Shown piece by piece: positions 1-37,450 of a stretch of DNA of 37,450 nt (within the stretch, counting starts at the first letter, position 1; every line of letters starts with the position of its first letter). The DNA lies in contig NZ_SCTW01000006.1 in assembly GCF_004322395.1 (NCBI RefSeq), positions 1 to 37,450 of the forward strand, in the 5' to 3' direction. The translations under genes and the position numbers were made by a program. The stretch is from Methylobacter sp. (GTDB taxonomy: Bacteria; Pseudomonadota; Gammaproteobacteria; Methylococcales; Methylomonadaceae). The notes below the pieces were generated by a model, which saw only the letters and a list, made by a program, of their open reading frames with translations, made no database searches and was not told the origin of the DNA.

Positions 1-50
1 CTCGCCTTCGGGGGCGAGACCCCGATTCAAGCAAGTGTCGCGGCAGCGAC
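1..50. repeat. Degenerate copy of a dispersed intergenic repeat
   Basis: A short hairpin, CTCGCC-TTCGGG-GGCGAG, is followed by CCGATTCAA and a GTCGCGG-AGCGAC tail. The CCGATTCAA plus GTCGCG part resembles the repeat at 31513-31529, and the CTCGCC-TTCGGG part resembles 13213-13227. The copy may be cut by the window edge. Bases 51-361 that follow are AT-rich and noncoding; nothing else is recognisable in them. Confidence 0.35.
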
Positions 51-361
51 TCCTTAAATCACAACGTAACGCATCCCAGACGGCATTCCTTGGTAGCACG
101 TGGGAACGAGACAATTTATTTTAAAAAATTCTGGCTATGTTTTTGATTAACAAAGAAATGCTCTAGAGGCGCAGGGAGCAGTTGCCGAGAGGAAAATCAA
201 AATAAGGAAGCTTGTTCGGCATTCATTGCCAAACCTGACGCCATTCAAAAATTTTTTCCATCAATCTTCTTTTCAACATCCACACCATTAACCGAAAAAT
301 AATTAATTTATTTCAATATGTTAAGACAACGAACGGTAATGTCGATCAATTAGAGAAAAAA

Positions 362-437
362 CGACATTTTCGATAATAATGATTTAAACGATCAAAACGA
401 TAAAAACGATTGACTAAATCGATATAATCGCTACACT
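362..437 (+). promoter_or_regulatory. 9-bp phased CGAT operator array overlapping a putative promoter
   Basis: Tetramers occur exactly every 9 bp: CGAC at 362, CGAT at 371, TGAT at 380, and CGAT at 389, 398 and 407. The last unit runs into TTGACT (410-415), a good -35 element. TACACT at 432-437 sits 16 bp downstream as a possible -10, and a TATAAT at 423-428 is too close to pair with that -35. The same arrangement occurs at 9156-9190 before the BldC-like regulator gene. Inference: a cooperative binding site for a regulator that acts at the -35 of the chemotaxis operon. Confidence 0.6.
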
Positions 438-822
438 CTTCACCAAGATCTTCGGCTGTACGTGGTCAAGAATAATTTTTGACAAGTATTTTTATAGTTC
501 CGGTCGGTTGATCCTGTGGTGCCGGACATGTCGGGACGAGCGGCTTAATCGCTATGTTTTCAGCTCATTCACGCATGATCATCCGCGGAATGACCGTATC
601 GGATGGATTTCATTCAAGGCGGCGGTATCGCATGAGTTGATGTGTCGAGAGAGTAGTTGCTCGGATAGAGCGCGAGAAGAGCCGGAAGATGGCGGGAGTT
701 GCAGTAACAAGTTAATAGAGTGCTCAAGCAGTATGTAGGTTGTTAAAGCAGGAGGCCAAAGCGTTTTTCTTTATCAACCTACTTTTTTGTTAAACAAATA
801 ATAATTTTTGGGGAAGACAATC
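438..822 (+). other. Long untranslated leader of the chemoreceptor gene
   Basis: About 385 bases separate the putative promoter from the receptor ATG, and no convincing gene lies between them. The stretch contains several possible hairpins: GAATGA/TCATTC near 590-615, and GGTTGTTAAAG (738-748) against CTTTATCAACC (769-779) with one mismatch, which lies just before the ribosome-binding region. A 76-codon open frame (508-738) starts with TTG, has no Shine-Dalgarno sequence and shows no recognisable protein character. No known riboswitch consensus was recognised. Confidence 0.35.
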
Positions 823-2757
823 ATGAATAATTGGACGCTAAAAGCAAAACTTATAGGTTTATTGACAGTGTCTTTAGCGGCGCTGATCCTGGTTGGTGCG
901 GTCGGATGGATAGGACTGGAAAATACCTCGGCCTCGTTGTCCGAAGTGGGTAAAAACCGGATGCCGTCAGTGCTCGGCCTGGAAATTATCAACGAAGCGC
1001 AAACGGCATTACGTTCAAACGACCGCAAAGCCGCTCAATATGAGAACGACTACAAAGCGCAAGACCAGTTTGCCCAGGTATTAAAAGAAAAAAGCGAAGT
1101 GTGGCAACGCGTCGACGAAGGGTTCAAAATCTACGAGCCGCTGCCGCAAACTGCCGAAGAAGCCGAAATATGGAAGCAATTCATAAAGGACTGGAATGCA
1201 TGGAAGGCGATCGAGGCAAAACTCGACGAGACCATCACGGCGCTGAGCAAGAACACCGACGAGCAAAAACAGAAAGCGTTGTTCGTTGTTCTCTATCAAC
1301 AACTTTACGATTCAAGACCGTTGTTTGCCAAAGCGGAATCCACGCTCGATAAAATTATCGACATGAACATCACCTATGGCAACGAAGCCGTGGCAGCCGG
1401 AGATACGCAAGTCGGCTCATCAAAAACGATAATGCTGGGTTCGGCCTTTGGCCTACTGGTCGTCTTGGCGCTGTTCGGATTGTGGATATTGCGCAGCATC
1501 TTGCAACAATTAGGTGGCGAGCCGGCCGTAGTAGCCGAAATCGCCAACAAAATAGCGGTCGGCGATCTGTCCTCAGCTATCGCATTGAACGCGAATGACA
1601 CCAGCAGCGTGATGAGTGCGATGAAGCGCATGTCAACTGCAATCCAGGCGCTGGTTTCCGACGCTACCGCCCTATCGACTGCCGCCGTCGAAGGCCGCTT
1701 GGATACTCGCGCGGACGCCAATAAACATCATGGCGACTTCCGCAAAATCGTCTCCGGCGTAAACGATACGTTGGACGGCATCGTAGGGCCGGTAAATGCC
1801 GTTATGGCATCGCTGTCGGCAATGGAGCGCGGGGACCTGACCCGTGCTGTGGATGGCGATTATCGCGGCAAGTTGAGTGAATTGCGCGACATAGTCAACA
1901 ACACAATTGACAAGCTTTCCGGCGTGATCGGTGAAGTGCGCAGTGCAGCCGATGCACTGTCCGGCGCCTCGGAAGAAGTCAGCGCCACTGCTCAAAGCAT
2001 GAGTCAGGCAACCAGCGAGCAGGCCGCCAGCGTCGAGGAAACCAGCGCTTCGGTCGAACAGATGTCGGCTTCGATCAGCCAAAATACTGAAAACGCCAAA
2101 GTCACCGACGGCATGGCGACCCAAGCCAGCAGCGAAGCCGTGGAAGGCGGTGCAGCCGTTAAAGAAACTGTCAGTGCGATGAAGAGTATCGCCGGCAAAA
2201 TCGGCATCATTGACGACATTGCCTACCAAACCAATTTGCTGGCATTGAACGCAGCGATTGAAGCGGCCAGGGCCGGCGAGCACGGCAAAGGTTTTGCGGT
2301 GGTTGCGGCCGAAGTGCGCAAATTGGCCGAACGCAGCCAAATCGCCGCGCAAGAAATCGGCGAATTGGCCGGCAGCAGTGTCGAAATGGCCGAAAGCGCA
2401 GGAAAGCTGCTCGATACCATCGTGCCTTCGATCAAAAAAACCTCCGACTTGGTGCAGGAAATCGCGGCGGCTTCCGAAGAACAATCCGCCGGCGCCGGTC
2501 AAATTAATACGGCAATGGATCAACTGAACCAGATCACCCAACAAAACGCCAGCTCGGCCGAACAATTGGCCGCGACTTCGGAAGAAATGAGCGGACAGGC
2601 CGCACAGCTACAGGAATTGATGGCGTTCTTCACGGTAGGAGATGTTGCCGGTGCGGCGCTTAAAGCGCCTAACGTCAAACCCTTCAAACCTGCGCTGAAA
2701 AAAGCGGCGGTTGCGAGACATGCAGTGCCTAACGAAGCCGAATTCGTCAGATTTTAG
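823..2757 (+). CDS. Methyl-accepting chemotaxis protein (membrane chemoreceptor)
   Basis: Transmembrane chemoreceptor that should signal through CheW and a CheA kinase. The start is ATG at 823, giving [10 protein letters not shown] and 644 residues, after GGGGAAG; the TTG at 808 is a less likely start. Transmembrane helix 1 spans about residues 9-31. A periplasmic four-helix-bundle-like sensor follows to about 200, then helix 2 at about 203-228, a HAMP region and a second HAMP-like segment to about 350. The signalling hairpin has the highly conserved tip [20 protein letters not shown]. The protein ends in EFVRF, which fits the x-aromatic-x-x-aromatic pattern of a CheR/CheB-tethering pentapeptide. 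Its TAG stop is embedded in the Shine-Dalgarno sequence of cheW, so the two genes form an operon. The ligand is unknown. Confidence 0.93.
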
Positions 2758-2766
2758 GAGGCGGAC

Positions 2767-3315
2767 ATGAATGCAATCGCACAAACACTGCCGACTATGG
2801 CCGACAATCAGGAACTTGAGGAACAGCAGCAATACCTGACTTTCATGTTGATCGGCGAAACCTATGCCATCGGCATATTACGGATCAAGGAAATCATCCA
2901 ATACGGACAACTGACCGAAGTACCGCGGATGCCGGATTTCATCCGCGGCGTGATTAATCTACGCGGAGCCGTGGTGCCGGTCATCGACTTGAGCGCCCGC
3001 TTCGGCAAGCAGCCTACTGCGATCGGACGCCGCAACTGCATCATCATCATCGAAGTGACAATGGGCGACGAAACCCAGAATGTCGGGGTGATGGTCGATG
3101 CGGTGAATGCGGTGCTGGAGATTCCGGCTAGCGAGATCGAACCGGCGCCGACTTTCGGCACCAACATCCGCGCCGATTTTATTGCCGGCATGGGCAAAAT
3201 CAACGGCAAGTTTGTGATCATCCTGAACATTCAGCATGTGTTGTCGATGGATGACATGGCGTCGCTGGCCGGAGTAAGTTCCAGCCCGGTTGCCGAATTG
3301 GCGCAGACAGGATGA
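2767..3315 (+). CDS. cheW: Chemotaxis coupling protein CheW
   Basis: Cytoplasmic adaptor linking chemoreceptor tips to the CheA kinase. It has 182 residues and a single CheW domain at about residues 20-165, with the usual GETYAIGILRIKEII start, the GVINLRGAVVPVIDLSARFG core and a VDAVNAVLEI segment. The start at 2767 is preceded by AGGAGG (2756-2761), a near-perfect ribosome-binding site that overlaps the stop of the receptor gene. Tight spacing implies co-transcription with the receptor. The N-terminal 20 residues and the last 15 lie outside the domain and are variable in the family. No cheA lies in the window, so the partner kinase must be encoded elsewhere. Confidence 0.95.
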   Translation: MNAIAQTLPTMADNQELEEQQQYLTFMLIGETYAIGILRIKEIIQYGQLTEVPRMPDFIRGVINLRGAVVPVIDLSARFGKQPTAIGRRNCIIIIEVTMGDETQNVGVMVDAVNAVLEIPASEIEPAPTFGTNIRADFIAGMGKINGKFVIILNIQHVLSMDDMASLAGVSSSPVAELAQTG

Positions 3316-3425
3316 CTTGGCCCGAAGAGCGCGGACTGTTTATTAAAGCACTCTGCGCTCTACCGGCAGGACAATCATCGCGCTATATGAAAAGTTAACG
3401 CCGTTAGTTAAATCTCCGATCGGGA

Positions 3426-3581
3426 GCAATGCCGTTAAGTTAAGAAAAACGCTCCCTCTCCTGTTGGAGAGGGTCGGGGTGAGGAGAATAAAAATAAGGC
3501 AAAAAGCTTTATTTGATCCCCTCAACCTAGCCTTCTCCCTGAGGGAGAAGGAACTGTCCATCCTTAACTTAACGGCATTGC
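3426..3581. repeat. Nested palindromic MITE-like element
   Basis: Perfect 19-bp inverted ends, GCAATGCCGTTAAGTTAAG (3426-3444) and its complement (3563-3581), enclose about 118 bases. Inside are further palindromic pieces of the widespread GGAGAGGG-TCGGGGTGAGG type and a second block around TTCTCCCTGAGGGAGAAGG. There is no open reading frame, so it is a non-autonomous repeat and not an insertion sequence. It fills most of the 393-base gap between cheW and the next gene and could end or attenuate the receptor-cheW transcript. Confidence 0.7.
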
Positions 3582-3708
3582 GATCGGAAGATGGTATCTC
3601 CCTACCGCCGTAGCGCGATTGCCGAACCTTGGATTACGTATTGCATGATGGCGATAAAAGGATGTTATTCGCAGTGACTTTTATAAATGACTCAAACACA
3701 AAGCGCCG

Positions 3709-4293
3709 ATGAACGAATTAAAAACTATTGCAAAAATCAATGAGGAAATCAAAAGCATTGTTTACGCTGCGGAAAACATCAGCCTGACGGCAACCAATGC
3801 GATGCTGGTCGCCAGGCAAGCAGGCGTTAATGCCGTGGGATTCAACGTGGTTGCGCGTGAACTGCGGATGTTTAGCGAGACGATGGCCGCTGCGATGCAG
3901 GGATTATCCAGGCTGATTTACCGGCAAGTGATGGTCACAGCAACCAAGCGGCATCGGTTGCGCAATGTGGTTTTGCTCACCCAGACCGGAACTTACGGCA
4001 AGTTGGCAAAAACGCGGATCGGCCCCGCATGCGCGCGCAGCCAAGCCGACATACAGGAAATGGAGCGGCTTATTAGAGACCTGCTCCGAGAATTGCGGGT
4101 CACCATGAAACGGACTGCAAAACAATGCGCCACCGGCCTGGTCATTGCCCGTTCGGCCGGCATTGAGGCCGCTCACGGAGGCGCGATGACGCCGATATTG
4201 CGCCAGATTGCACAAGGTGTGGAAGAGGTTGTCGGCAATATCGCCGAGACCGTTAAAAAACTTGAAGCACGATTGACAGAGACAGGGTTATGA
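3709..4293 (+). CDS. Small cytoplasmic chemoreceptor-tip-like protein
   Basis: A 194-residue soluble protein with no transmembrane segment. Residues about 10-60 resemble the signalling tip of chemoreceptors: NAMLVARQAG, then GFNVVARELRMFSE, lines up with the usual [10 protein letters not shown], then [14 protein letters not shown]. Several tip residues differ. The glutamate after NAAI is Val and the following Arg position is Gln, positions that in classical receptors make trimer contacts. The rest is predicted helical with heptad-like leucines. Its stop overlaps the start of the next gene (ATGA), so it is translationally coupled to the ODP-like protein. Inference: a minimal receptor that receives a signal from that partner. 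It could instead be an adaptor or decoy for CheA/CheW arrays. The start at 3709 has no strong ribosome-binding site. Confidence 0.75.
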   Translation: MNELKTIAKINEEIKSIVYAAENISLTATNAMLVARQAGVNAVGFNVVARELRMFSETMAAAMQGLSRLIYRQVMVTATKRHRLRNVVLLTQTGTYGKLAKTRIGPACARSQADIQEMERLIRDLLRELRVTMKRTAKQCATGLVIARSAGIEAAHGGAMTPILRQIAQGVEEVVGNIAETVKKLEARLTETGL

Positions 4294-5030
4294 AAAAGGC
4301 GACAATTATTTATCAATCCGGACAACACCAATGGATTGCCATAGCCCGAGACCCGGAGCGGCCTAATTACCTGATCGATACCAACGAATACCTGATTACC
4401 GACGGCAGCACGGCACTGCTGACCGATCCCGGCGGTTCGGAAATCTTTGCGATGGTGTTCGCGGCGATCTGCGAAGCCTTCGACCCGGCGAATATAAGCG
4501 CGCTGTTCGCATCCCACCAGGACCCGGACATCATTTCGTCGCTGTCGTTGTGGCTGGATTTTAAACCGGAACTCAAATGCCACTTGAGCCGTTTATGGAC
4601 AACCTTTGTTCCGCATTTTGGCGGCTCCGACCAAACCCTGATCGGGATTCCCGACGAAGGTTCGGTAATTGCTGTCGGCAAGCTGAAACTGCAAGCCGTA
4701 CCGGCGCATTACCTGCATTCCTCCGGTAACTTCAATTTATACGACCCGGCGGCAAAACTGTTGTTCTCGGGCGATATCGGTTCGGCAATGCTGCCGGAAG
4801 AGTTGAACGCTTTATTCGTTAAAGATTTTGACCGGCATATTCACTATGCCGAAGGTTTCCACAAGCGCTGGATGGGATCGCCGGAAGCCAAGCGGCTGTG
4901 GTGCGAACGGGTAGCAGTTATGGATATCGACATGCTTTGCCCGCAACACGGCGCCATTTACCAGGGCGCAGACGTTGATCGCTTCATCAATTGGTTTTCG
5001 GAACTACAAGTGGGCTCCGGCTTGCTATGA
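4290..5030 (+). CDS. ODP-type diiron metallo-beta-lactamase-fold oxygen-sensor homologue
   Basis: 246 residues, consisting only of the flavodiiron-type metallo-beta-lactamase domain with no flavodoxin part. Candidate metal ligands are visible as H76-x-D78-x-D80 (in ASHQDPDI), H140, D162 (in LFSGDIGS) and H220 (in CPQHGAIYQG). In classical flavodiiron proteins the first motif is HxExDH; here Glu is Asp and the final His is Ile. Known from the family: Treponema denticola ODP is such a diiron protein acting as an oxygen sensor in chemotaxis next to a soluble receptor. Here the gene overlaps by 4 bases (ATGA) a small receptor-tip-like gene inside a chemotaxis cluster, which strongly supports the same role. 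A flavodiiron-like oxidase without its reductase domain is the alternative. Confidence 0.8.
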   Translation: MKKATIIYQSGQHQWIAIARDPERPNYLIDTNEYLITDGSTALLTDPGGSEIFAMVFAAICEAFDPANISALFASHQDPDIISSLSLWLDFKPELKCHLSRLWTTFVPHFGGSDQTLIGIPDEGSVIAVGKLKLQAVPAHYLHSSGNFNLYDPAAKLLFSGDIGSAMLPEELNALFVKDFDRHIHYAEGFHKRWMGSPEAKRLWCERVAVMDIDMLCPQHGAIYQGADVDRFINWFSELQVGSGLL

Positions 5031-5087
5031 GCAGCGCAACGGTGACTCTACCTCGTTTCCACGCGCTATGCGGGGGACGAGTAATCA

Positions 5088-5131
5088 GGAGTGCAAGCTT
5101 TGCTTGCGATTGCAGGCAAAGCCTGCACTCC
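5088..5131. repeat. REP-like imperfect palindrome
   Basis: GGAGTGCAAGCTTTGCTTGC (5088-5107) is followed after four bases by GCAGGCAAAGCCTGCACTCC (5112-5131). The arms are complementary apart from two positions. It lies in the 218-base gap between the ODP-like gene and cheR. It is a typical extragenic palindrome and could form a stable RNA hairpin, but no T-run follows. Confidence 0.6.
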
Positions 5132-5248
5132 AGCAGTAGCCTTGAGCCTTTGTGCAGCCAGCCAAACTGATTCGGGTCCCTGCGTAAGCTATAAATAACG
5201 ATGAGCGCCGGAGCGTAGGAACGATAAAAATAATGGGGATAAATAAAA

Positions 5249-6085
5249 ATGACAGCATACGCACTTACCAAACCTAATCTTGCTGCCGCAGTGTTGCAAG
5301 ACAAGGAATTCACACAATTTCGCGATTTGATCTACCGCATCGCGGGCATTAATATGTCGCCGGCCAAGAAGCCGCTGGTGACCAGCCGTCTGGCAAAACG
5401 GCTCAGGCACTACGGGCTTACGAGCTACGGCGACTATTTCAAAATGATTACCGCGGACAACAGCGCAGAGGAATTGCAAATAGCGGTGGATTTATTGACC
5501 ACCAACGAAACGCATTTCTTCCGCGAACCCAAGCATTTCGACTTTCTACGCCAACGCATTTTGCCGGAACGCAAACCCGGCACGCCTTTTCGCATCTGGA
5601 GCGCCGCTTGTTCGAGCGGCGAGGAGCCATATAGCATTGCGATGCTGCTGGATGACGCATTGGCTAATGCGCCGTGGGAAATCGTCGCTTCCGACCTGAG
5701 TACGCGGATGTTGGAAAAGGCGCGCACCGGGCTTTATCCGCTGGAGCGCATGCTTGAAATTCCCAAGCCTTATTTGTCGAACTACTGCCTTAAAGGCACC
5801 GGCACTCAGGAAGGAACGTTACTGATCGAGCGCAAACTGCGCGAACGCGTGCGGTTCATACACTATAACCTGACTGAAGCCCCGCCTAAACTGGGCGGAT
5901 TCGACGTGGTATTCCTGCGCAACGTGATGATCTATTTCGACCAGAACACCAAGCGTCAGGTTGTATCGAGCCTGCTGTCGCTGTTGCGTCCCGGCGGCTA
6001 TATCCTGATCGGCCATTCCGAAACGCTGAACGGCATAAGCGACGACGTACGCCTGGTACAGCCGGCGGTTTACCGGAAGCTCTGA
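5249..6085 (+). CDS. cheR: Chemotaxis protein methyltransferase CheR
   Basis: Methylates glutamates of chemoreceptors with S-adenosylmethionine during adaptation. It has 278 residues, normal for the family. The N-terminal helical domain (about 20-90) carries FRDLIYRIAGI and the DLLTTNETHFFRE linker. The Rossmann methyltransferase domain follows, with the SAM-binding IWSAACSSGEEPYSIAM motif, the acidic ASDLS strand and VVFLRNVMIYFD. ATG at 5249 follows GGGGAT. cheD begins two bases after the stop, and cheB overlaps cheD, so the three adaptation enzymes form one transcript unit. The EFVRF tail of the receptor at 823-2757 may be its docking site. Confidence 0.96.
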   Translation: MTAYALTKPNLAAAVLQDKEFTQFRDLIYRIAGINMSPAKKPLVTSRLAKRLRHYGLTSYGDYFKMITADNSAEELQIAVDLLTTNETHFFREPKHFDFLRQRILPERKPGTPFRIWSAACSSGEEPYSIAMLLDDALANAPWEIVASDLSTRMLEKARTGLYPLERMLEIPKPYLSNYCLKGTGTQEGTLLIERKLRERVRFIHYNLTEAPPKLGGFDVVFLRNVMIYFDQNTKRQVVSSLLSLLRPGGYILIGHSETLNGISDDVRLVQPAVYRKL

Positions 6086-6086
6086 A

Positions 6087-6617
6087 ATGGTAAAGCCGGC
6101 GAATCCTTTGGATATATTTCTTCATCCCGGCGACTATTACTTCGCCGATCGGGATACCCGCATCCGCACGATACTGGGTTCATGCGTCGCGATGACTTTT
6201 TGGCATCCGCAGTTGTTGGTCGGCGGCATGTGCCATTACATGCTGCCGGAACGCGGCAGCGAGCATAAATCGGGCAATCGACCTGCTCCGGACGGGCGCT
6301 TTGCCGATGCGGCAATTGCCCTGCTGCTGGCGGAAATCGATACCGTCGGCGCGCCCTATCGGGAGTACCAGATCAAGTTGTTTGGCGGCGGCAATATGTT
6401 TCCTAAAAACGGCAACACGACCCAGCTCGGCATGCAAAATATCGGAGCCGCGAGGCGGCTGGCCAAACATTATGGCTTTACCTGTGTAGCCGAGTACCTG
6501 GGCGATTTCGGCCACCGCAATATAATTTTTGAAGTCTGGAGCGGCGAAGTATGGGTCCGGCATAGTCAGATATTACCGTTAACCGAATATGAATCGATAG
6601 ACAGGAGCTTAGGATGA
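6087..6617 (+). CDS. cheD: Chemoreceptor glutamine deamidase CheD
   Basis: Deamidates glutamine side chains of chemoreceptors, creating the glutamates that CheR methylates and CheB demethylates. 176 residues. The catalytic cysteine lies in the [11 protein letters not shown] segment near residue 33, preceded by the conserved Thr of RTILGSC; the catalytic His is in [10 protein letters not shown]. The later FGGGNMF and [13 protein letters not shown] segments are also typical of CheD. The gene starts one base after the cheR stop region and its TGA overlaps the ATG of cheB. In many bacteria CheD also interacts with CheC phosphatase, but no cheC is visible here. Confidence 0.95.
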
Positions 6618-7684
6618 CGCAGATTAAGGTATTGATCGTCGACGATTCCGCAGTGGTGCGGCAGGTATTGACAGCAAATTTGTCTCAGGATCCGGGCATT
6701 AGCGTGATCGGCGCCGCTTCCGACCCGGTATTCGCAATGGCGCGCATGCAAAGCCAATGGCCCGACGTGATCGTGCTGGATGTCGAAATGCCGCGCATGG
6801 ACGGCATCACCTTTTTGAAAAAACTGATGGCTGAGCGGCCGACGCCGGTAGTGATTTGCTCGACACTGACCGAAAAAGGCGCGGAAACGACGATGCAGGC
6901 GCTGGCGGCCGGAGCGGTCAGCATCGTCACCAAACCCAAAGCAGGGCTCAAGCAATTTTTACAGGATGATTCGGAAGGCTTGATCAGCGCAGTCAAAGCC
7001 GCCGCCCGCGCCAACCTGCGCCGGCTGGGCACAGCGAACGCGGTATCGGTGCAGGGCAAATTAACGGCCGATGCGATCCTTCCGGCCGGTGCGCATGCCA
7101 TGGCGGAAACCACCGACCGGGTGGTCGCAATAGGCACCTCGACCGGCGGCACGCAAGCTCTGGAAGTGGTACTGACCGCGCTGCCGCGGGTCTGTCCCGG
7201 CATTGTAATCGTGCAGCACATGCCGGAAAAATTTACCGGCGCGTTCGCCGACCGCTTGAACACTTTGTGCCGGATTGAAGTGCGCGAAGCCGCCAACGGC
7301 GACCGCGTGCTGCCGGGACACGCGCTGATCGCGCCCGGCGGGCGGCACATGCTGCTAAAGCGCAGTGGGGCGCAATACCATGTCGAGATCGTTGATGGGC
7401 CGCCGGTCACCCGCCACCGCCCTTCCGTCGATGTGTTGTTCCGCTCGGTCGCCAAATGCGCCGGTAAGAACGCGCTGGGCATCATCATGACCGGCATGGG
7501 CGATGACGGCGCCAAAGGCCTGAAGGAAATGCACGACATGGGCGCGCGTACCGTGGGACAAGACGAAGACAGTTGCGTGGTCTACGGCATGCCGAAAGAA
7601 GCGGCCAAACTGGGCGCTGTGCACAAGGAGCTACCGCTGGGCCGGATTGCTTATGAGATCGCGGCATACGGCAGCGGCCGATGA
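6614..7684 (+). CDS. cheB: Protein-glutamate methylesterase/response regulator CheB
   Basis: Removes methyl groups from chemoreceptors when phosphorylated by CheA. 356 residues. The receiver domain (about 1-125) has D10/D11, phosphoacceptor D56 in [12 protein letters not shown], and K108 in the VTKPK segment. The linker is followed by the methylesterase domain (about 165-350), whose triad is visible as S176 in GTSTGGT, H202 in [15 protein letters not shown] and D298 in [11 protein letters not shown]. It overlaps cheD by four bases (ATGA). Complete and apparently functional. Because no CheA or CheY lies in the window, phosphate input must come from a kinase encoded elsewhere. Confidence 0.97.
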
Positions 7685-7746
7685 TGAATGCCCACGCACT
7701 GACAATAAATGAATTTGACGATGCCTTGATATAAGGGAGCACTGAC

Positions 7747-9096
7747 ATGAAAATCTTTAGTCATAAAACAATGATTGCGGCAGCAAGCAGTCTTTTATCG
7801 ATCAGCGTTAGCGGAACTCATGTTTATGCAGATTCAGGCATGGTCGAATCGCTTACGGAATTTGCCATTAACGAAACCGATTTGTTGAAAGATAACGGCG
7901 TAGTGGTCGGCGGCTGGGCCAATGCCGGTATCACCTATAACGCGGCAAACCCGGCCAACAACTTCAACGGCCCCGTTACGTTCGGCGACCGTTCCGGCGA
8001 ATTCCAGTTGAATCAATTAAACTTGTTCGTACAACGCGCCGTAGCGACAGAAGGCGACGCATGGGATTTCGGCGGACGTGTCGACGCCATGTTCGGCACT
8101 GATGCGATTTTCACCCAGGCTTACGGCGTTCCTGCGTTTGATGCGAATACCGGATTGCCGTTGAACCGAAGCCATTGGGACTTGAATCTGCTCGGCGCTA
8201 ACGACAATCGTTTTTACGATATAGCCCTGCCCCAAGCGTACGTCAAAATTTATGCGCCAGCCGGCAATGGCTTAAATATCAAGGCCGGTCATTTCTATAC
8301 ACCGATCGGCTACGAAACAGTTCCCGCTCCCGACAACTTTTTCTATAGCCATGCCTACACCATGCAATATGGCGAACCGTTCACCCATACCGGTGTGATG
8401 GGCAACTATACGGTCGATAAAAACTGGTCCGTTATGGGCGGCGCTGTAACCGGTAGTGCAACCGGGGGTTGGGACGGCGGCTGGGATAAACAGTTGGGTA
8501 ATTGGGGCGGCTTGGCAGGCGTTATCTGGACCAGCGACGATAAAGTGAGTAGCGCTAATATCAGCGGTACTTATGGCGGTACTTCAGAGCAAAGCAGCCA
8601 ATCCTGGGGCTTATACAGTATCGTGTTGAAGCACAACATTAGCGCTAAAACGCACCTGGTTTTGCAACATGATCATGGCTATGCCAATGGCGTATTGCTG
8701 GGCGGTATACCTACAGATACTGAATGGTACGGCGTCAACACGCATTTGACCTACGACATTAAGGATAACTTGGCTGCGGGGATCCGCGCCGAATGGTTCC
8801 GCGATCAAAACGGATTCAGGGTCTGCTCTCCTGCGCGCGTGGCGGCCGCTACCAATAGCGCCGGAACCAGTTATGCGATCGGCGGCCAAGTTAACAACAG
8901 CACTTGCAATGCCGCCAGCTATTACGCGATCACGGCCGGGTTAAACTGGAAACCGGTCAAATGGCTGAATATCCGCCCGAACGTTCGTTATGACTGGGTC
9001 GATGGCAATATTTCGGCAGGAGGGCGCTACCGGCCTTTCGGCAACGGCAAGCAGGATCAATTTTTGTTTTCGACCGATTTTTCGATCAGTTTCTAA
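7747..9096 (+). CDS. Outer-membrane beta-barrel porin, BBP2 (OmpL-like) family
   Basis: 449 residues. A Sec signal peptide is clear, with a charged start, a hydrophobic core and likely cleavage after VYA (residue 28). The mature part is rich in alternating aromatic/polar beta-strands (for example GWANAGITYN, ANISGTYGG, IRPNVRYDWVDGN) and ends with FSTDFSISF, whose terminal Phe is typical of outer-membrane proteins. The segment around AGHFYTPIGYETVPAPDNFFYSHAY matches the putative beta-barrel porin-2 family. Two cysteines (VCSP and STCN, about residues 358 and 381) may pair in an extracellular loop. AAGGGAG before the ATG is a good ribosome-binding site. The substrate is unknown. It follows cheB by 62 bases and could be read through from the che operon. 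Confidence 0.85.
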   Translation: MKIFSHKTMIAAASSLLSISVSGTHVYADSGMVESLTEFAINETDLLKDNGVVVGGWANAGITYNAANPANNFNGPVTFGDRSGEFQLNQLNLFVQRAVATEGDAWDFGGRVDAMFGTDAIFTQAYGVPAFDANTGLPLNRSHWDLNLLGANDNRFYDIALPQAYVKIYAPAGNGLNIKAGHFYTPIGYETVPAPDNFFYSHAYTMQYGEPFTHTGVMGNYTVDKNWSVMGGAVTGSATGGWDGGWDKQLGNWGGLAGVIWTSDDKVSSANISGTYGGTSEQSSQSWGLYSIVLKHNISAKTHLVLQHDHGYANGVLLGGIPTDTEWYGVNTHLTYDIKDNLAAGIRAEWFRDQNGFRVCSPARVAAATNSAGTSYAIGGQVNNSTCNAASYYAITAGLNWKPVKWLNIRPNVRYDWVDGNISAGGRYRPFGNGKQDQFLFSTDFSISF

Positions 9097-9155
9097 TGAG
9101 CCGTCAAAGAGGGCACGTTCGTATTATCAATGTCGGCGCAAGTTTGAGCCCTAAT

Positions 9156-9216
9156 AGATTTAAACGATATATTCGATAAAATCGATTGACCAGTTAAACT
9201 TTATGTATTATATAAT
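9156..9216 (+). promoter_or_regulatory. Second 9-bp phased CGAT operator array with promoter
   Basis: AGAT at 9156 and CGAT at 9165, 9174 and 9183 are spaced exactly 9 bp apart. The last unit forms CGATTGAC, so TTGACC (9186-9191) is a likely -35, and TATAAT (9211-9216) is a likely -10 with a long 19-bp spacer. Over the 34 bases 9157-9190, about 29 match 381-414 before the chemotaxis operon, including an identical GATTTAAACGAT. The array lies 160 bases before the HTH-receiver gene. Inference: autoregulation by that protein. Confidence 0.62.
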
Positions 9217-9350
9217 AGTCTTATATATCCCTTATATAACGGCAAGAAAAGAAATTGATACGCTCAAATTTCGCGAGCTATTTAAATATCGATCTATACC
9301 TTGACCTATTAAATTTAAAATTCTATTAACCGATAAGGAATCTTTCCATT

Positions 9351-9917
9351 ATGGCAAGTAATGACAATAAGTCTTATCTAACACCCAGCGAGGCCGCCAA
9401 GCTATTGATGGTGTCGCCGATTACTGTGCGTGCGTGGGCTCAAAAAGGTTTGTTACCTTCCGAGACAACGCCTGGCGGGCACCGCCGTTTTCTGCGCGAA
9501 AGTGTAGAGCTGTTTGCCAAGCAGTGTAAAACAGCGCCAAAACGTAACGATTTGCGGATACTGATCGTAGACGACGACAAACAAGTCGCCGGATTCCTCG
9601 TCGAATGGCTGACCGGCTTGGATGAGCCGTTTATAGTCAGTTCCGCAGTCGATGGATTCGAGGTTGGCAGCAAAGTGCATACTTTCGAGCCGGACATCAT
9701 TCTGTTGGACTTGATGATGCCTGGGCTGGATGGATTCGCAGTCTGCCGGCAGATCAAAGCCGACCCGGATACCAGCGATATTCGCGTGATTGCGATGACC
9801 GGCCATCCGAGCCCGGAAAACCAGCAGCGTATCCTTGAAGCGGGCGCGGAAATCTGTATTGCCAAACCGCTGGACACCAAATTTCTGCTTGGGTTACTGA
9901 AAGCCGACTTGTCGTAA
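9351..9917 (+). CDS. BldC/MerR-like HTH plus receiver domain regulator
   Basis: 188 residues in an unusual order: DNA-binding domain first, receiver second. Residues 8-55 form a MerR/excisionase-type winged helix (LTPSEAAKLLMVSPITVRAW, then GLLPSETTPGGHRRF) very like Streptomyces BldC. Residues 68-186 form a receiver with acidic D74-D76, phosphoacceptor D120 (ILLDLMMPGLDG), T150 and K172 (AKP). Most response regulators have the receiver at the N-terminus. The next gene is a hybrid histidine kinase 48 bases downstream, the likely phosphodonor. A CGAT array upstream of this gene, repeated before the chemotaxis operon, is its likely target. ATG at 9351 gives the best HTH start. Confidence 0.88.
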   Translation: MASNDNKSYLTPSEAAKLLMVSPITVRAWAQKGLLPSETTPGGHRRFLRESVELFAKQCKTAPKRNDLRILIVDDDKQVAGFLVEWLTGLDEPFIVSSAVDGFEVGSKVHTFEPDIILLDLMMPGLDGFAVCRQIKADPDTSDIRVIAMTGHPSPENQQRILEAGAEICIAKPLDTKFLLGLLKADLS

Positions 9918-9965
9918 CATTTCGGCTACACCCCCTTATCTTCCAACAGCTTGAAAAGGTGGCTC

Positions 9966-12900
9966 ATGGATAAGCGCATTACCCTCTTCGTATCGGGCAT
10001 GTTGGCGGATATGAATCGTTACTGGATGTTGCTGGCATTGTTGGCTGCTGTGGCGATTGCGTTTTTTTTGACGCCCGGCACTTATTTCGAGATGGCACAG
10101 CGCGACTTCCTGCCTTTGCATACCTTGCTGGAATTTTCCTCGGTTCTGGTCGCATTGATGGTATTTGGCGTGACTTGGCACAGTTTGTCGCCAACCCGTT
10201 CCGCCAACATAACGTTGCTGGGTTGCGCGATGCTGGCCTCCGGCTTGCTGGATTTTGGCCATACGCTGTCTTACAAAGGGATGCCTGATTTTGTTACGCC
10301 ATCCTCTCCCGAAAAGGGTATCGCTTTCTGGCTGGCGGCCAGGTTGACTGTTGCGACTGCACTCTGTATCGCCTCTTTCATGTCTACAGACCCGCTACGC
10401 AAACCGCAAATCCGCTATGTACAGTTGTTGGTCTATTGCCTGTATACGCTGCTAATCTACTGGGTAGTGCTATTTCATGAATCGGTTCTGCCGCGCACCT
10501 TTATCGAAGGCCAAGGCTTAACGCATTTTAAGGTGGCTTGTGAGTGGGGCGTTATCGGCCTGCTTGCTATTGCTGCAAGCCGTTTTTGGCGGCGTACTTG
10601 CGATGCTGCGGATATCCACAACCTGAAAACTTATTTTTTTGCCGCCGCTGTGGTCTTTATCATGAGCGAGGTGTTTTTTACTCAATACAAAACCACGAGC
10701 GACGCTTTTAATGTATTGGGCCATCTTTATAAAATAATTGGTTATTTTCTGCTGTACCAGGCCGTATTTGTGACTACTATTCAGGCCCCTTACCATGAAG
10801 TCGAGCACCAGCAAACGCGGTACCGGCAATTGTTCGAGAATATGACCTCCTGCGGCGTGGTTTACCAGTCGGTTGATAACGGCAGCGATTTTATTTTTCT
10901 GGAAGTCAATCACGCAGCCGAACGCACTGAAAAAATGGCCCGGGAAGAATTTATAGGCAGACGGCTGGCTGAGCTTTTTCCCGGCGCAGCTAATTCCGGC
11001 TTGCTCGATGTGTTGCGCCGGGTCTGGCGTACAGGCCAGACTGAACATTTTCCTGTTAAGTACTATAAGGATGGGCGCATTGCCGGCTGGCGGGAAAACT
11101 ACCTCTATCGTTTGGCCGATGACAATGTTGTTTCCATCTACGATGACATCACCGAGCGCAAATTGGCGGAACAGGCGTTACAGGAGAGCGAGAAAAATTT
11201 TCGGGCGATTTTTGAAACGGCCGCCATCGGTATGTCGGAAGCCGACCCAGTGACCGGTAAGTTCTTGCGCGTCAATTTGAAATTCTGCCAAATGACCGGC
11301 TATTGCGCAAAAGAACTTCTCTCCAAGACCATTGAAACGATCACTCATCCCGATGACCGGGAAAAGAACATGGAAGACTGGGGACGCATGGCGCGCGGAG
11401 AGGTGCCTGAATACACGGCTGAAAAGCGCTATATTCACAAGGACGGCCATGAAGTTTGGGCGCATTTGAACGTAGTCGCCCTTCGCGATGAAAACGGAGT
11501 GATAGTTCGCACTCTGGGGGCTATTGCCGACATTACCGCACGCAAACAGGCTGAAGCCGACCGCCTCCGCCATGACCGTGAGTTAAAATCCATTTTCGAC
11601 GCTTTACCCGATTTCTACTTCCATCTAGGCTCGGATGGAACCATCCTCAGCTATCACGCCAATCCAACAGCCATGGGTGAACTGCACGTGCCTCCGGAAC
11701 AATTTCTTGGCCGGCGCGTAATTGATATTTTGCCGCCTGCGCAGGCGGAGCTGTTTGCTGTTAAGCTCGGAGAGCAACGAAGTAGCGGCAAGATAATTAC
11801 TTTTGAATATCAGCTTACGGTATCCGGTGCGGAGCGTTATTACGAAGCGCGTCTAACCAATCTTGCCGATAGTGACGACATTATCGTGCTGGTACGGGAT
11901 ATCGTCGAGCGCAAGCTATTAGAGCAACAATTGCAGCAAGCGCAGAAAATGGAAGCATTAGGGCAATTGACCGGCGGAATCGCCCACGACTTCAACAATA
12001 TTCTGGCTGCCATTCTCGGTTACTCCAACCTTGCTATGGAGCGGTGCGTATCCGACCCCTCGGATAAACTGGCCCGTTATCTGGGCGAAGTCATTTCCGC
12101 CAGCGAACGGGCTCGCGACCTGATTGCCAAGATGCTTGCTTACAGCCGGACTTCTTCGGCCGTGGCAAGCGTTCCCCTGGACATGGTTCCGGAGGTGGAA
12201 AAAGCCGTTGCCATGTTGTCCGTTGCCATTCCGGCAGGCATTGAAGTTGCTACTCACATCGAACCCTACGTTCCTTCAGTACGGATTGATCCGATTGAAG
12301 TACAACAGGTGTTAATTAATCTCTCCGTTAATTCCCGCGACGCCATTGGCGAACAGGGCCGTATCGACATTACGCTTGAGCGCGCCAAAGTTAAACACAG
12401 AGCCTGCGCGATTTGCCACAATATCATCGAAGGAGATTATGTAGCCCTGGAAGTGAAAGATAGCGGTAACGGTATTCCAGCCAATATACAGCAGCGTATT
12501 TTCGATCCCTTTTTTACGACCAAAGACATTGGCAAGGGCTCGGGGCTCGGTTTAAGTATGGTGCAAGGGGTCGTCATAAAAAACAATGCGCATTTACTGA
12601 TAGAAACCGGCCCTGGTCAAGGCACTTCATTCAGACTGTTGTTTCCCTTTACGGAAGCAGAGGCGGTCAGTTCAGCAGCCCCACTTTCCATGCCGAGCGC
12701 GCGTATAACAGAGAGCTGGCGCATTTGGGTGGTAGAAGACCAAGAGTCTTTGGCTAGCTATTACCTGGAACTGCTGCAGGAACAAGGCTATCTGGTTACC
12801 GTTTTTACCGATCCTTCCGAGGCATTACGCGCTTTTCGGCTTGATTCGGACAATGTGGACCTGATTCTTACCGACCAGACCATGCCGCATTTGAGCGGCG

Positions 12901-13091
12901 CTGAATTGGCCGGTGCCGTGCTTGCCATAAGGCCGGAACTGCCGATTATTCTGGTCACCGGTTATAGCGAGACAATTAATGAAGAAGAAGCGAAACGCCT
13001 GGGTATTCGATGCTATTTGAGTAAACCTGTGGACGGAAACAAATTGTTGGACATATTGGCAGCAGAACTCCGCAGAAACGGCTATGCCTAA
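9966..13091 (+). CDS. MASE3-PAS hybrid histidine kinase with C-terminal receiver
   Basis: Membrane-bound hybrid sensor kinase of 1041 residues from ATG 9966, chosen over TTG 9951 because AAGG lies at a good distance before it. The N-terminal multi-helix region (about 10-270) has the MASE3 signature around LEFSSVLVALMVFGVTWHS and LDFGHTLSYKGMPDF. Three PAS domains follow (about 285-400, 410-530, 535-650). The HisKA domain has phosphoacceptor H674 (GGIAHDFNNILA). The ATPase domain has NLSVNSRDAI, VKDSGNGIP and GKGSGLGLSMVQG. The C-terminal receiver (about 905-1035) has D970 in LTDQTMPH. There is no Hpt domain, so phosphotransfer to the adjacent HTH-receiver protein would need H674 directly or a separate Hpt protein. 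The ligand is unknown. Confidence 0.93.
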   Translation: MDKRITLFVSGMLADMNRYWMLLALLAAVAIAFFLTPGTYFEMAQRDFLPLHTLLEFSSVLVALMVFGVTWHSLSPTRSANITLLGCAMLASGLLDFGHTLSYKGMPDFVTPSSPEKGIAFWLAARLTVATALCIASFMSTDPLRKPQIRYVQLLVYCLYTLLIYWVVLFHESVLPRTFIEGQGLTHFKVACEWGVIGLLAIAASRFWRRTCDAADIHNLKTYFFAAAVVFIMSEVFFTQYKTTSDAFNVLGHLYKIIGYFLLYQAVFVTTIQAPYHEVEHQQTRYRQLFENMTSCGVVYQSVDNGSDFIFLEVNHAAERTEKMAREEFIGRRLAELFPGAANSGLLDVLRRVWRTGQTEHFPVKYYKDGRIAGWRENYLYRLADDNVVSIYDDITERKLAEQALQESEKNFRAIFETAAIGMSEADPVTGKFLRVNLKFCQMTGYCAKELLSKTIETITHPDDREKNMEDWGRMARGEVPEYTAEKRYIHKDGHEVWAHLNVVALRDENGVIVRTLGAIADITARKQAEADRLRHDRELKSIFDALPDFYFHLGSDGTILSYHANPTAMGELHVPPEQFLGRRVIDILPPAQAELFAVKLGEQRSSGKIITFEYQLTVSGAERYYEARLTNLADSDDIIVLVRDIVERKLLEQQLQQAQKMEALGQLTGGIAHDFNNILAAILGYSNLAMERCVSDPSDKLARYLGEVISASERARDLIAKMLAYSRTSSAVASVPLDMVPEVEKAVAMLSVAIPAGIEVATHIEPYVPSVRIDPIEVQQVLINLSVNSRDAIGEQGRIDITLERAKVKHRACAICHNIIEGDYVALEVKDSGNGIPANIQQRIFDPFFTTKDIGKGSGLGLSMVQGVVIKNNAHLLIETGPGQGTSFRLLFPFTEAEAVSSAAPLSMPSARITESWRIWVVEDQESLASYYLELLQEQGYLVTVFTDPSEALRAFRLDSDNVDLILTDQTMPHLSGAELAGAVLAIRPELPIILVTGYSETINEEEAKRLGIRCYLSKPVDGNKLLDILAAELRRNGYA

Positions 13092-13148
13092 AGCGTCTAT
13101 TTAGATTTAGACACAGCGTTTCCAGATATATCTCCGCAACGTATTAAA

Positions 13149-13253
13149 AACTGATGTTACGTAAGGATGGTTTTGTCCCGTTTGCCCCTGAGATCACTCG
13201 ATACCTCCCTGTGCCTCGCCCTTCGGGTCCGAAAACCCGGTTCAAATAACGTC
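13149..13253. repeat. Dispersed intergenic repeat (long copy)
   Basis: AACTGATGTTACGTAAGG (13149-13166) and CCGGTTCAAATAACGTC (13237-13253) recur as AACTGATGTTACGCAAGG (31483-31500) and CCGATTCAAATAACGTC (31513-31529). Here about 70 bases lie between the blocks, including CCTCGCCCTTCGGGTCC, which resembles the start of the window. The 290-base gap 13092-13382 holds nothing else recognisable apart from a weak hairpin GTCTA/TAGAC at 13096-13113 after the kinase gene. Confidence 0.5.
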
Positions 13254-13382
13254 AATAAAAATGTTAATGCAATCTAAATTTCGAATAACTGCAAACATCA
13301 GGTACTAAAAAAGAAATCAAACTGATGGCGTGCCAAAGAGCGATAGATTTAGCTGATTGACGTTTTCCTTGAAGCATATTTT

Positions 13383-13732
13383 TTAAAATTCCAATTCCAA
13401 ATTAGCTTCGCAAAAATTAAATTTAGCCTCCTCGGATTCTGAACCGTCGGCATAGGCGGCCTTAACATATTGATTGCAACCTTCATCGCGTTGGTGCTGG
13501 AATCCCAAACCAGCATCATGCTATCGCCTGCTGCAATGCCCTGCCCAATATCAAAATAACCCCAGTCCTTCTTATCCTCGGATACCAGAAGCTTGGTCAT
13601 TTTGAACCGGGTATTATTGTGCACTTTAAAAGAATAATCCGAATCCTCTGCTATCGCATTACCGGTAACAATCGATCCGATAAGTAACGATGCAATAACT
13701 GTCAACGTGCCGCTAAAATTTCGAGCTTTCAT
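13383..13732 (-). pseudogene. Frameshifted small secreted protein
   Basis: The protein begins MKARNFSGTLTVIASLLIG, with a signal peptide cleaved near AIA. The mature part contains SFKVHNNTRFKMTKLLVSED, GYFDIGQGIAAGDSM and LVWDSSTN. After STN the reading frame changes. The open frame continues into improbable sequence, while another frame gives DEGCNQYVKAAYADGSES, then AKFNFCEANLELEF and a stop at 13383-13385. That tail fits the first part, with two cysteines and acidic residues. The span is 350 bases, one short of a whole number of codons, so one base is missing near 13487-13490. I do not know the function of this family. Start 13732 was chosen because a strong promoter lies just upstream of it. 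A sequencing error is the alternative explanation. Confidence 0.75.
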
Positions 13733-13777
13733 GCTAATTCCATTGGTTGAGCCGCAACAATATGTTACGGATTTCAG

Positions 13778-13806
13778 TTTATATACTTGCAAAAAAATCA
13801 TGTCAA
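13778..13806 (-). promoter_or_regulatory. Strong sigma-70-type promoter for the small secreted gene
   Basis: On the minus strand TTGACA (13806-13801), a 17-bp spacer and TATAAA (13783-13778) are near consensus. Transcription would start near 13771, about 40 bases before the ATG at 13732. This excludes the longer reading frame starting at 13828, which would begin upstream of the promoter. Confidence 0.7.
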
Positions 13807-14035
13807 CGACTACAAAGATAATAGCCAATCAATGTATAAAATACTTTTAAATTCACTTGATCGGACAACATACAAATAGCTTTTATAATCAGCCGGTTTG
13901 TGTATAAGAACTCCAAACAGTTTGAATTTAGTTGCTATCTTTTACTAAAAACATAATATCTGGACAAAATCCCATAAATTGGGCAAAATTAGCAGCTGAT
14001 AATGCTTTTTAACCCCCAACCGACTGTGCAGATTG
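13807..14035. other. AT-rich intergenic region before aroQ
   Basis: Together with the upstream promoter segment this makes a 303-base gap between divergent genes. It is AT-rich and carries no open frame or repeat that I recognise. The promoter for the aroQ-acc block must lie here. No clear -35/-10 pair stands out, although several TATAAT-like stretches exist. Confidence 0.4.
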
Positions 14036-14482
14036 ATGGCAACAATTACCGTTCTAAATGGGCCGAATTTAAACCTGTTAGGCATTCGCGAACCCGGTAT
14101 TTACGGTAATCAAACCCTCGCCGACATCAAGCAACATCTCGAACAAAAAGCAGCTGAACTCACACATCTGCTTAACTTTCATCAAAACAACGCAGAACAC
14201 GAGATTGTAGAACTGATACACGAAGCTTACCAAGCCCGGATTGATTTTATCATTATTAACCCGGCAGCCTTTACTCATACCAGCGTCGCCATTCGTGACG
14301 CGCTGCTGGCAACCAAAATCCCATTTATAGAGGTTCATCTATCAAACGTCCATGCACGCGAACCTTTTAGAAAACATTCCTATTTCTCGGATATTGCCAA
14401 AGGCGTTATCTGCGGATTAGGCGCAACAGGGTACGAATTGGCCTTACTGGCCGCTCATCAGATATTAGCCGAGAGACACTAA
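14036..14482 (+). CDS. aroQ: Type II 3-dehydroquinate dehydratase
   Basis: Dehydrates 3-dehydroquinate to 3-dehydroshikimate in the shikimate pathway. 148 residues from ATG 14036; a TTG precedes it directly and is less likely. Visible signatures are [20 protein letters not shown] with the catalytic Tyr in PGIYG, the loop [30 protein letters not shown] and [17 protein letters not shown] with the catalytic His. The dodecameric type II enzyme is typically about 145-150 residues. It is followed by accB after five bases, the same order as in Pseudomonas and many other gammaproteobacteria. Confidence 0.96.
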
Positions 14483-14487
14483 AAACT

Positions 14488-14925
14488 ATGGATATTAGAA
14501 AAATAAAAAAACTCATTGAAATTATCGAAGAGTCTGACATTGCCGAACTGGAGATCAAAGAGGGCGAAGAATCCATTCGCATCAGCCGTTATTCCGCTGC
14601 TCCTGCTGCTGTCGCCTATGCGCCTGCACCTGTTGCTACAGTACCTGCCGCGGCTGCTCCGGCAGCGGCGCCTGCAGAAGAGAAAATCGCCGGGCATGTG
14701 GTTAAGTCGCCGATGGTCGGCACATTTTACCGCTCCGCTTCACCGGGCACTAAAGTGTTCGCCGAAGTCGGTCAATCGGTTCAAGTCGGCGACACTTTGT
14801 GCATCATTGAGGCTATGAAAATCCTTAATCAGATCGAATCGGATAAAAGCGGCACCATTACTAAAGTTCTGGTTGAAAACGCCGAACCTGTCGAATATGG
14901 CCAACCCTTATTCATCATTGAATAA
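14488..14925 (+). CDS. accB: Biotin carboxyl carrier protein of acetyl-CoA carboxylase
   Basis: Carries biotin between the biotin carboxylase and carboxyltransferase parts of acetyl-CoA carboxylase, the first step of fatty-acid synthesis. 145 residues: an N-terminal segment starting [20 protein letters not shown], an Ala/Pro-rich flexible linker (about 40-70) and a C-terminal biotinyl domain with the [10 protein letters not shown] motif. The biotinylated lysine is K111. The thumb segment [14 protein letters not shown] is also present. It is coupled to accC, which starts 19 bases after the stop. Confidence 0.97.
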
Positions 14926-14944
14926 CACCAAGAACGGGGAACTC

Positions 14945-16288
14945 ATGTTCGATAAAATCGTTATCGCCAATCGTGGCGAAATAGCACTGCGTATTTTACG
15001 CGCCTGCCGAGAATTAGGCGTCAAGGTTGTTGCCGTTCATTCCGAAGCTGACCGGGATCTAAAACATGTGCGCTTAGCAGATGAATCCGTTTGCATCGGC
15101 CCTGCCGCATCCGTTGACAGCTACTTGAATATTCCGGCTATTATCAGTGCCGCCGAAGTGACCGATGCCGAAGCCATTCATCCGGGCTACGGTTTCTTGT
15201 CTGAAAATGCCGATTTTTCCGAGAAAGTAAAACAAAGCGGCTTTATTTTTATCGGCCCGAAAGCGGAAACCATTCGCATGATGGGCGATAAGATTTCAGC
15301 CAAGAAAGCTATGCTATCAGCCGGAATTCCCTGCGTTCCCGGTAACAATGACCCGTTACCGGACGACAACAAAAAGAATTTGAAGCTGGCTCAGGAAATC
15401 GGCTATCCGGTTATCATCAAAGCTGCCGGCGGCGGCGGCGGCCGCGGCATGCGCACGGTACATACCGAAGCGGCCTTAATAAATGCGATCTCGATGACTA
15501 AAGCCGAGGCGGGTACTGCTTTCGGTAATTCTACGGTGTACATGGAAAAATTCCTGGAAGACCCAAGGCATATCGAGTTTCAAGTTATGGCCGATTCACA
15601 CGGCAACGCGATACATTTAGGTGAACGCGACTGCTCCATGCAGCGCCGTCATCAAAAAGTGGTTGAAGAAGCCCCCGCTCCGGGCATCACTGAAGAGCAG
15701 CGCAAAACCATCGGTGAGCGATGCGCCAAAGCCTGCGTCGAAATAGGCTATTTGGGTGCAGGTACGTTTGAATTTCTGTATGAAAAAGGCGAGTTTTATT
15801 TCATTGAAATGAATACCCGTGTTCAGGTTGAGCATCCTGTCACCGAAATGGTAACCGGTTTTGACATCGTCAAGGAGCAATTGCGTATCGCTGCCGGCCT
15901 CCCGCTATCCATTACCCAGGATCAGGTAAAAATACAAGGACATGCGATTGAATGCCGATTAAATGCGGAAGACCCAAAAACCTTCATGCCCTGTCCCGGC
16001 ACGATAGACCAGTTCCATATGCCCGGCGGCCCCGGCATCCGTTGCGAGACGCATATCTACAATGGCTATAAAGTACCGCCTTATTACGACTCGATGATCG
16101 GCAAGCTGATTGCTCACGGCGAAGACCGCAAGAGCGCGATTGCCCGTATGAACACGGCGTTAAGCGAAATCATCATCGATGGCATTAAAACCAATATTCC
16201 GCTACAGCACGATATTATGAATGACAGCGCCTTTGCAGCGGGTGGGCAAAATATCCATTATCTGGAAAAAAAGCTCGGGATTTATTAA
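14945..16288 (+). CDS. accC: Acetyl-CoA carboxylase biotin carboxylase subunit
   Basis: ATP-dependent carboxylation of biotin on AccB using bicarbonate. 447 residues, close to the 449 of E. coli. Start ATG 14945 ([20 protein letters not shown]) follows GGGGAA; the open frame extends upstream but overlaps accB. Visible features are the N-terminal Rossmann-like domain, the ATP-grasp glycine-rich loop [12 protein letters not shown], the [19 protein letters not shown] segment and [16 protein letters not shown] with active-site residues. The C-terminal part [11 protein letters not shown] is also typical. It is followed by a palindromic repeat, which may separate it from prmA. Confidence 0.97.
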
Positions 16289-16302
16289 AAAGATTTAAAA
16301 GC

Positions 16303-16367
16303 TCACCACGAAGGACACGAAGAATAAATAAAATTAAGACTTCGTGTCCTTCGTGTCTTCGTGGTGA
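16303..16367. repeat. Palindromic TTCGTGTCCTTCGTGG-type repeat
   Basis: TCACCACGAAGGACACGAAG (16303-16322) faces CTTCGTGTCCTTCGTGTCTTCGTGGTGA (16340-16367). The right arm carries an extra 8-base TCTTCGTG unit. This sequence type is a common extragenic repeat in many proteobacterial genomes. It may act as a terminator or RNA-stability hairpin after accC. The loop is AT-rich. Confidence 0.7.
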
Positions 16368-16403
16368 ATAACCCCCCCGTCCCTACCTAAAATAACCCGC
16401 ATC

Positions 16404-17282
16404 ATGCCTTGGCACCAAATTTCCGTTATTACCAATGAAGACCTTGCCCCCCGGCTTGCCGATTTTTTCGACAATCTCGGCGCAGTGTCCGTCACCTACA
16501 TGGATGCCGAAGACGAGCCGGTTTATGAACCGGCTATCGGCGAAACCAAAATATGGAGCAACACCGAAGTCATTGCGCTGTATGAACTGGACCCCGAACC
16601 CGAGCTGATCAAAACTCTGGTTTACGCGCAGTTTAAGTCCGAGCAATTGCGCAACTGGCAGCATGAAGTTGTGGAAGACCAAGAATGGGAACGCGCCTGG
16701 ATGGAATACTATAAGCCGATGAAGTTTGCCGATAAACTCTGGGTTTGCCCGACCGACCAAGAGCAGTATGAACCCGGCACAGCTTGCCTGACTCTCGATC
16801 CGGGACTTGCTTTCGGCACCGGCACTCATCCGACCACCGCTTTATGCCTGGAATGGCTGGCCAGCCACGACTTGACCGGCAAAACCGTTATCGATTACGG
16901 CTGCGGCTCAGGAATACTGGCTGTTGCGGCGATCTTATTAGGCGCTAAACAAGCTCACGCAGTGGATATTGATCCGCAGGCAATAACTGCAACACAGAGC
17001 AATGCGCAGAAAAACAATGTGCAAGATAAAATCATTTGTTATCTGCCCGAACAGTTTGTCCCGTTTCAGGCAGACGTAGTGCTGGCTAATATACTGGCAA
17101 AACCTTTAATAGATATGGCGGAACAAATTTGCAACCTGGTTGCTCCCGGCTGCCAGTTGGTTTTATCCGGCATCTTGCATGAACAGGCCGAGTCGGTGAT
17201 GAACGCTTATCGGCAACACATAACGTTCAGCGCGCCGGTGCAACAGGAAGACTGGATCAGGCTTGAAGGCGTCAAGCGCTAA
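16404..17282 (+). CDS. prmA: Ribosomal protein L11 methyltransferase
   Basis: SAM-dependent trimethylation of ribosomal protein L11. 292 residues, matching the family length. The N-terminal substrate-recognition domain (about 1-55) begins MPWHQISVITNEDLAPRLAD. The central linker has WERAWMEYYKPMKF. The methyltransferase domain has LDPGLAFGTGTHPTT, VIDYGCGSGILAVAAI, AVDIDPQA and the active-site ANILAKPLIDMA. It is followed by an overlapping DUF3426 gene, the usual neighbour of prmA upstream of dusB-fis. Confidence 0.97.
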   Translation: MPWHQISVITNEDLAPRLADFFDNLGAVSVTYMDAEDEPVYEPAIGETKIWSNTEVIALYELDPEPELIKTLVYAQFKSEQLRNWQHEVVEDQEWERAWMEYYKPMKFADKLWVCPTDQEQYEPGTACLTLDPGLAFGTGTHPTTALCLEWLASHDLTGKTVIDYGCGSGILAVAAILLGAKQAHAVDIDPQAITATQSNAQKNNVQDKIICYLPEQFVPFQADVVLANILAKPLIDMAEQICNLVAPGCQLVLSGILHEQAESVMNAYRQHITFSAPVQQEDWIRLEGVKR

Positions 17283-17778
17283 ACCGCCCTGTTTGCCGTG
17301 GAATCGTGAGATCGTACCCGGCAAGTCTTATTGGCGCGCCGGACTGATTGTTGCTTTACTGATACTTGTTGGGCAAATAGTGTATTTTGAAGGCGTTACG
17401 ATAAGCCGGAACCCGGTATTTCGTTCAAGCCTTGAAAAAGTATGCCGGCAATTGAGCTGCCAACTGCCCGCCTATGAAAATTTGGACGAGCTCATTGTAT
17501 TACAGAGTTCATTGTCCGCATTACCGGACCGCAACCGATTATTCAGGGCGACTATCGGCAATCGGGCTGCTTTTGCACAGCCTTACCCGAATGTCGAACT
17601 GACCTTGCTCGACTACGCTGGAAACCCGTCAGCCCGGCGGATTTTTCGGCCGCGAGATTATTTACCTGAGACGCAGGTTGGGTCGTCAGTGCAACCGGAT
17701 GCAAGCACAGTCATCAGCCTGAGCATCGCAACACTGAAAACCAAAGTCGGCGGTTATACTTTTAAACTCATTGATTAA
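17263..17778 (+). CDS. DUF3426-type membrane protein lacking the zinc ribbon
   Basis: About 171 residues. One transmembrane helix lies near residues 24-44 (YWRAGLIVALLILVGQIVYF). The periplasmic part has the DUF3426 pattern: FRSSLEKVCRQLSCQLPAY, then RATIGNRAAFAQPYPNVELT, YAGNPSARRIFRPRDYLPE and a final beta segment. Related proteins usually begin with a CxxC...CxxC zinc ribbon of the MJ0042 type. Here it is absent because the frame opens inside the end of prmA. No ATG is available; the start is TTG 17263 or TTG 17293. The function is unknown across the family. Position between prmA and dusB is conserved in related bacteria. Confidence 0.75.
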   Translation: MKASSAKPPCLPWNREIVPGKSYWRAGLIVALLILVGQIVYFEGVTISRNPVFRSSLEKVCRQLSCQLPAYENLDELIVLQSSLSALPDRNRLFRATIGNRAAFAQPYPNVELTLLDYAGNPSARRIFRPRDYLPETQVGSSVQPDASTVISLSIATLKTKVGGYTFKLID

Positions 17779-17779
17779 T

Positions 17780-18976
17780 ATGGCTCATCCTGAAATTTAT
17801 TTAAAAAAGAACGAAGACAAACGTCTGCGCAAAGGCCATCTATGGGTTTTCAGCAACGAAGTCGATATCAAACGTTCACCGCTCGAACAATTCAATGCGG
17901 GCGACTTGGTGCAGGTAAAAAGCGACGACGGCAAGGTATTGGGCACCGCCTACATCAATCCCCAAGCCTTGATATGCGCTAGGCTCTTGTCCAGAAAACC
18001 CAACCTAAAATGCGGTGCCAACTTTTTTAAAGAGCGTTTGACGACAGCACTGGCTTTGCGAGAAAAACTGTTCGACAAACCCTATTATCGCCTGGTTTTC
18101 GGCGAAAGCGACGGCTTGCCAGGCCTAGTCATCGACCGTTTCGGCCCGGTATTGTCAGTGCAAATCACCACCGCCGGCATCGAGCAACGTAAGAAAATAC
18201 TGTTTGCCGTTCTACATGAATTGCTGAGCCCTGAAGCCATTATCCTGAAAAACGATAACAGCCAGCGCCAACAGGAAGGTTTAAGCTTGGAACCCGAACT
18301 GGCCTACGGCAAACTTCCCGAACCACTGATCATTGAAGAAAATGGCGCTCAATTTAAAATAGACATTCTGGAAGGACAAAAAACCGGCTGGTTTTACGAT
18401 CATCGCAGCAGCCGCGCCCAATTGGCTGGTATTGCAAAAAACCAGCGGGTGCTCGATTTGTTTTCCTATACAGGGGCTTGGGGCATTCCTGCCGCGATGG
18501 CCGGAGCCGCGGAAGTTACCTGCGTCGATGCCTCGGAAAGCGCGCTGACGTTGGCCGGAGAAAACGCGGCGCTAAACGGGGTTCAGGATAAAATGAACTT
18601 TGTGCGTAGCGATGTATTTGAGTTTCTGAAACAAGCCCGCGTGGAAAACCAGCTCTATGATATTGTCGTGCTCGACCCACCCGCTTTAATCAAACGCAAG
18701 AAAGATTTCAAACAGGGCTATGAAGCTTATCGCCGCCTGAATCATTTGGCTCTGCAAGTTTTAGCCAAGAACGGCATACTAGTCTCGGCATCTTGCTCCC
18801 ATCACCTGAGCCGTGAAAATCTGCACGAAATTTTACGCTCGTCGGGACGGCATATCGATCGTCATCTGGTGTTCTTTGCTGACGGCGGACAAGGGCCGGA
18901 TCATCCGATAGACCCGGCAGCTCTCGAGACCGAATACTTGAAAACTTTTTTTTGTTCTGTCTCTTCAAGCTTGTAA
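17780..18976 (+). CDS. rlmI: 23S rRNA (cytosine-C5) methyltransferase RlmI-like
   Basis: SAM-dependent RNA methyltransferase of the RlmI/YccW type, which makes m5C1962 in E. coli 23S rRNA. 398 residues against 396 in E. coli. The N-terminal PUA domain is recognisable as KGHLWVFSNEV, then GTAYINPQALICARLL. The central domain contains FGESDGLPGLVIDRFG. The Rossmann domain has LDLFSYTGAWGIPAAMAGA, CVDASESAL, the VVLDPPALIKRKKD motif and SASCSHHLS with the catalytic cysteine. ATG 17780 starts two bases after the preceding stop. It lies inside a block where Pseudomonas-type genomes go straight from the DUF3426 gene to dusB. Confidence 0.9.
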   Translation: MAHPEIYLKKNEDKRLRKGHLWVFSNEVDIKRSPLEQFNAGDLVQVKSDDGKVLGTAYINPQALICARLLSRKPNLKCGANFFKERLTTALALREKLFDKPYYRLVFGESDGLPGLVIDRFGPVLSVQITTAGIEQRKKILFAVLHELLSPEAIILKNDNSQRQQEGLSLEPELAYGKLPEPLIIEENGAQFKIDILEGQKTGWFYDHRSSRAQLAGIAKNQRVLDLFSYTGAWGIPAAMAGAAEVTCVDASESALTLAGENAALNGVQDKMNFVRSDVFEFLKQARVENQLYDIVVLDPPALIKRKKDFKQGYEAYRRLNHLALQVLAKNGILVSASCSHHLSRENLHEILRSSGRHIDRHLVFFADGGQGPDHPIDPAALETEYLKTFFCSVSSSL

Positions 18977-18992
18977 AATATGGGGGATTTTT

Positions 18993-19181
18993 ATGGTCAA
19001 TGCACAAGATAAAGAACCCTGCGTACTTTGCGGTCAACCGGTAGAAATTACTGGATTTTCGCTGACCACGAGTGACGGCGAGCAAAAATTTTGCTGCGCC
19101 GGTTGCCTGAGCATTTATCAGTTACTTAATAAGGATAACGCCAAACCGACTATAACCCCCCTACTAACAACAAAAAAATGA
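18993..19181 (+). CDS. Stand-alone cysteine-rich metal-binding domain protein
   Basis: 62 residues with C10-x2-C13 and C34-C35-x2-C38 (PCVLCGQPVEI, then FCCAGCLSIYQLL). This pattern resembles the N-terminal metal-binding domain of CcoI-type copper-exporting P-type ATPases, here without any ATPase. It starts at ATG 18993 after a good GGGGGA ribosome-binding site. The stop TGA overlaps the likely Shine-Dalgarno sequence (TGAGGATA) of the next gene, so the two are probably co-translated. Inference: a small copper or zinc handling protein or metallochaperone. The metal and partner are not shown by the sequence. Confidence 0.72.
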   Translation: MVNAQDKEPCVLCGQPVEITGFSLTTSDGEQKFCCAGCLSIYQLLNKDNAKPTITPLLTTKK

Positions 19182-19194
19182 GGATATAAAAATA

Positions 19195-19719
19195 ATGAAA
19201 GCATGTGAGTCCTGCGGCCGCGTTGAAATCGGCAAAAACCATCAAAAAGTCCCGGTAGTACAAAGAGCCATTGGTATGGTTTTGGTTTATATGCCCATAG
19301 CTACCCTTCCGTTTGTGTTTGCCAGCGCCTATATGACTTACTGGCACTTGCTCCTGATTGGCGCTAAAAACCTAAAGACTTACTCAGACTTCCTGCCTGA
19401 TCGAGCCAGTCATCGCTATACCTTAAAGAATCAAATCACTATGCATGGTTCGTTCAAAGCCAGCACCTCCCAGTCAAAACTGTTCTGGATACTGAACTGC
19501 ACTTGGTACTGCCCTTACAGTGTCGCCCTGTTCGAATGGCATGCTTATATGGTCAAGATCGTTGAGAACTGGTGGTGCCCGTTCGGCCACGATAAAAAAG
19601 AAGGCTATAGCAACGCCAAGATCGACAAGTCTTTCTGGCATATTTATCCCGAAGATAATGCCAAACTGGAACCGGAAGACCGCGACAACCCTATCTGGAA
19701 CGAAGACGGAGACAAATAA
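19195..19719 (+). CDS. Unknown membrane protein with conserved-looking Cys/His/Trp
   Basis: 174 residues; I do not recognise the family. The N-terminus carries C4-x2-C7. A long hydrophobic stretch (about 23-57) could be one or two membrane segments, and a second lies near 96-121. C102 and C106 (LNCTWYCPYS) are at the start of the second segment and C128 is in NWWCPFGHDKK. The C-terminal 40 residues are acidic and soluble. It is coupled to the small cysteine-rich gene upstream, so a role in metal handling or redox chemistry at the membrane is possible, but this is inference from context only. Confidence 0.7.
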   Translation: MKACESCGRVEIGKNHQKVPVVQRAIGMVLVYMPIATLPFVFASAYMTYWHLLLIGAKNLKTYSDFLPDRASHRYTLKNQITMHGSFKASTSQSKLFWILNCTWYCPYSVALFEWHAYMVKIVENWWCPFGHDKKEGYSNAKIDKSFWHIYPEDNAKLEPEDRDNPIWNEDGDK

Positions 19720-19723
19720 CATA

Positions 19724-19791
19724 GACGAAGGGCAAAAGGCGAAGGGCTAAAAAGCCTCCTTTGTGCCTTTAGCCCTTCGCCCTTAGCCTTC
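19724..19791. repeat. AAGGGC/GCCCTT palindromic repeat before dusB
   Basis: GCGAAGGGCTAAA (19739-19751) pairs perfectly with TTTAGCCCTTCGC (19768-19780). Flanking bases are further copies of AAGGC and GCCTT. The element ends about three bases before the dusB ATG, so the expected ribosome-binding site is replaced by repeat sequence. The same family occurs at 22743-22810 before purD. Confidence 0.7.
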
Positions 19792-19793
19792 CT

Positions 19794-20777
19794 ATGCAAA
19801 TCGGTTCTTATCAGCTTGAAAACAACCTGATTCTGGCGCCTATGGCCGGCATCAGCGACCGCCCGTTCAGGGAATTGTGCAAACAGTTCGGCGCAGGCCT
19901 AGCGGTGTCTGAAATGGTGGCGTCCAATCCGGCCTTACGTCGGCATAAAAGAACACTGTTAAAAACAGATCATAACGGCGAAACCGGGATACGTTCCGTA
20001 CAGATTCTGGGCACCGATCCTCAACAAATGGCCGACGCGGCAAAACTCAACGCCCAAAGAGGCGCCCAGATTATCGATATTAATATGGGTTGCCCGGCCA
20101 AAAAAGTTTGCTCAGTCGCCGCAGGCTCCGCGTTATTGAAAGATGAAGCGTTGGTAAAGCGAATACTTGACGCGGTCGTTAATGCCGTCGACATTCCGGT
20201 TACGCTAAAAATCCGTACCGGCTGGGACTTGCAGAGCCGCAATGCCGTTGAAATCGCCCAAATAGCCGAAAATGCAGGTATTGCCGCGCTGACTATTCAC
20301 GGGCGAACCCGTGCCTGTAAATTTGACGGCCAGGCAGAACACGAAACCCTTAAAAAAGTGAAACAAACCGTCAACATTCCCGTTATTGCCAATGGCGATA
20401 TCGATTCACCCGAACAAGCTCAGTTTGTGCTTGATTCAACCGGTGCGGACGCCATTATGATCGGCCGGGCCGCCCAAGGAAATCCATGGCTATTTAGTCA
20501 AATAAGTCACTTTATTAACCACGGGAAACACCTTGAAAAACCAACAATTACAGCCATACACAGCACACTTATGAATCATTTGGACAAACTATATAGCTTC
20601 TACGGCAATGAGAGCGGTGTTAGAATAGCAAGAAAACATATAGCTTGGTATTTTAGGCATCTTGAGCCCGTAGTTCAGGATACCCAAAGCGCTATCAACC
20701 AAGCACAATGTCCATCCCAACAAATAGCGCTGATTAATTCGGCATTTGATTTTTTAACTATTGACCGTGCTGCATAA
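19794..20777 (+). CDS. dusB: tRNA-dihydrouridine synthase B
   Basis: FMN-dependent reduction of uridines in tRNA. 327 residues. The TIM barrel begins with LILAPMAGISDRPFRELC. The active-site cysteine lies in INMGCPAKKVC, and FMN/phosphate-binding segments are visible as LKIRTGWD, LTIHGRTRACKF, VIANGDID and ADAIMIGRAAQGNPW. The C-terminal helical domain includes GVRIARKHIAWYF. ATG 19794 follows a palindromic repeat with no evident Shine-Dalgarno sequence. fis starts three bases after the stop, the same dusB-fis operon as in E. coli and many other gammaproteobacteria. Confidence 0.97.
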   Translation: MQIGSYQLENNLILAPMAGISDRPFRELCKQFGAGLAVSEMVASNPALRRHKRTLLKTDHNGETGIRSVQILGTDPQQMADAAKLNAQRGAQIIDINMGCPAKKVCSVAAGSALLKDEALVKRILDAVVNAVDIPVTLKIRTGWDLQSRNAVEIAQIAENAGIAALTIHGRTRACKFDGQAEHETLKKVKQTVNIPVIANGDIDSPEQAQFVLDSTGADAIMIGRAAQGNPWLFSQISHFINHGKHLEKPTITAIHSTLMNHLDKLYSFYGNESGVRIARKHIAWYFRHLEPVVQDTQSAINQAQCPSQQIALINSAFDFLTIDRAA

Positions 20778-20780
20778 TAT

Positions 20781-21065
20781 ATGAACGCATCCCAAAAAAG
20801 TGCTGAAATCATTAACATAGACAGCAAGAAAACAGCCGCCATTCCGTTAGCTGCGCATGTTAAACAGACAGTGGAACAATATTTTTTGCACTTGAACGGT
20901 CATGACGCAGTAGACCTGCATGCGATGGTCATCGGTGAAGTCGAAAAACCCTTATTGCTAGCGACGCTGGAATATTCAGGTTACAACCAAACCAAAGCAG
21001 CCAAAGCGTTGGGCTTGAGCCGCAGCACCTTGCGCAAAAAACTGGAATTCTACGGCCTGTCCTAA
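20781..21065 (+). CDS. fis: DNA-binding protein Fis
   Basis: Nucleoid-associated protein that bends DNA and regulates rRNA and recombination sites. 94 residues, close to 98 in E. coli. The C-terminal helix-turn-helix is clear: LLATLEYSGYNQTKAAKALG, then LSRSTLRKKLEFYGL. The N-terminal part forms the dimerisation helices and beta-hairpin arm, ending AMVIGEVEKPLL. It is transcribed with dusB, as in related bacteria. purH begins 60 bases downstream. Confidence 0.97.
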   Translation: MNASQKSAEIINIDSKKTAAIPLAAHVKQTVEQYFLHLNGHDAVDLHAMVIGEVEKPLLLATLEYSGYNQTKAAKALGLSRSTLRKKLEFYGLS

Positions 21066-21125
21066 TGCCAAACCAGGCTGGTTTTAACCACCCACCCAAA
21101 CCACCTCTTTCATTCTGAGATCTGC

Positions 21126-22736
21126 ATGAACAAAAAAGTCACCCGCGCGCTGGTCAGCGTATCCGATAAATCCGGTATCGTGGATTTTTGCCTGGAGCTT
21201 CATCACTTAGGCATCGAAATTCTGTCTACCGGCGGCACTGCTAAGACGCTGGCTGAACATAATATTCCTGCAACTGAAGTTTCCGATTACACCGGTTTCC
21301 CGGAAATGATGGATGGCCGGGTCAAAACCCTACATCCTAAAGTCCACGGCGGCATTTTGGCTCGTCGAGGCATAGACGATGCGGTGATGGCCGCGAACGG
21401 CATTAAGCCGATCGACATGGTGGTGGTCAACCTGTACCCATTCGAACAGACTGTCGCCAATCCGGACTGCGATTTAACCACGGCCATTGAAAACATCGAC
21501 ATCGGCGGCCCAACCATGATCCGCGCGGCAGCCAAGAATCATGTCGATGTCGCGGTCATCGTCGATCCAGCCGACTACTCATCGATAGTTACCGAACTGA
21601 AAAATAATAATAGTGGACTTTTCCAGCAAACCCGCTTTAATCTGGCTCTAAAAAGCTTTGAGTACACGGCCCATTACGACACCGCGATTGCAACTTATCT
21701 TGGCAGCATTCGCCGCGCCTGTTCCCGACAGACTAGCGGCATACACACCATCCCTGGCGATAACGGCGTCCAGTTCCCTGAAACTTTAAATTTGCAGTTT
21801 TATCGCAACCAGACCATGCGTTACGGTGAAAATCCGCATCAAAACGCGGCGTTTTATCGTGAAAAATCACCGGCCAACGGCACGATTGCCGCCGCCAAGC
21901 AACTGCAAGGCAAAGAGTTATCCTATAACAATATTGCCGATGCCGATGCCGCACTGGAATGCGTCAAATCGTTCAGCGACCAACCCACTTGCGTCATAGT
22001 CAAGCATGCCAACCCCTGCGGCGTAGCCCAGGCTGACAACCTGCTTGCCGCTTACGACAAGGCCTATGAAACCGACCCGACCTCGGCGTTTGGCGGCATT
22101 ATTGCGTTTAACCGGGAGCTGGATGAACAAACAGCCGCTGAAATCGTCAAGCGTCAATTTGTCGAAGTCATTATTGCGCCGTCAGTCAGTGCAGCCGCGC
22201 AAACTGCTTTGGCTGAAAAACAAAATGTTCGGGTGCTGGAATGCGGTATCTGGAATAGCGATAACCAAGCTTCACTCGATTTCAAGCGCGTCGCCGGCGG
22301 CCTGCTGGTTCAAGACAAAGACATCGGCGAAATCAGCGCATCCGACCTCAAAATAGTCAGTAAACGCATCCCGACAGAACAGGAACTGGCCGATTTGCTA
22401 TTTGCCTGGAAAGTCGCCAAATTCGTCAAATCCAATGCGATTGTCTATTGCAAAAACGGCCGGACTATCGGCGTAGGCGCAGGACAAATGAGCCGGGTCT
22501 ATTCGGCCAGAATCGCCGGCATCAAAGCCGCCGATGCGGGTTTGGATGTTCCGGGTTCAGCCATGGCTTCAGACGCATTTTTTCCATTCAGGGACGGCAT
22601 AGATTCCGCTGCCGAAGCGGGCATCACCGCCGTCATCCAACCCGGCGGCTCGATGCGCGACAGTGAAGTCATTGCCGCAGCCGATGAACACAATATCGCG
22701 ATGGTATTCACCGGCATGCGTCATTTCAGGCATTAA
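21126..22736 (+). CDS. purH: Bifunctional AICAR transformylase/IMP cyclohydrolase
   Basis: Catalyses the last two steps of IMP synthesis. 536 residues, near the 529 of E. coli. The N-terminal cyclohydrolase domain (about 1-200) shows [47 protein letters not shown] and [17 protein letters not shown]. The C-terminal transformylase domain shows [25 protein letters not shown] with the catalytic Lys-His, and [19 protein letters not shown]. It lies directly before purD, the usual purHD arrangement. Confidence 0.98.
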
Positions 22737-22742
22737 TTTTAG

Positions 22743-22810
22743 ATGAAGGGCAAAGGGCGAAAGGCAAAAAATCTCCCCTTAGCCCTTAGCCCTTAGCCCT
22801 TAGCCCTTAG
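22743..22810. repeat. Heptamer tandem repeat (CCCTTAG x5) with inverted partner
   Basis: Five perfect tandem copies of CCCTTAG run from 22776 to 22810. Upstream, GAAGGGCAAAGGGCGAAAGGC (22745-22765) is roughly complementary, so the transcript can fold. The repeat ends ten bases before the purD ATG and leaves no clear Shine-Dalgarno sequence. It is the same family as 19724-19791. Confidence 0.75.
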
Positions 22811-22820
22811 CCTTTTAATT

Positions 22821-24101
22821 ATGAAAATCCTGATCGTCGGCAGCGGCGGCCGTGAACACGCCCTAGCCTGGAAAGCCAAGCAATCGTCCAAAGTCGAAAA
22901 GGTGTTTGTCGCGCCCGGCAATGCCGGCACCGCACTGGAATCCTCTGTTGAAAACATCGCCATTGCGGTCAACGATATTCCTGCGCTGCTGGCATTCGCC
23001 CAGAAAGAATCTATCGACCTGACCATCGTCGGCCCCGAAGTGCCGCTGGTTTTAGGCATTGTCGACAAGTTTCAAGAAGCCGGTTTCAAGTGCTTTGGCC
23101 CAACCGCAAAAGCCGCGCAACTGGAAGGATCGAAGACGTTTTGTAAAGACTTCATGATCCGCCACAACATTCCGACGGCAAAATACCAATCCTTCACAGA
23201 TAAGCAACAAGCCATCGCTTACATAAAGCAACAAGGCGCACCAATCGTGGTCAAGGCCGACGGCTTGGCAGCCGGAAAAGGCGTAATCGTCGCCCAGACC
23301 GAACAGGAAGCGATAGCCGCCGTTGAAGACATGTTATCAGGCAACGTGTTCGGCGAAGCAGGCAATCGCGTCGTCATCGAAGAATTCCTGGCCGGCGAGG
23401 AAGCCAGCTTTATTGTGATAGCCGACGGTAAACACGCCTTGCCGATGGCGACATCTCAGGATCATAAAGCCCGCGACAATGGCGACCAAGGCCCCAATAC
23501 CGGCGGCATGGGCGCTTACTCCCCAGCTCCGGTCGTCACCCCTGAAATACACGATAAGGTCATGCGCGATGTGATCGAGCCAACCTTGAAAGGCATGGCC
23601 GAAGACGGATTGCCGTATACCGGCTTTCTGTACGCCGGTTTGATGATCAGTGCCGATAGCACTATTAAAGTGCTGGAATACAACTGCCGTTTCGGCGACC
23701 CTGAAACGCAACCGATCATGATGCGCTTGAAAAGCGATCTGGTGGAACTTTGCGAGGCCGCTCTAGCCGGAAACCTCGAAAAAACCAGCAGCGACTGGGA
23801 CGAACGCGCCGCATTAGGTGTAGTCTTAGCCGCAGGCGGCTACCCCGATGCTTATCAAAGCGGCGCGGTTATTTCCGGTTTGCCTAATCAGGAGCTTGAA
23901 GACAGCAAAGTGTTTCATGCGGCCACCAAACAAGTCGGCGGTGATTTGGTTACAACTGGCGGACGGGTATTATGCGCTTGTGCTTTAGGCCATGATATTA
24001 AAGAAGCCCAAAGCAGAGCCTATGCGTTGGCTAACGGCATTCATTGGGATAATGTCTATTACCGTACTGATATTGGCTTTAAGGCTATAAAATCCTCGTA
24101 G
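22821..24101 (+). CDS. purD: Phosphoribosylamine-glycine ligase
   Basis: ATP-dependent formation of glycinamide ribonucleotide, the second step of purine synthesis. 426 residues against 429 in E. coli. The N-terminal domain shows MKILIVGSGGREHALAWK and DLTIVGPEVPLVLGIVD. The ATP-grasp domain shows GSKTFCKDFM, IVVKADGLAAGKGVIVA and EEFLAGEEASF. Then come TGGMGAYSPAPVVT, VLEYNCRFGDPETQ with metal-binding residues, and the C-terminal domain with GGYPDAYQSG. It starts after a CCCTTAG repeat. Confidence 0.98.
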   Translation: MKILIVGSGGREHALAWKAKQSSKVEKVFVAPGNAGTALESSVENIAIAVNDIPALLAFAQKESIDLTIVGPEVPLVLGIVDKFQEAGFKCFGPTAKAAQLEGSKTFCKDFMIRHNIPTAKYQSFTDKQQAIAYIKQQGAPIVVKADGLAAGKGVIVAQTEQEAIAAVEDMLSGNVFGEAGNRVVIEEFLAGEEASFIVIADGKHALPMATSQDHKARDNGDQGPNTGGMGAYSPAPVVTPEIHDKVMRDVIEPTLKGMAEDGLPYTGFLYAGLMISADSTIKVLEYNCRFGDPETQPIMMRLKSDLVELCEAALAGNLEKTSSDWDERAALGVVLAAGGYPDAYQSGAVISGLPNQELEDSKVFHAATKQVGGDLVTTGGRVLCACALGHDIKEAQSRAYALANGIHWDNVYYRTDIGFKAIKSS

Positions 24102-24118
24102 GGTACGCTACGCGTACC
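24102..24118 (+). terminator. Hairpin directly after purD
   Basis: GGTACGC-TAC-GCGTACC is a perfect 7-base stem with a 3-base loop starting one base after the purD stop. Only TTT follows, so it would be a weak intrinsic terminator at best, or an extragenic palindrome. The rest of 24119-24260 shows no feature that I recognise. Confidence 0.4.
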
Positions 24119-24260
24119 TTTCGGCATTCAATGGTACGCACAGTTTACATGGCGCCCGTAATCAACCCACAGCGGATAGTGAAATTATTTTGGTAACGTT
24201 GCTGATAACCGGCTTTGACCGGCTTGCCGAGCAAAGTTCGGTTGATTAGCGGATTAGGCA

Positions 24261-24545
24261 TCAATGTGCCGTTTGATTCGCTATTCGCGTTGTGCTTTCG
24301 ACTTTCAGTTTTTCTAGCGCGTCGCGCGCATTACTGATACTGCTTGAAGTCGGTATTTGTCGGTTTGGTGCTATGGATAAGAGATAAATCTGGCGCGCCT
24401 CAGCCGAAACGGCCGGATGCATTATGGCCAGATCAAAAAATTCGAAACCAAATGGTGGAATTGAGAATTCCGGCTGATCAACCAATGGTTCTATGATTCT
24501 CAGTAGTTCTACCGATAGATCGAACGTAAATTCGGAACAGATCAA
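24261..24545 (-). CDS. Small hypothetical protein coupled to HEPN-like gene
   Basis: 94 residues, not recognised. The first 70 residues look like a mixed alpha/beta domain (VELLRIIEPLVDQ, IPPFGFEFFDLAIM); the tail is polar with Ser, Asn and Ala. Its ATG overlaps the stop of the upstream gene by four bases, so it is translated with it. Small size, coupling and location beside a HicA/HicB-type pair suggest a toxin-antitoxin or other accessory role. No catalytic motif is visible and it is not a MNT-type nucleotidyltransferase. Confidence 0.5.
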   Translation of the reverse strand: MICSEFTFDLSVELLRIIEPLVDQPEFSIPPFGFEFFDLAIMHPAVSAEARQIYLLSIAPNRQIPTSSSISNARDALEKLKVESTTRIANQTAH

Positions 24546-24985
24546 GCCGATACCAAAGTGGGTGCGCGTACAATCTGAGCCTTACCCTTGTCATCTATTC
24601 TATATATGTCGCAGGGGACGTAATAGCGACCGTCAGACCAAAGTGTGATAATTGGATTTCCATCATGGGTAATTGCGTTTCGAGCCTGCTTGATAAAATC
24701 GATGTGCCTAATATGCGCCAAACCTCCCCAACTTACTGACTTGTCTGTCAATACTGGAAGAATATCTTTGAGTGTCTGAGCTAGGGCTGTGAAAGCGGAA
24801 AACTGGTAGTTCAATAGTCGTCCTTGTCCATCAATTTGCCCCTCCTTTGACTCAAACCGCTGTCTAGACTGTTCGCATATATTCGAGATCTGCTCCAGAA
24901 AATAACTCAGCTCACCAACTTTGTTGGTCAAGTGAAGTGCGAACTGTGATTTTCTGGTAGTTAGTGTTGTCGTCATTTTGTTCAT
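24542..24985 (-). CDS. HEPN-like protein with RX4H motif
   Basis: 147 residues, predicted mainly helical. R102-N-A-I-T-H107 (in KQARNAITHDG) fits the RX4-6H motif with Asn at position 2, typical of HEPN ribonuclease domains. The preceding helices (LNYQFSAFTALAQTLKDIL) fit a four-helix HEPN bundle. The C-terminal WSDGRYYVPCDIYRID part is probably a short beta extension. Start ATG 24985 or 24976; the latter has AGG at a better distance. It is coupled to the 94-residue gene downstream. The assignment rests on a short motif and context and is not proven. Confidence 0.5.
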   Translation of the reverse strand: MNKMTTTLTTRKSQFALHLTNKVGELSYFLEQISNICEQSRQRFESKEGQIDGQGRLLNYQFSAFTALAQTLKDILPVLTDKSVSWGGLAHIRHIDFIKQARNAITHDGNPIITLWSDGRYYVPCDIYRIDDKGKAQIVRAPTLVSA

Positions 24986-25072
24986 GCCTAAAAATAGTTA
25001 TAAAACGCGAAGCCTGTAGGCCGAAATAAGCCTGTTTGGACGACAGCGAGAACTTGCGTTTCCGGCAAAATA

Positions 25073-25408
25073 CTATTGATTGGCAGCTTGTTTCAACACA
25101 TCAACCGCCCATTGATTCAAACTTTTTCCGGACGCAATAGCAGCTCGGGTAACTGCGGCGTGGTCCTCAGGCGGAATTCTCAAAACAAACTTTCCTGAAT
25201 AGGCTTTAAACGGCTCAACGCCGTCCTCCTGACAGGCATCCATAAATACCTTAAGCGAAATCGCTCCTTCGCGTCTTAAACCTTCTGCATCGGGGGCATA
25301 AAAATCAGCGCCTCCGTTAAGCCCGACAAATTCGCCGCGAAACAGATCAATATCCGAATCGTAAGTAATTACAGCTTTAACGCCGTTAATGGTCATTTGA
25401 TTAATCAT
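25073..25408 (-). CDS. hicB: HicB-family antitoxin
   Basis: 111 residues. The N-terminal part (about 1-65) has the partial RNase-H-like HicB fold pattern (AVITYDSDIDLFRGEFVGLN, then AISLKVFMDACQEDGV). The C-terminal part is a ribbon-helix-helix-like DNA-binding segment (KFVLRIPPEDHAAVTRAA, then GKSLNQWAVDVLKQAA). It should neutralise the HicA-type toxin encoded directly upstream and repress the shared promoter. Its ATG overlaps the toxin stop by four bases. The order toxin then antitoxin is the usual hicAB order. Confidence 0.88.
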   Translation of the reverse strand: MINQMTINGVKAVITYDSDIDLFRGEFVGLNGGADFYAPDAEGLRREGAISLKVFMDACQEDGVEPFKAYSGKFVLRIPPEDHAAVTRAAIASGKSLNQWAVDVLKQAANQ

Positions 25409-25659
25409 GGTTTTACCCCGTTGTCATTCAGCCAATCGCGCAAGCTGGCAACCGCGCCTTTATCGGTCATAGGTGAAGGATGCGGCCTATGAAAGACCCG
25501 CCGCTCTCCGAACAGCCGTATTAACACCCGTGAACCCTCGCGCTCTTCAATACGTGCACCTAATTCCAGCAATAAGGCCTCAACTTCAGACCAACGCACA
25601 TTGGCTGAAGCCGGTCTGGAAAAAATCAGCTCAAGGGTTTTAAGATGTTTCCGCCTCAT
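25405..25659 (-). CDS. hicA: HicA-family toxin variant
   Basis: 84 residues. Double-stranded-RNA-binding-like HicA fold: KTLELIFSRPASANVRWSEV, then LLLELGARIEEREGSRV, VFHRPHP and SLRDWLNDNGV. Classical HicA toxins have a catalytic His in a GSHH motif; here the position reads GSRV, and the only histidines are in FHRPHP and near the start. This variant is widely annotated as HicA, but its RNase activity is uncertain. It is coupled to hicB. A strong promoter lies so close that the -10 is one base before the ATG, so the true start or transcript start may differ. Confidence 0.8.
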   Translation of the reverse strand: MRRKHLKTLELIFSRPASANVRWSEVEALLLELGARIEEREGSRVLIRLFGERRVFHRPHPSPMTDKGAVASLRDWLNDNGVKP

Positions 25660-25660
25660 G

Positions 25661-25688
25661 ATTATATAGTATCATTATTTAGTATCAA
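25661..25688 (-). promoter_or_regulatory. hicAB promoter with direct-repeat operator
   Basis: On the minus strand TTGATA (25688-25683), a 16-bp spacer and TATAAT (25666-25661) form a near-consensus promoter. TGATACTA occurs twice on the minus strand, at 25687-25680 and 25674-25667, spaced 13 bp and lying over the -35 and spacer. This is a likely site for the HicB ribbon-helix-helix domain. The -10 ends one base before the hicA ATG. Confidence 0.6.
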
Positions 25689-25743
25689 AAAACTACCCGC
25701 ACGACACATTCGTTCAATTCTTCGTGTCTTAGTGACGCATTAA

Positions 25744-26349
25744 TCAATCCGCCTTAATTTTCCGAAACGTCAAATTAATCCGCGGCGTTTTCGGTTTTTT
25801 GGTTTTCGGCACCGAATGCATCCAGTGGTGCTGCAAGGTTCCTGCCATCACCAGCAAATCGCCGTGACCTAGAACTATATCCAGCTTGTCTTTGGTTTTT
25901 TTATGATGCAGTTTGAATAAGCGTTCGTCTCCCAAGCTCAATGACACAATCACCGGGTTTAGGCCCAGCTCTTTTTCATCATCGGAATGACAGCCCATTG
26001 AATCATTACCGTCACGGTATAAATTGGCCAATACGCTGTTAAAAACGCATTGGCATTGCTGCTCCACCTTCTCCCTGATGGCCTGTAAGGTCGAAGTCCA
26101 CGGCATCGGCTGGTGATTAACGCCCGAATAGCGATACCAGGCATCGGAATCGCCGTACCAGCACATCAGGCGGGGTACCTTAACCCATCGGCCATAGATA
26201 AAAATGGCCTCTTCCTGCCAGGCCAGATCGGCTTGCAGCTGCGCAAACAGCAAATCAGATTCCGGCAAATTGTAAAATTGTTTGATTAGATAAAGCTCAC
26301 CATCAAAAGGAATAAGGTTTGCCGCATCAAAAATTAATCGATGTTTCAA
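25744..26349 (-). CDS. AlkB-family Fe(II)/2-oxoglutarate dioxygenase
   Basis: Likely repairs alkylated DNA or RNA bases by oxidative demethylation. From TTG 26349 it has 201 residues with all metal and cosubstrate residues in place: H121-x-D123 (MGCHSDDE), H178 (HHWMHSV), R190 and R196 (RINLTFR). The YRYSG and WTSTLQAIR segments and the 12- and 6-residue spacings match the ALKBH2-like group. No ATG is available except far upstream at 26451, which lies deep inside the TonB-receptor gene. TTG 26349 overlaps that gene by only 23 bases and is preferred. It may be the last gene of the operon. Confidence 0.88.
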   Translation of the reverse strand: MKHRLIFDAANLIPFDGELYLIKQFYNLPESDLLFAQLQADLAWQEEAIFIYGRWVKVPRLMCWYGDSDAWYRYSGVNHQPMPWTSTLQAIREKVEQQCQCVFNSVLANLYRDGNDSMGCHSDDEKELGLNPVIVSLSLGDERLFKLHHKKTKDKLDIVLGHGDLLVMAGTLQHHWMHSVPKTKKPKTPRINLTFRKIKAD

Positions 26350-28462
26350 GATAAAAGCTTCTGCCCTGCATAGGAAAATTATCTCCAATTCTAACTGCCG
26401 CAGGCTCCGAATAATTTGTGTCAAACGCATTGCGTAAAGAAGCGGCAACATTCAGATGTCCGTAGAGTTTTTTGCCTCTTAGTGTGAAATCGACGGTTTG
26501 GTAGTCGACCAGCTTCCCATTATCCGGTATCGGATTTATCCTGCTACCTATCCAATTGAGCTGAGACTGTATTTGCCATTTCGGAATAAACTGCCAGGCA
26601 GCGGCAACATAAACCTGATGTTCGGGCACGCCGGTTACCCGACTTTTAGTTTCGTTGTTTCTTGCATATTGCCACGCATAGTTGCCCGATAAATTCCATT
26701 GCTCCTGCACTTGCCAGTTCCATTCCAGCTCGCTACCGTAGCCGTCTTGGTTGCCGTTATTCTGAAAAGTGGAAGAGGGCCTGCCTACATCAGGTACAAG
26801 CGTGATCAGTTCTTTTATCTGGTAAAAATACAGATTGGCCGCAGTTCTAAGCGCAGGAACCGGACGATAATCAATCGCCCACTCATAAGTATTGATCGTT
26901 TCCGGTTTTAAAGATTTGTTACCCAACTGCACAGGATTGTTTTGATTGCCTTGCTCTGTAAAATTAGGCGCCCTAAAGGCTTTACCATACAACAACTTAC
27001 TGGTCATCTGTGTATTAATGTCCCAAACTAGGGCCATACGCGGATTAACGGTGCCACCAAAATCAGAATAATCGTCATAACGCACACCCGCGGTTAATTG
27101 CCAATCATCGGCAAATCGCCACTCGTCCTGCACAACATAAGACCAAACTGAGCGATGCGTACTCGGCAAAAACACAAAAGGAGTACCGGTAACATTTGTT
27201 AATGAGCCGCCTATGACATTCATTCTCGGATCAACCACACCCGGCCCAAAATTGGTAAGCTGCTTCACGGTGATATCCTCATAGCGAAAACCTGCGCTTA
27301 CCAGTAGTTGATGATTGCGTAGCCCTCGATAGATCGAACTCAATTCAATCGAAGGAATGTTTTCAGTTTGATCGGAGTTACTGATAACTCCTTGAGGAAA
27401 TAGGATTAATGAACTTGGCGTTAGTAAATCAACATTGGAATCTGAGCCAATAGGTAATACTGAATTTTCTGGGAATGGTCTGAAATTAGCTAGTAATTCA
27501 TTATGCAGGTAACTGGTGTGCGCAATAAACTCCCAGTTCTCAAACCAGTCTTCTGTTGAAAAACGCACATCGCCAACATATTGTTCACCATTTATAACGC
27601 CTTTCGGATCCAAGGCGCCCGCAGCGCCTGCACGAAGACCATTCTCTCCACTAAATGCCCAGAAGCCAATATCCCAATGTTTGCGTTGTAAGTTCAGATG
27701 ACCATTAAAGTTTTCATATTGTGTATCCAAACTACCGGGAGCATGAGACGCATGAGTTCCAAGCGCATTATCCAATGCCGTTTGGCTATCAGATTTAACC
27801 ACGCGGCCACTATCACCGCCGCTATGCTGATATTGCAAACTGGTCGCAATATCCCAACCCGCCCACGTTGTACCGTGCTGCCCCCATCCACTCTGACTAT
27901 CATGATCACCAACCCTGCCGCCGACAGTAGTGCCATCGATGTCCTTGGCTTTTTTGGTGATGATATTGATAACGCCGGCAAAAGCATCGGCGCCATAAAG
28001 CGCCGAGCCCGGTCCGCGTATCACTTCTACTTGTTGAATCGCTTCAATTGGCAGCTCCAAGCCGATCATTAGCGTACCGCGATAAGCCGAGGTAACCCGG
28101 GTACCGTTTAACAATATCAGGATCTGCGAATTTGACGCATTTTGTATACCGCGCATGCTGTAGTTATAATCACCGGTCAGTGCTTGAATACTGGCATGAA
28201 CGCCTGGGACTGTTTCCAGCACCTCGTGCAGCTCGGTTGCACCCATGGATTTGATTTGCTCAGCAGTAATAACACTGGTCACGGCAGCTGATTGGGAAAC
28301 CAGCATTGGCGTACCCGTCGCGATAGTAACCGGCGTTGCTGCCAATTCAGCCGGCGACATGGCGAAAAAATCATCCATTTTTTCTGATGCCGCCCTAGCG
28401 GAATCACTGCAATAAAGCATCAACGCTAAACAGTTAACGATGAGTGCAGCTTCGACTCTCAT
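26327..28462 (-). CDS. TonB-dependent outer-membrane receptor
   Basis: 711 residues. Signal peptide (about 1-24, cleavage near ARA). The plug domain (about 45-175) has VTSVITAEQIKSMGATELHE, then LETVPGVH, YSMRGIQNASNSQILILLNG, VEVIRGPGSALYGADAFAGV and INIITKKA. A 22-strand-type barrel follows and ends in RSFYLETSINF with a terminal Phe. LYGKAFRAPNFTEQG and KPETINTYEWAIDYRP are typical. Its ATG overlaps the stop of the GGDEF/EAL gene (ATGA). The substrate is unknown. Association with yfiR-like and diguanylate-cyclase genes suggests that it links ligand uptake or periplasmic state to c-di-GMP signalling. Confidence 0.93.
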   Translation of the reverse strand: MRVEAALIVNCLALMLYCSDSARAASEKMDDFFAMSPAELAATPVTIATGTPMLVSQSAAVTSVITAEQIKSMGATELHEVLETVPGVHASIQALTGDYNYSMRGIQNASNSQILILLNGTRVTSAYRGTLMIGLELPIEAIQQVEVIRGPGSALYGADAFAGVINIITKKAKDIDGTTVGGRVGDHDSQSGWGQHGTTWAGWDIATSLQYQHSGGDSGRVVKSDSQTALDNALGTHASHAPGSLDTQYENFNGHLNLQRKHWDIGFWAFSGENGLRAGAAGALDPKGVINGEQYVGDVRFSTEDWFENWEFIAHTSYLHNELLANFRPFPENSVLPIGSDSNVDLLTPSSLILFPQGVISNSDQTENIPSIELSSIYRGLRNHQLLVSAGFRYEDITVKQLTNFGPGVVDPRMNVIGGSLTNVTGTPFVFLPSTHRSVWSYVVQDEWRFADDWQLTAGVRYDDYSDFGGTVNPRMALVWDINTQMTSKLLYGKAFRAPNFTEQGNQNNPVQLGNKSLKPETINTYEWAIDYRPVPALRTAANLYFYQIKELITLVPDVGRPSSTFQNNGNQDGYGSELEWNWQVQEQWNLSGNYAWQYARNNETKSRVTGVPEHQVYVAAAWQFIPKWQIQSQLNWIGSRINPIPDNGKLVDYQTVDFTLRGKKLYGHLNVAASLRNAFDTNYSEPAAVRIGDNFPMQGRSFYLETSINF

Positions 28463-30861
28463 TTTGATGCCCCCGAATAAGGCTTTATAAGTTTGAGTTC
28501 ATCCAGAGGCACAGGTTTGCCGATTCCGTAGCCTTGCGCATAATCGACGCCCAGGACATAAAGCAAATTAAAGATTTGTTCGTTTTCGACGAATTCGGCA
28601 ATCGTTTTCTTGTCCATAACGTGACCGACTTCGTTAATTGATTTCACCATCGCAAGATCAACTTTATCATCAAGTATATCCTTAACAAACAACCCATCGA
28701 TTTTAAGAAAATCAACCGGCAGGTTCTTCAAATAGGCGAATGAAGATAAGCCGCTGCCAAAGTCATCCAGAGAAAAAAAACAGCCCCGCTCTTTCAATTG
28801 ATTAATAAACTTAGTTGCATTGGATAGATTAGCGATAGCTGCTGTTTCGGTGACCTCAAAACAGATTTTATGTGGAGGAAGCGCCCACTTGGAGAACTGC
28901 TCTGAAATAAACGCCAGCATGGTTTCATCGGACAGCGACAAGCCGGATAAATTAACTGAACACAATGATAGCTCATCCAGAAAACCCTGTTTCGTCGCTA
29001 TCCATTCAAACAAATGACTGATCACCCAACGATCCAGCAAAGATGCCAAGTTATAGCGTTCCGCCGCCGGTAAAAATGCACCGGGCGGAATAATCTGCCC
29101 ATTATTTTCCTGATAACGAACTAAAGTTTCAAAATGCATGCCTTCGTCATTATTAGCAATCGATACTATCGGCTGTCCGTACAGGCAGAATCGGTTTTGT
29201 TCCAGTCCCTGCTGAATTTTTTCTACCCATTGCATTTCTCCATGCCGTATAGCCAACTCTTCATCATCAGGCCGGAAAACATGCACCCGATTTCGGCCTT
29301 TATCTTTTGCCGCGTAACAGGCGGCGTCGGCCTCTTTAAGTAGATTAACGGCATTACCGCTGGAACCGTTTATAGCTGAAATACCAATACTTACACCAAT
29401 AGTAAAACTTCTATCTTCCCAGGCAAAACGAAAATCCCTGATCAAATCGCGTAAAGTCTCACAAACTCGAGACGCCTCGTTTAATGAACAATTGTTCATC
29501 AACACACCAAACTCATCACCCCCGAGACGCGCCACAAAATCATTCCGCCGTATATATTTTCTTAATAACTCACCCAACTGCCTAAGCAACTCATCACCTG
29601 CAAGATGCCCACACGTATCATTAACCACCTTAAATTGATCCAGGTCCAAATAGCACAAGGCATGTTCAGAGCCGTCCTCACAGGCTAGGGCAACTGTCTG
29701 CTTAATATGCCTATCGAGTTCGCTACGGTTCGCCAAGCCTGTCAAGGCATCATGACTGGCTTGATAAGCAATTTTTTCATTCAGCAAACGAGCTTCGGTA
29801 ATGTCTTCACCAACAAGCAACAAACTGCTTTGTTGATTTTCATTTTCGACCAATCTTGCTGTTGCCCTAACCCAAATGATCCTTCCATTATTACAGACCT
29901 GCCTGATTTCCTGTTTATACACCTGCAAAGGACGCGTCAGGCAACGCTCAAATAAGCTATGCATGCCAAGCAAATCATCTACATGAACAAAATCGGAAAT
30001 CGAACAACCTTGCAACTCTTCTACAGACAAATTAAGTTGTTTGGCGCCGGTACGGTTAACCGACAAAATACGACCATCAACATCCAAGTTAAACACCATT
30101 GTCGGATTGTCATCATAAAGGGCCAAATAACGATCTTTTGCCTGCGTCAAAGCCCGGTTTTGAATTTCAACGGTGCCAATTAAGCCATTAAAGGCATCTA
30201 CCAGAACACCCAGCTCATCATTATTAACTTTAACCGCTCGCAACGAATAATCTTTCGTATCGCTAATATTTTTAACCTTATCGACTAGTTTTTTTACCGG
30301 CGAGGAAATAAGCGTTAACAACGGTGCTGATAAAAAGAAACTCAATATCGATACTCCGGCCAACACCAGAAGTATAAGCCCGGAAAACTGAATTCTACGC
30401 CAATAGGCAAGAGTCAAATCGGCATGAATATAAACCGTACCGAGTTCTGCGCCATCTACAACAATCGGTTGAGTTATATGTAAATGATCATTTTCAAATC
30501 GGGTTATTTCAGACTTAATCGATACAGGACATATCCATGTTTTGTGATCTTTTTTCTGTAATTGTGCAAAAACAATATCCTGCGCATCATAAAGACACGC
30601 TAACTGCACGTCCGGCAAGTTATCGAATACGGACAAATTTTCGTTAGCTAAATCGCTATCTCCAAACATTAAGGCAGCAGTACTACGATTACCTACAATT
30701 CGGGCCACGGCTGATAGATCATCCCGGGTATTTTTCTGAAACTCTGAAATTTCAAGCACTATCAAAAGCAGACCGGCAAAGAGTAACGATGAAGCACTTG
30801 AAAACAATAGAATTAACAGCAGCTTGCGATTTATCGACAGATTACGAATAAACTTAATCAT
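28459..30861 (-). CDS. Membrane GGDEF-EAL c-di-GMP enzyme with CHASE8-like sensor and PAS
   Basis: 800 residues from ATG 30861, chosen over TTG 30879 because GAGGGAG lies six bases before it. The N-terminal transmembrane helix (about 13-37) is followed by a periplasmic CHASE8-like sensor, a second helix near 150-175, HAMP and PAS. The cyclase domain has intact GGDEF (447-451), and RRND five residues before it is an RxxD inhibitory site. The phosphodiesterase domain has E578 in FETLVRY in place of EAL, VNLSGLSL, FEVTETAAI, LDDFGSGLSS, LKIDG and YAQGYGIG, so catalytic residues look present. Both activities are plausible. The gene overlaps the yfiR-like gene by 8 bases. Confidence 0.93.
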   Translation of the reverse strand: MIKFIRNLSINRKLLLILLFSSASSLLFAGLLLIVLEISEFQKNTRDDLSAVARIVGNRSTAALMFGDSDLANENLSVFDNLPDVQLACLYDAQDIVFAQLQKKDHKTWICPVSIKSEITRFENDHLHITQPIVVDGAELGTVYIHADLTLAYWRRIQFSGLILLVLAGVSILSFFLSAPLLTLISSPVKKLVDKVKNISDTKDYSLRAVKVNNDELGVLVDAFNGLIGTVEIQNRALTQAKDRYLALYDDNPTMVFNLDVDGRILSVNRTGAKQLNLSVEELQGCSISDFVHVDDLLGMHSLFERCLTRPLQVYKQEIRQVCNNGRIIWVRATARLVENENQQSSLLLVGEDITEARLLNEKIAYQASHDALTGLANRSELDRHIKQTVALACEDGSEHALCYLDLDQFKVVNDTCGHLAGDELLRQLGELLRKYIRRNDFVARLGGDEFGVLMNNCSLNEASRVCETLRDLIRDFRFAWEDRSFTIGVSIGISAINGSSGNAVNLLKEADAACYAAKDKGRNRVHVFRPDDEELAIRHGEMQWVEKIQQGLEQNRFCLYGQPIVSIANNDEGMHFETLVRYQENNGQIIPPGAFLPAAERYNLASLLDRWVISHLFEWIATKQGFLDELSLCSVNLSGLSLSDETMLAFISEQFSKWALPPHKICFEVTETAAIANLSNATKFINQLKERGCFFSLDDFGSGLSSFAYLKNLPVDFLKIDGLFVKDILDDKVDLAMVKSINEVGHVMDKKTIAEFVENEQIFNLLYVLGVDYAQGYGIGKPVPLDELKLIKPYSGASK

Positions 30862-31390
30862 TGTTTTCTCCCTCAACAAGCTCAGCGACTTCCAATAATT
30901 TTGCGCTGATTTTTAAATCGCTCTGTTGCAGCATTTTCAAATTAATTTGTAACTTTATTTTGCCCTGTCTGTTAATAAAACCAATCATTCCACCCTGAGC
31001 TGCAAAATCTTTACTCTCACCAACAGTTAATGTTTTATCTTCGTCATGAATAACCAGCATACCTTTGAGCGAAAGGTTATCTTTAATTGAAGAACTGATA
31101 AAAAGAATATGGCAGCGCTGATCTTTATTGAAGTTATTAAATCTGAATAATTTAATAGGTCGTCCAAATGCCGATCGCTGTTCGATGGGATCGATTAAAT
31201 CGTTGAAAGGATCTTCGCCCATAATACAGAGATTAAAGGTCTCACTGTTATCCGCAGGCCAAGTAATAAATTTGGTGAAATTGTATAGGTAACCTGCTTT
31301 GACTTTATATTCGACATCATCAGCGATGGCATGCTGTGAAAATAACAAGACTATGCTAAAAAAAACGCCTGGTGCATTGATAAGCTTCAT
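30854..31390 (-). CDS. YfiR-family periplasmic regulator (DUF4154)
   Basis: 178 residues with a signal peptide cleaved after AIA (residue 23). The mature start VEYKVKAGYLYNFTKFITWP and later LCIMGEDPF, RCHILFIS and GMIGFINRQGKIKLQINL are typical of the YfiR/DUF4154 family. In Pseudomonas aeruginosa YfiR is a periplasmic repressor of the diguanylate cyclase YfiN. C55 and C93 are spaced like the structural disulfide pair of YfiR (C71-C110); a second pair is absent. It is the first gene of an operon with the GGDEF/EAL enzyme, a likely YfiN-like partner. Confidence 0.9.
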   Translation of the reverse strand: MKLINAPGVFFSIVLLFSQHAIADDVEYKVKAGYLYNFTKFITWPADNSETFNLCIMGEDPFNDLIDPIEQRSAFGRPIKLFRFNNFNKDQRCHILFISSSIKDNLSLKGMLVIHDEDKTLTVGESKDFAAQGGMIGFINRQGKIKLQINLKMLQQSDLKISAKLLEVAELVEGENND

Positions 31391-31482
31391 TTATTCTGGC
31401 GTATGGGTAATTATAAAATATACTGTATTTCTTGATGTGTTTATGTATTCTACCACTTTAATCCATCTAAACTTAGTTCATT

Positions 31483-31529
31483 AACTGATGTTACGCAAGG
31501 TGATGCGAGAATCCGATTCAAATAACGTC
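31483..31529. repeat. Dispersed intergenic repeat (short copy)
   Basis: AACTGATGTTACGCAAGG (31483-31500) and CCGATTCAAATAACGTC (31513-31529) match the ends of the longer copy at 13149-13253, with most of the interior missing. It lies in the 275-base gap 31391-31665 between the operon and the aminopeptidase gene. A GCGCTAGCGGCAC motif follows. Nothing else in the gap is recognised. Confidence 0.5.
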
Positions 31530-31665
31530 GCGCTAGCGGCACTTTAATAATAAAAATATTAGCGCCGTGATATTCAAGTCAGAATGTATATCTCTGAATG
31601 TAAAGGCCACAGCAGCTCTGTAAAAACAAAACTACCTGCCGATTTCTTGTTAAGCGCTTAGTTCA

Positions 31666-32976
31666 TTAACGTAAAGCAAAAAACCATTTCATTGCTCTTA
31701 TCATATAATCATGGTCTAACACCCCGGCACTTTCCCTAATGCTGTGCATTGCCCACATTGGATTGCCGACATCGACTGAGCGTATGCCCAGTTTTGCGGA
31801 AGTAATCGGCCCAATTGTGCTGCCGCAAGGCAGATCGCAGCGATGCGAATATTTCTGGTACGGCACTCCGGCCTGTTCGCACCAATCGGCAAACATCGCT
31901 GCCGAAACACTTTCCGAGCTGTAGCGGTGATTGGCATTGACTTTAATCACCGGGCCTTTGTTGACGATGACTTTATGGTCGGGATCGTATGCGTTAGGAA
32001 AGTTAGGTTGATAAGCATGCGCCATATCCGCGCTGATCATGAAACTTTTCGCCAGCGCTCTGGCATAATCCTCGCTGTCGGTTGCGGTCGCTAAAGCGAT
32101 GCGCTGGAGTACATCGGGCAGAAAGCTTCCTTCAGCGCCTTTATTGCTTTGACTGCCGATTTCTTCATGGTCGAATAATGCACAAACCCGCGTACTATCC
32201 GGCTGCAATTCAGAGTTATCAAGCAGCGCCTGTAATGCCGCATGGCACGAGGCCAGATTATCCAGCTGGCTGTTTGCATAAAATTCGCTTTCCGCTCCCC
32301 AGAAAGCCCCTTTCTGCGTGTCGTACACGGCCAGATCCCAGGATAAAATGTGTGTAGCGGCTATGCCGGTTTGCTGTTGCAGCAACGCCGAAAAATAAGT
32401 TTGCGGCAATTGTTTCTCAGCCAATGCCGATAAAATCAACGGCAACTCGGTCTGCTTTTGCAGCTTTAGGCCTTCTTCATTAACCGCCCTGTTCATGTGT
32501 ATTGCCAGATTAGGCAAACGCAGCAGCGGCTGATCAAATTTGACCAGGGCACCAACTATCTGGTCCTGATCGTTTTTATAAGCGATCCGCCCTGCAAGGC
32601 TTAAATCCCTGTCGGTAAAAGTCGCCAGTATCGGCCCACCGTAAACCTCAACGCCTAACCTTAACAAGCCGTCGGTATTGCTCGCGGCATTCGGTTTTAT
32701 TCTCAATCCGGGGGAGTCGGTATGCGCGCCGATAATTTTAAAGCCGGTTTCAGCCAGCGGCTTTTGCCCTTGTATAAACAAAACGATAGACGAATCGTCA
32801 CGCACTACGTAATAACGCCCGCCCGGCTTTAATGTCCACTTGGCCGTTTCGTCGAGACGCTCCCACGCGGGTGTTTGCGCCGCAAGCTGAACCTCGATAG
32901 TTTTTACGACATGCCAGGGACTAGGGCTGGCATCGATAAAATCCAGTAAGTTTTGAACTTGTTGTCTGACGCTCAT
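31666..32976 (-). CDS. apeB: M18 family aminopeptidase
   Basis: Zinc aminopeptidase that removes N-terminal, often acidic, residues. 436 residues. Recognisable segments are [41 protein letters not shown] with a metal-binding His and Asp, [33 protein letters not shown] with catalytic Glu, and [16 protein letters not shown], then [16 protein letters not shown] and [14 protein letters not shown] 32976 overlaps the stop of msrB by four bases, so the two are co-translated. Function is as usual for the family; I see no unusual feature. Confidence 0.95.
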
Positions 32977-33371
32977 GGTCTCTCTTTCAAGTCTAATGCT
33001 GCGGAATTAATGCAGTAGCGCAATCCTGTCGGTTGCGGGCCATCCTCAAATACATGGCCTAAATGCGCATTGCAGGATTTACAGGTTACTTCAACTCTGC
33101 GCATGCCGTGACTGACATCGACATGCTCAGCCACGCTGTTTTCGGACAGTACGTCCCAGAAGCTCGGCCAGCCGGAGCCTGAGTCATATTTAGTCGCCGA
33201 ATCAAACAACGGGTTGCCGCAGCAAATGCAATGATAAATACCGTCTTTTTTGCAATCGACGTATTTGCCGGTAAAAGGCGGTTCGGTGGCTTTCAGGCGG
33301 CAAATATTAAATTGCTCAGACGTTAATTTGTCTTGCCACTGTATATTTTCGTCGTGTTCTTTATTTGTCAT
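32973..33371 (-). CDS. msrB: Peptide-methionine (R)-S-oxide reductase
   Basis: Reduces methionine-R-sulfoxide in proteins. 132 residues. Zinc-binding CxxC pairs are visible as CICCG and CKSCN. Other signatures are [43 protein letters not shown] and the catalytic [11 protein letters not shown] cysteine. It is the first gene of a two-gene operon with the aminopeptidase. A start at 33371 ([16 protein letters not shown]) fits the family length. Confidence 0.96.
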
Positions 33372-33477
33372 ATTTTTACCCCTATAACAAGCATTTACAA
33401 TGGCGCGTATTGTACGCGTTCAAAACTGCATAGCCAAAAGACTAACGATCACAATCGACATGAAAAAAAAACAACGA

Positions 33478-33506
33478 TTAGTTATGAATTTTGCCTATGA
33501 TACAAT
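33478..33506 (+). promoter_or_regulatory. Possible extended -10 promoter of oadGAB
   Basis: TGATACAAT (33498-33506) is an extended -10 (TGn plus TACAAT). A poor -35 candidate, TTAGTT, lies at 33478-33483 with a 17-bp spacer. It sits 35 bases before the oadG ATG. The surroundings are AT-rich and no operator is obvious. Confidence 0.35.
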
Positions 33507-33541
33507 TCAATGGTTAATGATTTTTAAATAAGTGATCAACC

Positions 33542-33775
33542 ATGACAGAACAAATGGCTAGCGGAATTGAATTAATGTTTGCCGGGATGGGTATAGTATT
33601 CTTGTTTTTGACCATGCTGGTAGTTGCAATCAACATCATGTCGGCACTGGTACAACGCTTTTTCCCGGAAATACCGATATCAAAAACAATCCCCGGCATT
33701 ACCACCGACATTGATAAAAGCGTTGTTGCAGCGATAACTGCCGCCGTGCACCAGTACCGCAAAAAACATAACTAA
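33542..33775 (+). CDS. oadG: Oxaloacetate decarboxylase gamma subunit
   Basis: 77-residue small membrane subunit of the sodium-pumping oxaloacetate decarboxylase. One transmembrane helix (about 8-32, LMFAGMGIVFLFLTMLVVAI) is followed by a polar tail, KSVVAAITAAVHQYRKKH. In the family this subunit assembles alpha with beta, and its C-terminus binds zinc and stimulates decarboxylation. Here only His73 and His76 are near the end. Gene order oadG-oadA-oadB matches Klebsiella. No strong Shine-Dalgarno sequence. Confidence 0.9.
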   Translation: MTEQMASGIELMFAGMGIVFLFLTMLVVAINIMSALVQRFFPEIPISKTIPGITTDIDKSVVAAITAAVHQYRKKHN

Positions 33776-33801
33776 CAGCCACAATGTTAATGATTAAATA
33801 C

Positions 33802-33907
33802 AATAGAACGCAGATGACACAGATAATTATGATTAAATAATGATCAGCGCTCATCGCATTTATCTGCGTCGCTTAGAGGCGCCTACTTTTGGCATCTGCG
33901 TTCTATT
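33802..33907. repeat. Palindromic AACGCAGAT-type repeat
   Basis: AATAGAACGCAGATG (33802-33816) and CATCTGCGTTCTATT (33893-33907) are perfect 15-base inverted ends. An inner inverted piece, ACACAGATAA / TTATCTGCGT, lies between them. Sequences of this type (AACGCAGAT...ATCTGCGTT) are common extragenic repeats. It separates oadG from oadA within the operon. Confidence 0.7.
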
Positions 33908-33958
33908 TTTCTAACTGCTGAGTAATTACAAATTAATGTTTCAGGAGAAACAACAAGC

Positions 33959-35764
33959 ATGTCCACCGTTAAAAAGCAGCCCTTAGGTATCACCGAAGTC
34001 GTTCTGCGTGATGCTCATCAATCTATTTTGGCAACCCGTTTGCGCATTGAAGACATGCTGCCGATTTGTGAGCAACTTGACCAGATCGGTTACTGGTCAA
34101 TTGAATCCTGGGGCGGCGCGACCTTTGATGCGTGTATCCGTTATCTGGGCGAGGACCCTTGGGAAAGACTGCGTTTGCTAAAAGCTGCAATGCCCAACAC
34201 GCCTCAGCAAATGCTGTTTCGCGGTCAGAATATCTTGGGCTATCGCCATTATGCCGATGATGTCGTGGATAAGTTCGTCGAGCGCTGCGTAATCAACGGT
34301 ATCGACGTGTTCCGCGTCTTTGATGCAATGAATGACATGCGCAACATTGAACACGCAATCAAAGCCGTACTTCGAACCGACGCACATGCACAAGGCACCA
34401 TCTCCTACACTACCAGTCCTGTACACACTATGGATTTGTGGGTGGATTTGGGCAAACAGATTGAAGACATGGGCGCGCACTCCATTTGCATCAAAGACAT
34501 GGCCGGATTGCTCAAGCCTTACGATGCCTTTGAACTGGTCAGCCGTCTGAAAGACAGCACCCATATTCCCATCCATCTGCATTGCCATGCAACCACCGGT
34601 TTGAGCGTGGGTACACTGATCAAAGCAGCCGAAGCGGGCGTGGATAATGTCGATACAGCCATTTCATCAATGAGCATGACTTACGGCCACAGCCCCACCG
34701 AAACCATCGTCGCCAGTTTAGAAGGCACTGGACGCGCTACCGGTCTGGATCTGGTCAAAATGGAACACATTGCTACCTATTTTAGAGATATACGGAAAAA
34801 ATATGCGCAATACGAAGGCAGCTTAAAAGGCGTCGATAGCCGCATCCTGATTTCTCAAGTACCGGGCGGCATGCTGACCAATATGGAAAGCCAGCTAAAA
34901 GAACAAGGCGCCTCCGACAAGTTCGACGAAGTCCTGCTGGAAATTCCCCGCGTTCGCGAAGATCTAGGCTTTATTCCGCTGGTCACTCCGACTTCGCAGA
35001 TCGTCGGCACCCAGGCCGTAATCAATGTGATGAATGGCGAACGCTACAAAAACATCACCAAGGAAACCGCCGGGGTTTTAAAAGGCGAATACGGGGCAAC
35101 GCCCGCGCCGGTCAATAAAGACTTGCAAGATAAGGTACTGAACGGTGCACAACCGATTACCTGCCGTCCGGCCGATCTACTCGCACCTGAAATGGATAAG
35201 CTGGTTGCCGAAGTGCGCGAAAAAGCCCAAGCCGAAGGCGTCACTCTAGCCGCCAACATCGAAGAAGACGCTTTGATCAACGGTTTGTTTGCGCAAGTCG
35301 GCTGGAAATTCCTGGCTAACCGGGGCAATCCGGCCGCCTTTGAAGCCGCACCGGATGCGCAAGCTTTTGCTGCCGCCAATGCAGCCGCAGCCAACGCTGG
35401 CACCCCTACCCCGCCGCCCCAACCGCAAACGGAAACCTATACCGTCAACGTCGACGGCAGGAACTTTAGCGTCATCGTCGGCGCTAACAACGCAGCCCTG
35501 ACGATTCAGCCGGCCGCCTCCGTCACAACCCATGCAGCACTGATAGCCAGCAGCGGCGCAGTAGTTGAATCTCCAATGGCCGGCAATATTTTGAAAATTC
35601 TGGTCGATGTAGGCAGCATCGTTGCCGAAGGCGATGTCGTAGTCATCATGGAAGCAATGAAAATGGAAACCGAAGTGCGTTCCAAAACGGCCGGTATCGT
35701 CAGCACTGTGAATATCAAAGAAGGCAGTGCCGTTGCCGGTGGCGATGTATTGATTTTTTTATAG
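33959..35764 (+). CDS. oadA: Oxaloacetate decarboxylase alpha subunit
   Basis: Carboxyltransferase and biotin carrier of the sodium-translocating oxaloacetate decarboxylase. 601 residues. The N-terminal TIM barrel has [52 protein letters not shown] and [12 protein letters not shown] with metal ligands. A conserved PYC/OadA domain follows ([30 protein letters not shown]). An Ala/Pro-rich linker (about 475-500) leads to the biotinyl domain with EAMKMETEV; the biotinylated lysine is K568. Its biotin would need the same ligase that serves AccB. The enzyme converts oxaloacetate to pyruvate and CO2 and drives sodium export with OadB and OadG. Confidence 0.96.
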
Positions 35765-35796
35765 AGGATATTCACAAAGCGCACGAAGAACCCTAT

Positions 35797-35858
35797 GGGC
35801 GGCCGGCCGGTCGCCTGCGTCCTTCGCAAATCTGAACAAGGGCAGCCAACCGGTCGCC
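35797..35858. repeat. Pair of near-palindromic direct repeats between oadA and oadB
   Basis: GGGCGGCCGGCCGGTCGCC (35797-35815) and GGGCAGCCAACCGGTCGCC (35840-35858) match at 16 of 19 positions. Each unit is itself nearly palindromic. They fill the 123-base gap between oadA and oadB and could form RNA hairpins that affect the relative amounts of the two subunits. The open frame extending through them into oadB is not counted as coding. Confidence 0.6.
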
Positions 35859-35887
35859 CCCTATATGATTTAATAAAGAGACATCTC

Positions 35888-37015
35888 ATGGAAAATCTTA
35901 TTTCACTCTGGCAAAGCACCGGTATTTACAACTTTACCGGTGGTCAAGCCTTCATGATGCTGGTCGGCTTCTTGCTGTTATTCCTGGCTATTAAAAAAGG
36001 CTTTGAACCCTTGCTGCTTTTGCCGATAGGCTTTGGCGCAATACTCAGCAATATCCCGGTTGCCGGTATCGCCGAAGAAGGCGGTATTTTATATTACCTG
36101 TACTACGGCATTAAGCTCGGCATATTCCCGTTGCTGATTTTTATGGGCGTCGGCGCTATGACCGATTTCGGCCCGATGCTGGCTAACCCAAAAACCTTGC
36201 TGTTGGGCGCTGCGGCGCAGTTCGGCATCTTTGCCTCATTACTGGGAGCACTGGCACTCAACGCTATACCGGGGCTGGAATTTACTTTAAGAGACGCCGC
36301 CGCGATTGGCATTATCGGCGGCGCCGACGGCCCGACCGCCATTTATGTAGCCTCAAAACTGTCGCCTGACTTATTGGGCGCCATTGCAGTTGCGGCTTAT
36401 TCCTACATGGCTCTCGTACCACTGATACAACCGCCGATCATGCGCGCCTTAACTACCGAAGATGAACGCAAAATCGAAATGCAGCAGTTGCGTGTAGTAG
36501 GCAAAACCGAAAAAATCGTCTTTCCGTTAATGCTGCTTGTTATCTGCACCTTGTTGTTACCGTCGGCGGCGCCTTTAATCGGCATGTTCGCACTGGGCAA
36601 CCTGATGAATGCCTGCGGCGTAGTTGAACGCTTGAGTCAAACCGCGCAAAACGAACTGATCAATATCGTAACTATTTTCCTGGGTTTGGCGGTAGGCTCA
36701 AAACTCAGCGCAGAAGCCTTTTTGCAAATCAAGACCTTGGGAATCTTGGGCTTGGGAGCAATTGCCTTCAGTATCGGCACGGCGGCCGGCGTGGTCATGG
36801 CGAAAATTATGAATAAATTCAGCAGCACTCCGATTAATCCGCTGATCGGCGCCGCCGGTGTCTCTGCTGTGCCGATGGCGGCTCGGGTGGCCAATAAACT
36901 GGGACTGGAGAGCAATCCGCATAACTTCCTGCTAATGCATGCGATGGGACCTAATGTCGCCGGTGTGATTGGTTCTGCGGTAGCGGCGGGGGTGTTGTTG
37001 AGTCTGGTTAAATGA
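35888..37015 (+). CDS. oadB: Oxaloacetate decarboxylase beta subunit (sodium pump)
   Basis: 375-residue polytopic inner-membrane subunit that decarboxylates carboxybiotin and exports sodium. ATG 35888 ([16 protein letters not shown]) is chosen over upstream in-frame codons that lie in repeat sequence. Conserved segments are [57 protein letters not shown] and [15 protein letters not shown], then [19 protein letters not shown]147 in GGADGPT corresponds to the functional aspartate of region IIIa (D203 in Klebsiella). About nine to eleven transmembrane segments. It completes oadGAB. Confidence 0.95.
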
Positions 37016-37097
37016 CCTTTGCAAAATAAGAGACAATATCATTGATAAAGATGGCAGGGCGACCAAAACGATCGCCTCGTCATTTTTGCTTCCGCTG

Positions 37098-37450
37098 CTA
37101 TTGAGCTACTTCAATCTTGCGTTTTCCATCCCAAAATTGTGATTTTTTTATCGCATCGACTGCATTCTCAAAAGCCTGTTCGGCTCTGGATTTTAATTGC
37201 TTGACCAAGCCTTTCAGCAACATATCTGTATTGGAGCCCAGCTCCTTTCCAATAACAGGTAAAGCCTTTATTTTCTGCATGGCCGGTTCCGCTACCCAAA
37301 CCTGAAAAATAACCTGACTCTGAGTCGGCAAGGACAACGCAACCATAGCAATTTTGTCATACCACTCTTTGCCGGGATATATAATTTTTTGCTCGACAAG
37401 CTCCCGGCTGTTTTTTACATTGCTGTCGATTAATCCGGTCACGTCATTGA
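37098..37450 (-). CDS. Partial hypothetical protein, cut by window edge
   Basis: At least 114 residues, open through the right edge, so the N-terminus is missing; the GTG at 37442 is not necessarily the start. I do not recognise it. It looks soluble and helical, with basic and amphipathic stretches (LLKGLVKQLKSRAEQAFENA) and a C-terminus KSQFWDGKRKIEVAQ. Segments such as SLPTQSQVIFQVWVAEPAMQ suggest a small alpha/beta domain. It converges on oadB; a weak hairpin GGCGA/TCGCC (37058-37076) lies between the two. Confidence 0.6.
   Translation of the reverse strand, partial: NDVTGLIDSNVKNSRELVEQKIIYPGKEWYDKIAMVALSLPTQSQVIFQVWVAEPAMQKIKALPVIGKELGSNTDMLLKGLVKQLKSRAEQAFENAVDAIKKSQFWDGKRKIEVAQ

Follow-up and report, generated by a model that had tools for sequence, protein, structure and literature searches.

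Phased 9-bp arrays at Methylobacter chemotaxis promoters as predicted operators of a BldC-like HTH–receiver response regulator

A BldC-type HTH–receiver regulator encoded in a Methylobacter sp. genome very likely assembles on phased operators, through which it would control chemotaxis promoters and, in five of nine genomes of the genus, its own gene. From sequence comparison we infer its binding, its assembly, the direction of control, the pairing with a kinase and any oxygen-related signal. The window, by which we mean the whole stretch of 37,450 nucleotides analysed, contains two of these operators, one preceding a chemotaxis operon and one preceding the regulator gene. The features involved are:

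362 to 415, + strand: array 1, six 9-bp units, the last one forming CGATTGACT; TTGACT at 410-415 is the −35
432 to 437, + strand: predicted −10 (TACACT) of the chemotaxis operon, after a 16-base spacer from the −35 of array 1
823 to 2757, + strand: MCP1 chemoreceptor (4HB_MCP/TarH, HAMP, MCPsignal)
2767 to 3315, + strand: CheW, by domain match
3709 to 4293, + strand: short MCP-like protein, with an MCPsignal match under the curated cut-off
4290 to 5030, + strand: ODP-family protein with a metallo-beta-lactamase fold
5249 to 7684, + strand: CheR (5249-6085), CheD (6087-6617) and CheB (6614-7684), by domain matches
7747 to 9096, + strand: BBP2/OmpL-like porin, lying after the chemotaxis genes and ahead of array 2
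9156 to 9191, + strand: array 2, four 9-bp units, ending in TTGACC at 9186-9191
9211 to 9216, + strand: predicted −10 (TATAAT) of the regulator gene, after a 19-base spacer from TTGACC
9351 to 9917, + strand: regulator, with an N-terminal BldC/MerR-type winged helix-turn-helix (wHTH; residues ~9-59) and a C-terminal receiver (~70-180)
9966 to 13091, + strand: hybrid histidine kinase MASE3-PAS-HisKA-HATPase-REC, by domain matches; start at 9951 in the ORF list

According to the original prediction, the arrays have six units (362-407) and four units (9156-9183) at an exact period of 9 bp, share about 29 positions of their 34-base cores and end on a promoter −35. These positions are confirmed, 29 of the 34 core positions are equal, and the last unit of each array runs into a −35 with a −10 behind it (TTGACT, 16 bases and TACACT for array 1; TTGACC, 19 bases and TATAAT for array 2). 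Single-base deviations from CGAT occur in two of the six units of array 1 (CGAC at 362 and TGAT at 380, with CGAT at 371, 389, 398 and 407) and in one of the four units of array 2 (AGAT at 9156, with CGAT at 9165, 9174 and 9183). The pattern CGATN5CGATN5CGATTGA, with up to one mismatch, is found at two places in the window, namely the two arrays, and has no match in 100 dinucleotide shuffles of the window. When each gap was varied from 2 to 9 bases (64 spacing pairs) over 23 genomes of the genus, 13 of 43 matches fell on the 5/5 gaps that make a 9-bp repeat, while the other 30 were spread over 15 pairs; the runners-up, 8/7 (n=7) and 5/9 (n=5), look like repeated conserved segments. Together with a word-by-period scan of distant homologues (see below), the shuffles and the spacing scan rule out a chance or low-complexity repeat.

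For the regulator gene, an overlapping TATATA at a 17-base spacer could also serve as the −10; the promoter of array 2 is missing from a simple promoter scan, which was limited to spacers of 16-18. The spacer of the array 1 promoter contains a further CGAT at 420, out of register. Transcription from this promoter would give a leader of ~380 nt ahead of MCP1 (438-822). A leader RNA family before MCP1 was ruled out, as no Rfam family scores above its gathering score there. One weak terminator-like hairpin lies within the leader at 539-553.

Neither CheA nor CheY is found among the ten window proteins profiled, including those of the array 1 operon. A third array in the same genome (G000:C40), with eight positions in register of which one is fully degenerate, lies upstream of MCP2, a CheY-like receiver, a STAS protein, CheA and a PAS-MCP, and the MCP2 operon thus supplies the kinase and the CheY not found in the window operon. 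Because CheA and CheY are not found in the one and are present behind the third array, the two operons can be read as a single chemotaxis system over two loci, joined by a common operator. The ODP family has an oxygen-sensor role; in the window the short MCP-like gene overlaps the ODP-family gene (3709-5030), and the pair is perhaps a two-part oxygen receptor unit. The MASE3-PAS hybrid kinase is the presumed partner of the regulator, given that the genes are adjacent here and also in Rhodoferax (L104). An oxygen theme running through the ODP protein, a hemerythrin, the MASE3-PAS kinase and the PAS-MCPs is suggestive only.

To describe the operator, we collected 18 arrays by hand in the nine regulator-positive genomes of the genus; 13 fit the strict pattern, 5 narrowly miss it, and nine one-mismatch places in the same genomes were left out of the set. 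The arrays span 3-8 positions with 3-7 recognisable units. The 88 recognisable units read C G A T (T/A) (A/T/G) A A (T/A), summarized as the consensus CGATTAAAW, with C in 76, G in 83, A in 85 and T in 87 of them at the first four places. One register is common to all 18 arrays, each of which ends in CGATTGA. In all 18, a −10-like hexamer lies 16-19 bases downstream of TTGAC/T; it has 4-6 of 6 letters as the best of spacers 15-19, taken without a shuffle control. The in-register units stop at the −35 in every array. An extra, out-of-register CGAT(A), 12-14 bases past the last unit, lies in the promoter spacer of six arrays (window 420, G000:C40, L242, L071, L051 and L253) and does not fit the simple register; no CGAT is present in the spacers of the remaining 12.

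The genes behind the arrays are mostly chemotaxis or regulator genes. MCP2 operons follow arrays in six genomes of the genus; other targets are the window operon and, in two genomes, PAS-MCP or MCP genes. In two genomes, an array precedes a small protein without a Pfam match, followed in one of them (L090) by a hemerythrin gene; these small proteins (L090:1235-1534 and L060:122-442; ~100 aa), directly behind their arrays, are alike by eye. One further genome has an array before a protein without a Pfam match that precedes a PAS-MCP, and another before an HD-domain gene. The HD-domain target and one of the targets without a Pfam match are not chemotactic. Control of chemotaxis genes, as originally proposed, is thus supported at the sequence level, for a predicted regulon wider than first thought. 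The proposed autoregulation holds up in part: an array stands at the regulator's own gene in five of the nine genomes, and four are without one. As a separate observation, proteins with a HEAGH metalloprotease-like motif are encoded near an array or chemotaxis cluster at L084:1909-2655 and L089:11960-12706, the former with no Pfam match.

Arrays and regulator co-occur within the genus. Calling the regulator present at E values up to 1e-30, under which weaker homologues may still exist in the negatives, places it in 9 of 23 genomes of the Methylobacter-like genus. A cultured laboratory strain, Ca. Methylobacter oryzae KRF1 (L097), carries the regulator. Exact −35-joined arrays occur 13 times, in nine of nine regulator-positive genomes and in none of the 14 regulator-negative ones, six of which have one-mismatch matches only. 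Such a split has a chance of 1 in 817,190 if the genomes were independent, and they are related; an rpoB tree covering 21 of the 23 requires 5 changes of the regulator label, at least three of which are forced by supported branches. A search of the genome and its relatives, which had been proposed as a check, accordingly finds −35-joined arrays co-occurring with the regulator and not scattered. That they occur with the regulator alone holds for exact arrays in the genus and less strictly beyond these: a regulator-negative draft that is 80% complete (G013) has a degraded, 14-of-16 array at its MCP2 gene, so either the regulator is encoded in the part not assembled or the array is a remnant, and of the 214 genomes from other genera among the 237 of the wider family, 7 carry one strict match each with no regulator found. 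None of the five family genomes with 48-52% identical homologues has a strict −35-joined array.

MCP2 itself is present in 8 of 9 regulator-positive and 3 of 14 regulator-negative genomes of the genus. In the complete, regulator-negative genome G019, its orthologue is 76% identical, with a similar −10 and leader and no array. MCP2-type genes were found at 17 places, of which 14 were examined and 3 partial ones left aside; seven of the 14 score only 10-11 of 16, six of these in regulator-positive genomes. The G019 gene is therefore weak evidence on its own, because 6 of the 12 MCP2-type genes examined in regulator-positive genomes are also without an array.

Among the patterns tried, only the −35-joined form cleanly separates regulator-positive from regulator-negative genomes. 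No separation was obtained with a loose CGATN5CGATN5CGAT allowing 1 mismatch (137 places in the own genome against 21 for a reversed control), with a loose 4-unit pattern (37 of 46 distant genomes match, mostly at places that are GC-rich by eye), or with a W-rich 3-unit pattern (28 of 237 family genomes, including 7 of 9 regulator-positive and 3 of 14 regulator-negative genomes of the genus), the last of which also matches 13 of the 46 distant genomes. Two places in the own genome were set aside: a 9-bp CGAT run at G000:C135:7363, whose copies in G006 and the regulator-negative G011 lie inside 353-357-codon frames, was taken as a coding coincidence, and a third exact match (L003, G000:C151), with no visible promoter layout and beside a ParA-like gene, was taken as chance. 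A different repeated motif, starting GATGACGC and often ending GATTTAC, was seen at 17 of 46 listed places in the own genome (e.g. G000:C46:38011-38196, C109:45426 and C117:1238-1304), in two cases forming an inverted pair (separated by ~160 and ~40 bases); it is perhaps a MITE- or REP-like element.

Beyond the genus, a scan of named genomes returned 61 loci with relatives of the regulator, of which eight belong to the genus and seven (L151-L157) are partial or weak, leaving 46. We scanned the 300 bases upstream of these 46 genes with 168 four-letter words at nine periods (1,512 combinations). CGAT at 9 bp ranks first, at 9 of the 46 loci (47-58% identical proteins), and the next six combinations all have period 9 and mostly overlap CGAT; 200 mononucleotide shuffles averaged 0.015 and never exceeded 1. 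The nine loci include near-copies (L135/L145; L118/L122/L123), and 37 of the 46 upstream regions fall under the array threshold. When ten periods were compared irrespective of word, period 9 came out strongest at 13 of the 36 loci that lack a CGAT array and, as it must by construction, at 10 of 10 loci that have one. At eight of the nine distant CGAT loci the array begins 69-109 bases before the start of the homologue.

Arrays with a 9-bp period but another word (CGCA, CAAC) accompany some homologues whose recognition helices differ: several Colwellia homologues have CGCA-type units, for example CGCAAAAAA repeats, and a beta-proteobacterium has CAACAAAAA / CATTAAAAA. Motility and chemotaxis genes also stand behind arrays outside the genus. 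In Rhodoferax (L104), a four-unit array separates the genes for the regulator and a MASE3 kinase from flhD and flhC, while two Undibacterium species have three units upstream of cheW. Unlike in the genus arrays, TTGAC lies in the second unit in Rhodoferax and Undibacterium, and in-register units extend past the −35 into the spacer. Two further loci, L188 (G265:C18) and L195 (G278:C424), have an AT-rich CGAT array upstream of a gene, at a distance of 302 and 145 bases respectively; the two encoded proteins start alike (...YVFGVPGGAIEPLYNALAR...), the gene looks like one for a thiamine-pyrophosphate enzyme, and it is a possible further target of the regulator family. L199 (G268:C114:3981-4011) marks a second, diverged HTH–receiver-like gene, in which GGHRRF has become AGQYRF; four CGAT units lie ~120 bases upstream of it, and the genome has a normal copy as well.

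The regulator has 188 residues, including a receiver domain (Response_reg, 81.9 bits) that makes it a two-component response regulator by domain. The acidic pair, phospho-acceptor Asp and Lys are present (D74, D75, D120 and K172, at 90% or more in 47 aligned proteins comprising 38 of the 46 distant loci, 8 genus loci and the window regulator). The N-terminus had been predicted to fold like BldC, and BldC (6ama_A) is indeed the best PDB sequence match of the HTH (phmmer E 1.3e-7, residues 5-53); the same region matches Pfam MerR and MerR_1 and scores 51 bits against NCBIfam HTH_BldC (NF033787), below its cut-off of 77. In a predicted model (mean pLDDT 86), helices and wing lie two residues earlier than in BldC, and the best fold match of the whole model is 3cnb, the receiver of a Colwellia psychrerythraea 'merR' response regulator, with 42% identity over the receiver. 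The counterparts of BldC E16, V23, W31, T42 and G44 (interface) and H46, R47 and R48 (wing) do not vary among the 47 aligned proteins. Five of the ten BldC interface residues are thus kept (E14, V21, W29, T40 and G42 here) and five are changed (F21 to L19, R22 to M20, I40 to E38, L43 to P41 and L11 to Y9). The base readers of BldC, Arg30 and Lys26, are not conserved, being Ala28 and Ile24 here; the position of Arg30 is often Gln, Ser or Leu in homologues, and an invariant Arg27 lies one residue earlier.

The array word is associated with this recognition helix at the sequence level. At loci with strong 9-bp periodicity (z of at least 3), CGAT arrays accompany 9 of 10 Thr25 proteins versus none of four with Ala25 or Ser25 (Fisher p 0.005), and at z of at least 2.2 they accompany 9 of 14 versus none of seven non-Thr25 proteins (p 0.007), in a comparison where residue 25 was chosen after looking, kinship is ignored and the L149 sequence is unreadable. 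The claim that the array is the target of the 9351-9917 protein therefore gains support from this association, the co-occurrence, the distant arrays and the 9-bp unit of BldC.

In the mechanism that we propose, one wHTH would occupy each 9-bp unit (CGATTAAAW), and neighbouring protomers would touch head to tail, lining up in one direction. At its end the row would meet RNA polymerase, on the −35 that belongs to the last unit, where the last protomer could touch sigma. Phosphorylation of the receiver, most likely by the adjacent MASE3-PAS hybrid kinase, would tune the assembly. The promoters under this control, mostly those of chemotaxis genes (the window operon, the MCP2-CheY-STAS-CheA operon, PAS-MCP genes and, in relatives, a hemerythrin-linked gene), would more likely be activated than repressed.

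Two other accounts concern what the arrays are and what binds them. Simple AT-rich tandem or mobile repeats with no regulatory role could explain why some arrays contain identical spacers (at G000:C40, CGATAAAAA three times running, as from slippage) and would fit the 9-bp CGAT runs inside a long open frame in G006 and G011, also at G000:C135:7363. However, one word and one register are found at promoters that are not related to each other and whose spacers differ, and the −35 is in each case the last unit; none of the 14 sister genomes lacking the regulator has an exact −35-joined array; and the pattern recurs upstream of homologous regulators beyond the genus, which together make this account extremely improbable. 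We also give little credence to an unlinked protein that binds the arrays and co-occurs with the regulator, the latter being merely one target. In favour of such a protein, a co-inherited target would show the same co-occurrence as a binder, four of nine regulators in the genus have no array at their own gene, and MCP2 too largely co-occurs with the regulator (8/9 versus 3/14). Such a binder would nevertheless leave unexplained why nine homologues outside the genus (47-58% identity) have 9-bp arrays directly upstream of the regulator gene, why the array word is associated with the regulator's own recognition helix, and why the unit is the 9 bp that a BldC-type HTH reads.

The direction of control is a separate question, in which the regulator binds but may mainly repress, a filament at the −35 blocking RNA polymerase until phosphorylation releases it. 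Overlap of the last unit with the −35 would suit such a block, as would the footprint of BldC at smeA-sffA, which covers ~−60 to −10 (PMC5859096). Repression retains some probability because of the further CGAT in six of the 18 spacers, the layout in the Betaproteobacteria Rhodoferax and Undibacterium, with in-register units beyond the −35, and the closeness to the gene start of the distant arrays (8 of 9 within the 69-109 bases given above). Nevertheless, activation appears more likely because none of the 18 genus arrays has in-register units beyond the −35; the absence of CGAT from 12 of 18 spacers and the many imperfect −10 hexamers (TACACT, TAGACT), as expected of activated promoters, also speak for it, and we regard a mainly repressive role as rather unlikely.

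The closest known systems are BldC, the Colwellia protein of 3cnb, OmpR/PhoB-type response regulators and classical MerR activators. In Streptomyces, each BldC protomer binds 9 bp, head to tail, on CAATTCGGA repeats with the consensus AATTNNNN(C), through interface residues E16, R22, F21, V23, W31, L11, I40, T42, L43 and G44; Arg30 and Lys26 read bases, with Arg30 contacting a C-G pair, and the 2018 authors state that this binding mode is known from no other MerR-like regulator (PMC5859096). BldC (6ama, 6amk) and the regulator share the wHTH type and 9-bp direct-repeat operators of varying number in one direction, with the unit CAATTNNNN in the former and CGATTAAAW in the latter. Whereas BldC, as described in that source, is a free-standing 68-residue protein that reads the word AATT and targets developmental genes, here the HTH is fused to a receiver with a kinase gene adjacent, the word is CGAT in more regular repeats, and the predicted targets are mostly chemotaxis genes. 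The regulator is BldC-like and not a member of the BldC family, a name we chose because it has 188 residues with a receiver domain and is no small stand-alone protein.

The Colwellia protein of 3cnb is the best fold match, and Colwellia loci are among the homologues found, but the entry holds the receiver domain alone and the upstream repeats there are CGCA-type, not CGAT. PhoP and PmrA are response regulators of the OmpR/PhoB type that bind direct repeats (PMC5859096), as predicted here. The domain order is reversed in comparison (HTH first here), the HTH family is another one, and the arrays here reach eight positions at 9 bp. PhoB-type repeats have a longer spacing than 9 bp. Classical MerR regulators have a related wHTH and an operator that is a palindrome in a 19-20 bp promoter spacer (PMC5859096). 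Here, the coiled coil is replaced by a receiver, and direct repeats lie upstream, with the last unit being the −35 and no palindrome in the spacer. Only the array 2 promoter has a 19-bp spacer as in MerR promoters; spacers of 16-18 bp in the other 17 of 18 rule out a classical long-spacer MerR promoter. The oligomeric winged-helix protein RdfS, the subject of a 2025 paper, may be a further relative of the BldC mode. Among the matches listed in the open-access literature, there is no functional study of the HTH–receiver family, and one solved receiver domain, 3cnb. The binding mode is already known from BldC; no paper among those matches describes its fusion to a receiver, promoter arrays of this regularity, targets in chemotaxis and motility, or a link between array word and recognition helix.

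More broadly, and as a tentative proposal with slightly less than even odds, the HTH–receiver proteins of Beta- and Gammaproteobacteria could be phosphorylation-controlled versions of BldC that form directional filaments on 3-8 positions of 9 bp at the −35, where the number of units would set how each chemotaxis, flagellar or oxygen-sensing promoter responds, and a short code in the recognition helix, around residues 23-28, would set the word. If true, operator word and HTH–receiver protein could be matched from sequence alone. With the predicted operator, a response-regulator family gains a predicted regulon and mechanism, and the BldC binding mode would extend to two-component proteins. Through the variable unit number and the word-helix association, questions about filament-forming regulators would become testable with synthetic promoters. 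For aerobic methanotrophs, the arrays suggest joint control of a two-locus chemotaxis system that includes oxygen-binding-type proteins.
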